Position numbers and translations under genes: made by a program. Positions 1 to 58,301 of a stretch of DNA of 58,301 bases are shown piece after piece. Position 1 is the stretch's first letter, and the number at the start of each line of letters is the position of its first letter. The notes under the pieces were generated by a model. The model was not told where the DNA came from and made no database searches. It worked only from the letters and a program-made list of their open reading frames with translations. Source of the stretch: Nitrospira sp. (lineage in GTDB: Bacteria; Nitrospirota; Nitrospiria; Nitrospirales; Nitrospiraceae); assembly GCA_023248215.1 (NCBI GenBank), contig JAHFEW010000019.1:1-58301 (forward strand), written 5' to 3'.

Positions 1-118
1 TCCCACTTATCACACTGTCCGAATTTCCGGGACCCCCTCTCTAATTAGTCTTTGCCCAATCAGTAGACAGCTCAGATATTGATTTACTCATTGGCTGCCT
101 TTCCTGTCGAGGTCGTTC

Positions 119-991
119 ATGGTCACCGCTCCTCCGTATGATTCCCGCATGGCACGAGGGCTCATTCTCGATGAGCTATTCGACTTATCCTTGTACAAGT
201 CGCTGAGAGAGGTATTGAACGACGGCAATTCCCGCAAGACTTTGGATGAATTGGCCACAGTCGAGGTCCGGCATCTGGCGTTCTGGCAGAGTTTTTTCCA
301 GCTCAAGCTTGAGCGCCTGGATCTTGGGCGACGCATCAAACTGCAAATCATGTTGCTCGCCTGCCGGCTGTTCGACACGACGGCCATCCACCTCGTTCTC
401 GAAGCGATCGAAGTTCATGGCGTCCGCAAGTATCTGACCTTGTGGAAGAGCTATCAATCCCAGCCGCTCGGTCAGGCTCTCTGGGACATTTTGATGGACG
501 AGTTTAAGCACGAAGACGTGCTGGTCACCCAATTGACCGAGCGAAAAATCAACGCGAAAAAGATCCGAAACATTTTCTTGGGATTGAACGACGGACTGGT
601 CGAGATTCTGGGGGCGGTCAGCGGATTCTTCGGGGCCTTCGGGAGCGCCAGCGCGGTCCTGGTTGCCGCCGCGACCACGGCGGTGGCCGGGGCCATCTCC
701 ATGGGGGCCGGCGCATTTCTCGCGCTGAATTCTGAACAGGAAGTGACGGTGACGGAACGCGCAAGGAAACTGTTTCTGGAAGAGAACACCGCAGACAGCG
801 AGGTTGGAGAACCACCCCTGAGGTCGGCCTTGGTCGTGGGATCCGCTTATATTGCCGGAGCGCTCGTTCCGGTTTTACCGGTGTTGTTCGGAGCCACGGA
901 CGCGCTGGTATCGATCCTCACCGCTGGCCTCATGGTGATTCTGGTTTCGACCGTACTTTCATTCCTCGCCAGCATGGACATCCGACGATGA
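119..991 (+). CDS. VIT1/CCC1-family iron/manganese transporter with rubrerythrin-like N-terminal domain, truncated by in-frame TGA
   Basis: The N-terminal part (residues 10-145) is helical and carries two ExxH motifs (E49/H52 and E128/H131), as in the ferritin-like domain of bacterial membrane-bound VIT1 relatives. From about residue 150 follow the VIT1 signature (LGLNDGLVEILGAVSGFFG) and hydrophobic helices. The family moves Fe2+ or Mn2+ across the membrane. The ATG is preceded by GAGGT at good spacing. The frame stops at TGA (989-991) after four of the expected five transmembrane helices, while the same frame continues downstream with a perfect last helix. The annotated product is therefore probably an incomplete copy of a 321-codon gene. 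Family assignment is firm; functionality is uncertain. Confidence 0.85.
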   Translation: MVTAPPYDSRMARGLILDELFDLSLYKSLREVLNDGNSRKTLDELATVEVRHLAFWQSFFQLKLERLDLGRRIKLQIMLLACRLFDTTAIHLVLEAIEVHGVRKYLTLWKSYQSQPLGQALWDILMDEFKHEDVLVTQLTERKINAKKIRNIFLGLNDGLVEILGAVSGFFGAFGSASAVLVAAATTAVAGAISMGAGAFLALNSEQEVTVTERARKLFLEENTADSEVGEPPLRSALVVGSAYIAGALVPVLPVLFGATDALVSILTAGLMVILVSTVLSFLASMDIRR

Positions 992-1084
992 GTCATCCTG
1001 AATGTGGTCATCATCACGGTCGCTGTCGGCGTCAGCTATGGTATCGGCCTGGCCGCCAAACAGCTCTGGGGGATTTCGGTCTAG
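989..1084 (+). pseudogene. In-frame continuation of the VIT1-family gene beyond TGA (last transmembrane helix)
   Basis: Reading on in the same frame past the TGA gives VILNVVIITVAVGVSYG followed by IGLAAKQLWGISV and a TAG. This is a hydrophobic helix with a short cytoplasmic tail, exactly what a VIT1-family protein has at its C-terminus. The codons before the stop are CGA CGA, so a single C-to-T change in a third Arg codon would explain it. Alternatives are a sequencing error or TGA readthrough. No selenocysteine insertion structure is evident. Confidence 0.75.
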
Positions 1085-1206
1085 CAGGATGTTGGAACAT
1101 CCATCCAGCTTTGTTCTCGCATCACTCAGAAACTCACCCTACAGCCCGGAGTACGATGCGCCTCTTCACTCGCTACGGCCGCGCTGGATGGCCTTTGAAC
1201 ATCTTG
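1082..1206. repeat. Intergenic inverted-repeat element abutting a TAG stop codon (copy 1)
   Basis: The left arm (1085-1109) begins CAGGATGTTGGAACATCC. The right arm (1183-1206) is its imperfect inverse and ends GAACATCTTG. About 75 bases lie between them. The arm starts directly after the TAG that ends the VIT1 reading frame. A second copy with the same TAGCAGGATGTTG junction lies near 54.7 kb. It sits between convergent genes, so it could act as a 3' end structure; that role is inferred. Confidence 0.65.
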
Positions 1207-1232
1207 AATGGAATACTGAGGCTCGTCTGGCG

Positions 1233-2867
1233 CTAGCGGACATTGACCATCGGAAGTTCGCGGGAACCTTCGGCCTCCTGCTGAATCCGCTGGCGCTCCG
1301 CTTTCGACTCTTCCAACACACTATGCAATAACTCGTCGCTAAGCTGGGTGAGTTGCGCCGCGGCGTCTTTCATCTCCGCATGCTCAACCGCCCGCGACAG
1401 CACCTCGGCCTTGGTCGCGCCCTTCTTCTGTCCCAAGAACGGCTTGATGATGAGATAGGCCACATCGCGGAAGGGCATATAACGCAGAAATCGACGCAGC
1501 AATTTGAAGGTCTGAATGGGATAGCGGGTGAGCTTATAAATAAACAGCTTCTTCAGCCCTTCCTGCCGCACCGTATTGATGACCGCTCCAGGCAAACAGG
1601 TCGGATCGATCTCTGAACATTTAAAATACTTGTACCAATCCTTGGCGTCGGTGACCAGGCCGCGCTTGATGTATTCCTGCCATAGGGGCGTCCCTCGATA
1701 GACGCAAAGTCGGTTGAACCCGAAGGTATCCAGCGGCAGTTTGGATGCGAAGTCGAACGTCTTCTGCATATCCTCCACAGTTTCATCTGGGTTGCCCACG
1801 GTAAAGAAACCATGGACGATTTCGATCCCGGCCTTCTTCGCATTTCTAACCGCGGTCTCAACCTCTGCAAGCGTCTGCTCCTTTTGGAGGCGATCGAGAA
1901 TCTTCTGGCTTCCGCTCTCGATGCCGAACATCACCGTCCGGCAATGCGCTTTGGCCATGGCGGGGAAGAGGTGCTGCGCGACTGAGTCGACGCGGCCTTC
2001 GATCCCCCATTGAATAGAGAGCTTCGCCTCGATGATGCCTTTGCAAATCGCATCGATCCGCTTCGGCTGCAACAGGAAGTGATCGTCGACGAAGTAGACG
2101 GACCCGTACCCGCTCGCCTCAAGGTATTTGAGCTCATCGACGACGTGCTGCGCACTGCGCGCGCGCCACTTGCCTTCGTTGAAGATCGGGATATCGCAGA
2201 AGACGCAGGGCCATGGGCATCCCCGAGACGTCTGCATGGTCGTAAACCGTTCCATGGACAACACGGCCGGTACATCCAAGGGCATGGATTCGACGAAATC
2301 CAACTCCAAACTTTCCCGGTCTGGGAAGGGCCACTGGTCCAGGTGGCGCTCCATGGTCCGGTTGGGATTATTGATTACCTGGCCGTCTTTCGCCCAGGTC
2401 ACGCCGCCCACCTCCTGGGGGTCGTCGATGCGATCGAGCAAATCCAACAGCAATTGCTCCCCGTCTCCCCGACAGATGAAATCCACTTCCGGACATTGTA
2501 GTTTGACGAGCCCGGCATTGAGACTGGCAAACACCCCGCCGAAGGCCAGCTTCACGTTGCTGTCGGTGGCCCGAATCTGACGGGCAAGAATCTTCGCATA
2601 GGGGTAGCTGGTGGTGCTGAGGAAGCTCAGCCCGACCAGGGTCGGTTTCCGTTGTTTGATTTGTTCGATAATAAAATCGTTGGGCGTCTCCGGGTGGGCC
2701 TGGTCGAACATCACACATTCGTGGCCTGCCCGCTTCAACACGGACGACAAGGACATGATGCCGATAGGCGGAAATCCCATCACCCGAATGCGCCCATTCT
2801 TGGCTCGGGTCTTCGCAGGGAGGGCATAAAACTGGGGGTCACGCACATGTATGAGAAACACGAGCAT
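1233..2867 (-). CDS. B12-binding-domain radical SAM protein
   Basis: A 544-residue protein. The first ~150 residues form a cobalamin-binding-like Rossmann domain (FPPIGIMSLSSVLKRAGHE), including the LVGLSF and LAFGG strands typical of this class. The radical SAM core follows with the CX3CX2C cluster motif C217/C221/C224 (SRGCPWPCVFC), then VYFVDDHF and MFGIESGS segments. Relatives (BchE, HpnP/HpnR and similar) carry out methylation or cyclisation on lipids, tetrapyrroles and other substrates; the substrate here cannot be told. The C-terminus is Glu/Gln-rich and probably helical. The gene converges with the VIT1 gene and stands alone. Class assignment is secure, function unknown. Confidence 0.9.
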   Translation of the reverse strand: MLVFLIHVRDPQFYALPAKTRAKNGRIRVMGFPPIGIMSLSSVLKRAGHECVMFDQAHPETPNDFIIEQIKQRKPTLVGLSFLSTTSYPYAKILARQIRATDSNVKLAFGGVFASLNAGLVKLQCPEVDFICRGDGEQLLLDLLDRIDDPQEVGGVTWAKDGQVINNPNRTMERHLDQWPFPDRESLELDFVESMPLDVPAVLSMERFTTMQTSRGCPWPCVFCDIPIFNEGKWRARSAQHVVDELKYLEASGYGSVYFVDDHFLLQPKRIDAICKGIIEAKLSIQWGIEGRVDSVAQHLFPAMAKAHCRTVMFGIESGSQKILDRLQKEQTLAEVETAVRNAKKAGIEIVHGFFTVGNPDETVEDMQKTFDFASKLPLDTFGFNRLCVYRGTPLWQEYIKRGLVTDAKDWYKYFKCSEIDPTCLPGAVINTVRQEGLKKLFIYKLTRYPIQTFKLLRRFLRYMPFRDVAYLIIKPFLGQKKGATKAEVLSRAVEHAEMKDAAAQLTQLSDELLHSVLEESKAERQRIQQEAEGSRELPMVNVR

Positions 2868-2975
2868 AGTGGCGTCCTTTCATACGGACAGTAACCGGGG
2901 CTCCTTGTACTGTCACCGCGTCTCCTGGAGGGAGGCCGATCCTATCTCGAGTTAGGGGCGAGCAATCCAACGCAC

Positions 2976-3357
2976 TCAGGCCATTCCGCTCTCGTAGGCC
3001 TGTATACAGTACCACGTCTCTCGCAAGGGAAAAAGGGAAGATTCTGGTCCTGGATCTGCACAGGAACGGTTGGGTAATGGTAGGGCCACAGTCGCCATCA
3101 CCCTGGCAGCGGCTCGTGCCGCCATCGCAGGCTCGATTTCGAAATGGCCGCCAATATTAAGGGATCCTGCTGGTCTTTGATCAGAGGATTGACCGGATTA
3201 TTCAGCCAAGGTTCGATCAGAGGATCTTGCCGGTCGGCGTCGTGACCTCAAACGCTGCGTGACCATGCCAGGTCGAGATTGTGCCCTGCGAAGCAAGGGC
3301 GTGGGACGCGGCCAACAGAACCGTCGCGAAGAAGCTGTTTACGAGCGTTGCCTTCAT
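2976..3357 (-). pseudogene. Decayed UPF0173-type metal-dependent hydrolase (metallo-beta-lactamase fold)
   Basis: The gene starts at an ATG (3355-3357) preceded by GGGGAGGAG. It encodes a signal peptide (MKATLVNSFFATVLLAASHALAS), then TISTWHGHAAFEVTTPTGKIL, the N-terminal strand of UPF0173 hydrolases. A TGA then ends the frame at 3217. Shifting by one base restores LIEPWLNNPVNPLIKDQQDPL, the next family segment. From about 3157 another frame gives NIGGHFEIEPAMAARAAA, resembling the family's C-terminal region. The metal-binding centre (THGH...) is missing. At least one frameshift and one internal deletion are therefore present. N-terminal match strong, C-terminal match moderate; not functional. 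Confidence 0.7.
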
Positions 3358-3438
3358 CGCTCCTCCCCAGTGGATGAACAATTCCCTGCCTTCAACATGC
3401 CCCATCCCTGATCGAACCAACCTATTGTCCTAAAATGC

Positions 3439-3473
3439 AAAGAGGGCGTCGGATCGGCTCCGACGCCCTCTTT
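3439..3473. terminator. Hairpin terminator at the end of the rTCA operon
   Basis: A perfect 15-bp stem (AAAGAGGGCGTCGGA / TCCGACGCCCTCTTT) encloses a 5-base loop, 17 bases past the sucD stop. A-rich and T-rich stem ends make it usable in both directions. It separates the operon from the hydrolase relic. Confidence 0.85.
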
Positions 3474-3490
3474 GGGAAACGTGTCGGCCG

Positions 3491-4363
3491 CTAGCGGCCG
3501 AGCGCCGCCTTCACAGCATGGCCGATCTCAGCGGGATTCTTCACCACTCGAACTCCGGCCGCTTCGAGCGCCTTCATCTTCTCACTCGCCGTGCCCTTGC
3601 CACCGGAAATGATCGCACCCGCGTGGCCCATGCGGCGTCCTGGAGGCGCCGTAATGCCGGCGATAAAGCTGATCACCGGCTTTTTGACGTTCTTCTTAAT
3701 GTATTCAGCAGCCTTTTCTTCCGCATCGCCACCGATTTCGCCGATCATGACGACGGCCTGGGTTTCAGGATCTTTCTCGAACAGCGGCAAGACATCGACG
3801 AAGCCGGTGCCGTTGACCGGGTCACCGCCGATACCCACGCAGGTCGTTTCGCCAAGTCCCAACGTCGAGAGTTGATGGACCGCTTCGTACGTCAAGGTGC
3901 CGCTGCGTGACACAACGCCGACGACCCCGCGCTTATGGATGAAGCCCGGCATGATGCCGATCTTGGCCTCATCGACTGTAATGACACCCGGGCAGTTTGG
4001 GCCGACTAATCGGACATCGCGGCCATGCAGCGCCCGCTTCACCTTCACCATATCGTTCACGGGAATGCCTTCCGTAATGCAGATAATCAGCTTGACGCCT
4101 GCATCAGCGGCTTCCAATATCGCATCGGCACAAAACGGCGGAGGCACAAAAATCAGAGAGGTGTCGCACTCGGTCTTCTTGACCGCATCGGCCACAGTGT
4201 TGAACACGGGAATGCCCTCGACTTCCTGTCCGGCCTTTCCCGGCGTGACCCCGGCGACCATCTTCGTGCCGTAGGCTTTGCACTGCGTCGCGTGGAAAGA
4301 GCCCTCTTTCCCCGTGATCCCCTGTACCACCACACGTGTATTTTTATTAACGAGAATGCTCAC
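3491..4363 (-). CDS. sucD: Succinyl-CoA synthetase, alpha subunit
   Basis: Interconverts succinate + CoA + ATP and succinyl-CoA. In an autotroph it runs towards succinyl-CoA for the reductive TCA cycle. The 290-residue product has the CoA-binding N-terminus ([20 protein letters not shown]), the GPNCPG motif and the phospho-histidine segment GRRMGHAGA near the C-terminus. I chose the GTG at 4361-4363, preceded by AAGGAG, which gives the standard family length; a longer in-frame start would overlap sucC. It lies 11 bases after sucC and is the last gene of the operon. Some organisms use a related citryl-CoA synthetase, but the ATP-citrate lyase genes upstream make that unnecessary here. Confidence 0.96.
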
Positions 4364-4374
4364 GGTCTTCTCCT

Positions 4375-5553
4375 TTACACAGCCTTGCCGGTCAGCTTCA
4401 CAATTTTCTGCGCGGCTTCCCACAGATCGTTGGCGACATCCAACTTGAGACCCGACTCCGCCAACAGTTTGCGGCCTTCATCTGCATTCGTACCCTGGAG
4501 CCGCACCACCAACGGCACCGCAATCTTCACTTCTTTGGCCGCTTCGATTACACCGTGCGCGATCCGCTCGCACCGCACGATGCCACCAAAGATATTGATG
4601 AAGATGCCTTTGACGTTCGGGTCTTTGAGCAGAATCCGAAAGCCGGCCGCAACCGTGTCTTTCGTTGCACCGCCGCCCACATCCAAGAAATTCGCCGGCT
4701 CGCTGCCCGCCAGCTTAATGACGTCCATGGTCGCCATGGCAAGGCCGGCACCGTTCACCATGCAGCCGATGTTGCCGTCAAGCTTCACGTAGTTGAGATT
4801 GTTCGCCGTGGCTTCAATTTCCAGCGGATCTTCTTCGTTGAGGTCCCGCATCTTCTGGACATCTTCATGCTTAAAGAGGCCGTTGTCGTCGAACGACACC
4901 TTCCCATCCAGCGCCACCAAGGTCTTTTCCTTGGTAATGATCAACGGGTTGATTTCGACGAGTGCAGCATGCTTTTCCATAAAGAGGCGATAGAGGTTGC
5001 CGAGCATCTGCACAAAGGGATTGATGACGGCCGGCTCCATATTCTGAAGCCCCAAGGCAAACGCCACATTGCGCCCATTGTGCCCCTGGAATCCCACTGC
5101 GGGATCGATCGCTTCCTTGATGATCTTCTCCGGAGTCTTCTCCGCGACCTCTTCGATTTCCATGCCGCCTTCGGTGCTGGCGATAAACGTCGGCCAGCCG
5201 GTATCGCGGTCCACCAAAATGCTCAGATACAGCTCTTTTGCGATGTTGGCCCCTTCTTCCAGGAGCAGCCGATGGACCTTTCTTCCCTTCGGTCCGGTCT
5301 GGTGAGTGATCAAGGTCTTGCCGATCAACTCCTTAGCCAATCCAGCGACGGCTGCCTTGTCCTTCGTGATCTTGACGCCACCGGCTTTGCCACGCCCGCC
5401 CGCATGGATTTGCGCCTTGACGACAAACACCGGGGTATTCAGCTCATTGGCCCAGGTAGTCGCCGCTTCCGGAGACGTAACTTCTTTTCCGCGTGGCACT
5501 GGTACTCCAAACTGCGCAAATAACTGCTTGGCCTGAAATTCATGAACGTTCAT
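4375..5553 (-). CDS. sucC: Succinyl-CoA synthetase, beta subunit (ATP-grasp)
   Basis: The 392-residue product begins [20 protein letters not shown], the family N-terminus. It carries the ATP-grasp segments [15 protein letters not shown] and LVEINPLI and the CoA-ligase domain motif [30 protein letters not shown]. It binds the nucleotide and works as a complex with SucD. The start has GAGGA upstream. It follows frdA by 87 bases and precedes sucD by 11, so coexpression of the two subunits is very likely. Confidence 0.97.
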
Positions 5554-5640
5554 GTAATCCTCATAAGAGCTAATGGCTCATGGCACCTGGCATATCGCGG
5601 GTGGCTAAGAGCGAGGTCTTCTTGGTCAGACCAGACGCGA

Positions 5641-7242
5641 TCAGCCATTTGCGGTACGTTCTGGTTCTTTGCGCGTGTAGGCAGGGAGGATCATGGGAGA
5701 GATCACGCCACTGGAATTACCGTGCTTCTTCGCTTCAGCACGGAATCGCTGGAGATGCTTGACCGTGAGTGTCCCCTGTTGCATTGATCCGGCACGAGAC
5801 CCGGCTGTCAGGCCTGAGCGTTTACCAAAGACCATCAGGTCAAGCAGCGAATTGCCCATCAATCGATTGCGTCCATGCAAGCCGCCGGACGCTTCACCGG
5901 CGACAAAGAGATTCTTTACGTTGGTTTCGGAATTCGTATCGATCTTCACGCCACCGTTTTGATAATGCAGCGTCGGATAGATAAGCACTGGGTCCTTGCT
6001 GATGTCGATCCCGAACCGCTCGAACTGCATCATCATCGCGGGAAAATGCTTCTCGACTGTTCCCGGTCCATGCTCCGCATCCAAGAGAGGGGTATCCAAC
6101 CACACGCCGACACGTCCTGACATGGTGCGAATGCCGCGACCCTCTCCACACTCTCGGATGATCGAGGAGGACACCACGTCGCGGGTATCGAGTTCGTTCA
6201 CGAAGCGCTCGCCCTTGGCGTTCACAAGATGGCCGCCTTCCGACCGAATACCCTCCGTGACCAAGGCCCCGATCAATTGCTCTGGATAGACCGCGCCCGA
6301 GGGATGATATTGAAACGTATCGATGTGGTCGAGCTTCGCGCCCATCCGGTACGAGAGGCACAAGCCGTCTCCGGTCGCCCCATAATGATTGCTCGTGGGA
6401 AATCCCTGAATATGCAGGCGACCAATACCACCGGTTGCGAGGATCACTGACTTGGCTGCAACGACCACATGTCGATGATTGTCTAGATCCTTGAAGATCG
6501 CGCCGGTACAGTGGCCATTGTCGTCGCTGAGCAACTCGACCGCCGCGCAAAATTCGAGAAGTTGGATCTTTTGATTCAGGACTTCGTCCTTCAGCACGCG
6601 CATGATCTCAAGGCCGGTATAGTCTGAGCAGGTCAAAAGGCGTGGCTTGGAACTGCCTCCCCCTTTCTTCACATGCAGATTGCCGTCAGCCTGTCGATCG
6701 AAGAGCACGCCGAGTTCAATCAGCCACTTGGCAATGGAGGGGCCTTCTTCGACCATCACCTTGAGCAGTTCATGGTCGTTCTGCATGTGGCCGCCCTTAA
6801 GCGTATCGAGGAAATGCGTCACAGGAGAGTCTTCAGGGGCCACAGAAATCTGCATTCCCCCTTGAGCCATCACGCTGTTGGAATCGCCAAGTCGAAGCTT
6901 GGTGGCCAGAATAACCTTGGCGCCGGTCCCGTGGGCATGCAAGGCCGCAGCACACCCAGCGCCGCCTCCACCGATGACCAAGACATCTGTCGTGTAGTGG
7001 GGTGTCAGATCGGCATTGTCCGCAATGGGACTATCGCCTTCGAGTAAGGCTGCCAGTTCAACAACCGTCTGGTCGTTCATGTTAGGGCCAAATCGAATCG
7101 GGCGATAGGCGCTGGCGCGGTAGTCAGGGTGGTACGTGTGAATCAACTGGTCGCGGTCTGCGGCAGAAAATTTCGGAATGGTCTGCTTGCGGCGAGCATC
7201 CCGAGTCTGATGAACAATTTGTTGGAGCGCGTGAATATCCAT
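5641..7242 (-). CDS. frdA: Fumarate reductase/succinate dehydrogenase-type flavoprotein subunit
   Basis: FAD-dependent oxidoreductase of the SdhA/FrdA/NadB group, presumably reducing fumarate to succinate in the rTCA cycle. The dinucleotide fold VLVIGGGGAGCAAALHAHG starts near residue 87 after an unusual ~80-residue N-terminal extension. Substrate-site segments include FQYHPSGAV, TEGIRSEGG and GEASGGLHGRNRLMGNSLLD. The position that carries the covalent-FAD histidine in membrane SdhA/FrdA (SHT) reads SNS (N122), so the FAD is probably not covalently bound. The usual C-terminal helical domain is short. The start is the ATG at 7240-7242; a GTG eight codons upstream is possible. L-aspartate oxidase is an alternative, but the operon and the FeS partner argue against it. 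Confidence 0.88.
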   Translation of the reverse strand: MDIHALQQIVHQTRDARRKQTIPKFSAADRDQLIHTYHPDYRASAYRPIRFGPNMNDQTVVELAALLEGDSPIADNADLTPHYTTDVLVIGGGGAGCAAALHAHGTGAKVILATKLRLGDSNSVMAQGGMQISVAPEDSPVTHFLDTLKGGHMQNDHELLKVMVEEGPSIAKWLIELGVLFDRQADGNLHVKKGGGSSKPRLLTCSDYTGLEIMRVLKDEVLNQKIQLLEFCAAVELLSDDNGHCTGAIFKDLDNHRHVVVAAKSVILATGGIGRLHIQGFPTSNHYGATGDGLCLSYRMGAKLDHIDTFQYHPSGAVYPEQLIGALVTEGIRSEGGHLVNAKGERFVNELDTRDVVSSSIIRECGEGRGIRTMSGRVGVWLDTPLLDAEHGPGTVEKHFPAMMMQFERFGIDISKDPVLIYPTLHYQNGGVKIDTNSETNVKNLFVAGEASGGLHGRNRLMGNSLLDLMVFGKRSGLTAGSRAGSMQQGTLTVKHLQRFRAEAKKHGNSSGVISPMILPAYTRKEPERTANG

Positions 7243-7311
7243 GATTTCGCTTTCAGCAGGGAGCACGGTCCCCAGTTATATCTGCCGAGGACCGACTGAC
7301 GGCACGATGCA

Positions 7312-8022
7312 TTACTTCACTGTCGCACAGTGATCGGCCAGCTCTTTTTCGTTCATTGCGAGGATTTTGGTCCACTCCTCGTTGAAGCGGCCATCCTGAA
7401 TTTCCTTGATGCGTGTCTCGAGCCCCTGAGGCTTTTCGGTGAAGTGAGCGCCTTGCGCTCGGCTTACATACAGGGCCACTAGATTGGGAGCAATGTCGGC
7501 AATACAGACCGGCGTGCACATCCCGCACATGACACAGTCCATGAACATCTCGGACACGCTCTTGAAGTCACCGAACACCGCTTTCCAAACCCCTTCCCGC
7601 ACATCGATTTTCTGCGGACAGGCCTCTGTACAGGCGTTACAATTTCGACAGAGCGGCGCTTCGGGATACAGATTAAAAAGGTCTTGCTTCGGGTCTTTGA
7701 GAGTCTGGATGTCGTACAGGGCCTTCCGAGCAGGGAACGGGGGCATAATGGTGAAGGACATGCCGTCCTCCACGGCCATTTGACAGGCCAGGCACGTGCG
7801 CACCTTAGGGTCGTCCTTGGTTCGATAGTAGGTCGCGCAGGCGCCGCAGAACCCACCGAGACAGCCGGCTCCCCGCACCACTTCCTGACCCGTGTACCAC
7901 AGGGCCTTGATCACGGTGATACCCTCCGGCACTTCGTATTTCTTACCGGAGATTTCAATCGTCACCATTTTATGGCGGAGAACTTCCGGCTGATCGATCA
8001 CATTGGCGTCTTCTTGTGCCAT
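7312..8022 (-). CDS. frdB: Fumarate reductase/succinate dehydrogenase iron-sulfur subunit
   Basis: The electron-transfer partner of the flavoprotein encoded 69 bases downstream. The N-terminal half carries a plant-type 2Fe-2S motif (GCLGGFCGAC followed by TCLAC). The C-terminal half has CRNCNACTEACP and CVMCGMCTPVC, which would bind two more clusters in the SdhB/FrdB style. About 236 residues from the ATG preceded by GGGGA; a TTG three codons upstream is less likely. No membrane-anchor subunit (SdhC/D) is encoded next to it, suggesting a soluble complex or anchors elsewhere. Confidence 0.88.
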   Translation of the reverse strand: MAQEDANVIDQPEVLRHKMVTIEISGKKYEVPEGITVIKALWYTGQEVVRGAGCLGGFCGACATYYRTKDDPKVRTCLACQMAVEDGMSFTIMPPFPARKALYDIQTLKDPKQDLFNLYPEAPLCRNCNACTEACPQKIDVREGVWKAVFGDFKSVSEMFMDCVMCGMCTPVCIADIAPNLVALYVSRAQGAHFTEKPQGLETRIKEIQDGRFNEEWTKILAMNEKELADHCATVK

Positions 8023-8143
8023 ATTCCCCAAACTGGTGAGGGGTGAAAGGTTAGGGGCAATGCGAGGGATCGCCCCTCATCCATTACCCCCAACGAAACT
8101 CACACAGTACACGTTCTACTCGTAACAGAACAGGACCGATGTC

Positions 8144-12644
<4,501 letters not shown>

Positions 12645-12736
12645 GATTTTTTCTCCGTCTTCGGTGTGTATCGTCGCTCGCGAAGCGTATCTCGCAGGCT
12701 TTCTGGCGCTTCACGTAAGATGCGTCACGGTTCACG

Positions 12737-14557
12737 CTATTTCAGCGGCGGCACTTCCCGCCGTTTGGGCGCCGCATAGTTCACGAGATAATCGAACAGC
12801 CGGATCAAGCGGCTGTCCTGCCGCTTCTGATCCACCCAATGGCCGATCAATCCGATCGTGCGCGACAGAATGAAGAATCCGTTCAAGCTATCGACTGGGA
12901 ACCCGATGTCGACCAGCACGGCCGCCATCGTTCCGTCGACATTCAGAATCAGATTGTCCTTCTTCACTGACGTGATCTTTTCCACTTCAAGCGCGAAGTC
13001 CAAGCAGGGGGTTTTGATCTTCAAGCTCTTGACGTAGCCGACCAACTCCTTCACCCGCTTGTCCGGATTGCGCAGGCTCTTCACACGATGGCCGATGCCG
13101 GGCACCGGGCCGTGATTCTTCTTCATGTAACCCAAAAATTCGTCGACGGACATCTTATGGTCGACGGCATACTTGAAGAAGCGGCCGGCATCGGTCACGG
13201 CACCGCCGAAGCGCGGCCCAATCATGATCATGCCTGCTGCCACCGATTGCGACAACCCGATACCGGCACAGGCGGCCAAAATCGTCGCGTAGGCACCGCT
13301 CACGCAAGGGCCATGATCCGCAGAGAGCATCATAATGCGCTTGATGATTTCGGCTTCCTGCTTTGAAATCAGACGCTTGTCCCACAAGAGGCCCATCACG
13401 TGAGGAATTTCGTAGCCCTTGTTGATGAGTTCAGAGGCCGGATATCCGTCATAGCAGGGTTCATCGCCACGGTCATCGCTAATGGTCGTGCGGATCAGCG
13501 GCGCGACCATGACCTCATCGGCCTTCATCGCTTCTTCGACTGTTTTGGGCAACCTCGACAACGTGGCCGGCTCAACCGGTTCCTTCACCTGACCGGACTT
13601 CAATAACTCTTGATAGGTTTCCTTGATCGCGGGACCGAGCGCGCCGAACGTCGCCGGCACGAGCGCGCCGGCCATCTTGAGCGCATCTGATTTAGACCGG
13701 GCCGATCCTTCGCCCTTCAGGCCTTCCTTGGCGCCGGCATGGCCGAACTTCATCCCCTTCGGCAAACTCTCCTGACAGAATCCAGACACGACGGCAATCA
13801 ATTTGACGCGCCGCTTCTTCGCCCCATACCATTCAGCCGCTCGCTCTTCGAGATCGCCGCCCATCTCTCCGACGATGACGACCGCCTTCGTCTGCGGATC
13901 ATTCTCAAACATTTCGAGATAGCTGACATAGTCGGTTCCAGGATAGGCATCGCCGCCGATACCGATGGCCGTGGTGATGCCGTCGGCAAATTGCGAGCAG
14001 ATCCAGATGATCTCGTTGGATAGCCCACCCGATTTCGTAATGACGCCAAACGACCCTTCGCGATAGAGCTTGGAGAGTACGAGGTTGTCGAACGCACCGC
14101 CGATCACACCCAAGCGGCAAGCGCCGGCCGAGATGATGCCGATGGACGACGGCCCGTTGAATACCTTGCCGAGCTTTCGTGCGTGGGCGCCAAGAATCTT
14201 CGCATCCTTCTCCGGCACGCCCTCGGTGATCATCGAGACCACCTTGATGTGCGAATCGTCGAGCGCTTCCATGCCGCCTTTCATCGCGCGGTCGGCGCCG
14301 ATGTAGACGAGGCTGGTATTGATTGTCGGATGGTTCTTCGTCGCTTCGGCAATGGACTTATAGACGGGGATGGCAATGAGGCCGCTGCCGTATGGGATTT
14401 CGTTTGTCTTGCCGGCATCGGGCGGGTAGACAAATGCTTCCACGTTCAGTGGACGCTTGATCAGATAGCAAAATTCAGCCATGCGGCGGGCGGCGTTGAC
14501 GCCGGCTTGACCACCCTGAATCACCACACGGGTGTCTTTGTTTGCCAGAATACTCAT
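12737..14557 (-). CDS. aclA: ATP-citrate lyase, alpha (catalytic, citrate-synthase-like) subunit
   Basis: The key enzyme of the reductive TCA cycle, cleaving citrate with ATP and CoA to acetyl-CoA and oxaloacetate. The 606-residue protein begins with a SucD-like CoA-binding domain (MSILANKDTRVVIQGGQAG). The phosphorylated histidine lies in KFGHAGAKEG, and from about residue 370 it ends in a citrate-synthase-like domain (MLSADHGPCVSGAYATI, PVPGIGHRVKSLRNPDKRV). The start has GGGGAG upstream. It follows aclB by 44 bases. The two-subunit AclA/AclB form is that of Chlorobi, Nitrospira and several other autotrophs. Confidence 0.97.
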   Translation of the reverse strand: MSILANKDTRVVIQGGQAGVNAARRMAEFCYLIKRPLNVEAFVYPPDAGKTNEIPYGSGLIAIPVYKSIAEATKNHPTINTSLVYIGADRAMKGGMEALDDSHIKVVSMITEGVPEKDAKILGAHARKLGKVFNGPSSIGIISAGACRLGVIGGAFDNLVLSKLYREGSFGVITKSGGLSNEIIWICSQFADGITTAIGIGGDAYPGTDYVSYLEMFENDPQTKAVVIVGEMGGDLEERAAEWYGAKKRRVKLIAVVSGFCQESLPKGMKFGHAGAKEGLKGEGSARSKSDALKMAGALVPATFGALGPAIKETYQELLKSGQVKEPVEPATLSRLPKTVEEAMKADEVMVAPLIRTTISDDRGDEPCYDGYPASELINKGYEIPHVMGLLWDKRLISKQEAEIIKRIMMLSADHGPCVSGAYATILAACAGIGLSQSVAAGMIMIGPRFGGAVTDAGRFFKYAVDHKMSVDEFLGYMKKNHGPVPGIGHRVKSLRNPDKRVKELVGYVKSLKIKTPCLDFALEVEKITSVKKDNLILNVDGTMAAVLVDIGFPVDSLNGFFILSRTIGLIGHWVDQKRQDSRLIRLFDYLVNYAAPKRREVPPLK

Positions 14558-14601
14558 CGGGATCTCCCCTTATGTATGTTCAGTTGATCATGGGCGGCAG
14601 G

Positions 14602-15801
14602 CTACTTCGCTTGGAGCGCCTTGTCGACAATATCGGTCAGCGGTGTGTTGCGGTCGAAGACATTGATATCGAAGCCTTCGTCTTTCAGCGCGCGCATGGC
14701 ATCGAGACCTTCCTTCTCGCGCGGCCCACCGCGACGCACCCAGATCTTGACCCCCTTCAGTTTGCCTTCCGATTTCGCTTTACGGAACCCATTGATGATG
14801 CCGCCGAATGTTTTCTTCACGTCGGTGAAGTTTGCAATCGCGCCACCGACGATGATGTTCTTGATTCCGGGCAGTGAACAAACCTTTTCCGTGAGGACTT
14901 CCACGGCCCAATCGGGTGGATCGCCTGAATATTCGGCATAGTTGGCCAACTTGCCGCCGCGCGCAACGACTGCGTCCGAGTAATACACGCTAGCGCCACC
15001 GCCCGCCGGCAACATGGCTGTATCACCACCGGGGATTTCGATGAACTTGACCGAGCCCTTGATCTTGCTGTCGACGGCCATGACGTCGGTTTCTTGCTTA
15101 GAATAGGCGCGGCCGAATTCTGCAGCAAACGCAAAGTTCCAATCCGGATGGCGGAACTTCGCATCGCCGTCGAGCAGCGTCACAGCGTCGAGCGCCACCA
15201 GTTCGCCATCGCTTGCGCGGAGGACCACCGGGTTTACTTCGAGATATTGCGCATCTTCGCTATCGAAGCAGGCAAACATTTTCACTGCGAACTCAGCCAT
15301 CTTCTTGGCGAGCGCACCGGCAAATCCTGCATCTTTGGACAATTTTTCAAGCGATTCCGAGGAGGGGGACTGCCCGATTTCGAGACACAACCGTTTGACA
15401 CGTTCCCAATTCGATTCGACCTCGATCCCACCGCAGTTGGCGACCAGAACCTCGCTACCTTCCCGGGTGGATTTCACGGCGCAGTAATATTCTTCTTTGT
15501 GCGGGATCATTTCAGAGACGATGACCTGAGTCACGGTGATGCTGCCGACTTGGCGGCCGATCATGTCCTTCGCCGCGGCTTCCGCGGCTTTGAAATCCAA
15601 ATCCACCTTGACCAGACCAAGCTTAAAGCGCGACCCCAGAGCCTCGTGCGCCTTGACGACCAGCTTGGATTTCTTCAACCATTCGTTGGCTTGTCCCAGC
15701 TTCGTCAGCTCATCAACGGAGGTGACGACCACATAATTGGGGACGTTGATTCCCCATTTCTTCATCAGCCCCATCCCGGGACCTTCGAGCACTTTCGCCA
15801 T
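14602..15801 (-). CDS. aclB: ATP-citrate lyase, beta (ATP-grasp) subunit
   Basis: The 399-residue SucC-like subunit supplies the ATP-grasp and CoA-ligase parts of ATP-citrate lyase. Visible segments are VVKAHEALGSRFKLGLVKVDL (ATP-grasp), VNPVVLRASDGELVALDAV (metal-binding), GGGASVYYSDAVVARGG and IIVGGAIANFTDVKKTF. It is the first gene of the eight-gene rTCA operon; AAGGAG lies 10 bases upstream of its ATG. Upstream (15802-15959) is an A/T-rich spacer after mutM, where I could not define a convincing promoter. Confidence 0.96.
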   Translation of the reverse strand: MAKVLEGPGMGLMKKWGINVPNYVVVTSVDELTKLGQANEWLKKSKLVVKAHEALGSRFKLGLVKVDLDFKAAEAAAKDMIGRQVGSITVTQVIVSEMIPHKEEYYCAVKSTREGSEVLVANCGGIEVESNWERVKRLCLEIGQSPSSESLEKLSKDAGFAGALAKKMAEFAVKMFACFDSEDAQYLEVNPVVLRASDGELVALDAVTLLDGDAKFRHPDWNFAFAAEFGRAYSKQETDVMAVDSKIKGSVKFIEIPGGDTAMLPAGGGASVYYSDAVVARGGKLANYAEYSGDPPDWAVEVLTEKVCSLPGIKNIIVGGAIANFTDVKKTFGGIINGFRKAKSEGKLKGVKIWVRRGGPREKEGLDAMRALKDEGFDINVFDRNTPLTDIVDKALQAK

Positions 15802-15959
15802 GATTGACGACTCCTTGGTGTGTGATAGGGCAGCGAAACGGACCGACAGAGTACCGAATTCTGCTGATTAGCTCAATCCTCCAAAGGGCCTACGCTTCGA
15901 GCACAGAAGTCCTACCACAATGCGCACTGAAGATTCATCATCATAAATATTTGATAACT

Positions 15960-16856
15960 TTATTGTTGTAGCCTCGGCTTCACCGAAATCCGCAACGGGC
16001 TTTCTAGGGATTTAGTGGAACCACCACGCCCTCCCCGTTGGCAAGTTGGACAGTAAAAAGAACTTCGCTCGCCCACAGATCGTCGGATCAATGCCCCGCA
16101 GCCATTGGGGCAGGGCTCCCCGGTTTTCGCATACACCAGGTGCCTGCGCTTGTACTGGCCCTCCGTTCCATCCGGGGCGAAATAGTCCCGCACACTGGAC
16201 CCTCCCATTGCGATGGCTTCACGCAACACCTCACCCATGATCCCGTAGAGCTGGGCAATCGCCTTCTTCCGAAGCTGATTGGCCGCCTGATCGGGGTGAA
16301 GCCCGGCGCGGAAGAGAATCTCGTTGGCATAGATGTTCCCAATCCCGGCAATCACCTGTTGATGCATCAATAGAGACTTCAGCCGGCTGCGCGTCGACCC
16401 GAGCAGGCGCAGAAATTCTTCATGACTGATAGTGAGGGGGTCGTACCCGAATCGTCGTGCCGTATATCGATCCAGTCCTGCCTGGTCGAGCAACGACAGG
16501 CGCCCAAACCGCCTAGGATTCCAGTATCGGATTTCAGGTTCGGCACCCCCATCAAGGTGCAGAATGAAATGAGTATGTTGGGGATGTTTGGTCGGCGTGG
16601 ACCGAAAAATGAGTAATCCGGTCATGCCCAATTCGGCAGCAAGGAATCTCGCGTGCTCTCCGCGCGTAAAGGTGAGAATGATGCTCTTGCCTCTTCGCTC
16701 AACTCCCGTTATCTGGGCCTGGCGGTACCATTCGAGGGAAGACAGACCTTCCCGCACGATGTCACCACGGCCGACCCAGCAATCCTGCACGGTGGCTCCC
16801 ACAACTCGTTCACGCAACTGGCGCGCTGCGACCTCCGCTTCCGGCAATTCAGGCAT
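15960..16856 (-). CDS. mutM: Formamidopyrimidine-DNA glycosylase (Fpg/MutM)
   Basis: Removes oxidised purines such as 8-oxoguanine and nicks the abasic site. The product starts MPELPEAEV, giving the catalytic Pro and Glu after Met removal. The helix-two-turn-helix segment (AGIGNIYANEILFRAGLHP) and the C-terminal zinc finger are present. The finger reads CPNGCG...YCPTC, a CX3C first pair instead of the usual CX2C. A 25-residue Ser/Arg-rich tail extends past the finger. At 298 residues it is slightly longer than typical (~270). It lies 158 bases upstream of aclB in the same direction. Confidence 0.95.
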   Translation of the reverse strand: MPELPEAEVAARQLRERVVGATVQDCWVGRGDIVREGLSSLEWYRQAQITGVERRGKSIILTFTRGEHARFLAAELGMTGLLIFRSTPTKHPQHTHFILHLDGGAEPEIRYWNPRRFGRLSLLDQAGLDRYTARRFGYDPLTISHEEFLRLLGSTRSRLKSLLMHQQVIAGIGNIYANEILFRAGLHPDQAANQLRKKAIAQLYGIMGEVLREAIAMGGSSVRDYFAPDGTEGQYKRRHLVYAKTGEPCPNGCGALIRRSVGERSSFYCPTCQRGGRGGSTKSLESPLRISVKPRLQQ

Positions 16857-17054
16857 CGAAGTAATTTCCGAGGTGATGGGGGGAGAACCCCACAGACGCT
16901 AAATTACGCCACGGCGCCGGGGCAAAATGCAACTCCGTCATGAGTGACCTTTGGTGAATGATCTGGGGCCGATTGCTTGGGACAGACGCGGAAGGGGGGA
17001 GCGAATGAATGGAAACCGGACGAACGAGCCTGCTGCGCCGTGACGACGCAGCTC

Positions 17055-17483
17055 CTATGCGAGTGACGAATCGCGTCGGCCCCGTCGACGCTGACGAAGG
17101 TCCTCGATAATTTCTTGGAGGCGCGGCAAGGGCATGCCGCCGGGACGCCGCGTCAAGACGACTTTTACGGCGTTAGCATATGACAGTCCCTCCACGCAAC
17201 AGAGGTAGGCAATCACCACTGAGACCGAACGTCCCATGCCCGCTCGGCAACACACCATAAGTCGATGGTCCGCAACATGCGCCTCGATCCATTCCACGGC
17301 CTCACACAAGGACGTGACCGTCGGCTCGCCGAATTCTTTCAATGGAATCTTGGCATAGACAATCCTGGAAGGAACCGTCACGTTTTGCTCTTCAGCTACC
17401 ATCAAGACGGCACTTACCTGCGGCGGAGGATTCTTGGCATCATCGGCATTGCCCACAAGAAGACGTTTGTTAATCATGTGCAT
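17055..17483 (-). CDS. Dual-specificity protein phosphatase-like protein
   Basis: A 142-residue protein with the CX5R phosphatase loop C79-RAGMG-R85-S86 near the centre, followed by a helix (SVSVVIAYLCCVEGLSYANAV) as in small dual-specificity phosphatases. The family hydrolyses phospho-Tyr/Ser/Thr or other phosphomonoesters. The residue before the catalytic Cys, nearly always His, is Cys here. The C-terminus is Arg-rich (RQRRRGRRD). It is transcribed alone; a GC-rich hairpin follows the stop without a clear T run. Fold assignment is good, substrate unknown. Confidence 0.8.
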   Translation of the reverse strand: MHMINKRLLVGNADDAKNPPPQVSAVLMVAEEQNVTVPSRIVYAKIPLKEFGEPTVTSLCEAVEWIEAHVADHRLMVCCRAGMGRSVSVVIAYLCCVEGLSYANAVKVVLTRRPGGMPLPRLQEIIEDLRQRRRGRRDSSLA

Positions 17484-17603
17484 CGTCTCGTTAGTACAGG
17501 GAGGGCGGGCTGTCGGTCAAGGGAATCCTGGGAATTGAAGCCAGGCGGTTGAAGATTGCTCACCTCGGTGCGTATACTTCTTACCTCTGGCCAGGGGAAA
17601 CTG

Positions 17604-17963
17604 ATGGCTCACACATCGCTTGAAGAAGTAGAAAAACGGCTGTCGAGTGTCCGCTGCGCGATCTGCAAGACGAATACGTTCGGCGTCGATCGACGAACCT
17701 TGCAGCCCGATGGAGAATGCCGTGGAGTCTGCCTAAAGTGCCGATATAATTTCCCGGTGTATACCGACATGGATTTTTATCTACGGACCCAGCCCGATAT
17801 CCCCTATCGTCTGAAAGAGATTTCGTGCCCAAGCTGTCAGCATCGAGGCGTGAGCCTCGATTTCCGCATTACCATGTCCGTCCGCGAAGCGGTTTATTTC
17901 GTCACCTGTACTGTCTGCAAGACACAGTTTCCTGAACGTTCGTCATTGGAAGCGTTTGAGTAA
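17604..17963 (+). CDS. Hypothetical protein with paired zinc-ribbon CxxC motifs
   Basis: About 119 residues from the ATG preceded by AGGGGAAA. Four CxxC pairs (CAIC, CLKC, CPSC, CTVC) are spaced as two zinc ribbons, the first in residues 15-50 and the second in 75-110. The C-terminal ribbon contains a beta-rich stretch (LDFRITMSVREAVYFVTCTVC). I recognise no named family; zinc or nucleic-acid binding is a guess from the motifs. The next small gene starts 38 bases downstream. Confidence 0.75.
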   Translation: MAHTSLEEVEKRLSSVRCAICKTNTFGVDRRTLQPDGECRGVCLKCRYNFPVYTDMDFYLRTQPDIPYRLKEISCPSCQHRGVSLDFRITMSVREAVYFVTCTVCKTQFPERSSLEAFE

Positions 17964-17986
17964 CCCTTTCCGACCACCGTTTCGTG

Positions 17987-17992
17987 TATACT
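17987..17992 (+). promoter_or_regulatory. -10-like TATACT at leaderless distance
   Basis: TATACT ends 9 bases before the ATG of the 64-residue gene at 18002, which has no Shine-Dalgarno sequence. No good -35 is visible at standard spacing. If it is used, transcription would begin 2-3 bases before the start codon. Confidence 0.4.
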
Positions 17993-18001
17993 GGTTTTAT
18001 T

Positions 18002-18196
18002 ATGAGCGATACACCCACTCCAAAGGCCCCGCAACCGGCTGCTCCCCCTACTGAGGCTGAGGCCAAGCCCCGCAAGGAAATCCCCTTAGTTTCGGTACCC
18101 AACGACCGCGACATGATGGCAGACGAAATGGCCGAACTCTTCGATGAGGATCGTGTCACGCATCAACACGGCAGCTCCGAACCGGAGGCAGACTAG
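18002..18196 (+). CDS. Small acidic hypothetical protein
   Basis: A 64-residue protein starting MSDTPTPKAP, with a Pro/Ala-rich disordered N-terminal half and an acidic helix (RDMMADEMAELFDED) before a polar tail. No family recognised. The codon bias and uninterrupted frame between two genes support it. The ATG lacks a Shine-Dalgarno sequence but is preceded by TATACT at leaderless distance. A GTG six codons upstream (17984) is an alternative start but overlaps that box. Confidence 0.6.
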   Translation: MSDTPTPKAPQPAAPPTEAEAKPRKEIPLVSVPNDRDMMADEMAELFDEDRVTHQHGSSEPEAD

Positions 18197-18200
18197 AGTT

Positions 18201-19406
18201 TCACGCGGGGCGAACGATTTCCGCTGTTCCTGACGAGGCAATTCGGCCGACCATGGCTGGCCTGCCCTTTCTATCCTTTCTGACTATCTCACTGACACGT
18301 ACGATCGCCCCACGATGCCATTCATCGAACGGAGCATTGAAGGTGGACCGTTCCTTGTCCTGACGTCCGATCTCGGGTCTCCCCGTCTCGTCACACAACC
18401 AGACCCGCTTCTCACCCTTCATGACGCGCAACTCACTGACCACTCGATGATAATCTGCGTTTCGAGGGACCAGCGTTTTCCCATCTTTGCGCAGGATCAC
18501 ATACGAAAACTTGAGTGCGTCTTTGATAAACCCCACTTCTCGATCCACTTGAGCAATCCAGGCGGGAATCTCCCACTTTCGCTCCTCATGGCACCAGTCA
18601 TCCGGCTTGACCAGTGCAGGGCACGGCGCGTCATGGAGGCAGGGGCTATAGACGGAACAGTGCTGCCCAGCCAAAAGCTTGTCCCGTACCTGATGCAAGG
18701 CCCGCGAGGCAGACCGCAGGGCCGGCTCAATGAGTATCAGGCTCCCCCCTGCGGTCAAACATTCCAGTAACGCCTCCACCAGCGTCGTTCGCTGACCGAT
18801 AGGATCCGAACTCCCGACGAATAACTCGGAGAGAAGATTCTGGACGATAATCAGGTCGTAACCCTTCTCCCTACCAACCGTACGAATGAGTGAGGGAAGG
18901 GAACGTTCCAGATTGTGTTCAACAGTCTGTAGTGATGGGGTCGTCTGACCTTCATACTCCTTATTGTATGTCTGCCAAAGCTCGGCACAGAGCCTCAAGG
19001 CCTGCGGGGAATGATCAACGACCGTCATACGAAGCGATAAGGGAGAGGGTACGGACTTGGAATGGCACCAATCCAACGTAGCAAGGGCGCCGGTTCCCGG
19101 ACCGCCCCCAAGGTCTAATACTCGAAATTCCTCGTTTGGAACTCTGGGAAATGCCGGCTGAAGTTCATCCAAAAGCAGCTCTACTTTTGAAAGGTTGATA
19201 GGCAGGTAGTAAAATAGATAGCTGACGCGCAGCAGAGGGTCCTCGAAATACGCGGTGCCTGCGTACTGACCACCCCGCGTAAACAATTCCGAGAGTTTGG
19301 ACACTCCAGTTGTTATTGATTGAGGAACCCGCTGACGGGGGTCTAAGATATTCACCTTGGCCACAGTCGCGAGAGCGTTCAATATAGCTGGTGACAATTG
19401 ATGCAT
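18201..19406 (-). CDS. Rsm22-like ribosomal small-subunit methyltransferase-family protein
   Basis: A 401-residue SAM-binding protein. The SAM loop is VLDLGGGPGTGALA near residue 95, with VVDHSPQAL as the second Rossmann motif and LIIVQNLLSELF further on. The Cys-containing segment CSVYSPCLHDAPCP plus WCHEE, and the following KFSYVILRKD, are hallmarks of the Rsm22/METTL17 family. These proteins act in small-ribosomal-subunit assembly and bind an Fe-S cluster through such cysteines. The C-terminal ~90 residues form a beta-rich, basic domain. Family call is good; the target rRNA base and even catalysis are unproven. Confidence 0.8.
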   Translation of the reverse strand: MHQLSPAILNALATVAKVNILDPRQRVPQSITTGVSKLSELFTRGGQYAGTAYFEDPLLRVSYLFYYLPINLSKVELLLDELQPAFPRVPNEEFRVLDLGGGPGTGALATLDWCHSKSVPSPLSLRMTVVDHSPQALRLCAELWQTYNKEYEGQTTPSLQTVEHNLERSLPSLIRTVGREKGYDLIIVQNLLSELFVGSSDPIGQRTTLVEALLECLTAGGSLILIEPALRSASRALHQVRDKLLAGQHCSVYSPCLHDAPCPALVKPDDWCHEERKWEIPAWIAQVDREVGFIKDALKFSYVILRKDGKTLVPRNADYHRVVSELRVMKGEKRVWLCDETGRPEIGRQDKERSTFNAPFDEWHRGAIVRVSEIVRKDRKGRPAMVGRIASSGTAEIVRPA

Positions 19407-19476
19407 AGGCCCTGGCCCCTCTGTTGACCCTCAAAACCATGCTGCGGTATTCTGCTCAGCGAGAGGAGTATTTCAC

Positions 19477-19725
19477 ATGACGGACCCCATCTTGCAAGCC
19501 TATCGAGAAGTGGAAATGGCCATGGAACGATACACCATGGTCCTGGAAGAACATGTTACGACACTTCAAGCCGCGCAACCCGTTGATGCGGAGCGTTTGG
19601 AACGCATGACCTACGGGGCCAAGGCCATGCGTGATAGCAGTCTGATCTATCTGTCGTACGCCAAATATATTGCCAACGGAATGCCGGAAAGCCCCGACCT
19701 GGTCGAAGAAGACCTCCAAGGCTAA
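19477..19725 (+). CDS. Small hypothetical helical protein
   Basis: An 82-residue soluble protein with a strong ribosome-binding site (GAGAGGAG, 9 bases upstream). It is predicted all-helical from its heptad-like pattern (YREVEMAMERYTMVLEEHVTTLQ), with conserved-looking YGAKAMRDSSLIYLSYAKYIANG. No family recognised. It stands alone and is followed by a strong bidirectional terminator shared with the convergent por operon. Confidence 0.75.
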   Translation: MTDPILQAYREVEMAMERYTMVLEEHVTTLQAAQPVDAERLERMTYGAKAMRDSSLIYLSYAKYIANGMPESPDLVEEDLQG

Positions 19726-19749
19726 CGCTTACACCTTCCCCCTAATGCA

Positions 19750-19782
19750 CAGAGCCCGTTCGGTTCTTCCGAACGGGCTCTG
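19750..19782. terminator. Bidirectional hairpin terminator
   Basis: A perfect 14-bp stem (CAGAGCCCGTTCGG / CCGAACGGGCTCTG) with a 5-base loop lies between the convergent small gene and the end of the por operon. Weak T tracts follow on the plus side. Confidence 0.85.
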
Positions 19783-19811
19783 CTATCTTTATTCAAACCG
19801 TTCTTCTCGGC

Positions 19812-21158
19812 TCAGATGCTGCGCAGGAAATGCCCCATGGCCTCATGGTCGGCCGCGGATGCGCCCATGACTTGAGACATCGCCACGTTCGTCGACTTCT
19901 TTCCAGTCAAACCCGATTCGACTTCATCCACAATCAATTCGACCGGCATCGACTGGCCACCATAAACCCGTGGACCACCGATGATTTTTGCGTTCGAGAA
20001 ACCGTAGATGGCCGTCGCCACTTCTTTCGCCAACCATCCGACGTAGTTGAACTCCGGAACAACAATCAATTTGGCTTTTCCGCACAACTTACGCAGCTCC
20101 TGGGTTGGGAACGGACGGAGCGATCGGATCTTGATCAGGCCGATCTTGATACCCTTCTCTGCGCAAATACGCACGGCTTCGCGAGACTGAGCTGCCGCGC
20201 TACCCGAAGCAATGATGACCGCTTCCGCGTCATCGACATTCTCAGCCGTGAGCAAACCGCCCATATACTGATTGATGTACTTGCGGGAACGTTCCACTGC
20301 GGCCCACACTTCTTGCTGCCACACTGCATGAATATTGTACGCCATAAAATTCGACTTCTGAACCGGGGCATCCCGGGACAGTCTGGCCGGAGGATTCTCC
20401 GCATCAAGAACCGGCACGGCCCCTCGCCATGGTTCCCGGGGCGGGAGCTTCATCCCACGATCTTGCATACGCACATAGCCTCTGGCATGCGTGACAAAGA
20501 ACCCATCGCAACATACACCGACAGGAAGGGTGACATCGTTTTTCTCGCTGATGACGAACCCGGCCAGCGTAAAATCATACATGTCCTGCTGATTTTCGGC
20601 ATGGAACACAATCATGCCGCAATTGATCAAGTATGATACTTCGATGTTGTCAGGCTGAATCGCCAGGGGCGCGTTCACGACTCGACAGGTGAACATGGCC
20701 ACGACGGGGAGCCGATGTCCGGGCCAAGAAGCAATCCCTTCCAGCCCTCTCAGCGTCCCTGGACCTGCAGTCGCGGTATAACAACGAACACCCGCTCGCG
20801 ACCCTCCGGCAATAGCTGCCATCACACCGACTTCTTCTTCCCCGCGGTAATACTCTTTGACATACCCCTCACCGTACAACACTCCGACCAATTGCATGGT
20901 TTCGCTTTGTGGCGTGATGGGATAGGCAATGGCGAGATCAACGTTAGACCGACGGATAGCCTCTTTCGCTGCCTCGCTTCCCGTAATAAACTCTTTGGTA
21001 CGGGGAGCTTCCAGGAACATGTATTCTGGCGTCACAATCTTTTGCCGCTTCGCATCCGCATGCGGATCCTTCTTGGCATCGGCCTTGGGGGCCGCCACAC
21101 TTGTAATTGGATCGCCCTGAGGATTTGTCTTCTGTTGGGGTTCCAATGCTTCGCTCAT
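19812..21158 (-). CDS. porA: 2-oxoacid:ferredoxin oxidoreductase (pyruvate type), alpha subunit
   Basis: The 448-residue alpha subunit forms part of the TPP enzyme that reversibly carboxylates acetyl-CoA (or succinyl-CoA) with reduced ferredoxin. Recognisable segments are DLAIAYPITPQSETMQLVG, the glycine-rich AIAGGSRAGVRCYTATAGPG and the domain II stretch GLIKIRSLRPFPTQELRKL. A ~45-residue hydrophilic N-terminal extension is extra to the usual start. It is the last gene of a five-gene operon (beta-gamma-delta-epsilon-alpha). Pyruvate versus 2-oxoglutarate cannot be settled from this subunit. Confidence 0.9.
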   Translation of the reverse strand: MSEALEPQQKTNPQGDPITSVAAPKADAKKDPHADAKRQKIVTPEYMFLEAPRTKEFITGSEAAKEAIRRSNVDLAIAYPITPQSETMQLVGVLYGEGYVKEYYRGEEEVGVMAAIAGGSRAGVRCYTATAGPGTLRGLEGIASWPGHRLPVVAMFTCRVVNAPLAIQPDNIEVSYLINCGMIVFHAENQQDMYDFTLAGFVISEKNDVTLPVGVCCDGFFVTHARGYVRMQDRGMKLPPREPWRGAVPVLDAENPPARLSRDAPVQKSNFMAYNIHAVWQQEVWAAVERSRKYINQYMGGLLTAENVDDAEAVIIASGSAAAQSREAVRICAEKGIKIGLIKIRSLRPFPTQELRKLCGKAKLIVVPEFNYVGWLAKEVATAIYGFSNAKIIGGPRVYGGQSMPVELIVDEVESGLTGKKSTNVAMSQVMGASAADHEAMGHFLRSI

Positions 21159-21194
21159 CGTTGCACCTCTTAACTGTATCGTCTTGCCTAAAAC

Positions 21195-21965
21195 CTAGCC
21201 TTCTCGCTTCATCTGATCAGCTGAGTGGCCAAATGTGGCTGCACTGCCAACACCGGCAGCCGAGGGCATAAAGGTCATAGGGTTAGTATGCGTCTTCCCA
21301 TTGTGGACTTTGGCCTGAGTCCCGGTGAATCGGACGTTCTCGCCGTTATCCGGCAACTTAATGCCCATCTCTTCCCGAACCTTCTTGAAGATTTGTGCGG
21401 TCTTTCTCAACTTCAGAGTGTCTGAATCGCGAATGGTCAACATGGCATCTTCATGCCCCTGCTCAGCGCAAATGGCCATGGTGCAGCAGTTCGTCCCTGC
21501 GCGAATCATTTTCAGTGTAAGATTGGCATAGTGACAGTGAACACCGATGAAAATGCACGCTTCAATCTTGTTGCCCCAAATCGTAAGATTGGGATGGTTC
21601 GGATTGATGACCTCTTCAGGATCGATTTTCGGGTACTTGGGGCGATAATCCGGCATCGGAATAATCATCACCTCAGGGATCTGAGCAGCAATTTCCAACA
21701 CCGCCTTCGCCTTTTCGACGGCATGCTCATTCCACGCCCACAAAACGAGAGGCCCTGGGAAGATCGTAGCATTGGGGCTTGTCAACATTTTCCGGGCCAT
21801 CTCTTCAATTACTGTGTCTTCGTTAGGCTCCAGAAGTCCATAATACAGCCCTTGCCCTGGATCAGGCAGTGCTACTCCCAACTGAGCCGCTGACGGCGGA
21901 TGGAACCCTGCCGGTCCCGGCACGATAATGCGCTCTCTCGTATCTTGCATCGTTCCCACGCCCAT
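21195..21965 (-). CDS. porE: Fifth (epsilon) subunit of the 2-oxoacid:ferredoxin oxidoreductase
   Basis: A 256-residue protein found as an accessory subunit in the five-subunit 2-oxoacid:ferredoxin oxidoreductases of Hydrogenobacter and Nitrospira; related proteins are often named CO dehydrogenase beta subunit family. Visible features are an N-terminal IIVPGPAGFHPPSAAQLG, several Cys/His (ACIFIGVHCHYANL, TNCCTMAICAEQGHED) and a Gly/Ala-rich C-terminus. No classical cluster motif is present. Its role is not established; a structural or electron-transfer role is inferred from its fixed place between delta and alpha. Two ATGs (21965, 21950) are possible starts. Confidence 0.75.
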   Translation of the reverse strand: MGVGTMQDTRERIIVPGPAGFHPPSAAQLGVALPDPGQGLYYGLLEPNEDTVIEEMARKMLTSPNATIFPGPLVLWAWNEHAVEKAKAVLEIAAQIPEVMIIPMPDYRPKYPKIDPEEVINPNHPNLTIWGNKIEACIFIGVHCHYANLTLKMIRAGTNCCTMAICAEQGHEDAMLTIRDSDTLKLRKTAQIFKKVREEMGIKLPDNGENVRFTGTQAKVHNGKTHTNPMTFMPSAAGVGSAATFGHSADQMKREG

Positions 21966-21980
21966 TCCCCTTTCGTGCAG

Positions 21981-22304
21981 TTACCCAACTGTAGGGCTGA
22001 CCAATGTCGCTGTCGTGCTCTTTTCCCCATAGGTAATATTGTCCGTCAATGCCGCGACCGGCAGCTGATCGATCATGATCATTTTAATGGCATGGTTCTT
22101 CGCCATGTTGTCACAGACCCACACGCATTGCGCGCAGCCCTTACACCGATCCACCGCCACGTAGGCAGAGCCGTACTTGAATCCTTTGTCCTTGCCCATT
22201 TCATCGCTATATAGAATGGTGTTGGCTTCGGGACAGTACTGAGTACAGAGCTTACAGCTCTTCGCGGCACAGATCTCAACGCTGATATCGGCTACGAGAT
22301 ACAT
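21981..22304 (-). CDS. porD: 2-oxoacid:ferredoxin oxidoreductase, delta (ferredoxin-like) subunit
   Basis: A 107-residue polyferredoxin-like subunit with two cluster motifs, CAAKSCKLCTQYCP and CKGCAQCVWVC, expected to bind two [4Fe-4S] clusters and pass electrons between the TPP site and external ferredoxin. A ~35-residue tail follows the second motif. It lies 25 bases after the gamma gene and 15 before epsilon. Fits the delta subunit of multi-subunit POR/OGOR. Confidence 0.9.
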   Translation of the reverse strand: MYLVADISVEICAAKSCKLCTQYCPEANTILYSDEMGKDKGFKYGSAYVAVDRCKGCAQCVWVCDNMAKNHAIKMIMIDQLPVAALTDNITYGEKSTTATLVSPTVG

Positions 22305-22329
22305 GAGAACTCCTTGTTCTTGTGCTGGA

Positions 22330-23043
22330 TCACGCGGTAACGGTCTCCGTCGCTTCCGAACGCTTCACGGATGGGGCCGCCCAACCATGATCAACCGCAT
22401 AGTTCCAGCCAGCTTGAATGACCGCAACGTTCTTATCGATCAATTCTTGCTTCTTTTTAAACTTCCGCTCGACGACACTGTCCAACGCCGCAGTTCCACC
22501 AGACACGACAAATCCTTTGCCCAGGAACCGATCCTTCACCGCCTGCTCCAACGCTAGGACTGAGGTTAAACCGGTGATGGCGCCAATACAACCCATCAAG
22601 GCCATGTTCGTCGCCAAATCCATTCCCGCGACTTCAAGCGAAATTTTCGTAGCTGGGAAATAGTAGAGCCTTGCACGGCGCTCTTCTAATTCGCGAGCCT
22701 GATCCCGGTGAAGCTTCATTGGACCATCATTATTGATCAGAGCAATACCATCTTCCTTCAACCCGAAATAAAACGGCATCGTGTACGATTTGCCGTGAGT
22801 AATAACTTGTGGATGGAAGATGATAATGATGTGCGGGAACGTGATTTCTCCGATTTCGTAGATGGGCTCGTCTGACACCCGCACGTAGCTCTCCACAGGA
22901 GCCATACGTTTTTCCGATCCGTAGAACGGAACGATCGTACTTTCCCCACCGGCATTGATGACTGCAGTACTGAGAATGTGGGAGCCGGTCACAACCCCTT
23001 GGCCGCCCACGCCCGCCATCCGAATATTGAACCGTTTCGCCAT
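22330..23043 (-). CDS. porG: 2-oxoacid:ferredoxin oxidoreductase, gamma subunit
   Basis: A 237-residue gamma subunit. The N-terminal MAGVGGQGVVTGSHILSTAVINAG is the standard CoA-binding gamma-domain signature, followed by ESYVRVSDEPIYEIGEI. The ATG at 23041-23043 is chosen because AAGGAGG lies 7 bases upstream; an in-frame TTG two codons earlier lacks this. The C-terminus (KRSEATETVTA) is polar. Second gene of the operon, 23 bases after beta. Confidence 0.92.
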   Translation of the reverse strand: MAKRFNIRMAGVGGQGVVTGSHILSTAVINAGGESTIVPFYGSEKRMAPVESYVRVSDEPIYEIGEITFPHIIIIFHPQVITHGKSYTMPFYFGLKEDGIALINNDGPMKLHRDQARELEERRARLYYFPATKISLEVAGMDLATNMALMGCIGAITGLTSVLALEQAVKDRFLGKGFVVSGGTAALDSVVERKFKKKQELIDKNVAVIQAGWNYAVDHGWAAPSVKRSEATETVTA

Positions 23044-23066
23044 ACTCAATCCTCCTTGAACGTTGC

Positions 23067-23966
23067 TCAGGCCTTTGGGAGACCAGGAGCGGGAGCAGCC
23101 GGCTTCGGGAGAAACTCCTTGTAGCCATACCGCTCAGTGAGAAATTGCTTCGCTTCGTCGGTAATGTATTCGGAGAACTGGTAGCGGTCGTTTTCAACGT
23201 TTTTGGCGTCTTCCATCACCTTGTCGGTTGGAATGGCATACTCAATGTTGCATGACGTGTAGGCCTGGATATAAGTCGATCCCACTTCTCTGGCGATCAA
23301 CACAGCCTTCTTGATCACGCTCTCAACCCGACGAGGGTTGTTCGGCACAACCGTCGCCACATACGCACAGCCAGCAACCTTCGCCATCTGCAGCATGTCC
23401 ATTTTCTCAAACTTCTTCCCCAACGGGGCCATTTTGAGCACGGCACCGCGATTCGTCATCCCGCTTTCTTGCCCACCGGTATTTCCGTACACTTCATTGT
23501 CCAACATGATCGTCGTGAACCGCTCCTTACGGAACCAGGAGTGGAGCACTTGCTGAAATCCGATATCCGCCGTGCCACCGTCGCCGGCCATTACGACCAC
23601 ATCTTTTGGTTTATCGCCGAAGCGAAGGCGTAAGCCACGGGACAACCCGCTCGCCACGCCATTCTGGTCACCATAGTTGCCATACACAAAGGGGATCGCC
23701 GCTTGCGAGATCGCCAACCGTCCGCAACCGGCGGTTCCGACGGTGATGGTGTCTTCTGGATTGGGGAACGCAATCATGGCGAGCCGGATAAAGAGAGTCA
23801 TCGCGCAGCCGGCGCACATCGGATGCTCCTCGAGCACTTCCTTGAACGACCCCATCTGCGATACCGATACCTTTTTACCGAAAGGGCCATGTTCAACCAT
23901 GTCTCGGTATTCTTTCGGCATAAACTTCTCAAAGCCGCTTGAAAACTTAACATAATCAAGGCTCAT
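23067..23966 (-). CDS. porB: 2-oxoacid:ferredoxin oxidoreductase, beta (TPP-binding) subunit
   Basis: The 299-residue catalytic subunit. HPMCAGCAM and GTAGCGRLAI provide cluster/TPP-site cysteines, MAGDGGTADIGFQQ is the TPP-Mg motif, and the second motif reads LDNEVYGNTGGQ. The NTG form is typical of pyruvate enzymes, whereas 2-oxoglutarate enzymes usually have TGG/TKG forms without Asn. This favours pyruvate synthase activity, feeding pyruvate from the acetyl-CoA made by ATP-citrate lyase. First gene of the operon, with AAGGGGGG before the ATG. Substrate is an inference. Confidence 0.92.
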   Translation of the reverse strand: MSLDYVKFSSGFEKFMPKEYRDMVEHGPFGKKVSVSQMGSFKEVLEEHPMCAGCAMTLFIRLAMIAFPNPEDTITVGTAGCGRLAISQAAIPFVYGNYGDQNGVASGLSRGLRLRFGDKPKDVVVMAGDGGTADIGFQQVLHSWFRKERFTTIMLDNEVYGNTGGQESGMTNRGAVLKMAPLGKKFEKMDMLQMAKVAGCAYVATVVPNNPRRVESVIKKAVLIAREVGSTYIQAYTSCNIEYAIPTDKVMEDAKNVENDRYQFSEYITDEAKQFLTERYGYKEFLPKPAAPAPGLPKA

Positions 23967-24403
23967 AAGGACTCCCCCCTTTATTCGCTGGTGACTCCCC
24001 TCCTAGCCGATGACGCAGCCAGAAGAAAAGTCAGGTGCAGATTATGTCGACGTTGACTGGCCTGGATACTGAGCCATGTTCCTGACACGGAAAGGAATGT
24101 CGGCTCTCTTCTATGTTCCTTCGCCGCCGAGTGTAGCAAAGGGCGAAAAAATCTGTCAATCGCAAGGCATCACAGCAGAAATAGAAGGGGCTGTCATTCC
24201 GAGACAATCGTCAGTCTATAGCGTCCAGAAAAGCATTGCAACTTTGCAGAAGGCCCACGCTAGACGAAAGAAGGCCTAGTAGAAGCAACAGCGCTAGGCC
24301 CTTGGCCCTAAATCCGCTGGAACGTGAAGTTTTTTCTTTTCCGCAGACCGGACATGAGGCTCTGCTCTATTGAGTTGCAGTTCACCTGAGAAGGGGGTAC
24401 ATA
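23967..24403. other. Intergenic region between divergent units
   Basis: No convincing gene. A 67-codon open frame (24076-24279) has no ribosome-binding site and no recognisable protein character. A CATAAT box about 80 bases upstream of porB could be a -10 for the por operon, but no -35 matches. Around 24274-24303 a GGCCTAG/CTAGGCC pair could form a hairpin of unknown role. Confidence 0.5.
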
Positions 24404-24432
24404 TTGTTGCTTAACGCGTTTCAGTTTAGACT
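24404..24432 (+). promoter_or_regulatory. Candidate sigma70 promoter, leaderless start
   Basis: TTGTTG and TAGACT are separated by 17 bases. The predicted transcription start coincides with the ATG of the next gene (24439), which has no Shine-Dalgarno sequence. Confidence 0.45.
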
Positions 24433-24438
24433 ACGTTT

Positions 24439-24687
24439 ATGTCTATACGAGTCCTTGCGCCAGGGGAAGAGCACGCCGAGCAACATGCCGGAGGGGTGCA
24501 CAAACGACCACCGATCCCTGATGGCACGCCGAAAGCCGAGTGTCCGAAATTCATGAGCCACGGCCCCTGCGGAGGGGTCCGGAAAGGCGGATTCTGCGAG
24601 GTCTATCCAGAAATGACCTGCCCGTGGGTCACCCTCTATCACAAGCTCAATGAACTTGGACAGCTGGAATGGATGAAACAAGTCTGA
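24439..24687 (+). CDS. Stand-alone methylenetetrahydrofolate reductase C-terminal (MTHFR_C/MetV-like) domain protein
   Basis: An 82-residue protein with the pattern C35-PKFMSHGPC44GG...GFC53EV...C61PW followed by an aromatic helix. This matches the cysteine-rich MTHFR_C domain found at the end of MetV in acetogens and of some MetF proteins. In those enzymes the domain binds metal or Fe-S and serves electron transfer or complex formation. Here it is detached from metF, whose copy at 31.7-32.5 kb lacks this domain. A physical partnership with that MetF is inferred. It precedes queF by 21 bases. Confidence 0.8.
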   Translation: MSIRVLAPGEEHAEQHAGGVHKRPPIPDGTPKAECPKFMSHGPCGGVRKGGFCEVYPEMTCPWVTLYHKLNELGQLEWMKQV

Positions 24688-24708
24688 CAATGCAGTGGAG
24701 GGGTTAGG

Positions 24709-25134
24709 GTGAAGGGCACGGGAAAAGAAAAAAGAAGAGGGAATGGAGCAACAACCACCCTGGGCTATAACGAGCAACATGCCAAGAGCGGAATCTCTAC
24801 TCCGCTGCCTGATATCGAAACGTTCCCCAACCAATTCAAGGGATACGAAATTACGATCGTCATTCCCGAGTACACCGCGATTTGCCCCAAGACCAACCTG
24901 CCGGACTTTGGAACAATCACACTCCACTACATGCCTGACAAACAGTGCCTTGAGCTCAAGGCACTCAAGATGTATATCCACGCTTACAGAAACTTAGGTA
25001 TTTTTTACGAGAATGCAGTGAATCGTATTCTGCAGGATATCGTGCACGCCTGCCGTCCGATCTGGGCTCGCGTCACAGGTGACTTCACCGCACGTGGCGG
25101 ATTGTCGAGCAAGATTGAGGCACGTTACCGTTAG
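24709..25134 (+). CDS. queF: NADPH-dependent 7-cyano-7-deazaguanine reductase (preQ1 synthase)
   Basis: Reduces preQ0 to preQ1 in queuosine tRNA modification. The 141-residue protein is a YkvM-type single-domain QueF. The catalytic Cys and Asp lie in C59PKTNLPD66FG, and the family motif LELKALKMYIHAYRN follows. It starts with GTG, with GGAGGGG upstream. The first ~20 residues are basic and not conserved. No other queuosine gene is in the window. It probably shares a transcript with the MTHFR_C gene. Confidence 0.93.
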   Translation: MKGTGKEKRRGNGATTTLGYNEQHAKSGISTPLPDIETFPNQFKGYEITIVIPEYTAICPKTNLPDFGTITLHYMPDKQCLELKALKMYIHAYRNLGIFYENAVNRILQDIVHACRPIWARVTGDFTARGGLSSKIEARYR

Positions 25135-26168
25135 TCTCTCGTCCCTCGGAGGTGTGTACCGACCACCGGCCACGGTCCTCCATCGGGGGCATCGCGTGCT
25201 GTCCTAACTATTCGCAGCTTCCCCTTGGCTACGACATCCATCCGCAAGACCTTGCGTAACTCTTATTCACCTTAAATTCCATCCGCCTGTCCCACTCGGG
25301 TGGTCGCGTGTCGACAAGAAGACTGCTCCGCCCCCCACAGCACAGCTCCCCCACATCGGTGAGAATACCAGTGGTAGACGCCGGTTCAGGCGTCGGCGAA
25401 GGATTCGGACCGATCGCCTTCCACCCAAGCCCCTCGCGCTGAAAGACTCTCCGACATACAGAAATCGCCCGTCGCGACCGGAGTAGACAGAACCGCCTGG
25501 GAGGCCATTCAGGCCCTCCAACAACCCGGACATCCCGACATCCTGGCACATGTGCTGGCAAGCTATCTTGAGCGTTCCCCCACGCTTGCCGACCACATCC
25601 GAGCCGCGGTGTAGTCCCAAGATCCCCTGGCCCTGCACCAGGCGGCCCACCTGCTGAAATCGAGCAGTGTACAGCTCAGCTCCTTGGCCCTTGCCGCGCA
25701 TTGCGAGACATTGGAGACGCTGGGACACCTGGCTCGCTAGGACGCGGCCGACATCTTCCTGGAACAACTCACACGGGCCCATCACGTGGTCTGTGAGGTC
25801 ATGACCTTGGACTGGACACCTGCAACGCGCGATGGCCGCCTTCGAGTCCTGCGTGGAGCCACTACAGTCAGATGGGTAACGGATCCACACAGGCCCCGTG
25901 ATCCGGCCCATCGAGCCCCCCATCCGGCTTGCCATCAGCCTTCGGCCGCACGTGCGCACCGTCCTCGCCCTGGCAGGGCGGTGGAAGAAGGCTTCTTCTC
26001 GCGGTACGGAGGCCACATCTCCACCCACCGTCATGCCGAGATCACACATCCACGTGAATGCATGGCTTCATGAATAACTAGGGTTAAGCCCTGATAGGCC
26101 TTGTCCGATAAGGGAAGGGAACGTACCGTATCAGTTTCGGGCACAGGCCACTCCAGCCTGGAGAACAC
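25135..26168. other. Degenerate 1-kb region between queF and a hybrid histidine kinase
   Basis: No intact gene. The long minus-strand frames here are antisense shadows of a decayed plus-strand HPt domain (25471-25806, listed separately). Similarity to sequence past the end of the downstream kinase gene continues to about 25895. The rest, 25135-25470 and 25896-26168, shows nothing recognisable. Confidence 0.6.
25471..25806 (+). pseudogene. HPt-domain relic of a hybrid histidine kinase
   Basis: In one continuous frame the sequence encodes VDRTAWEAIQALQQPG, HPDILAHVLASYLE, AHLLKSSSVQL and AAHCETLETLGHLA. It is closely similar, without indels, to residues ~920-1030 of the kinase ending at 29285. 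Two nonsense codons interrupt it: TAG at 25612-25614 and TAG at 25738-25740. The HPt histidine (AHLLKSSS) is kept. Only the C-terminal domain remains, so it looks like the tail of a lost tandem paralogue. Confidence 0.85.
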
Positions 26169-29100
26169 GTGAGTTCAGCGCGAACATCTCCCTCCACGCA
26201 GCAGCCTCGATCGATCAAGATTCGGCTCGGACTGCTTGTCGGCGCCGCAGTCCTGGCCACCGGGGCGTTTACACTCGCGGTGCACGATACGGTGACCACG
26301 GTGCAAATTCACGGGCCGCTCTATATCCAAATTGTCGACAGCAAGGATCTCGTCGTCGACACGCTTCCCCCTCCGCTGTACATGGTCGAATCCTACCTCA
26401 CCACGTTGGAACTGCTCATTGTCCCCCCCTCCCAACGGACGGTTCTCATCGCACGATTCAAACGGCTCCAACAAGAGTTCTACTCGAAGGAGGCCGAATG
26501 GCGAACACGCCTTCCGCCGGGACCGCTCCGTGACAAACTGATCAACGCCTCGGGTCAGTGGGCACGGCGATTCTTCGACCTATGGAATCGCGAATTTCTG
26601 CCGGCCGCGGAACGGGGGGATACGGAAACCATGACCAGCCTGGTCTTTGGCCCCCTCACGAGTCACTTTGAACAGCATCGTCGGGAGATTCTCGAACTGG
26701 TGGCACTCGCGGACTCTCAGCGTCGACACATCGAACAGGCTGCCACATCCGTCCTTCAAGAACGGACCTACTTTCTGGGAATGTTCGGGGTTGGCTTGCT
26801 CGGCACCATTTTCATTATCGGATGGCTCATCAACCGCCACATCAGCGAGCCGCTCACGCGTGGACTTCGCGACAGCGAAGAACGGACCAGGTCCATCGTG
26901 GACCATGCCTTAGATGCCGTCGTCGTCATGGACGATCATGGTCGAATTACCGACTGGAACCCTCAGGCCGAACACATCTTCGGATGGACACGACACGACA
27001 TTCTTGGCCGCAAGCTCTCGGAGACCATCGTCCCCAAGCCCTATCGCGAAGCGCATGACAGGGGGTTGCAGCATTATCTGGCAACGGGTCAAGGCAAGGC
27101 GATTGGGAAACGTCTGGAGATTATCGCACTGCGCCGAGATGGAACCGAATTCCCGATCGAACTCGCCATTACGCCTCTCAGACTGACATCAGGCACAACC
27201 TTTAGCGGGTTCATCAGAGACATCTCGGACAGAAAACACGCGGAGACCGAACTCCGCCACGCCAAAGAAACCGCGGAGGCTGCGACCGTCGCGAAGAGTC
27301 AATTCCTGGCGAACATGAGCCACGAAATCCGTACCCCCATGAATGGGGTGCTCGGGATGGCGGAGCTGCTGCTGTCGACGGGCCTCACACCCAAGCAGCA
27401 GTCGTTGGCCCAAACCGTCCATCGCTCCGGGGCTGCCTTGCTCGAAATCATCAACGACATTCTCGACTTCTCGAAAGTCGAAGCCGGTAAGCTGGAACTG
27501 GAACAGATTGAATTCAGTCTGCGCCAGACCTTCGAGGAGGCCGTTGAGCTCCTGGCGGAACCAGCGGCCCGCAAACACTTGGAGTTGACCTGTTTTATCC
27601 CGGCGGACATTCCCGATCGCCTTCGAGGAGATCCCGTTCGGCTTCGCCAAATTCTTCTCAACCTCATCAGCAATGCCATCAAGTTCACTTCGCAAGGCGA
27701 TGTGGCCGTGGCGGTCACCGTTTTGTCACAGGCGCCATCCACCGTCACCCTCAAGTGCACCGTGAACGACACCGGAATCGGCATTGCCCCATCGGCCCAA
27801 GAGCGGCTCTTCGAGGCATTCTCGCAAGCCGATGGTAGCACCACCCGACGATTCGGAGGCACCGGTCTGGGACTGGCGATCGTGAAACAACTGGCACATC
27901 TCATGGGTGGTGAAGTCGGCGTCGCCAGTTCGTCCGAACAAGGATCGACCTTCTGGTTCACATTGACGCTCGGGAGAGGGCCGGAACCAGCTCGGCCTCC
28001 TTCGGAAAGCCAAGAGCTGATCGGCACACATATCCTGGTCGTCGACGGTCATCCCACGAATCGACAGATTCTCAACTCGCACCTGACGCGCTGGGGAGCG
28101 ACAGTCACGATGGCAGATTCGGGTGCGGCAGCCCTCGCCTTATTGAGACAGGCCATTCAACAGGGAACACCGGTCGATATGGCCGTGCTGGATATTCACA
28201 TGCCCGGCATGGATGGGCTTACATTGGCCGATACTATCGCGCGCGATCCAGCCCTCCGGACCATCACACTCATCGCCCTCAGCTCGGTGGATCGGGTGCC
28301 CAAGGAAACAGAGGCTCAAACCGGGCTGTTCCACACGTGGTTGCGAAAACCAATCCGGCAATCTCTTTTAAAGGACTGTCTCACTCACATTCGCGCGGGC
28401 ATCGCCCTGACAACACCCTCGGCGGAAGCACATGGCAAGCACCAGGCTATTCCTCTCCGGGGACACATCTTGTTGACCGAGGATAACCCCATTAATCGCG
28501 AGGTGACGCTCGGGATGGTCGATCTCCTTGGATGCACCGTCAGTGTGGCCAACAATGGCCGCGGGGCCTTGGAAGCCGCCTCGCAGAACGCCTTCGACCT
28601 CATCCTCATGGATTGTCAGATGCCGGAGATGGATGGCTTTACGGCCACGACCGCCATTCGCCGCCACGAGACCGAGGCGACAGGCCGCCGCCATGTGCCC
28701 ATCATTGCCCTGACCGCCAATGCGATGGAGGACGATCGCGCGCGCTGTCTCGCCGCCGGGATGGACGACTACCTCGCCAAACCTTTTACCGTGGCCCAAT
28801 TGAACGCGGTGCTCACCCAGTGGCTGACGCCGGGGCAAGCATCGCCGACTGATTCAGACGGCCCTGCGGCTCCCCAAGCCGCCCTCCCCGACACATCCGT
28901 GGGCTCGCCGGAGCTGCCTGTCGCGGCGGGAGTCGACAAGACCGCTTGGGCAGCCATTCAGGCCCTCCAACGCCCCGGACGCCCCGACATCCTGGCACAC
29001 GTGCTGGCGAGTTATCTGGAGGATTCCCGCCGGCTGGTCGATCAAATCCGTACCGCCGTGCAGTCTCACGATCCCGTGGCCCTCCACCGGGCCGCGCACC

Positions 29101-29285
29101 GGCTGAAATCGAGCAGTGCGCAGCTCGGCGCCTTGGCCACCGCCGCTCACTGCAAGGAATTGGAGACACTGGGACGCCTGGCCCACTTGGATGCGGCTGA
29201 CGTCCTCCTGGAACAACTCACCCAGACCCATCGTGCGGCCTGTGAGGTCATGACCACGGAATTGCAGGCTCGCGGAGCGCGCTGA
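26169..29285 (+). CDS. Membrane-bound hybrid sensor histidine kinase (PAS-HisKA-HATPase-REC-REC-HPt)
   Basis: A 1038-residue phosphorelay kinase. A transmembrane helix (~18-40), a ~160-residue periplasmic sensor region and a second helix (~199-221) come first. Then follow a PAS domain (~230-350), HisKA with phospho-His H385 ([11 protein letters not shown]) and HATPase with NLISNAIKF, DTGIGIA and [12 protein letters not shown]1 has D675 but a single acidic residue (VVDGHPTN) where a pair is usual, so it may be weak. REC2 has D815 ([10 protein letters not shown]), and the HPt has H977 ([11 protein letters not shown]). GTG start with GGAG upstream. Signal and final response regulator are unknown. 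Confidence 0.93.
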   Translation: MSSARTSPSTQQPRSIKIRLGLLVGAAVLATGAFTLAVHDTVTTVQIHGPLYIQIVDSKDLVVDTLPPPLYMVESYLTTLELLIVPPSQRTVLIARFKRLQQEFYSKEAEWRTRLPPGPLRDKLINASGQWARRFFDLWNREFLPAAERGDTETMTSLVFGPLTSHFEQHRREILELVALADSQRRHIEQAATSVLQERTYFLGMFGVGLLGTIFIIGWLINRHISEPLTRGLRDSEERTRSIVDHALDAVVVMDDHGRITDWNPQAEHIFGWTRHDILGRKLSETIVPKPYREAHDRGLQHYLATGQGKAIGKRLEIIALRRDGTEFPIELAITPLRLTSGTTFSGFIRDISDRKHAETELRHAKETAEAATVAKSQFLANMSHEIRTPMNGVLGMAELLLSTGLTPKQQSLAQTVHRSGAALLEIINDILDFSKVEAGKLELEQIEFSLRQTFEEAVELLAEPAARKHLELTCFIPADIPDRLRGDPVRLRQILLNLISNAIKFTSQGDVAVAVTVLSQAPSTVTLKCTVNDTGIGIAPSAQERLFEAFSQADGSTTRRFGGTGLGLAIVKQLAHLMGGEVGVASSSEQGSTFWFTLTLGRGPEPARPPSESQELIGTHILVVDGHPTNRQILNSHLTRWGATVTMADSGAAALALLRQAIQQGTPVDMAVLDIHMPGMDGLTLADTIARDPALRTITLIALSSVDRVPKETEAQTGLFHTWLRKPIRQSLLKDCLTHIRAGIALTTPSAEAHGKHQAIPLRGHILLTEDNPINREVTLGMVDLLGCTVSVANNGRGALEAASQNAFDLILMDCQMPEMDGFTATTAIRRHETEATGRRHVPIIALTANAMEDDRARCLAAGMDDYLAKPFTVAQLNAVLTQWLTPGQASPTDSDGPAAPQAALPDTSVGSPELPVAAGVDKTAWAAIQALQRPGRPDILAHVLASYLEDSRRLVDQIRTAVQSHDPVALHRAAHRLKSSSAQLGALATAAHCKELETLGRLAHLDAADVLLEQLTQTHRAACEVMTTELQARGAR

Positions 29286-29376
29286 GCCGCGTTCGACTCC
29301 AGGAGGAAGTCGCCATAACCGGGGCATTCCAGAATCCACAGGCCCCCCATCTGGCTCTCCTACACCACCACGCGGC

Positions 29377-29405
29377 TTGCGAAGAGACGCCATCCGCGCT
29401 AGTCT
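29377..29405 (+). promoter_or_regulatory. Candidate promoter of apaH, near-leaderless
   Basis: TTGCGA and TAGTCT are separated by 17 bases. The predicted start lies about 4 bases before the apaH ATG, which has no Shine-Dalgarno sequence. Confidence 0.4.
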
Positions 29406-29415
29406 GGGCACAAGT

Positions 29416-30234
29416 ATGGCGACCTATGCAATCGGCGACGTGCAAGGCTGTTACACCTCACTACAACGGCTCACGCAGACGGTTCGATTCGATCCTCAAC
29501 AGGATCGTCTCTGGTTCGTGGGGGATCTCGTGAATCGAGGTCCGGATTCGCTCCACGTCCTCCGCTACATTAAGAATCTCGGTCCCGCCGCCATCACGGT
29601 CCTTGGCAATCACGACCTGTTCCTCCTGGCTGTCGCTTCGGGAGTGACCACGCTCCGCCGAAGCGATACGCTGGCACAGGTCTTGGCGGCCCCGGATTGT
29701 GATGAACTCCTCGCCTGGCTCAGGCAGCAGCCGCTGCTCCATCGGGAAGGCGATTGTGTGTTGGTCCATGCCGGACTATTGCCGCAATGGACGGTTGAAG
29801 AGGCCCAACAACTGGCGAAGGAGGCCGAGACGGCGCTCCGCGGAGATCAGTTCGCAGCCACCCTGCGCGCGCTACACCCTAACGGTCATTTGCAATGGGC
29901 GCCCGAGCTGGTTGGGCCCATCCGTTACGCCAGCATCATGAAAGTGTTGACCCGACTGAGAACCTGTTCGGTCTCCGGAGTGATGGAATCGTCCTTCTCC
30001 GGACCGCCGGAGCTGACACCGAAAGGATTTCACCCCTGGTTTAATATTCCATTCAGGCGGAATGGGACGGCCACCATGGTGTATGGACATTGGGCGGCAA
30101 TGGGTCTCCACCTCACGCCGAATCTGTTGGCACTGGACAGTGGCTGTGTCTACGGACGTCAACTCACCGCGGTACGCTTGGAAGACCGCAGAGTTTTTCA
30201 GGTCACCTGCGAGGGAACTCGTGGAAGTCAGTGA
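29416..30234 (+). CDS. apaH: Symmetrical bis(5'-nucleosyl)-tetraphosphatase
   Basis: Hydrolyses Ap4A to two ADP. The 272-residue product starts MATYAIGDVQGCYTSL and has the phosphoesterase metal motifs GDVQGC, GDLVNRGPDSL, GNHD and (late) VYGHWAAMG, in canonical order and spacing. Length is close to the family's 270-280. The chosen ATG directly precedes the first motif; a TTG 13 codons upstream would sit inside the predicted promoter. Its end overlaps the DUF309 gene by 14 bases, implying translational coupling. Confidence 0.95.
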   Translation: MATYAIGDVQGCYTSLQRLTQTVRFDPQQDRLWFVGDLVNRGPDSLHVLRYIKNLGPAAITVLGNHDLFLLAVASGVTTLRRSDTLAQVLAAPDCDELLAWLRQQPLLHREGDCVLVHAGLLPQWTVEEAQQLAKEAETALRGDQFAATLRALHPNGHLQWAPELVGPIRYASIMKVLTRLRTCSVSGVMESSFSGPPELTPKGFHPWFNIPFRRNGTATMVYGHWAAMGLHLTPNLLALDSGCVYGRQLTAVRLEDRRVFQVTCEGTRGSQ

Positions 30235-30772
30235 CCCGCCTGTCCTGGCTGACCGGCCTCGTTACAGCACCCGGACCTTTCCCACCTACCGTTTCATCCC
30301 TGGGCGGACCCCGCATCCGCGTCGACATCCAGGGGGCCACTCCTTCGGTCTCTCGGAGCCACGGCCTCGCCGCTTCAATCACAACGAGTGGTCGGCCTCG
30401 GAGGACTATTTGTATGCGATGGACCTCTACAACTTCGCCTATTGGTGGGAATCACACGAGGTCTTTGAGGGGTTGTGGCACGTATTTGGACGCAGCACAC
30501 AGGAAGGCAACTTCTTCCAAGCTCTCATTCAACTCGCCGCCGCTAATCTCAAACACGTTCTTGGCCACGAGGCTGCCGTCAAAAATCTCACGCAACGCGG
30601 GCTGGAGCGTTTGCAGAAAGTTCCACCACGTTACATGGGCGTCGATACAGCCGCAGTTGCCGACCACTTCACATTGTGGCTGAACGCCCGTCGCGATTCG
30701 TACGTGTTTATTCCCCTAGACCTAACATCAAGCCAACGGCCGATTGCCATCCCTGATAGTCGAACGGACTAG
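30221..30772 (+). CDS. DUF309 domain-containing protein
   Basis: A 183-residue protein. Residues ~60-140 carry the DUF309 core, LYNFAYWWESHEVFEGLWH and GNFFQALIQLAAANLKH, an all-helical fold with His/Glu residues that could bind metal. The ~50-residue Pro/Arg-rich N-terminus is not part of the domain. I chose the GTG at 30221, preceded by GAGGGA and overlapping the apaH stop, over the longer frame. Family function is unknown. Confidence 0.85.
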   Translation: MEVSDPPVLADRPRYSTRTFPTYRFIPGRTPHPRRHPGGHSFGLSEPRPRRFNHNEWSASEDYLYAMDLYNFAYWWESHEVFEGLWHVFGRSTQEGNFFQALIQLAAANLKHVLGHEAAVKNLTQRGLERLQKVPPRYMGVDTAAVADHFTLWLNARRDSYVFIPLDLTSSQRPIAIPDSRTD

Positions 30773-30869
30773 AGGCCGCAGCCGAACAATAGTCTGAGGG
30801 GTACCCTCTGAGGTGCGCTGAGGATTGGTTCGAGACGAAAACGAAGAAGGGCGCGTGTTTCAGCAGCCG

Positions 30870-31658
30870 TTAGTGGTAGCTTTCGGAATCGGAGGGAAAG
30901 GTGCCTTGCTCAACGTCTTCTTTATAACGGCGCAGGGCTTCCAAAGCATCGGCTTTGAGATGGGCGTACGGCTTCACGAACTTTGGAACGAACTCGTCGA
31001 AGAGACCCAACAAATCGTAGAGCACCAGCACTTGGCCATCGCAGTGCGGACCGGCACCGATGCCGATGGTCGGAATTGCGACCGTCTCGGTCACGGACTT
31101 CGCCAAGCCCGCGGGAACCGCCTCCAGCACGATCGCCACGGCACCCGCCGCTTCCAGCGATTGGGCATCGTTGAGGAGCTGCTGAGCCTCATCTTTTCCC
31201 TTTCCCTGCACCTTGAATCCACCGTACTGATGCATGGATTGTGGCGTCATCCCGAGGTGACCCACGACGGGAATGCCGATCTTCGTCATCGCCTCCACCC
31301 TATCGGTCACCGCCGCTCCTCCTTCCAGCTTCACGGCAGTCGCACCAGCTTGGAGAAATCGCCCGGCATTGCGTAAGGCGTCTTCCATATGAGCCTGATA
31401 GGACATGAAGGGCATGTCCCCGATCACCAGCGATCGCTGGGCCGCTCCGGCTACCAGCTTAGTATGGTACAACATCTCCTCCATCGTGACCGACAACGTG
31501 TTGGCCTTGCCCTGCACCACCACGCCCAGGGAATCTCCCACCAGAATGACGTCGATCCTCGCCTGTTCAATGATACGTGTGAACAGCGCATCATACGCCG
31601 TCACGACAGTGATCTTCCGTCTGTCGCGCTTGCACTTCTGCAAGTCCGGGACGGTCAT
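30870..31658 (-). CDS. panB: 3-methyl-2-oxobutanoate hydroxymethyltransferase
   Basis: First committed step of pantothenate synthesis: transfers a hydroxymethyl group from 5,10-methylene-THF to 2-oxoisovalerate. The product has the family motifs VTAYDALFTRIIEQA, DVILVGDSLGVVVQG, YHTKLVAGAAQ, IGDMPFMSYQ and GHLGMTPQSMHQYGGFKVQGK. About 262 residues. The ATG overlaps the metF stop by one base (TGATG), so translation is coupled. The link is metabolic: panB consumes the same one-carbon donor that metF and folD handle. Confidence 0.96.
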   Translation of the reverse strand: MTVPDLQKCKRDRRKITVVTAYDALFTRIIEQARIDVILVGDSLGVVVQGKANTLSVTMEEMLYHTKLVAGAAQRSLVIGDMPFMSYQAHMEDALRNAGRFLQAGATAVKLEGGAAVTDRVEAMTKIGIPVVGHLGMTPQSMHQYGGFKVQGKGKDEAQQLLNDAQSLEAAGAVAIVLEAVPAGLAKSVTETVAIPTIGIGAGPHCDGQVLVLYDLLGLFDEFVPKFVKPYAHLKADALEALRRYKEDVEQGTFPSDSESYH

Positions 31659-32548
31659 CACCCGAGTTCCGCCTTTGTGAGAATCTCCGGTAGCCGCTCA
31701 GTCGCCTTAATCGCCATGATATGCACGCCATCGCAGTAAGGACGCACGGCCTTGATCGTTCGCACGGCAATCTCCACGCCCGCATCGAGCGCACGCTTGT
31801 CGCCCGACGCACGCATTTCGTCGATCATCTCCTGCGGCACGCACACGCCCGGAATATTGGCATTCATGAATTCCGCCATCTTGGCGCTGCGCAACAGGAG
31901 AATCCCGGCGAGCACCTTCACCTTGAAGGGACGCACCGCCTGCATGAAGGTCTTGAACTGGTCCGGCTGATAAATCGCTTGGGTCTGGAAGAAGTCCACG
32001 CCGGCCCGCACCTTCACTTCAAACTTCACCAACATCGGACCTAACGGATCGGCCTCAGGGGTCACGGCGCCGCCGATCATGAAGGCGGTGGCCCCATCGA
32101 GCTTGTTGCCCGCATAGTCCTTGCCTTGATTCAGCCCCTGCACCAGCTGCATGACTTGAACGGAATCCAAGTCATACACCGGCTTGGCCTCCTTATGGTC
32201 CCCGACCGTCGGATAGTCTCCGGTCAGACAGAGGATATTCCGAATACCGAGCATATGTGCGCCCATGAGATCGGACTGCATCGCGATGCGATTGCGATCA
32301 CGGCAGGTCAGCTGCATCACTGGGTCATGCCCCAGCTCATACAATACGCGACAGACCGGCAGCGACCCAGCCCGCACGATCGCCGCAGTATTGTCGGTGA
32401 CGTTGACCCCATGCACACGGCCAACGAGCGCTTTGGCGCTCTCCACCACATGGGTCAGGTTCGTGCCCTTCGGCGGATTATATTCCACCGTCACGGCAAA
32501 CTGCCCCTGCGCCAACACGTCTTTGAGTCGCCGCGGCTCCCGGGTCAT
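31658..32548 (-). CDS. metF: Methylenetetrahydrofolate reductase family protein
   Basis: A 296-residue TIM-barrel protein that reduces methylene-THF to methyl-THF with FAD. Segments seen are TVEYNPPKGTN, VNVTDNTAAIVR, QLTCRDRNRIAMQSDLMGAHMLGIRNILCLTGD and DFFQTQAIYQPDQFKTFM. It lacks the Cys-rich C-terminal domain of long MetF proteins; that domain occurs as a separate gene at 24.4 kb. It sits between folD (163 bases upstream) and panB, forming a folate one-carbon group. Confidence 0.93.
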   Translation of the reverse strand: MTREPRRLKDVLAQGQFAVTVEYNPPKGTNLTHVVESAKALVGRVHGVNVTDNTAAIVRAGSLPVCRVLYELGHDPVMQLTCRDRNRIAMQSDLMGAHMLGIRNILCLTGDYPTVGDHKEAKPVYDLDSVQVMQLVQGLNQGKDYAGNKLDGATAFMIGGAVTPEADPLGPMLVKFEVKVRAGVDFFQTQAIYQPDQFKTFMQAVRPFKVKVLAGILLLRSAKMAEFMNANIPGVCVPQEMIDEMRASGDKRALDAGVEIAVRTIKAVRPYCDGVHIMAIKATERLPEILTKAELG

Positions 32549-32711
32549 CTAGGTCTCCTACGCATGCTTGATAATCTCCCTCTATGTCCGCTTCTATCCT
32601 TACCCTACCTCAGTTGAAATAGGGATGGTCGGGACATCCCGAGTGCGCGCACCGACCGAGCACATTCTGATCCTGCGCGGTCTGCGAGCAAAGGGATCAT
32701 CTCGATCGACC

Positions 32712-33572
32712 CTATTTCATCCCTGCCATTCTCTTAGCAGATTCGACGGTATTGTCGAGCAACATTGCAATCGTCATCGGACCCACCCCACCAGGAACCG
32801 GGCTGATCCAACCGGCCTTCTGGCTGACCGACTCGAAGTCGACATCACCAACCACCTTGCCGTCCGGAAGGCGATTCATACCCACATCGATCACCACGGC
32901 TCCTTCGCGCACCATATCAGCCGTGACGAATTTCGCCTTCCCGATCGCCACCAACAGCAGCTCGGCCTCGCGACAGACGGCCGGCAAGTCCTTCGTCTTC
33001 GAATGACAAATCGTCACGGTGGCATTGCGATGGAGCAACATGAGCGCGAGGGGTTTCCCGACGATGTTGCTGCGCCCCAGCATGACGGCCCGCTTGCCCT
33101 CGATCGACACGCCGGTCGACTCGATCATCTTGATGACCCCCTTGGGCGTGCAGGCCTCGAAGATGGGGCTCCCTTCCACGAGACGACCGAAATTATAGGG
33201 ATGGAACCCATCGGCGTCCTTTTGAGCCGAGACCGCGTCAAGAATGATCTTGCTGTCGATATGTTTGGGAAGCGGAAGCTGAACGAGAATCCCGTGAATC
33301 TTAGGGTCGGCATTCTTCTGGGCAATCAACGCTAGCAGATCCGCCTGGGTCGTGTTGGCAGGCAATTTCGAATCATCGATGTAAATTCCCGCTGCATCGC
33401 AGGCCTTTTGTTTGCTTTTGACATAGAGCTGCGAGGCAGGGTCATCACCCACCAAAATGGTGGCCAATCCCGGCTTCATGCCCGTTTCGGCCAACACGGC
33501 CGCGGACTCCTTGGCGAGCCCTTCGCGGACTTGTTGTGCCAACGCTTTCCCATCGATGATTCGTGCAGCCAC
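32712..33572 (-). CDS. folD: Bifunctional methylene-THF dehydrogenase / methenyl-THF cyclohydrolase
   Basis: Interconverts 5,10-methylene-, methenyl- and 10-formyl-THF with NADP(H). The 286-residue protein carries YVKSKQKACDAAGI (catalytic Tyr and Lys), GILVQLPLPKHI, DADGFHPYNFGRL, and the Rossmann stretch GRSNIVGKPLALMLLHRNATVTICHS, ending in PVPGGVGPMTIAMLLDNT. GTG start with GGGAGGA upstream. First gene of the folD-metF-panB group. Confidence 0.97.
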   Translation of the reverse strand: MAARIIDGKALAQQVREGLAKESAAVLAETGMKPGLATILVGDDPASQLYVKSKQKACDAAGIYIDDSKLPANTTQADLLALIAQKNADPKIHGILVQLPLPKHIDSKIILDAVSAQKDADGFHPYNFGRLVEGSPIFEACTPKGVIKMIESTGVSIEGKRAVMLGRSNIVGKPLALMLLHRNATVTICHSKTKDLPAVCREAELLLVAIGKAKFVTADMVREGAVVIDVGMNRLPDGKVVGDVDFESVSQKAGWISPVPGGVGPMTIAMLLDNTVESAKRMAGMK

Positions 33573-33766
33573 AATATCCTCCCTGACCTAAACATGAGCA
33601 AGAAAAATTCACGGCACCATAGCAGGCAATTTTTCACCAAGTCAACGCTGGATGAGCCTGTGAGGAATCACGCGTAAACCCCGGCGAGATCGGCGCCCGA
33701 GCGCCCCGTCTCGTCCCTCCCCCCTCTGATCCCTCCTTCCCCCCTCACGGTGATCCCGTGGCTTCC

Positions 33767-33796
33767 TTGACAGTCTCTGAGACCCTTGGCTACGAT
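33767..33796 (+). promoter_or_regulatory. Sigma70-type promoter
   Basis: A perfect -35 TTGACA and TACGAT -10 are separated by 18 bases, upstream of the beta-propeller gene. The predicted leader is about 30 bases and has no clear Shine-Dalgarno sequence before the ATG. Confidence 0.65.
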
Positions 33797-33831
33797 GCAC
33801 CTACAGAATCTTCTGTGCGACACCTTCTTGC

Positions 33832-34863
33832 ATGATTTCCAATACCAGTCTTCACAGGGTCTTTAGTCGGACGACGTGCCGCCGCAGCATCGGACTGGCG
33901 CTCGGGGCGACGATTGGGTTTCTCCTTCACGGCTCATTCGCCTGGGCTCTTCAGGTCAGCGGATTGGAATCCCCGCACAGCTTCCTCGCCGACCCCGCGA
34001 CGAATTCGTATTTCATTTCCAACATCAATGGGGAAACCGAAGCCCGCGACAATAACGGATTCATTACCAAGCTCAGCGACGATGGGCGCATCACCGCCTT
34101 TAAGTTCATTGAAGGTGGCCGTGGGGACGTCATCCTTCATGCTCCCAAAGGCATGGCCGTGGTCGACCAAGTGCTCTACGTGACAGACCTCGATACGCTT
34201 CGCGCCTTCGACAAGACGACGGGAAAGCCACTCGCCACCGTCGTGCTCCCGCGTCCGACCATCGCCAATTCGCCGCAGTCCCTCGTCGACGTCGCCGCTG
34301 ACGGCCAGGGCCATCTCTATCTCGCCGATCAACTCGGTAATGCGATCTATCGCCTGGATCTCACCCCGGCGTTAACGCTGTCGCTCTATGTGTCAGGCAA
34401 TCATTTGGCCGGTCCGTCAGGAGTCGCCGTGCATCCCAAAACCGGACATGTCGTCGTGGTGAGTTATGATTCCGGAAAGATCTTCGATATTACCCCGGAA
34501 GGAACCCTCACGGAGTTAGTCTCCAACGGCTTTTTCACCGCCCGCTTTCAAAATCTCAGCGGCGTGGATTTCGATCGTTGGGGCAGCATGTATGTGGCTG
34601 ATGCGACGAAGGGGAAAATCTGGCGGATGATGCCGAACAAGAAATTCCAGGTCATTGCGGAATACCTCCCATCGCCCACGGATCTCGGCATCGACCGCGT
34701 GAACCACCTGATTCTTGTCCCCTACCAGGACTCAAACGCCGCCGAAGTCAACGGACTGGAATCTCCCAATGCCTCATCGAGCGACCGAGCGAAACGCACG
34801 CTGGCGGACTATGGATTCGTCGAACCGCTGAAATCCGAGAAGAAAGGATCCCCCGCCAAATGA
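33832..34863 (+). CDS. Secreted NHL/SMP-30-like beta-propeller protein
   Basis: A 343-residue protein with an N-terminal signal-anchor-like segment (SIGLALGATIGFLLHGSFAWA). Repeated propeller blades follow: SPHSFLADPATNSYFISN, APKGMAVVDQVLYVTDLD, SLVDVAADGQGHLYLAD, GPSGVAVHPKTGHVVVV, SGVDFDRWGSMYVADATKG. Such periplasmic propellers often bind ligands or sugars, or act as lactonases; no catalytic residues can be assigned. The ATG is weak in ribosome-binding sequence. Its stop overlaps the next start by ATGA, so the two genes are probably coexpressed. Confidence 0.75.
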   Translation: MISNTSLHRVFSRTTCRRSIGLALGATIGFLLHGSFAWALQVSGLESPHSFLADPATNSYFISNINGETEARDNNGFITKLSDDGRITAFKFIEGGRGDVILHAPKGMAVVDQVLYVTDLDTLRAFDKTTGKPLATVVLPRPTIANSPQSLVDVAADGQGHLYLADQLGNAIYRLDLTPALTLSLYVSGNHLAGPSGVAVHPKTGHVVVVSYDSGKIFDITPEGTLTELVSNGFFTARFQNLSGVDFDRWGSMYVADATKGKIWRMMPNKKFQVIAEYLPSPTDLGIDRVNHLILVPYQDSNAAEVNGLESPNASSSDRAKRTLADYGFVEPLKSEKKGSPAK

Positions 34864-35552
34864 GCCAATGCGTGTACTGTCACCAGCGCAAAGGAAAGCG
34901 ATCCTGCCCGGCCCTCAGCGGCCTGATCTGCAGCCAATGTTGCGGAGAGCATCGTCTGACGAGAATCTCCTGCCCTCCTGACTGTGCCTATCTTGAAACC
35001 GGCAGCGACTACCAGCAGAAGCGACTCGGCGAGCAGTTCGCGCCCGTGCGACGCGAGCTCTATCGCCAAATCAGCGTCGCCGGAGGCGAGAAGGCCGCCG
35101 CGTTTTTCAACCTCATCGAAGTCGTCACGTTCGGCTACTTCCACGACCGGCGCGACGGCCAGGATGCCGAAGTCATTGCGGCCATTCAAGCCCTTCGCCG
35201 AACCTTGAGCCCCCTGCATGTGCCGTCGGCCCCGATGCCGGTTTTCGCCGAACGCCTCAAGAAGGAATACGACACCTTCGCCAAGCAACAACCTCAACAG
35301 ATCGCCGACCCGGGCTCCGCCCCCGAAATTCTGGACCGGGCCTTGGCGCTCATCTCGGAGTTTTCCGGCCAAGACTTCCAATCACGCCGCTTCCTGAACG
35401 GCATGATCGGCTACGTCAAAACGTTCCACCCCGAAATCGCGGAACACCTGACCAAACAACACGAAGCCGGCCGGATCGTGCTGCCCGGACAACTGACTCC
35501 ACCGCCGCAAGAGCCGCCGCATGTACATGGGCCAGAGTGCCACCATCACTAG
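34860..35552 (+). CDS. Hypothetical protein with N-terminal Cys-rich metal-binding motif and His-rich tail
   Basis: A 230-residue cytoplasmic protein. The first 45 residues hold a cysteine cluster (CVYCHQRKGKRSCPALSGLICSQCC...CPPDCAYL) that looks like a treble-clef or zinc-ribbon site. The middle is helical. The C-terminus, PPHVHGPECHHH, is His-rich and could bind metal. Similar N-terminal clusters occur in uncharacterised bacterial proteins; I know no function. It overlaps the beta-propeller gene by 4 bases. Confidence 0.75.
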   Translation: MSQCVYCHQRKGKRSCPALSGLICSQCCGEHRLTRISCPPDCAYLETGSDYQQKRLGEQFAPVRRELYRQISVAGGEKAAAFFNLIEVVTFGYFHDRRDGQDAEVIAAIQALRRTLSPLHVPSAPMPVFAERLKKEYDTFAKQQPQQIADPGSAPEILDRALALISEFSGQDFQSRRFLNGMIGYVKTFHPEIAEHLTKQHEAGRIVLPGQLTPPPQEPPHVHGPECHHH

Positions 35553-35870
35553 CAGCGATCCTGCATCCACAGTAACCAGTCGCTGCCGAACTCGTAAATC
35601 CAATCCTCTCCAGCTGATTTCCACGCCTCCCCATCACGCACTTTCTCTTTAGTTTCACCCGCTTTCTGCCGATACAGGCGCGCCAGAAACTACATGACAG
35701 CTCCAGCGTGAGACGACCAGAATTGTCGTAACCTCTTGATATCCATGATGCCCTTCCCGACAAGTCTCTTGTCAGCCCTGCCTAATGGAGAGGCGCTTCC
35801 CGAACCGGTCCGGACCTCGCGCCATCGGGGGATCTCCCTCAACCACGGAATGTCCGATAAGGTCGGTTTA
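35553..35870. other. Intergenic stretch upstream of the kinase relic
   Basis: No gene recognised. No terminator is clear after the Cys/His-rich gene. The sequence leads into a decayed HATPase domain and may itself be unrecognisable remains of that kinase. Confidence 0.4.
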
Positions 35871-36047
35871 GAGGTGCGGGACACCCGCATCGGCATTCCC
35901 ACTGAATCACAAGAACAGATCTTCTGTCTTTTTCACAGCAGGCGGACCAACGACCCGCCAATACCGCAGTGCCGAGCTTGGCTTGGCCATCGTCCAACAA
36001 TGAGTCGGCATGATGGGAGGCCCCATCGGTTTCACGGTGAGTTCATG
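35871..36047 (+). pseudogene. HATPase-domain relic of a histidine kinase
   Basis: The plus strand encodes VRDTRIGIPTESQEQIFCLF, the N/G1 region of a kinase ATPase domain (consensus DTGIGIP...IFxxF). After a frameshift it reads LGLAIVQQ, stop, VGMMGGPIGFTVSS, the GLGLAI and MGG region of the same domain. The segment between, QADQRPANTAV, resembles [12 protein letters not shown]. At least one frameshift and one nonsense codon (TGA at 36001) are present. It lies just before a FIST-kinase operon. Confidence 0.75.
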
Positions 36048-36061
36048 AGGAGGACACGCAC

Positions 36062-37210
36062 ATGCAACTGACGACAGCCTGTATCAAAGCCGACAGCTCC
36101 TGGTCCCCTGCGGCAATCTCCGAGCTGGATTCTCCGGAGACACTCCTGGTGCTATTCGGTGCGTCCGGCCTGATCGACACACCGGATCGCATCCGCCAGG
36201 TGCTCGACGCCTGCCCTCAGAGTCACGTGATCGGATGCTCGACCTCGGGCGAAATTCACGGCAGTGAGATTTCTGACGACAGTCTGGTGGTCGCCGCCGT
36301 GCGATTTAAAAAGACCCCTGTCCGCACGGCGCAGGCCGCCGTGCGCGATCCACAGGATTCCTATGCCACGGGAGTCGCGATCGCTGCCCAGCTCAACCGG
36401 CCCTCGCTCCGCGCCATCGTGGTATTGTCTGACGGACTCCACGTGAACGGCAGCGAACTGGTGAAGGGCCTGAACCACGCCTTCAACGGAACCGTCGTTA
36501 TCACCGGAGGCCTGGCCGGAGACGGGGCCAACTTCAAGCGCACATGGGTGATCAAAGACCGCGTCCCGCAGAGCGGCTATGTGACGGCAGTCGGCCTCTA
36601 CGGCGAGCACGTCCGGATCGGCAATGGCTCCAAAGGGGGATGGGACAAGTTCGGCCCTGAACGGCTGGTCACCAAATCACACGGCAATGTCCTGTATGAA
36701 CTTGATGGGCGTCCTGCACTGCACCTGTACAAGGAGTATCTGGGGGATCGTGCAGCCGGCCTTCCCGCAACAGGCCTCCTCTTTCCGCTCGCGATCCGAA
36801 CCTCGCCTTCAGAGGGAAAAAGTCTGGTCCGCACCATCCTAGCCGTGGACGAAGCCACTCAATCCATGACGTTCGCCGGGGACATTCCGCAAGGCGTCTT
36901 CGCGCAACTCATGCGCGCGAATTTCGATCGATTGATTCAGGGCGCGTCCGACGCCGCCACGCTGACGACGAACGGCCACGGTAGCTCGCACCCGGAAACG
37001 CCCACCCTCTCAATCGCCATCAGTTGTGTCGGGCGCCGGTTGGTCCTCGGGGAACGGACGGAAGAAGAGACCGAAGCGACATTGGAGATTCTCCCGAAAG
37101 GCAGCCGCCAGATAGGATTTTACTCCTATGGCGAGATCTCTCCCTACGAGAGCGGCGCGTGTGATCTTCACAATCAAACCATGACGTTGACGACCATTAC
37201 CGAAGTCTGA
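36062..37210 (+). CDS. FIST-domain sensory protein
   Basis: A 382-residue soluble protein. The N-terminal FIST domain (~25-210) shows HVIGCSTSGEIHGSEISDDSLVV, VVLSDGLHVNGSELVKGL and VVITGGLAGDGANF. The C-terminal FIST_C domain (~215-360) ends with ISCVGRRLVLGERTEEE and IGFYSYGEISPYESG. FIST proteins are proposed small-molecule (possibly amino-acid) sensors often linked to kinases. Start ATG with GAGGAGGA upstream. It is six bases from the hybrid kinase gene, so it is likely that kinase's ligand-sensing partner. Confidence 0.92.
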   Translation: MQLTTACIKADSSWSPAAISELDSPETLLVLFGASGLIDTPDRIRQVLDACPQSHVIGCSTSGEIHGSEISDDSLVVAAVRFKKTPVRTAQAAVRDPQDSYATGVAIAAQLNRPSLRAIVVLSDGLHVNGSELVKGLNHAFNGTVVITGGLAGDGANFKRTWVIKDRVPQSGYVTAVGLYGEHVRIGNGSKGGWDKFGPERLVTKSHGNVLYELDGRPALHLYKEYLGDRAAGLPATGLLFPLAIRTSPSEGKSLVRTILAVDEATQSMTFAGDIPQGVFAQLMRANFDRLIQGASDAATLTTNGHGSSHPETPTLSIAISCVGRRLVLGERTEEETEATLEILPKGSRQIGFYSYGEISPYESGACDLHNQTMTLTTITEV

Positions 37211-37215
37211 TTCCT

Positions 37216-40200
37216 ATGCATCCGCTGCTCGCACGACAACTGAAACGCATGGGCCTGGAAGCAGCCACACTTCCCCCGTCGCTCGACACCTGGCAGCAGC
37301 TGCTCGCGCGGGTGAACCAGAGCTATGTTGAGTCAGACCAGGGACACGAACTCCTGGAACGTTCGATTGCCCTCTCCTCGACAGAAATGCAGGCGCTGAA
37401 CGAGCAGCTGCGCCGCACATCTGAGAGCCGACTCACCGAGGAGCGCGACAAACTGCACACCGTCCTCCGGTCTATCGGCGACGGGCTCTGTGTCGTTGAC
37501 CAGGACTGGAATATCCTGCTGCTCAATCCGGAGGGCCAGCGCCTCTGGGCGCGAACCGAAGCGGAGGTTGTCGGCCGCCCGCTGCATGCCATCATTTCAT
37601 TGTCGTCTGGAACGAAACTCACGGAACCGATTTTCACCCGGATCCTGTTGGAGGAAACCGCGCAGGGAGACACCTTTCGGACCGATGACGGGCTGCTCAC
37701 TACGGCCGCCGGACGCTCCTTTCCCGTCTCCTATGTGTTGGCCCCCATCGTTCGGGAGAATCGCGTGGCCGGCGCGGTGCTCGTCTTTCGCGACATCACC
37801 GACCGGAAACAGACGGAGGAGGTTCGCCGCCACACCGAGAGCCTGTTGCGGCGGCACCAAGCCGCGCTCCTCGACTTGACGCGCAACAGCGTCATCCAGA
37901 GTGGCTTGCTGGAGCATGCGCTGAAAGAAATTACACGCACCACTGCCACGACCCTGGGCGTGAGCCGTACCAGCATTTGGTTCTTGCGCGAAGACTGCAG
38001 CGCCATACAGTGCAGAGACCTCTACGACGCGTCCGCCGACCTCCACTCCTCCGGAATTGAAGTACCGGCAACTGCCTGTCCCGCTTATTTCCAAGAGATC
38101 CTCTCCGAACGCATCATCGATGCCGCCGATGCCAGGACCGACCCCCGCACATCCGAGTTCGCCGGCAACTATCTCATCCCCCTCGGCATCACCGCCATGC
38201 TCGACATCCCGATTCGCTTCAAGGGGAAACTCGTCGGGGTGCTCTGTAATGAACATATCGGCCCACCGCGCGCCTGGATGCTGGAGGAACAGCAGTTCGG
38301 CCACGCCATCGCCTCCCTGGTCGCCCTCGCTCTGGAAGCAGCCGAGCGCCTCCAAGCTGAGCGAGCCCTGCGCAAAAGCGAGGGGCGGACCAGGCTGATC
38401 ATCGACACCGCAATCAGCGGGGTCATCGGAATGGACGACAAGGGCGATATTATCGACTGGAATACGCAGGCCGAACAGATATTCGGATGGAAGCGCCATG
38501 AGGCGATCGGCCACGCGATGGTCGACATCATTATTCCTTCTACCCACCGTGAGGCCCACCAGCGCGGACTGGAGCGGTTCCTCAAAACCGGTGAAGGCCC
38601 TATACTAAACAAACGGATCGAAATCACGGCGATGCGCCGCGATGGCACAGAATTCCCCATCGAGCTGGCCATTACCCCGCTGCGCCTCGAGGATGCCTAT
38701 ACCTTCACGGCATTCGTGGTGGACATTACGGAACGGAAGCGGGCAGAAGAAGCGCTCCGCACGAGCGAAGAGCGCTTGGCGATAACGGTGCAAGGTTCGC
38801 ACATCGGCATCTGGGACTGGAACCTCACGACCAACTCAGTCTATTTTTCTCCCCAATGGAAAAGTCAGCTCGGCTTCGACGACTCGACCCTCGTCAACGA
38901 CTTCCAAGAATGGGAGTCGCGCATCCATGTAGATGATCAACAATCTGTCCATAAGATCATTCAATCCTGCCTCGATGGCACTCGCAATCAGTTTGAAATC
39001 GAACACCGCCTGCGGCATCGTGACGGGTCCGACCGGTGGATCTTGTCCCGGGGCAGTATCCTTCGAGACGCCTACGACGTGGCGTCGCGCATGGTCGGCA
39101 TCCACATCGATACCACTGATCGGAAACGCACCGAGGGAGAACTTCGAGCGGCGAAGGAGGCCGCCGAGGCCGCCAGCAAATCCAAGAGCGAGTTTCTGGC
39201 GAATATGAGTCATGAGATTCGCACCCCCATGAACGGTGTCCTGGGAACGACCGAATTGCTCCTCAACAGCGAGCTCACGGACAAGCAGCGGCATCTCGCC
39301 TCGACCGTTCACCGTTCGGGGCGAACCCTCCTGGCGATCATCAACGACATCCTCGATTTTTCGAAGATCGAAGCGGGCAAACTCGAATTGGAATCGGTCG
39401 GGTTCGATCTGTCGCAAGTGCTGTCGGAATCGCTCGAGTTGTTTGTTGAAACGGCCCGACGGAAACAGCTTTGTCTGACCCAGCACATAGGCGAAGGAGT
39501 TCCGCTCTATCTCAAGGGTGACCCGGTCCGATTCCGCCAGATCCTGATGAATCTCCTGAGCAATGCGATGAAGTTTACCCAGACCGGCGGAGTCTCGTTG
39601 ACCACCGAGCTGGTGGAAAGCACGACCAGTCACGTGCTGTTGCGGCTCGCCGTGGCCGACAGCGGCATCGGCATTGCGGCGGCAGCCAAATCACACATCT
39701 TCGACGCCTTTTCACAAGCCGATGGCTCAACCACCCGACGGTACGGCGGTACCGGTCTTGGCCTCTCGATTGCCAAACAGTTGGTCGCACTCATGGGCGG
39801 AACCATTACGGTGGACAGCACACCCGGGAACGGCTCGACCTTCGCCTTTACGGCGCGGCTTGTTCGTCAACCCCTTGGAGCTGCATCCCCAAAGGGACTC
39901 ACGCCCTGCGCGCAGTTGCCAGAGCCCTATCTCACATCCGAACAGGCCAGGGAGGCCCCACGCCCCTCATCATGCTCCATCGCGCCTAAGCCGCCTGGCC
40001 AGAAACCCGCCGCACGAATCCTGCTGGCTGAAGACAGCCCCGTCAATCGAGAGGTCGCCATCGGCATGCTGGACCTACTCGGATATGAGGTCGATGTGGC
40101 GGAGAACGGCCGGCAAGCCTTGGTGGCCGCCGGCGGAGACAATATCGACATGATTTTGATGGACTGTCAGATGCCTGAAATGGATGGGCTCACGGCGACC

Positions 40201-40857
40201 AGAGAAATTCGCCAACGCGAAACATCTTTGGGGCGACGCCGGTTGTCCATCATCGCCTTGACCGCGCATGCCATGCAGGGAGACCGGGAGCAATGCCTCG
40301 CGGCCGGCATGGATGACTATCTGACCAAACCCTATACCCAGATGCAGTTGCGAGAAATGGTGCTCAAGTGGCTGACCAGGAAGACGCCCCCTGCGCACTC
40401 CCCCTCGATTGGAGGCACAACCTCTCCCGTTTCAGCATTGATGCCTGATTCATCCCGATTGACGACTGAGCCGACGGTGGAAGCACTGACAGTGCCTCCC
40501 GGTATAGACCTGAAGGCTCTGGCTGGCATCCGGGCATTGCAACGCCCCAACCGGCCGAATGTGCTGGCGTCCGTCCTGCGGAAGTATCTCGACAATTCGC
40601 GGGACAGCGTGGATGCCCTCCGCGACGCCATTCGTGCGAACGATCCGGCAGCGCTGCAAGCCATCGCACACCGGCTCAAATCGAGCAGCGCCCAGCTCGG
40701 GGCTATAGCCGTGGCCACCCGATGCCACGAACTCGAAGCGATGGGCGGCCACAAGAATTTGATCGATGCCGACCGCGTCCTCGCTCAATTGCAATCGGAC
40801 TATCTCGCTGCCTGTGCAGTCTTTCGAAATGAGATCGCCAAGGGGAGACAGCCATGA
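37216..40857 (+). CDS. Soluble multi-sensor hybrid histidine kinase (PAS-GAF-PAS-PAS-HisKA-HATPase-REC-HPt)
   Basis: A 1213-residue kinase without transmembrane helices. The order is: helical N-terminus (~1-75), PAS (~80-195), GAF (~225-375), PAS (~388-505), PAS (~515-640), HisKA with H666, HATPase ([25 protein letters not shown]), REC with D983 and HPt with H1152 ([11 protein letters not shown]). The second PAS closely resembles that of the kinase at 26-29 kb, pointing to shared ancestry. The gene overlaps the next by ATGA and follows FIST by 5 bases. A cytoplasmic multi-input relay is inferred; its signal is unknown. Confidence 0.93.
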
Positions 40858-42101
40858 ATCCTCTCATACCAGGACGGACCCCGTTTGCGCTGGTTGCGGA
40901 TGACGACATCATTGTCCGCATGTTCGCCCGCGAGGCACTGGAACAAGCCGGCTGGATCGTTGAGGAGGTTCAAAACGGACGGGAAGCCTGGGCGGCTTTT
41001 CAGCGTCGCCCACCCGACGTCGTGCTTCTCGACGTCATGATGCCCGAAATGGATGGGTTCGTCGCCTGTGCGGCCTTACGTCGGCTGCCGAAGGGCGAGC
41101 ATACCCCCATTCTCATTATGACCGGGCTGGACGACTTTGACTCGATTACGAAAGCCTACGACGCCGGCGCGACTGATTTTATCGTCAAGCCGTTGAATGC
41201 GATGCTGCTGACCCACCGCATCCGCTACATGGTTCGGGCCAACCAGGTGTTGCAGGAACTTCGAGCCAGCCAAGCTACTCTGACGCAGGCCCGTGATGCG
41301 GCCATCGAAGGGACTCGGCTCAAGTCCGAGTTCCTTGCCACCATGAGCCATGAAATCCGTACGCCTATGAACGGCGTGCTGGGGATGACGGACTGGCTAC
41401 TCGACACCACGCTCACCCCTGAGCAACAGGACTGTGCCGAAACCATCCGCTCCTCGGGCGATGCCTTGATGGTTATTATCAACGACATTCTGGACTTCTC
41501 CAAGATCGAGTCCGGAAAACTGTCTCTCGAACTGCTGGACTTTGAGTTGCCCGTTTTCCTCAATCGAGTCGTGGCGCTGTTTACCGAACGAGCCCAACGG
41601 AAGGGCCTGGTATTGACCTCTCAGATCGCCGACGGAGTGCCGTCCAGCTTGCTCGGGGATCCCTCCAGGCTTCAACAGATTCTCAACAATTTACTGGCCA
41701 ATGCGATCAAATTCAGCGATCACGGAAAGGTCTCCGTCCAGGTGGATCTCGATCAACGGCCGCCTGAACAGCGCCTCGAATTTCCCGCTACCAGATATGG
41801 TGAAACATCGGCTGGCCACAACCGAGTGATCCACGTCCGATTCTCCGTGTTTGACAATGGAATCGGAATTGCCCCCAGCGCCTTCTCAAAACTGTTTCAG
41901 CCATTTGTGCAAGCGGATGGGTCCACGACCAGGAAATATGGGGGAACTGGATTGGGACTTGCCATCTGCAAGCAGTTGGTGGAATTGATGGGGGGACACA
42001 TCGGGGCAGAGAGCGAGCAGAGATGCGGCTCCGTGTTCCGATTCACGGTACCACTCCAGCAACTAATTCCGAACGCCGAAACCGACAGACACGCTGCCTA
42101 G
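40854..42101 (+). CDS. Response regulator-histidine kinase fusion (REC-HisKA-HATPase)
   Basis: A 415-residue protein. The N-terminal receiver (residues 10-125) has the acidic pocket ADDD and phospho-acceptor D60 ([11 protein letters not shown]). A coiled linker leads to HisKA with H166 ([11 protein letters not shown]) and HATPase with [16 protein letters not shown] and GGTGLGLAI. It could take phosphate from the HPt domain of the preceding kinase and thereby control its own kinase activity. No DNA-binding or enzymatic output domain is present, so the final output lies elsewhere. Last gene of the three-gene operon. Confidence 0.92.
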
Positions 42102-42425
42102 CAAGAGATCTGGGGCGTTTAACCCTGCTCTCCCTTGACCTCAACTCTCTTTCATCCTACTTGACGATAGTATCTTTAAAGATACGTTTTCGGTGCCTTC
42201 TTGGATACTTTCCCTCATTCAAATATCCACATGTTCATTCTATCACATTGATACTACATACAAAATATAACGGTCCAAACTTTGCTTTACTTCGAGATGC
42301 ACACATAGTATACAAAGCACGTCGAAAGGGGCCTTCTCTGTGAACTTCCCATTCCGATCCCGCACGGCCTCCCTGAAATATCTCACCCTGTATGCAATAT
42401 CCTACAGGGGCCAAGGAACTCTTCT
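42102..42425. other. AT-rich intergenic region with a 16-bp perfect palindrome
   Basis: No gene. The stretch 42150-42350 is clearly richer in A/T than its surroundings. GTATCTTTAAAGATAC (42170-42185) is a perfect palindrome lying just after TTGACG (42161-42166), a possible -35. No good -10 follows at 16-18 bases. It could be an operator for the deacetylase gene downstream. Confidence 0.5.
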
Positions 42426-43319
42426 GTGCACTGCCTGACATTCGACATCGAAGAACACTTTCAAGTGTCGCGATTCGACTCTCCGATTCGTCGTCGGCAC
42501 TGGGGGTCCTTTCAGAGTCGGGTGACCCCGAATACCTGTAAGCTGCTGGATCTCCTCGCTCGTTATCAAACCAGGGCCACTTTTTTCGTGTTAGCTTGGG
42601 TAGCTGAACGTCACCCCGGGCTCATCAAGCAGATCGCCGAATGCGGACATGAGATCGCATCACATGGATACGGCCATGAGCTGGTCACGGCACAAACACC
42701 AGAATTGTTTCGTGCAGACGTCAGGAAAGCAAAACAGATTCTCGAAGACCTCACGGGATCTCCCGTCCAGGGCTATCGCGCACCGGGATTCACGATTACT
42801 CGGGAAACCCTGTGGGCGCTGCCGATTTTGGCGGAAGAAGGATATACCTACGATTCCAGCGTGGTCCCGATCCGGCATGACCATTGTGGCATTCCCGGCG
42901 CCGACCCCTGGCACCATCTGAGGCAGACCTCTTCAGGCCCCATTTGGGAAGTTCCACCGTCCACCGCAAACCTCGGCGGACTGCGGATCCCAATTGCCGG
43001 TGGCAGCTACTTCCGTCTCTTGCCGTTCTCGTTACTGTGCCGGCTATTGAAGCGCATCGAACGGCAAGGCCGTCCCCTGGTCATGTATTTTCATCCATGG
43101 GAACTTGACCCCCAACAGCCACATATGGAAGGGCCATTTTTCTCCCAACTGTTCCACTACCGAAACCTGGACAAGATGGAGTTCCGGATCTCCACCCTGA
43201 TGAATACATTCCGATTTGCCCCGATTGCCGAACAGATCGACTTCTCACCGATCCTGCCTCTCGACCCGACTATCTTCCCGGCCATTCCCCCGGCCGAAAT
43301 CGCACAAGACGTGGCTTGA
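42426..43319 (+). CDS. Polysaccharide deacetylase, XrtA/PEP-CTERM-locus type
   Basis: A 297-residue NodB-fold deacetylase. TFDIEEHFQV supplies the catalytic Asp and metal-site Asp, SHGYGHE the metal-binding histidines, and GYRAPGFTITRETLWAL the active-site Arg region; MYFHPWELDP lies near the C-terminus. The start and C-terminal extension match deacetylases of exosortase/PEP-CTERM exopolysaccharide loci. It starts with GTG. No exosortase or glycosyltransferase gene is adjacent, so this copy is detached from a typical locus. It probably acts on extracellular polysaccharide; the substrate is unknown. Confidence 0.88.
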   Translation: MHCLTFDIEEHFQVSRFDSPIRRRHWGSFQSRVTPNTCKLLDLLARYQTRATFFVLAWVAERHPGLIKQIAECGHEIASHGYGHELVTAQTPELFRADVRKAKQILEDLTGSPVQGYRAPGFTITRETLWALPILAEEGYTYDSSVVPIRHDHCGIPGADPWHHLRQTSSGPIWEVPPSTANLGGLRIPIAGGSYFRLLPFSLLCRLLKRIERQGRPLVMYFHPWELDPQQPHMEGPFFSQLFHYRNLDKMEFRISTLMNTFRFAPIAEQIDFSPILPLDPTIFPAIPPAEIAQDVA

Positions 43320-43477
43320 ACCCTTCCGAGACCGAATCGCAGGCCTCTCGGTCCTTACTCACGATGCGGCTCGTCCTTTGACGCTGCTTCAATGTAGGGA
43401 TTGCAAGGTCGAGACGGTTTCAGTACGGTAAGGACCGCCCGGACATTTCCACAGCGAGCATTTCAGGGAGAATCACC

Positions 43478-44053
43478 ATGCAAGACGGGAATATGAGCCT
43501 ACGATCCGCGTCACACAACATGGCAAGCATGATGTGGGCGCTGGCGCTTGTCCTACTCTCTCCTGCCACCGCCCTCAGTCAAACCGTCGATGATACCGTT
43601 CAGTTCATCGGCGACATGGCCAATACCCATGGCTTTGTTCGCAGCCTCAGCTGCAGAAACCCTAAAGCCGGGAAAGCGACTAAAATTACCGAGGTTTACA
43701 GCGTGATTCCCACGGGAACCAAACTCGGGGCGGTCGAGCTCAATCACGGCCATGACGAAGTCAATACCGGCTTCACCCATTTCGACCTGCATGACATCGA
43801 TACGATCGAGTACCAAGGACAAGACAGTCGTGAGAACAACCTGGTCCTCTATGGGGTTCGTTTTACCTGCAAGAGCAGCGCCCCCTGTATCATGAAAACC
43901 AGTTTTTGTACCGGGGCGATTACGGAGCTCGAAGCCCAGTTTCCAGAGGACACATTGCTGTTTCGATCCGCCTCTCATGCCGAGCGGGTGACCAAAGCCT
44001 TCGCCCACCTGTTGACGTTGGTCCGCGCGCAACAAAACAATCAACCCTTCTGA
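43478..44053 (+). CDS. Secreted hypothetical protein
   Basis: A 191-residue protein with a signal peptide (MMWALALVLLSPATALSQ) after a short N-terminal region; the start has GGGAGAA upstream. The mature part has four cysteines (SCRN, FTCKSSAPC, SFC) that could form disulfides, and several His/Asp-rich strands (VELNHGHDEVNTGFTHFDLHDID). No family recognised. It is converging with the cyclophilin gene. Confidence 0.7.
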   Translation: MQDGNMSLRSASHNMASMMWALALVLLSPATALSQTVDDTVQFIGDMANTHGFVRSLSCRNPKAGKATKITEVYSVIPTGTKLGAVELNHGHDEVNTGFTHFDLHDIDTIEYQGQDSRENNLVLYGVRFTCKSSAPCIMKTSFCTGAITELEAQFPEDTLLFRSASHAERVTKAFAHLLTLVRAQQNNQPF

Positions 44054-44266
44054 CAGGGCTTTACCGGCGCCGAGCCGATCATTCGGACAAGGCTCGCTGC
44101 GGACGAAATCCTTTTTTCGGAGCTCGGAAGATCGGCAGGAAACCTCGTCCGCCGCTTCACTGGCGAACGGGGCCTCCGAGGCAAGGTGATAGCCTCAGGC
44201 CTGGGGATTCACCGTCTATCTTGATCGGAACTGTCCGGTCTTTGCCAAACACGCTTCTGACTCGGT

Positions 44267-44917
44267 TTACTCCACAATCGTCACAGTCATTTCCACACGA
44301 TCAATCGGATTGTCGCAAGGCCCCTTGTCTGCAGGAGTCGGCGCACCCGTTTGGCACATGACTCTCGGCAACCCGACAATCTTATCCGCAACCCCGATTC
44401 CTTTGACCACTTCGCCAAAAATCGTATATTTTCTATCTAGAAACCGCGACTCTTCGACAACGATAAAAAACTGAGACCCGGCGCTATCAGGATCTTGCGC
44501 CCGCGCCATCGACACCATGCCACGCTTGTGAGGCAGGTCGCTAAACTCACCTTTCACATTGTGTCCGGGACCACCCTGACCATAGGCATTCTTCTTCAGT
44601 GAATCTTTGGTGTTCGGGTCACCGCCCTGGATCATAAATCCCGGAATCACACGATGAAAAATCGTGCCATTGTAAAAACCGGATTTGGCCAGCTTGATGA
44701 AGTTCTCGACATGATGCGGAGCCAAGTCGGGGAGAAACTTGATCTCCATATCGCCGAATTTGGTCTTAATGACCGCCCTCGCGTTGTTAGCGTTCACAGA
44801 TTCATTTCCTGCCGTGGCGGCATCAGCCGCCAAACAGCGCCCCGTCATGCCGCCCACAACGAGCAAACTCATCACGCCCACGATTCCCAACGCCTTATTC
44901 CAGTGAGTGTGTGCCAT
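44267..44917 (-). CDS. Periplasmic cyclophilin-type peptidyl-prolyl isomerase
   Basis: Catalyses cis-trans isomerisation of prolyl bonds. After a signal peptide (VGVMSLLVVGGMTGRCLAADA) the cyclophilin core shows FIKLAKSGFYNGTIFHRVIPGFMIQGGDP, MARAQDPDSAGSQFFIV and YTIFGEVVKGIGVADKI. The catalytic Arg (FHRV) and the QFF motif are intact. An insertion of ~10 residues (CQTGAPTPADKGPCD) with two Cys near the C-terminus may form a disulfide. I chose the ATG preceded by AGGAGG; a longer frame upstream is unlikely. Confidence 0.93.
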   Translation of the reverse strand: MAHTHWNKALGIVGVMSLLVVGGMTGRCLAADAATAGNESVNANNARAVIKTKFGDMEIKFLPDLAPHHVENFIKLAKSGFYNGTIFHRVIPGFMIQGGDPNTKDSLKKNAYGQGGPGHNVKGEFSDLPHKRGMVSMARAQDPDSAGSQFFIVVEESRFLDRKYTIFGEVVKGIGVADKIVGLPRVMCQTGAPTPADKGPCDNPIDRVEMTVTIVE

Positions 44918-44952
44918 CGTGCCTCCTTCTAGCTGGTCCACGACCTCTCGCC

Positions 44953-45660
44953 TTACGCCGTCAACTGCGCAAGCGCTTCCTTGGCCGCCATTTGCTCAGC
45001 TTCTTTCTTACTGTGACCGCGCCCGACTCCACGCATGATACCCTGGATCGTCAGCTCGACTTCAAACACTTTCTCATGATCAGGACCCGATTCCCTTACT
45101 GTCACATAACGCGGCAGTGTTTCGAAACGTTTCTGACAGACCTCCTGTAGTTGGGTCTTGTAATCATCCATGCCGGGACGGGCCTGTTCGGCACGCGTCG
45201 CCTGCAATTCCCCTTCCAAGACCCGCAAGGTAAAGGTCCGACTCGCCTCAAGCCCGCCATCCAAATAGACGGCCGCAATCAACGCTTCGAGCGCATCCGC
45301 CAACAGAGAATGTTTTTCTCGTCCCTTCGAGAGCTCCTCCCCTTTTCCCAGCCGCAACAGACGACCCAGCTTCATACGCCGGGCGGCCTTGGCCAGCGAG
45401 GCCTCACTCACGAGTTGCGCTTTCAGCTTAGACAGCCCGCCTTCGCTGCTGTCTGGAAATTCGGCGGCAAGATACTCACTCATGACGAGTGACAGTACGG
45501 CATCGCCAAGGAACTCCAGCCGTTCGTTTTGTGTTCGATCTTTACTGCGCCGCTCGTTGGAATAGGATTTGTGAGTCAGGGCTTCTTCCAGCAAACGAGG
45601 CTGATGGAAGTGGTAGCCCAGGAGGCGCTGGACCGTCTCAACTGACGTTGCCGGCGTCAT
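44953..45660 (-). CDS. rnc: Ribonuclease III
   Basis: Double-stranded RNA endonuclease for rRNA and mRNA processing. The 235-residue protein has the signature NERLEFLGDAVLSLVMSEYL with metal-binding Glu and Asp, LADALEALIAAVYLDGG with the second Asp/Glu pair, and a C-terminal dsRNA-binding domain (DYKTQLQEVCQKRF ... SKKEAEQMAAKEAL). It lies 27 bases after fabF, the common fab-rnc order. Confidence 0.97.
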   Translation of the reverse strand: MTPATSVETVQRLLGYHFHQPRLLEEALTHKSYSNERRSKDRTQNERLEFLGDAVLSLVMSEYLAAEFPDSSEGGLSKLKAQLVSEASLAKAARRMKLGRLLRLGKGEELSKGREKHSLLADALEALIAAVYLDGGLEASRTFTLRVLEGELQATRAEQARPGMDDYKTQLQEVCQKRFETLPRYVTVRESGPDHEKVFEVELTIQGIMRGVGRGHSKKEAEQMAAKEALAQLTA

Positions 45661-45687
45661 AGAACCTGACTCGTGCTGAGAAGAGGA

Positions 45688-46938
45688 TTACGGATCACAC
45701 CGGCGAAAGAGCAGACAGGCGTTGACCCCTCCGAAGCCGAACGAATTGGAGAGGACCACCTGAGGCTTGGCTGGGCGTGCGCGGTTGGGCACGTAATCGA
45801 GATCACAGGCGGGATCAGGGTGATCAAGGTTGATCGTAGGCGGCAGTATGCCGTGATGCAGCGCGAGAATGCTGAACACGGCCTCGATCCCGCCAGCTGC
45901 ACCCAACAAATGGCCCGTCATGGATTTCGTCGAGCTGACAGGAATTTGATAGGCCTGCGTCCCAAACACCTGTTTAATCGCCTTGGTTTCGATGGCATCC
46001 GCCATGGTAGACGTGCCATGGGCGTTGATATAGCCGATGTCCGTTTTCGCGACGCCGGCATCCTTCAACACCATTTCCATACAACGAACGGCACCCTCCC
46101 CTTCCTCAGGCGGGGCCGTAATATGATACGCATCGCTATTCATCGCATACCCGATGACTTCCGCATAGATGCGCGCGCCACGCTTTCGGGCATGCTCGAG
46201 TTCTTCGAGCACCACGACCCCGGCCCCCTCACCGAGCACAAATCCGTCTCGATCCTTGTCGAATGGCCGACTGGCTTTCGTCGGTTCGTGGTTCCTGAAT
46301 GACAGGGCTTTGGCCGAAGCAAACCCGGCTACGCCCAACGGCGTAATGGCCGCTTCCGCGCCTCCGGCGATCATCACATCCGCGTCATCCCGCTGAATGA
46401 GCCGAGTGGCATCGCCGATGCAGTGATTACCCGTGGCACAGGCCGTGACCGCACAGGAATTCGGCCCCTTCGCGCCAAGACGAATCGCCACCTGGCCGGA
46501 AGCCAGGTTGATGATCGTCATCGGAATGAAAAACGGCGAGACCCGGCCTGGGCCCTTCTCCTTCAGCACATCGTGGTAATGCTCGATGGACCCCAACCCA
46601 CCGATACCGGACCCGATATAGACCCCCACGCGCGTGGCCTCTTCGGGCGCCACTTTGAGCTTCGCATCATCCACCGCCAGTTGGCTCGCCCCCACCGCAT
46701 AGTGGATGAAGGTGTCCATCTTCTTAATTTCTTTTTTCTCGATGAACTGGGCCGGATCGAAATCCTTGACCTCTCCGGCAATCTGCGCGTCGTAGCCAGT
46801 CGGATCGAATCGCGTGATGCGGCCGATACCCGACTCCCCGGCGCAGAGAGCCTTCCAGGTCTTCTCCACTCCGGTTCCCAGGGGGGTTACCAGTCCGAGA
46901 CCGGTTACCACGACACGTCTGATGGGTCGATCCTGCAT
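45688..46938 (-). CDS. fabF: 3-oxoacyl-[acyl-carrier-protein] synthase II
   Basis: Condenses malonyl-ACP with acyl-ACP in fatty-acid elongation. About 416 residues from the ATG at 46936-46938. The start [21 protein letters not shown] is the family N-terminus. The catalytic Cys lies in [14 protein letters not shown], the two histidines in [13 protein letters not shown] and [12 protein letters not shown]. The open frame extends upstream into acpP but that part is antisense noise. It starts 13 bases after acpP. Confidence 0.97.
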
Positions 46939-46951
46939 ATCCGCAGTCCAG

Positions 46952-47185
46952 CTACGCCTTCTCTTTAATATATTCGAGCGCTTTCCCGACGGTGAGAATC
47001 TTCTCGGCATCCTCATCGGGGATCTCGATTTCAAACTCTTCTTCCAGTGCCATCACTAATTCGACCGTATCGAGCGAGTCAGCGCCCAAGTCTTCGACGA
47101 AATGCGCCTCCAGCGTCACTTCCTCTTCCTCCACCCCCAACTGCTCGGCAATAATTTTCTTCACCCGTTCATCTACTGTTGCCAT
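46952..47185 (-). CDS. acpP: Acyl carrier protein
   Basis: A 77-residue acidic four-helix protein that carries growing acyl chains on phosphopantetheine. The modified serine is in [18 protein letters not shown], the family's hallmark. A perfect AAGGAGGT lies 9 bases before the ATG at 47185, which rules out the longer upstream frame. Placed between fabG and fabF as in most bacteria. Confidence 0.98.
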
Positions 47186-47281
47186 TGACTTGCCCACCTC
47201 CTTCCCCATCCTAGCCTCCTTACTCCTCACCGGGATATTCCGAATCGATTAGGACCGATCCGGTCACCCGACCTGACTCAC

Positions 47282-48025
47282 TTATACCATGAGCATGCCA
47301 CCATTCACGTGCAACACCTGCCCCGTGATATAGGACGCTGCATCCGACACTAAGAAACGAACCGCAGCGGCAATATCGGACGGAAGCCCTAACCGTCCCA
47401 AAGGAATCTGCTTCTGCAAAGCCTCTTTCACCTCAGGCGACAACCCCTGCGTCATCGCCGTATCGATAAAGCCCGGAGCCACCGCGTTCACCGTCACCGC
47501 CCGACTCGCATACTCGCGCGCCGCCGTCTTGGTGAACCCGATCACCGCCGCCTTCGACGCAGCGTAATTGGCTTGCCCCACGTTGCCCATCGCCCCTACG
47601 ATCGAGGCAATATTGACAATTCGCCCATAGCGCTGCTTGGTCATCGGCAGCAGGACGGCTTTCGTGCAATGAAAGGTCCCGTTCAAATTGACCTGCAACA
47701 CCAAATTCCAATCTTCCTCCTTCATTCTGAGCAACAACCCGTCACGGGTAATACCGGCGTTGTTCACCAGAATATCGATTTTCCCCCACTCCCGCATGAC
47801 CTGATCGGCCATGGCCTTGGCATCGTTCCAGTCGGCCACGTTGACCTTCACGCTAAGCGCACGACGCCCCAGTTTCTGAATCGCCGCCACGGCCTCCTGC
47901 GAGCGCCCCGGATCGAGGTCCGCGACCACAATGTCCGCGCCATCCTCAGCCAAAGCCTCCGCGATCGCACGTCCGATCCCCTGCGCCGCACCGGTGACAA
48001 TCGCCACTTTCCCCTGTAATGACAT
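47282..48025 (-). CDS. fabG: 3-oxoacyl-[acyl-carrier-protein] reductase
   Basis: NADPH-dependent short-chain dehydrogenase reducing 3-oxoacyl-ACP. The 247-residue protein has the cofactor motif VTGAAQGIGRAIAEALAEDG, NNAG, the catalytic Ser-Tyr-Lys set (NIASIVG ... QANYAASKAAVIGF) and the end FLVSDAASYITGQVLHVNGGM. It lies between fabD and acpP. Confidence 0.97.
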   Translation of the reverse strand: MSLQGKVAIVTGAAQGIGRAIAEALAEDGADIVVADLDPGRSQEAVAAIQKLGRRALSVKVNVADWNDAKAMADQVMREWGKIDILVNNAGITRDGLLLRMKEEDWNLVLQVNLNGTFHCTKAVLLPMTKQRYGRIVNIASIVGAMGNVGQANYAASKAAVIGFTKTAAREYASRAVTVNAVAPGFIDTAMTQGLSPEVKEALQKQIPLGRLGLPSDIAAAVRFLVSDAASYITGQVLHVNGGMLMV

Positions 48026-48060
48026 CAGCCTGTTCTCCGCAATCCCTTCGCCCCTTACGC

Positions 48061-49008
48061 CTAACCCTTCACGCCTAACGCCGTGAGCGTGGCTTCCAAC
48101 GATTTCGGATCATGCACATTCAATGTGGCGGCACCTGGAAGAATCCGCCTCACCAACCCCGCCAGGACGGTTCCCGGCCCAATTTCAACGAACGTCATGA
48201 CGCCAAGCCGGGCCATCGTCTGCACCGATTCTTCCCACCGCACCGACGACGGCAGCTGCCGAACCAAAGAAGCCCGAATGTCTGCGGAGCGCTGCAGGGC
48301 CACGGCCTCCGCATTGTTCACCAGCGGTACGGTCAGGTCCCTCCAGGTCACCCCATCGAACTCCGCGGCCAGCCTGTCCGCCGCACGCTGCATCAACGGC
48401 GTGTGGACCGGCACACTCACCGGTAGTGGAATCGCTTTTTTACAGCCCTTCGCCTTGGCAATCTCAATCGCCCGTTCGACCGCCGCCTTCTCTCCCGCAA
48501 TGACCACCTGCCCAGGAGAATTGAAGTTGGCCGCGGCTACTACGCCGACGGAGGCCGCCTCCTGACAGACCGCCTTGACGACATCAGCAGAGAGCCCCAG
48601 CAATGCGGCGACCAGCCCGGCCCCAGGAGGCACAGCTTCGGCCATATACCGGCCTCGCTTCTGCACCAGGACCACCGCATCACGAAAAGAAAACCCGCCT
48701 GCCGCATACACCGCCGAGTACTCACCCAGACTATGGCCCGCGACGGCTACCGCGGTCAGCCCTGCCGGCTCCAACGCCTTGAGCGCGGCCGCGCTGCTGA
48801 CCAACAACGCCGGCTGGGTATGTTCCGTCAGGTTCAGCCGTTCGGCCGGACCTTCGAAGCAGAGCTGCGCGACATCGTACCCGAGGATCGAAGAGGCCTC
48901 CTCGTAGACCGCCTTCACCGTCGGGAACGCGTCGTACAACCCACGCCCCATTCCGACGGACTGCGACCCCTGTCCGGGGAAAAGAAACCCAATGCCTGAA
49001 GTCGTCAT
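48061..49008 (-). CDS. fabD: Malonyl-CoA:ACP transacylase
   Basis: Transfers malonyl from CoA to ACP. About 315 residues from the ATG at 49006-49008. FLFPGQGSQSVGMG is the N-terminal signature, AGHSLGEYSAVYAAGG holds the catalytic Ser, and PVSVPVHTPLM the catalytic His region. The C-terminal codons overlap an imperfect tandem repeat in the DNA (TTACGCCTAACCC / TTCACGCCTAACG). Confidence 0.96.
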   Translation of the reverse strand: MTTSGIGFLFPGQGSQSVGMGRGLYDAFPTVKAVYEEASSILGYDVAQLCFEGPAERLNLTEHTQPALLVSSAAALKALEPAGLTAVAVAGHSLGEYSAVYAAGGFSFRDAVVLVQKRGRYMAEAVPPGAGLVAALLGLSADVVKAVCQEAASVGVVAAANFNSPGQVVIAGEKAAVERAIEIAKAKGCKKAIPLPVSVPVHTPLMQRAADRLAAEFDGVTWRDLTVPLVNNAEAVALQRSADIRASLVRQLPSSVRWEESVQTMARLGVMTFVEIGPGTVLAGLVRRILPGAATLNVHDPKSLEATLTALGVKG

Positions 49009-49115
49009 AACCGCGTAAGGTATCGTAGAAACCACGTTCAAAGTCAACGGGAAAAAGCTGGACGACTCGGACGCGTCCGCCCTTCAGAACGTCTCACCCG
49101 CCGGACATCTTGCAG

Positions 49116-50093
49116 CTACCAGCGAATCAATGCCGAGGCCCAGGTTAAACCCGCCCCGAATGCCCCCAACATCACCAGCTGCCCGTCCCGCACCCGTCCG
49201 TCCCGCAGCGCCTCGTCCAGCGCAATGGGAATCGAGGCTGCGGAGGTGTTGCCGTATCTATCCATATTCAAAACCACTTTTTCCAGTGGAAGCCCGAGGC
49301 GCTCCGCCACGGCCTTGATAATCCGCAGATTGGCTTGGTGGGGGATGTACAGATCGAGGTCGTCCACAGACAGGTGATGCGCGGCAAGCGTCTCTCGCGC
49401 GACGTCCTCAAGGGTCCGCACCGCCACTTTGAACGTTTCATTGCCCTTCATCTTGATGTACTGCGACCGCTCGGTCAGCATCTGATCCGATGGAGGGATC
49501 CGCGTCCCGCCGCCGGGCACCACGATCAGATCACTGAGACTCCCGTCCGAATGTAAATGGGTGGACAGGACGCCGCGTTCGCCCTCTGAGGCACTCACCA
49601 CCGCCGCGCCTGCGCCATCCCCGAACAGGATGCAGGTATTGCGATCCGTCCAATCGGTTATCGCGGACATCACTTCCGATCCCACGACCAAAACATGCCG
49701 CATGCCGGTTCGGATATAGGCATCGGCCACGCCAAGCGCGTAGACGAACCCACAGCAGGCGGCAGAAATGTCACAGGCGGCAGCACGGGTAGCGCCCAGT
49801 CGGTGCTGGAGCAGGCAGGCGGTCGAGGGCAGCGGCATGTCCCCCGTGCATGTCGCCATGAGAATCATCTCGAGCTCGCCGGCCGACACACCCGCCGCCT
49901 TCAAGGCGCGCTCTGCCGCGATCAGCCCCAGATCGGAGCAGGCCTGTCCCTCGGCCGCGATGCGACGTTCACGAATCCCGGTCCGTTCCCGAATCCAGTC
50001 ATCGGACGTCGCGACCAGCTGCTCCAGCTCGGCATTGGGCATCACCCGTTCGGGTGCATAGGACCCAGTCCCGGTGATTCGCGCCCGTATCAC
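49116..50093 (-). CDS. fabH: 3-oxoacyl-[acyl-carrier-protein] synthase III
   Basis: Initiates fatty-acid synthesis by condensing acetyl-CoA with malonyl-ACP. The 325-residue protein has the catalytic Cys in CDISAACCGFVYAL, His in IPHQANLRI and Asn in YGNTSAASIPIAL. It starts with GTG, overlapping the plsX stop by 4 bases (GTGA), the usual plsX-fabH coupling. Confidence 0.97.
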   Translation of the reverse strand: MIRARITGTGSYAPERVMPNAELEQLVATSDDWIRERTGIRERRIAAEGQACSDLGLIAAERALKAAGVSAGELEMILMATCTGDMPLPSTACLLQHRLGATRAAACDISAACCGFVYALGVADAYIRTGMRHVLVVGSEVMSAITDWTDRNTCILFGDGAGAAVVSASEGERGVLSTHLHSDGSLSDLIVVPGGGTRIPPSDQMLTERSQYIKMKGNETFKVAVRTLEDVARETLAAHHLSVDDLDLYIPHQANLRIIKAVAERLGLPLEKVVLNMDRYGNTSAASIPIALDEALRDGRVRDGQLVMLGAFGAGLTWASALIRW

Positions 50094-51121
50094 GCCTGCT
50101 TCCCTTCCGGTCGCTCGTCTTGGTGCCGTGCGAGGCCCTCTTCGATATCGCGCTGGATCAGCTCATCCAGCCGGGTCTCGGCCAGGCCTTTCGCCCGACG
50201 AATGGCATTCTTGATAGCCTTGGCAGATGAACGGCCGTGGCAGATGATGGTCGTCCCATTCACGCCGAGCAGAGGGGCGCCGCCGAACTCGGCATAGTCG
50301 ATTTTTCGTTTCAGATTCAACAAGGGCCCCGCAATCAATGGGTAGGCTAACCGACCGAGCCATGAACCCGAGAGCTCCTTCATGAGCAACTTCTTGATAA
50401 CTTCGGCGACGCCTTCAGAAATTTTTAGGGCCACATTGCCGATAAACCCGTCACAGACCACCACATCCGCACTGCCGCTGTAGACTTCCCGCCCTTCGAT
50501 GTTGCCGATAAAGTTCAGCGGACTGGCCTTCAGCAGCTTGAAGGCTTCTTTGGTGACTTCATTTCCCTTGGTATCCTCTTCTCCGATGCTCAAGAGCCCG
50601 ACGCGCGGATTCGGCTTGGCATAGAGATGCTTGGCAAATTCGTTTCCCATCAATGCGAATTGTTCCAGGTGCTGCGCCGTGCAATCGACATTGGCGCCGA
50701 CATCGAGCATCACGGCGCTCCCCGTTAGTGTGGGCAACATCGTGGCGATCGCCGGGCGCTCCACCCCTTTGGTCAATCCCAGTACGAAGAAGGAGGCGAC
50801 CATGCTCGCGCCGGTATTGCCCGGACTCACCACCGCGTCGGCTTCCCCGGATTTCACGAGCTCCGTCGCCACCCAAATCGACGAGTCTCGCTTTCTCCGA
50901 GCCACCGCAGCCGGCGACTCATGCATCTCCACCACCTGCGGTGCGTGGCGGATCGTAATGCGCGAGTCGGTGCAGTTGAGTTTCCGGCACGCGGCAGTCA
51001 GCTCGTCTTCTTTGCCGACCAGGATGACGCCAACACCCAGCTCTTGCGCAGCTTGCATCGCGCCTTCAATGACCGGGGCTGGTCCGTGGTCTCCGCCCAT
51101 CGCATCGACGGCAATCTTCAT
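50090..51121 (-). CDS. plsX: Phosphate acyltransferase
   Basis: Makes acyl-phosphate from acyl-ACP for phospholipid synthesis. The 343-residue product starts MKIAVDAMGGDHGPAPVIEGA and contains VSPGNTGASMVASFFVLG, DVGANVDCTAQHLEQFALMG, LSIGEEDTKGNEVTKEAF and VVCDGFIGNVALK, all family motifs. The C-terminal 25 residues are charged and not conserved. It follows rpmF by 151 bases. Confidence 0.97.
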   Translation of the reverse strand: MKIAVDAMGGDHGPAPVIEGAMQAAQELGVGVILVGKEDELTAACRKLNCTDSRITIRHAPQVVEMHESPAAVARRKRDSSIWVATELVKSGEADAVVSPGNTGASMVASFFVLGLTKGVERPAIATMLPTLTGSAVMLDVGANVDCTAQHLEQFALMGNEFAKHLYAKPNPRVGLLSIGEEDTKGNEVTKEAFKLLKASPLNFIGNIEGREVYSGSADVVVCDGFIGNVALKISEGVAEVIKKLLMKELSGSWLGRLAYPLIAGPLLNLKRKIDYAEFGGAPLLGVNGTTIICHGRSSAKAIKNAIRRAKGLAETRLDELIQRDIEEGLARHQDERPEGKQA

Positions 51122-51272
51122 GTGCGGTTAGCGGTCCACGGATAGAGAGGTGAAGAGTCGTGTAGAGACGCCTTGCCGGCTAGGACCTGAACGGCCTCAC
51201 GCGTCACATAGCGTCGGATCGTGATCACGGTGGACAATTGTATCCGAATCACGTCTGGAAAAGAAAATGCGG

Positions 51273-51458
51273 TTAGGATTCCTCGACGACGATGACGGCC
51301 TTTCCCTTGTAGGTCCCGCAATTCATGCACGTATAGTGAGGCAGTTTTAACTCGTGGCACTGCGGGCAGACCGAAAATCCAGGGGGAACCAGTCTCGTCT
51401 TGGCCGTTCGCCGCATGTCTCGCCGGGACCGTGAATGTTTGTGTTTTGGATTTGCCAT
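51273..51458 (-). CDS. rpmF: 50S ribosomal protein L32
   Basis: A 61-residue protein starting [18 protein letters not shown] with the zinc-binding pairs CPQC and CMNC. The ATG has GAAGGAG upstream. It sits between yceD and plsX, the standard yceD-rpmF-plsX order. Confidence 0.98.
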
Positions 51459-51496
51459 GACGACTCCTTCAACGGGCACATGACCCGGTTAACAAA

Positions 51497-52090
51497 CTAT
51501 GCGTTTCCACCTTTCGACTGGCGCCCTCGCAGCACACGAAACGGGCTCGGCCCCGGCGCCGGAGGACAGGCACAGGGACGATCGTTGAGATTCTGCCCGC
51601 ATTGCGGACAAAGTCCAAGACAGTCTTCTCGACACAACGGCTGCATCGGAGCAGCCAAAATGACCTGTTCGCGCACCATCGGAGCCAGATCGAGGTGGTC
51701 TCCCTGATAGAGGTACACCTCGTCTTCCTCCTCCGCCTCTTCAACGGGCTCAACCGGCTGAGCGGCGCGCTTGGAACTTCTCCGGCCCTGTTCCGCCGCA
51801 GCCGGCTTACTGGTCTCACCGGGCTGCCGAACAAACTCCGCATAGAGAGAGACGACGAGCGGATCGGAAAAATCCGTGAGACAACGGACACATTGACGGA
51901 TAGCCGTCCCCTCCAAGGTTCCGGTGACCGTAATGGGGCCTTCCTGCTGGACAAGGTCCAGGTGGATCATGAGCGGCCCCTGAAACTTCTCCTCCGGCTC
52001 GTTCAAGCCGAGCTGCGGTCCAGTGGCCATGCACGACAGAGATAGCCCCTCCGGGGCGATATCGACGATCGCTGGGTTGAGCGTATCCAT
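51497..52090 (-). CDS. yceD: YceD/DUF177-family protein
   Basis: About 197 residues. The family core is seen in GPLMIHLDLVQQEGPITVTGTLEGTAIRQCVRCLTDF, with an N-terminal CxxC and a C-terminal pair (CREDCLGLCPQCGQNLNDRPCAC) forming a likely zinc site. A long acidic insert (VEPVEEAEEEDE) lies in the middle. YceD proteins have been linked to rRNA/large-subunit maturation. The start is uncertain: ATG at 52090 gives the usual family N-terminus, but the frame is open to 52171. Confidence 0.88.
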   Translation of the reverse strand: MDTLNPAIVDIAPEGLSLSCMATGPQLGLNEPEEKFQGPLMIHLDLVQQEGPITVTGTLEGTAIRQCVRCLTDFSDPLVVSLYAEFVRQPGETSKPAAAEQGRRSSKRAAQPVEPVEEAEEEDEVYLYQGDHLDLAPMVREQVILAAPMQPLCREDCLGLCPQCGQNLNDRPCACPPAPGPSPFRVLRGRQSKGGNA

Positions 52091-52186
52091 GGGCACCGTC
52101 ACAGTGGGGAATGCCGTCTCCGAACAGAGCGAGAGATAGGCCGCTCGGCCACCTGATCCAAGACTCACCAAGTTCTATCCTTCGCC

Positions 52187-52444
52187 CTATCGCTCTTCGG
52201 CAAAACTGACCAAGGCGATCTGGCGCGCCCGCTTCACCGCCACGGTCAATACGCGCTGGTGCTGCAGACAATTTCCGGAGATGCGCCGCGGCACAATCCG
52301 TCCGCGTTCCGTCAAAAAGTTCCGCAACAGACCGACATCTTTAAAATCGATCGGCGCTTTATCGACGCAAAATCGGCACGGCTTACGGCGTTGAAAAAAC
52401 CGGCCGCCTCCGCCCCCGCCATTACCACGTTCTCCTCGTTCCAT
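52187..52444 (-). CDS. rpsR: 30S ribosomal protein S18
   Basis: An 85-residue protein with the S18 core [34 protein letters not shown] and [18 protein letters not shown]. The N-terminus has a Gly-rich stretch. GGAGGCGAG precedes the ATG. It follows ssb by 15 bases, the usual rpsF-ssb-rpsR order. Confidence 0.98.
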
Positions 52445-52459
52445 GCTCGCCTCCGTCTG

Positions 52460-52852
52460 CTACGACTGTTCGTCTTCGTATGAGGGTTCTTCGTGCGGGC
52501 CGCCGCTCTCGCCTCCGGCCTCGCCTCGTTTCGGCAGAAAGGTCACACCCTGCGCCACGACTTCGTGCTTACTGCGTTTCTGGCCGTCCTCCGTCTCCCA
52601 ACGACGCTGCTGGAGCCGGCCATCGATAATCACGCCGTTGCCCTTGCTCAGATACTGTCCGCAATGTTCCGCCTGCTTGCCAAACACCACGATGTCAATG
52701 AAGCAGACTTCTTCCTTGAGTTCATCCGCCTGCTTAAAGCGCCGACTTGTCGCCAAACCGAAGCTGGCGACCGGCGTCCCGCTCGGCGTATAACGCAACT
52801 CGGGATTGCGGGTCAGATTCCCGACCAGAATGACTTTATTGAACCCCGCCAA
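52460..52852 (-). CDS. ssb: Single-stranded DNA-binding protein
   Basis: A 130-residue OB-fold protein starting AGFNKVILVGNLTRNPELRY. I chose the TTG at 52850-52852 because AAGGAG lies 6 bases upstream and the family N-terminus begins there. It overlaps the rpsF end by 17 bases. The core (VASFGLATSRRF, FIDIVVFGKQAEHCGQYLSKGNGVIIDGRL) is standard. The C-terminal tail ends EEPSYEDEQS and lacks the usual acidic-Pro-Phe tip that recruits repair and replication partners. Confidence 0.95.
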   Translation of the reverse strand: MAGFNKVILVGNLTRNPELRYTPSGTPVASFGLATSRRFKQADELKEEVCFIDIVVFGKQAEHCGQYLSKGNGVIIDGRLQQRRWETEDGQKRSKHEVVAQGVTFLPKRGEAGGESGGPHEEPSYEDEQS

Positions 52853-53189
52853 CGGTGGCTCCTTGCGGTGCCGGCACGGGTGCACCTCTCGGTGGAGCAG
52901 GCTCCTGCTCCAATTTCACGGTGAGAAATTTGATGATCGAGTCTTCGAGTCGGTAGGAACGTTCCAGTTCTGCGATCACCGCCCCCGGCCCCTGGAAGTA
53001 GAAGTAGACGTACGTTCCTTTTCGCTCACGCTTAATTTCGTAGGCGAGCTTTTTTCGGCCCCAGTTCTCAGCCCGCACGAGCGAGGCACCGTTCTTGGTG
53101 ACGGTGCCCTTCATCTTTTCAATCAGCGCAGTGGTGTCTTCGTCGCTTAACGACGGACGAATAATGAACAGGGACTCGTAGAGTTCCAT
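52836..53189 (-). CDS. rpsF: 30S ribosomal protein S6
   Basis: A 117-residue protein starting MELYESLFIIRPSLSDED, with NWGRKKLAYEIKRERKGTYVYFYF and LERSYRLEDSIIKFLTVKL, the S6 ferredoxin-like fold. The tail is Pro/Ala-rich. AGGAGG lies upstream of the chosen ATG. First gene of the rpsF-ssb-rpsR...rnc block; a promoter is seen about 85 bases upstream. Confidence 0.98.
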   Translation of the reverse strand: MELYESLFIIRPSLSDEDTTALIEKMKGTVTKNGASLVRAENWGRKKLAYEIKRERKGTYVYFYFQGPGAVIAELERSYRLEDSIIKFLTVKLEQEPAPPRGAPVPAPQGATVGGVQ

Positions 53190-53273
53190 GCAGAATCCTC
53201 CTGGGCAACGGCCCCCATTCACGGATGGGAGCGAGGTGTAGGTACGCCGGACAAGCCGGGACGAGGTGGCGAA

Positions 53274-53301
53274 GTTATCACAGCCTCAAAGATTGTGTCA
53301 A
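53274..53301 (-). promoter_or_regulatory. Sigma70-type promoter upstream of rpsF
   Basis: On the minus strand TTGACA is followed after 16 bases by GATAAC. Transcription would start near 53267, giving a leader of about 78 bases before rpsF, long enough for an S6:S18 autoregulatory RNA element. Confidence 0.6.
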
Positions 53302-53439
53302 ACAGGCGGAAATATGTTTCCTGCCAACGGCAGGCGGCTGAGACCCTACGGGGATCGATTCCGGGACCGTCGATTAGATGGATCTAGATGGACCGGGAGA
53401 AAAGGGGCGACCACAGCCGGCCCAGGTTGAGAAACCGGC

Positions 53440-53805
53440 TCAGGACTTTTTCTTGAATTGCGGCGGCGCATGAGCCGGTGGTGTAGGACGCGGCCCATGC
53501 AAACCTGACGGCTGACGCGCCCCACCAAAGCCACCATATCCGCCGTACCACCCATAACCGAGAGGCCCGTACGGATAGCCATAGTACCCGAACGGATTCC
53601 CCCAATAGCCGCCTCCATATCCAATCCCATACCCAGTGCCATATCCGGGGCCGGGCCAATAGGAATAGGACTGATCGCCCGCATAGCCGGGATCGACGGC
53701 AAAGTCGCTCCTGGTTAGCCGCTCTGTTTGATGAACAGACTGGGCACAGGCCGTCGCCAGCAACATGGCACAGAGGGCCATAAGACAGCGTGTGGATCGA
53801 GTCAT
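53440..53805 (-). CDS. Gly/Tyr-rich secreted or lipoprotein-like protein
   Basis: A 121-residue protein with a signal sequence ending LLATACAQS, which resembles a lipobox with Cys20, though the -3 position is not ideal. The mature part is low complexity, rich in Gly, Tyr and Pro (PGYGTGYGIGYGGGYWG), and ends in a basic tail. Such proteins are surface or periplasmic; no function is known. It lies 12 bases after the outer-membrane barrel gene, so the two may be cotranscribed. Confidence 0.7.
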   Translation of the reverse strand: MTRSTRCLMALCAMLLATACAQSVHQTERLTRSDFAVDPGYAGDQSYSYWPGPGYGTGYGIGYGGGYWGNPFGYYGYPYGPLGYGWYGGYGGFGGARQPSGLHGPRPTPPAHAPPQFKKKS

Positions 53806-53817
53806 GGCTGCACCCTC

Positions 53818-54459
53818 CTAGAAATGGTAGGACACTCCCATGAACAATTGATGTGCCCGATAGGTCGCGTCGAATCCCCCCACCGGCCCAAATGCCCCGC
53901 CAAAACGAAAGGTGGAGTCGGTGTATTTGTATTCGGTAAATAGCGCCACTCTCGGAGTCACGAACGCCCGAATGCCGACCAGGACATTCCCACCAAACGA
54001 CAGTTGCGTATCACTCTCCGTCGTCGAGGAACGCCCGAGACGTGCCACGAGCAAGGCCGGACCGCCGCCGATGTAGGGCTGCCAGGTCACGCCCGGATAC
54101 CGCAACAGCACATTGGCTCCGATGTTGGTTACCGTAAGATGAATGCCCGGCACATCGTCAAGGTTCTTGATATGCGGAGCACTGTAGGACACATCCAATT
54201 CGAACCCGAACAGTCCATGGTTGGGGAAGAATCCGAGCTTGCCGCCGAAGGCGGGGCTGGTTTTCAGATTGAAATTGGGCGCATCCAGACCGGCGAGCGT
54301 GCCGGTCCCCCGGACATTTCGAAGAGGATCGGCAAAATTCACCCCCAGCTGACCGGCGACATACCATTCTGCCTCGGTCGATGGAGGACAGAGGATGAGG
54401 AGCGACCAGGACAACAGACCGGCCATCAACCCGCTGCGCACATACCTGCGAGACACCAT
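53818..54459 (-). CDS. OmpA-like beta-barrel outer-membrane protein
   Basis: About 213 residues. A signal peptide (LMAGLLSWSLLILCPPSTEA) is followed by alternating amphipathic strands (WYVAGQLGVNFAD, GGKLGFFPNHGLFGFELDVSYSAP, GANVLLRYPGVTWQPYIGGGPALL, RVALFTEYKYTDSTFRF) and a C-terminal aromatic strand ending FMGVSYHF. This is the pattern of small eight-stranded barrels. I chose the ATG at 54459 (GGAG upstream); an in-frame ATG 12 codons earlier is possible. Ligand unknown. Confidence 0.82.
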   Translation of the reverse strand: MVSRRYVRSGLMAGLLSWSLLILCPPSTEAEWYVAGQLGVNFADPLRNVRGTGTLAGLDAPNFNLKTSPAFGGKLGFFPNHGLFGFELDVSYSAPHIKNLDDVPGIHLTVTNIGANVLLRYPGVTWQPYIGGGPALLVARLGRSSTTESDTQLSFGGNVLVGIRAFVTPRVALFTEYKYTDSTFRFGGAFGPVGGFDATYRAHQLFMGVSYHF

Positions 54460-54613
54460 GGTGCTTACTCCATGGGCGAGGCGTACCTTCATCATATCAG
54501 GCGATCGACGCAACGGGCTGGACAACTTCCCCCACTGTGGATGAGGGATATCGAATGCGACGCGGGACAACGTGGCTAGGCGATCACGAGGCCAGGAGAC
54601 TAGCGGGGCCAAT

Positions 54614-54766
54614 GCAGGATGGTCAAAAAGGCCGTCCTCTTCGCTCGTCGTTCGTGAAGCGTCGTTCGTCTCTGAGTGCGCATCGGCTATGGTTCCCAGA
54701 CGAGATACGCTTCACGCTTCACGGCTGTCGAACGCGAAGCTGGCGGATTTTTTCAACATCCTGCTA
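54614..54766. repeat. Intergenic inverted-repeat element abutting a TAG stop codon (copy 2)
   Basis: The left arm (54614-54637) reads GCAGGATGGTCAAAAAGGCC. The right arm (54742-54764) is its imperfect inverse, ending TTCAACATCCTGC. On the minus strand the right arm follows directly on the TAG that ends the 90-residue membrane-protein gene, giving TAGCAGGATGTTG, identical to the junction of copy 1. The interior contains further short repeats of ACGCTTCACG type. Confidence 0.7.
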
Positions 54767-55036
54767 CGGTTCATTGCGGGCGGAGGGGTTGTAGCGCAGA
54801 TACAACGCGATCCCGCCGGCGACGGCAATACCCAGACCCGCCAGGGCGCGGGTGCCGAAACTCAGCGGACCGACGAAGAACTCAACCAAACGCGGCAACG
54901 CCACCGTGGCCATGATGACCAACGCCAGCGAGATCAGATGAATCCGTAGATAGATTGGCTCGCCGGGTTTTCGCATAGATTCAAACAAAGACGAGAGGAG
55001 TGTACGAAGTCCAGCTCCATTATTCCACTGCCCCAC
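54764..55036 (-). CDS. Small membrane protein, two transmembrane helices
   Basis: A 90-residue protein with two hydrophobic segments (IHLISLALVIMATVALPRLVEFFVG, residues ~32-56; TRALAGLGIAVAGGIALYLRY, ~62-82). No family recognised. Its TAG stop is part of the junction with the inverted-repeat element. It follows the dioxygenase gene by 25 bases in the same direction and is likely cotranscribed. Confidence 0.65.
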   Translation of the reverse strand: MGQWNNGAGLRTLLSSLFESMRKPGEPIYLRIHLISLALVIMATVALPRLVEFFVGPLSFGTRALAGLGIAVAGGIALYLRYNPSARNEP

Positions 55037-55061
55037 AGAATTTCTCTAGCGGGCGAATCTC

Positions 55062-56267
55062 TCAGTCCTGAACAAAGCGCTTCGTCTCTTCGAGGTGCTT
55101 ATTCAGGTAGGGCATGAACGGCGTGCCGCCTGTGCCGACGGCTGTCGGGTTACTCGCATGAGATTGATGTTGCCGAAAAATGTACCGCTCGGCGTAGTCG
55201 ATGTGAATCTCACGGAATTGCGCGAGTAACTCCACGCACACACAGAAGGCTTTCCATAATTCAGGATGCGTCGTTTTACGATCGCGGGCATACCCGTACA
55301 ACAGGGGACGCTGCTGCCCATCCACCCGTGCCTCCAGCGCAGTCAGAAACGCCCGGTGGCGCGGCGGCATATAGTCCCGCATCTCCTCAAGGTACTGGGT
55401 CAGCGGATCGTCGGCATGGCGGACCCCAAGACCGGCATCCAGAGATGGAACAATCGAGCTTTGTGAGCCGGTTTCCCCGCGAAGCTGTTGCGGACGTTCC
55501 TCGTAGGCTGCGACTCCTTCATAGACCAACCCCTGCGGTAACGCCGGACTGTTCTTCCAGCCGTGAATGTAGGGCCGCACCCGGCTGTAGTAGATATAGG
55601 GGTCGCATCGTTCCGGCATTCGGAGGAGGGTCTCACGCATCGCTTCCTGCGCGGTAGCAAGAGCGCGTAATCCCTGTAGCACGTCTTCTTCCCTATTCTC
55701 CTGCGCGGCATTCTGAGCCTGGACCAACCCCATTAAACCCGGTCCCGCTTCCGCTTCTATTTCAATATGCACGAGGATGAACCATTCTTCATCGAGGCCA
55801 GCGAGAAAGTTCTGCAGGAGCACGATATTCCCCAGTTCGATGGGCTTCTGCGGATCAAGTCGACGCCAGTTGTGCAGCGCATAGGAGGCATAGGAGAGGA
55901 CCGGGGGCCGGCCAAGCTGTTGCGCGACGCTATACCAGGGCAACGCCAGACTCGCCGGCAGGCGGGAAGCGGGATGGTCGGGATCTTCCCACACATAGGC
56001 GTGCCCGGCAAAGGACAGGGTGCGCATCGTGCAACGAAACGCATCGAGCCCCCAATCATCGGCCACCGCCCCCAGGACCTCCTTGCGGTCCTGAATGAAG
56101 TGCCTGAACTGTCGAGCGGTGAGGAACTTCGGAAGCTCCGCGCCGAGCTGGTTCAGGACTGGCTCATCAGGAAGCTGGTCCAGAGGATCGGTCGTCGGGA
56201 GGAATCCGCGCTCAGCCGAAATATCGAACGCCGAAAGCGAGAGGGGGTGATGGCTCGAAGTCGTCAT
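55062..56267 (-). CDS. Indoleamine 2,3-dioxygenase-family haem protein
   Basis: A 401-residue protein, the size of human IDO1. Family motifs are all present: PASLALPWYSVAQQLGRPPVL, ELGNIVLLQNF, the substrate Arg in RVRPYIHGWKN (R231) and GLVYEGV. The haem-pocket loop GETGSQSS, YMPPRHRAFL, the proximal haem ligand His in FREIHIDYAERYI (H355) and GTGGTPFMPYL follow. IDO oxidises L-tryptophan to N-formylkynurenine. The ATG at 56267 (GGGAGAAG upstream) is chosen; a longer frame would run through the predicted promoter. No other kynurenine-pathway gene is nearby, so the substrate is inferred; a PrnB-like role is an alternative. Confidence 0.85.
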   Translation of the reverse strand: MTTSSHHPLSLSAFDISAERGFLPTTDPLDQLPDEPVLNQLGAELPKFLTARQFRHFIQDRKEVLGAVADDWGLDAFRCTMRTLSFAGHAYVWEDPDHPASRLPASLALPWYSVAQQLGRPPVLSYASYALHNWRRLDPQKPIELGNIVLLQNFLAGLDEEWFILVHIEIEAEAGPGLMGLVQAQNAAQENREEDVLQGLRALATAQEAMRETLLRMPERCDPYIYYSRVRPYIHGWKNSPALPQGLVYEGVAAYEERPQQLRGETGSQSSIVPSLDAGLGVRHADDPLTQYLEEMRDYMPPRHRAFLTALEARVDGQQRPLLYGYARDRKTTHPELWKAFCVCVELLAQFREIHIDYAERYIFRQHQSHASNPTAVGTGGTPFMPYLNKHLEETKRFVQD

Positions 56268-56307
56268 GGCTTCTCCCGTGAGTCGATGACACAGGTATTC
56301 TTTTTTT

Positions 56308-56334
56308 ACTGTACCACAGTGATCCCGCTCACTG
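56308..56334 (-). promoter_or_regulatory. Extended -10 promoter with overlapping palindromes upstream of the dioxygenase
   Basis: On the minus strand TGGTACAGT forms an extended -10. ACTGT-ggt-ACAGT, a palindrome, overlaps it. A second inverted repeat, CAGTGA-6-TCACTG (56317-56334), lies directly upstream. Transcription would start near 56301, about 35 bases before the ATG. The arrangement suits repressor binding. Confidence 0.5.
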
Positions 56335-56653
56335 CCGGGCATATCCAGCGCCTGATCCGCGCGAATCGGCAGGTCACGCGAAAGAATCCATCCATTGTTC
56401 ATCGCCTAAACGGTGTAGGCTAAATCACTCTCATCGGGAATGGTGCACACCTCCTCCCCCTCGTACAATCAATCCGTTCCGGCCACACGCGCAGAAGAGA
56501 CCCTTACCATGGTCCACGCATCCGGCTCAGAGGCCAGGTCACCGCCGTTTCCGTTCGCGGCACGCAAGGACCGATCAGCTTCTTGCGGCTGACAAAACAA
56601 ATCGCTGAAGTCGAGAGGTTCTGACGAACCATAAGCTCCGAAAGGAGTGCATC
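56335..56653. other. Divergent intergenic region between the dioxygenase and a secreted protein
   Basis: No gene. Apart from the minus-strand promoter region next to it, the plus-strand gene downstream has a strong Shine-Dalgarno (GAAAGGAG) but I found no convincing -35/-10 pair. No repeats were noticed. Confidence 0.45.
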
Positions 56654-57163
56654 ATGAACTGGAACAACCTACAACACACCATGCGACTGGTGCTGCCGGT
56701 AAGCTGCGCCCTCGCGCTCCTGTGCGGTGGCACGGCACTAGCCGGCGAGGCTTGGGTTGACGACGTGTGGAACATGGTGGCGTTCGAGAAAGCGAACTAC
56801 CCCACCTCGGATTTCGCCCCCTACTTCCAGAAACTCGACCGCATCAAGGCAGGTCTGGACCGGGGAGATCAGCAGATCGCCAAGATGGAAACCGACCGTT
56901 TCCTCAAGATGTTGATGGATCGACGGCACGGCATCAATGACGTGGCGGCAGACGAGATCTACAACTTCGTCTTGAGCGTCAGGCCGAACGGGTCGAACGA
57001 ATCGACCGCGTTGAATTCGCCCATCGAGCTGGGGATCGACACCGAACGTCCCATCAGCGTCCCGGACTTCTCAGTGAACACGCCCTATGAAGGGGGCCCA
57101 CTCTGTGGTTCAGGCGGGTGTGATTACTGGAGCAATGATGTGTGGGATCCAGGCGCTTCTTAG
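56654..57163 (+). CDS. Secreted hypothetical protein
   Basis: A 169-residue protein with a signal peptide (LVLPVSCALALLCGGTALAG, cleavage after ALA). The mature N-terminal half is helical (WNMVAFEKANYPTSDFAPYFQKLDRIKAGLDRGD), the C-terminal 50 residues are Ser/Gly/Pro-rich with a Cys pair (PLCGSGGCDYW). AAAGGAG precedes the ATG. No family recognised. A strong terminator follows. Confidence 0.75.
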   Translation: MNWNNLQHTMRLVLPVSCALALLCGGTALAGEAWVDDVWNMVAFEKANYPTSDFAPYFQKLDRIKAGLDRGDQQIAKMETDRFLKMLMDRRHGINDVAADEIYNFVLSVRPNGSNESTALNSPIELGIDTERPISVPDFSVNTPYEGGPLCGSGGCDYWSNDVWDPGAS

Positions 57164-57212
57164 CAGGGGCGCCTCACGGGAGGCGGGCATCTCCGCTTCT
57201 CGATAGAAAGAT

Positions 57213-57243
57213 CGGTGGCCCCTGTCTGCCGCAGGGGCCACCG
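57213..57243. terminator. Hairpin terminator
   Basis: A 12-bp perfect stem (CGGTGGCCCCTG / CAGGGGCCACCG) with a 7-base loop is followed by TGTTT on the plus strand. It lies between the convergent secreted-protein and PIN-like genes and may serve both. Confidence 0.8.
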
Positions 57244-57266
57244 TGTTTCGCTTCGGGATAAATTGA

Positions 57267-58133
57267 TCACAATGAACTGACCCAGGCTGCAAACTCACCA
57301 TTTTTTCTTGGCAACTTTGAACCGCGTCCTCTTTTAATGGCAGCATAGGTTTTCTTATCCCCAAATGTGACATCACAATAGGCAAGCGCCGGGCAAACGT
57401 GAAACAAGTCCTCAAAATCAGAAGGAAGCCCGCGACCGTCACCGAAGGCAAGGCCCCGCATCATAGCAACTCGCAGCTCGATGGCAGGACAGTCCTCCCA
57501 TCTAAGTTGAGACAAAAAGTTTCCGCGAATCTCCGGCAAAATCTCAATTGTGACACCATTAGGGGTCGTCAAATGTCCAGGCAAGTCTGCGAGAATGTTA
57601 CCAACATATTCTACATCGCATGGTGAAATTTCTAACTTGCCTCCGAACCGAAGGTACTGCAACCTTGCGATTTGTGGCACCACAAAATCCTTTTTGAACG
57701 ATTGATGTTCTTTGAATTTCTCGAGGCCGCTCATGACCTCGACGAGCCTCGTTACCTTGTAAGTGCGCGCTTCGGCTTTATCCAAACCAGGCATATGAGC
57801 CGTTAGCACATCAACAAGCGCATGCTCAAAAATCTTTACGGGTCCTGGGTCGATCCCTGCGAACCTCAAGAAAGCATATGTTAGTTCGGATTTAGCAACA
57901 GGAGGAAGAGGCTTGATCCAAAGCGGCTCTGCGCTGGCAATCACACGATCGATGTAATCTGTGACTGCCTGCCGATATGTCGAATTTGTTTGAGCGAATT
58001 CCATAAGATGAATGAATGACAAGACTGGAACGACCTTCCTCGCTTTGACTGCCTGCTCAAACCTCGATCCCTCGACTCTTCCTTCAGCCAAGTCATTCCA
58101 TAGAGCAGTATCCAGGTATACGGTGATGCCCAT
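57267..58133 (-). CDS. PIN-like domain protein (putative nuclease)
   Basis: About 288 residues. The N-terminus, VYLDTALWNDLAEGR, places a conserved Asp at the first strand as in PIN nucleases, followed by VVPVLSFIHLMEFA. The C-terminal part, LPSDFEDLFHVCPALAYCDVTFGDKKTYAAI, has the Asp and D-x-x-F/T-x-D-K pattern of the PIN active site's second half. The ~150 residues between are larger than in toxin-type PIN proteins, so this is a distinct PIN-like group. Its base composition is lower in GC than the neighbours, suggesting transfer. No Shine-Dalgarno is visible; a TTG three codons upstream is an alternative start. Confidence 0.65.
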   Translation of the reverse strand: MGITVYLDTALWNDLAEGRVEGSRFEQAVKARKVVPVLSFIHLMEFAQTNSTYRQAVTDYIDRVIASAEPLWIKPLPPVAKSELTYAFLRFAGIDPGPVKIFEHALVDVLTAHMPGLDKAEARTYKVTRLVEVMSGLEKFKEHQSFKKDFVVPQIARLQYLRFGGKLEISPCDVEYVGNILADLPGHLTTPNGVTIEILPEIRGNFLSQLRWEDCPAIELRVAMMRGLAFGDGRGLPSDFEDLFHVCPALAYCDVTFGDKKTYAAIKRGRGSKLPRKNGEFAAWVSSL

Positions 58134-58184
58134 ATGATTCAAATTGGAGGTGATCTATCTGACGATCCCTGCTGAGAAACTCTC

Positions 58185-58301
58185 TCACGGAGAGACAGAA
58201 CCACTGGCACATTCACCCAGCACCATCTTCCATATGAAGGGCGGGAATCTCTCTTTCACCACCTCAACGGAAGCAATGTCGTTGCTTCCACATTCAGAGG
58301 A
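58185..58301 (-). CDS. Possible 3' end of a gene entering from outside the window
   Basis: On the minus strand a frame is open from the window edge for 38 codons (ending FPPFIWKMVLGECASGSVSP) to a TGA, 52 bases upstream of the PIN-like gene. If real, it would precede the PIN-like gene in the same direction. Too short to recognise or to be certain. Confidence 0.25.
   Translation of the reverse strand, partial: SSECGSNDIASVEVVKERFPPFIWKMVLGECASGSVSP

Follow-up and report, generated by a model that had tools for sequence, protein, structure and literature searches.

The repeat that follows an iron-transporter-like gene near the start of the window (by which we mean the whole 58,301-nucleotide stretch of Nitrospira sp. 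DNA under study, contig C162 of the 4.69-Mb, 199-contig assembly G000, which is probably a MAG) is one copy of a MITE family, and we consider it likely that this family is driven by an IS5-type transposase and that its hairpins have been retained as 3'-end structures. Indeed, the analysis establishes a family with defined ends, target duplications, empty sites, a candidate partner insertion sequence, enrichment at stop codons and covariation between the two hairpin arms, and the mobile origin of the element is well shown. The features on which the account relies are the following.

119-991, plus strand: VIT-like gene, ended early by TGA 989-991; the frame is open from 992 to TAG 1082-1084
1081-1084, plus strand: CTAG target site, with whose TAG the VIT-like (iron-transporter-like) frame originally ended; the ortholog in the relative G001 (L366) has the same CTAG end without the element
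1085-1206, plus strand: MITE hairpin, comprising left end and long stem-loop (covariance-model match G000:C162:1082-1206, E 1.8e-23; alignment and fold)
1207-1232, plus strand: decayed right part of this copy, with approximate right boundary; the right inverted repeat is not recognisable, and the flank aligns with the empty site again from about the stop of the convergent gene
1233-1236, minus strand: CTAG that includes the stop (TAG) of the convergent radical-SAM-like gene, either a second target copy or merely the gene's own stop
1233-2867, minus strand: radical-SAM-like gene, convergent to the VIT-like gene
54615-54763, minus strand: second copy, of another loop subfamily, with its hairpin immediately 3' of a stop codon (nhmmer match)
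54764-54766, minus strand: TAG stop of a 90-aa ORF (54764-55036), adjoining the second copy

The two window copies and the spread of the family

The initial annotation had described an inverted repeat at 1082-1206 together with its inverse arm, and sequence, fold and covariance model all recover it as described, the left arm running from 1085 and the inverse arm up to about 1206, with a predicted folding energy of −40.5 kcal/mol (z −2.7). It had also placed the repeat directly at the TAG of the iron-transporter frame, which holds in part: TAG 1082-1084 does close the frame starting at 119, but an in-frame TGA (989-991) already ends the gene as written, 93 nt before this point. This TGA truncates the VIT-like frame 31 codons ahead of the ancestral TAG at 1082, whereas the G001 ortholog reads through, and it reflects either a true pseudogene or an assembly error.

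The junction TAGCAGGATGTTG, said to recur at 54.75 kb after another gene, was found again at 54754-54766 on the minus strand, where the TAG at 54764-54766 ends the 90-aa ORF; the frequency in the window of the 10-mer of the junction by itself is not above chance. When this second site (54615-54766) is compared with locus L416 of G001 (from 5520), the stop codon is the same and the MITE copies belong to different loop subfamilies. In fact, at several orthologous places, this one among them, the loop sequences differ at the same stop between the two species, and the comparison thus points to sites that would have been re-occupied or to loops that would have been replaced.

The suggestion of an element family was borne out by the genome-wide search, which gives 40 blastn matches and at least 111 covariance-model matches (E≤0.01). 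All 30 relatives searched carry matches, with 36–94 in each of 17 of the 18 congeners; a complete genome of the same genus (G004) has only 2 but carries another DUF772 (IS5-type) transposase in 14 near-identical copies, and forms a natural contrast to the other congeners. In a phylum-wide draw, strong matches came from the organism's own family and from one other genome, and exact left-arm matches in named genomes were all from Nitrospira or Nitrospirota, except for a few contigs labelled Nitrospinota. The literature searched held no description of this repeat family, and Rfam yielded no element match above the gathering score in five loci. One dehydrogenase-like gene (L205 9582-11352, G000:C158) lies between two oppositely oriented copies and is a possible composite mobile unit, similar brackets being seen in several other loci. 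Paired ends around ORFs in the first loci were also considered as autonomous elements and rejected on reading, as the enclosed ORFs had the appearance of normal genes with a MITE on each side.

Anatomy of the unit, empty sites and a candidate partner insertion sequence

The hairpin part of the element is an imperfect palindrome of ~127 bp, at whose second arm the element had been thought to end. This limit proved too short: intact copies continue for ~75 bp, to a right inverted repeat and a duplicated target, so that the intact unit measures ~205 bp and consists of a left end CAGGATGNNGAAAAAG, the long stem-loop, a spacer and a right end (CAGGCTGCGGAAAAACTC on the opposite strand). In the young subfamily the ~75-bp tail is constant, its last bases being CGAGTTTTTCCGCAGCCTG, followed by CTAG. 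Among copies with a right end, the four flanking bases mostly agree at both ends, being CTAG/CTAG in most and CTAA/CTAA or TTAG/TTAG in others; CTAG is palindromic, which leaves the duplications of that class ambiguous, while the CTAA and TTAG pairs are non-palindromic. The matching four-base flanks and the constant tail with its right end therefore define the unit as a ~205-bp MITE, which is small, multi-copy and without a transposase gene. A few copies lie on GTAG or on TGA stops, which are not YTAR and need either later substitutions or a relaxed target.

The inner arm of the stem-loop constitutes a third end-like sequence, in inverted orientation. Although the stem sequence varies, nearly every copy has a G.G mismatch in the stem at position 10 of the left arm, which perhaps prevents the inner arm from acting as a transposon end. 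A long-loop subfamily (copies in L002, L205 and L206) has inner sequence such as CGGCCGGCTCACCGTCTCGCCGGCG and GGCGCTCATTATTCTTCGCGCCGTGGAC in common, its hairpins being well over 200 bp. A fixed short-gap pattern between CAGGATG arms gave zero matches because the loop is longer, and no sigma-70-like promoter was found in the one copy scanned.

Comparison of element flanks between G000 and its relatives revealed sites filled in one genome and empty in another. At the G001 copy L400 the arrangement CTAG-element-CTAG corresponds to a single CTAG in G000, and the G000 copy L030, with CTAG at both ends, corresponds to one TTAG at the same place in G001, which is the stop codon of the upstream gene. 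At the window locus itself, where the right boundary of our copy has decayed, the G001 ortholog ends at the same CTAG stop with the convergent gene within ~15 nt and the hairpin absent. As the ortholog has the stop without the hairpin, the stop preceded the element, and the TAG is native and was used as a target. Of the two roles first proposed, namely that the element targets or supplies 3' ends, targeting thus stands, whereas supply of the stop codon is ruled out by empty sites with the stop already in place.

Analysis of the relatives' IS5-type transposase loci identified insertion sequences of 1322–1325 bp in G001 (two copies), G035 and G031. Their ends, CAGGCTGCGGAAAAAC, are flanked by CTAG or TTAG (TTAG/TTAG around one of them) and are identical to the MITE right end; correspondingly, the right end CTAG-CAGGCTGCGGAAAAACTC is identical to the insertion-sequence ends in L226, L229, L230 and L243. 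The transposase matches NCBIfam NF033581 (IS5 family) with 285 bits, the cut-off being 140. An IS1182-type partner (Pfam DDE_Tnp_1_6) was also considered, but the genome has none and the partner is of IS5 type instead. Insertion sequence and MITE have only their ends in common, not their internal sequence. An intact partner was not found in this assembly, which holds only a relic (C183:32323-32790, 61% identity, three stops), and copies of the family are numerous also in congeners that yielded no close homologue of the insertion sequence. The IS5 of E. coli duplicates Py-T-A-Pu targets, mostly CTAG, CTAA and TTAG (PMC5493358), and the duplicated targets of the element are this same set. From the shared ends and targets we infer that an IS5-family transposase, which some related Nitrospira have intact and this assembly only as a decayed relic, would move the MITE in trans by recognising the ends CAGG(A/C)TGNNGAAAAA and inserting the ~205-bp element into Y-T-A-R, mostly CTAG, with duplication of the four bases.

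Occupancy of stop codons and upkeep of the stem

Copies that land on stop codons would leave the protein unchanged. Since TAG and TAA are stops and genes have no TAR in frame before their end, many of the YTAR sites that can be harmlessly occupied are the last codon of a gene. The association with 3' ends put forward initially was confirmed when copy positions were tabulated against stops: the TAR coincides exactly with the stop codon of an upstream gene in the same orientation in 52 of 137 copies (133 once self-reverse matches are removed), a few rows having TGA stops instead, and in 50 of 109 copies of a replicate set of named Nitrospirota contigs. Genes were called with a simple home-made hexamer caller, and the counts come from the searches together with ~1.0 Mb of sampled stretches, mostly picked around copies. 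As background, stops account for 7.7% of all CTAG site-orientations and 14.8% of the non-coding ones, counts which include sites created by the elements themselves; on this scale, 24 of 52 CTAG copies outside genes are on a stop, against 102 of 688 non-coding CTAG orientations (p 7.5e-8).

A distinct picture emerges for intact and worn copies, the latter defined by the sole criterion of a right end that is not recognisable, which we used as an age proxy. Intact CTAG copies are on a stop in 7 of 27 cases, versus ~15% available (p 0.11), and those lacking a recognisable right end in 17 of 25 (p 2.6e-9). Over all copies the figures are 42/91 without and 10/42 with the right end (p 0.02), and in the replicate 42/78 and 8/31 (p 0.01), the 31 replicate copies with a right end having the stop on the left in 8 and on the right in 7. 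A ratio of 60 left to 2 right among copies lacking the right end was set aside as evidence, because these copies have no defined right boundary. In respect to gene orientation, convergent gaps are enriched (23% versus 13%, p 0.004) and divergent gaps depleted (9% versus 20%, p 0.004). Thus, young insertions land about as available sites predict, on either side, and among worn copies those with the hairpin behind a stop are over-represented.

The arms of diverged copies pair better with their own partner (−33.1 kcal/mol) than with shuffled partners (−23.0±0.7 kcal/mol), a covariation which could stem partly from the existence of several subfamilies or from template-switch correction of quasi-palindromes, not from selection. 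Worn copies adjacent to stops have −34.2, versus −29.7 for other worn copies of similar divergence (p 0.008); the former have stems as strong as those of intact copies, the latter weaker ones. At stop codons the T-run is retained no better than at other sites. A scan for intrinsic terminators (GC-rich stem, short loop, T-run) yielded nothing that qualified on L009, an intact copy, and, in the window copy, one match to a weak partial stem that is not the long hairpin. The classic short-loop intrinsic terminator does not fit, the loop being too long for the standard pattern. Taken together, the data favour selection for a 3' hairpin, with terminator and mRNA protection not told apart. The first suggestion of a terminator or mRNA-stabilising structure hence appears plausible from the retention bias and the kept stems, but draws no support from the short-loop pattern or from T-run upkeep at stops. 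After insertion, the spacer and right end would decay, and hairpins directly 3' of the stop of a co-oriented gene would be preferentially kept with the stem still paired, most likely because the hairpin serves as a 3'-end RNA structure, either as terminator or in mRNA 3' protection.

Competing explanations, related systems and significance

The same observations might arise from a purely selfish MITE, in which target availability and removal from coding sequence alone account for the stop association and the hairpin has no function at 3' ends. That YTAR contains TAR, that intact copies occupy stops near the expected rate and that replicate intact copies lie equally on both sides would all follow from it; however, copies without the right end are strongly biased towards hairpin-at-stop in two data sets, stronger stems are kept in the stop-adjacent worn copies and divergent gaps are depleted, and we regard this reading as unlikely. 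Spread of REP/REPIN-type palindromes by a RAYT (Y1 transposase), with the hairpin and its 5' tetranucleotide guide cut as a single strand, would account for the CTAG ahead of the hairpin foot in many copies, and the genome has five Y1_Tnp genes (L031-L035, IS200-like and RAYT-like). It is very improbable, given that the duplications match at both ends, that the right inverted repeat is identical to IS5-family ends, that empty sites hold one YTAR and that none of the five Y1_Tnp loci has a canonical copy, one divergent copy lying near an IS200-like tnpA; moreover, the foot is mostly CTAG, not the GTAG/GTGG of described REPs (PMC6006769), and the hairpin has 127 nt versus 21–65 nt. Worn copies with copy-specific stems and A-tract/T-tract symmetry directly 3' of stops could also be seen as independent intrinsic terminators that are merely alike, some of them captured as ends by mobile elements, but profile homology through the loop, family-wide sequence identity, the empty sites and duplications found for some copies and the long loop make this the least credible of the explanations.

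The proposed IS5-driven MITE family with retained hairpins resembles several known systems. Insertion sequences of the IS5 family are alike in the NF033581 transposase of the candidate partner and in the 4-bp Py-T-A-Pu duplications (PMC5493358), yet our element carries no gene and has only its ends in common with them. The Correia element and MITEAba12 are likewise short, non-coding and multi-copy, with terminal inverted repeats shared with an insertion sequence and target duplication (PMC10969869, PMC6382973), whereas in the present family the hairpin has 127 bp and contains a third end-like arm internally, and copies frequently land on stops. A repeat named in PMC10969869, a dispersed hairpin for which a terminator role has been proposed, is comparable by description; it is from another phylum, and the loop here is far larger than the standard terminator pattern. 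REP/REPIN sequences with their RAYTs are also high-copy intergenic palindromes, some close behind stops (PMC12306157, PMC6006769), but the element is larger, has DDE-type ends and duplications, does not have the GTAG foot as a rule and is not located beside RAYT genes.

The genus Nitrospira comprises important nitrite oxidisers as well as comammox bacteria, and almost every one of its genomes that was examined has the family in abundance. The results explain in simple terms how transposons whose target contains TAR can sit on stop codons without harm. We tentatively put forward, as a possibility somewhat short of even, that a mobile-element pipeline makes 3' ends across a bacterial family, in which stops are safe landing sites, hairpins may become domesticated copy by copy as mRNA 3'-end structure, and loops are replaced or sites re-occupied over time. 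Young and worn copies, together with filled and empty sites, constitute a comparative system for how selfish hairpins become the 3' ends of genes.
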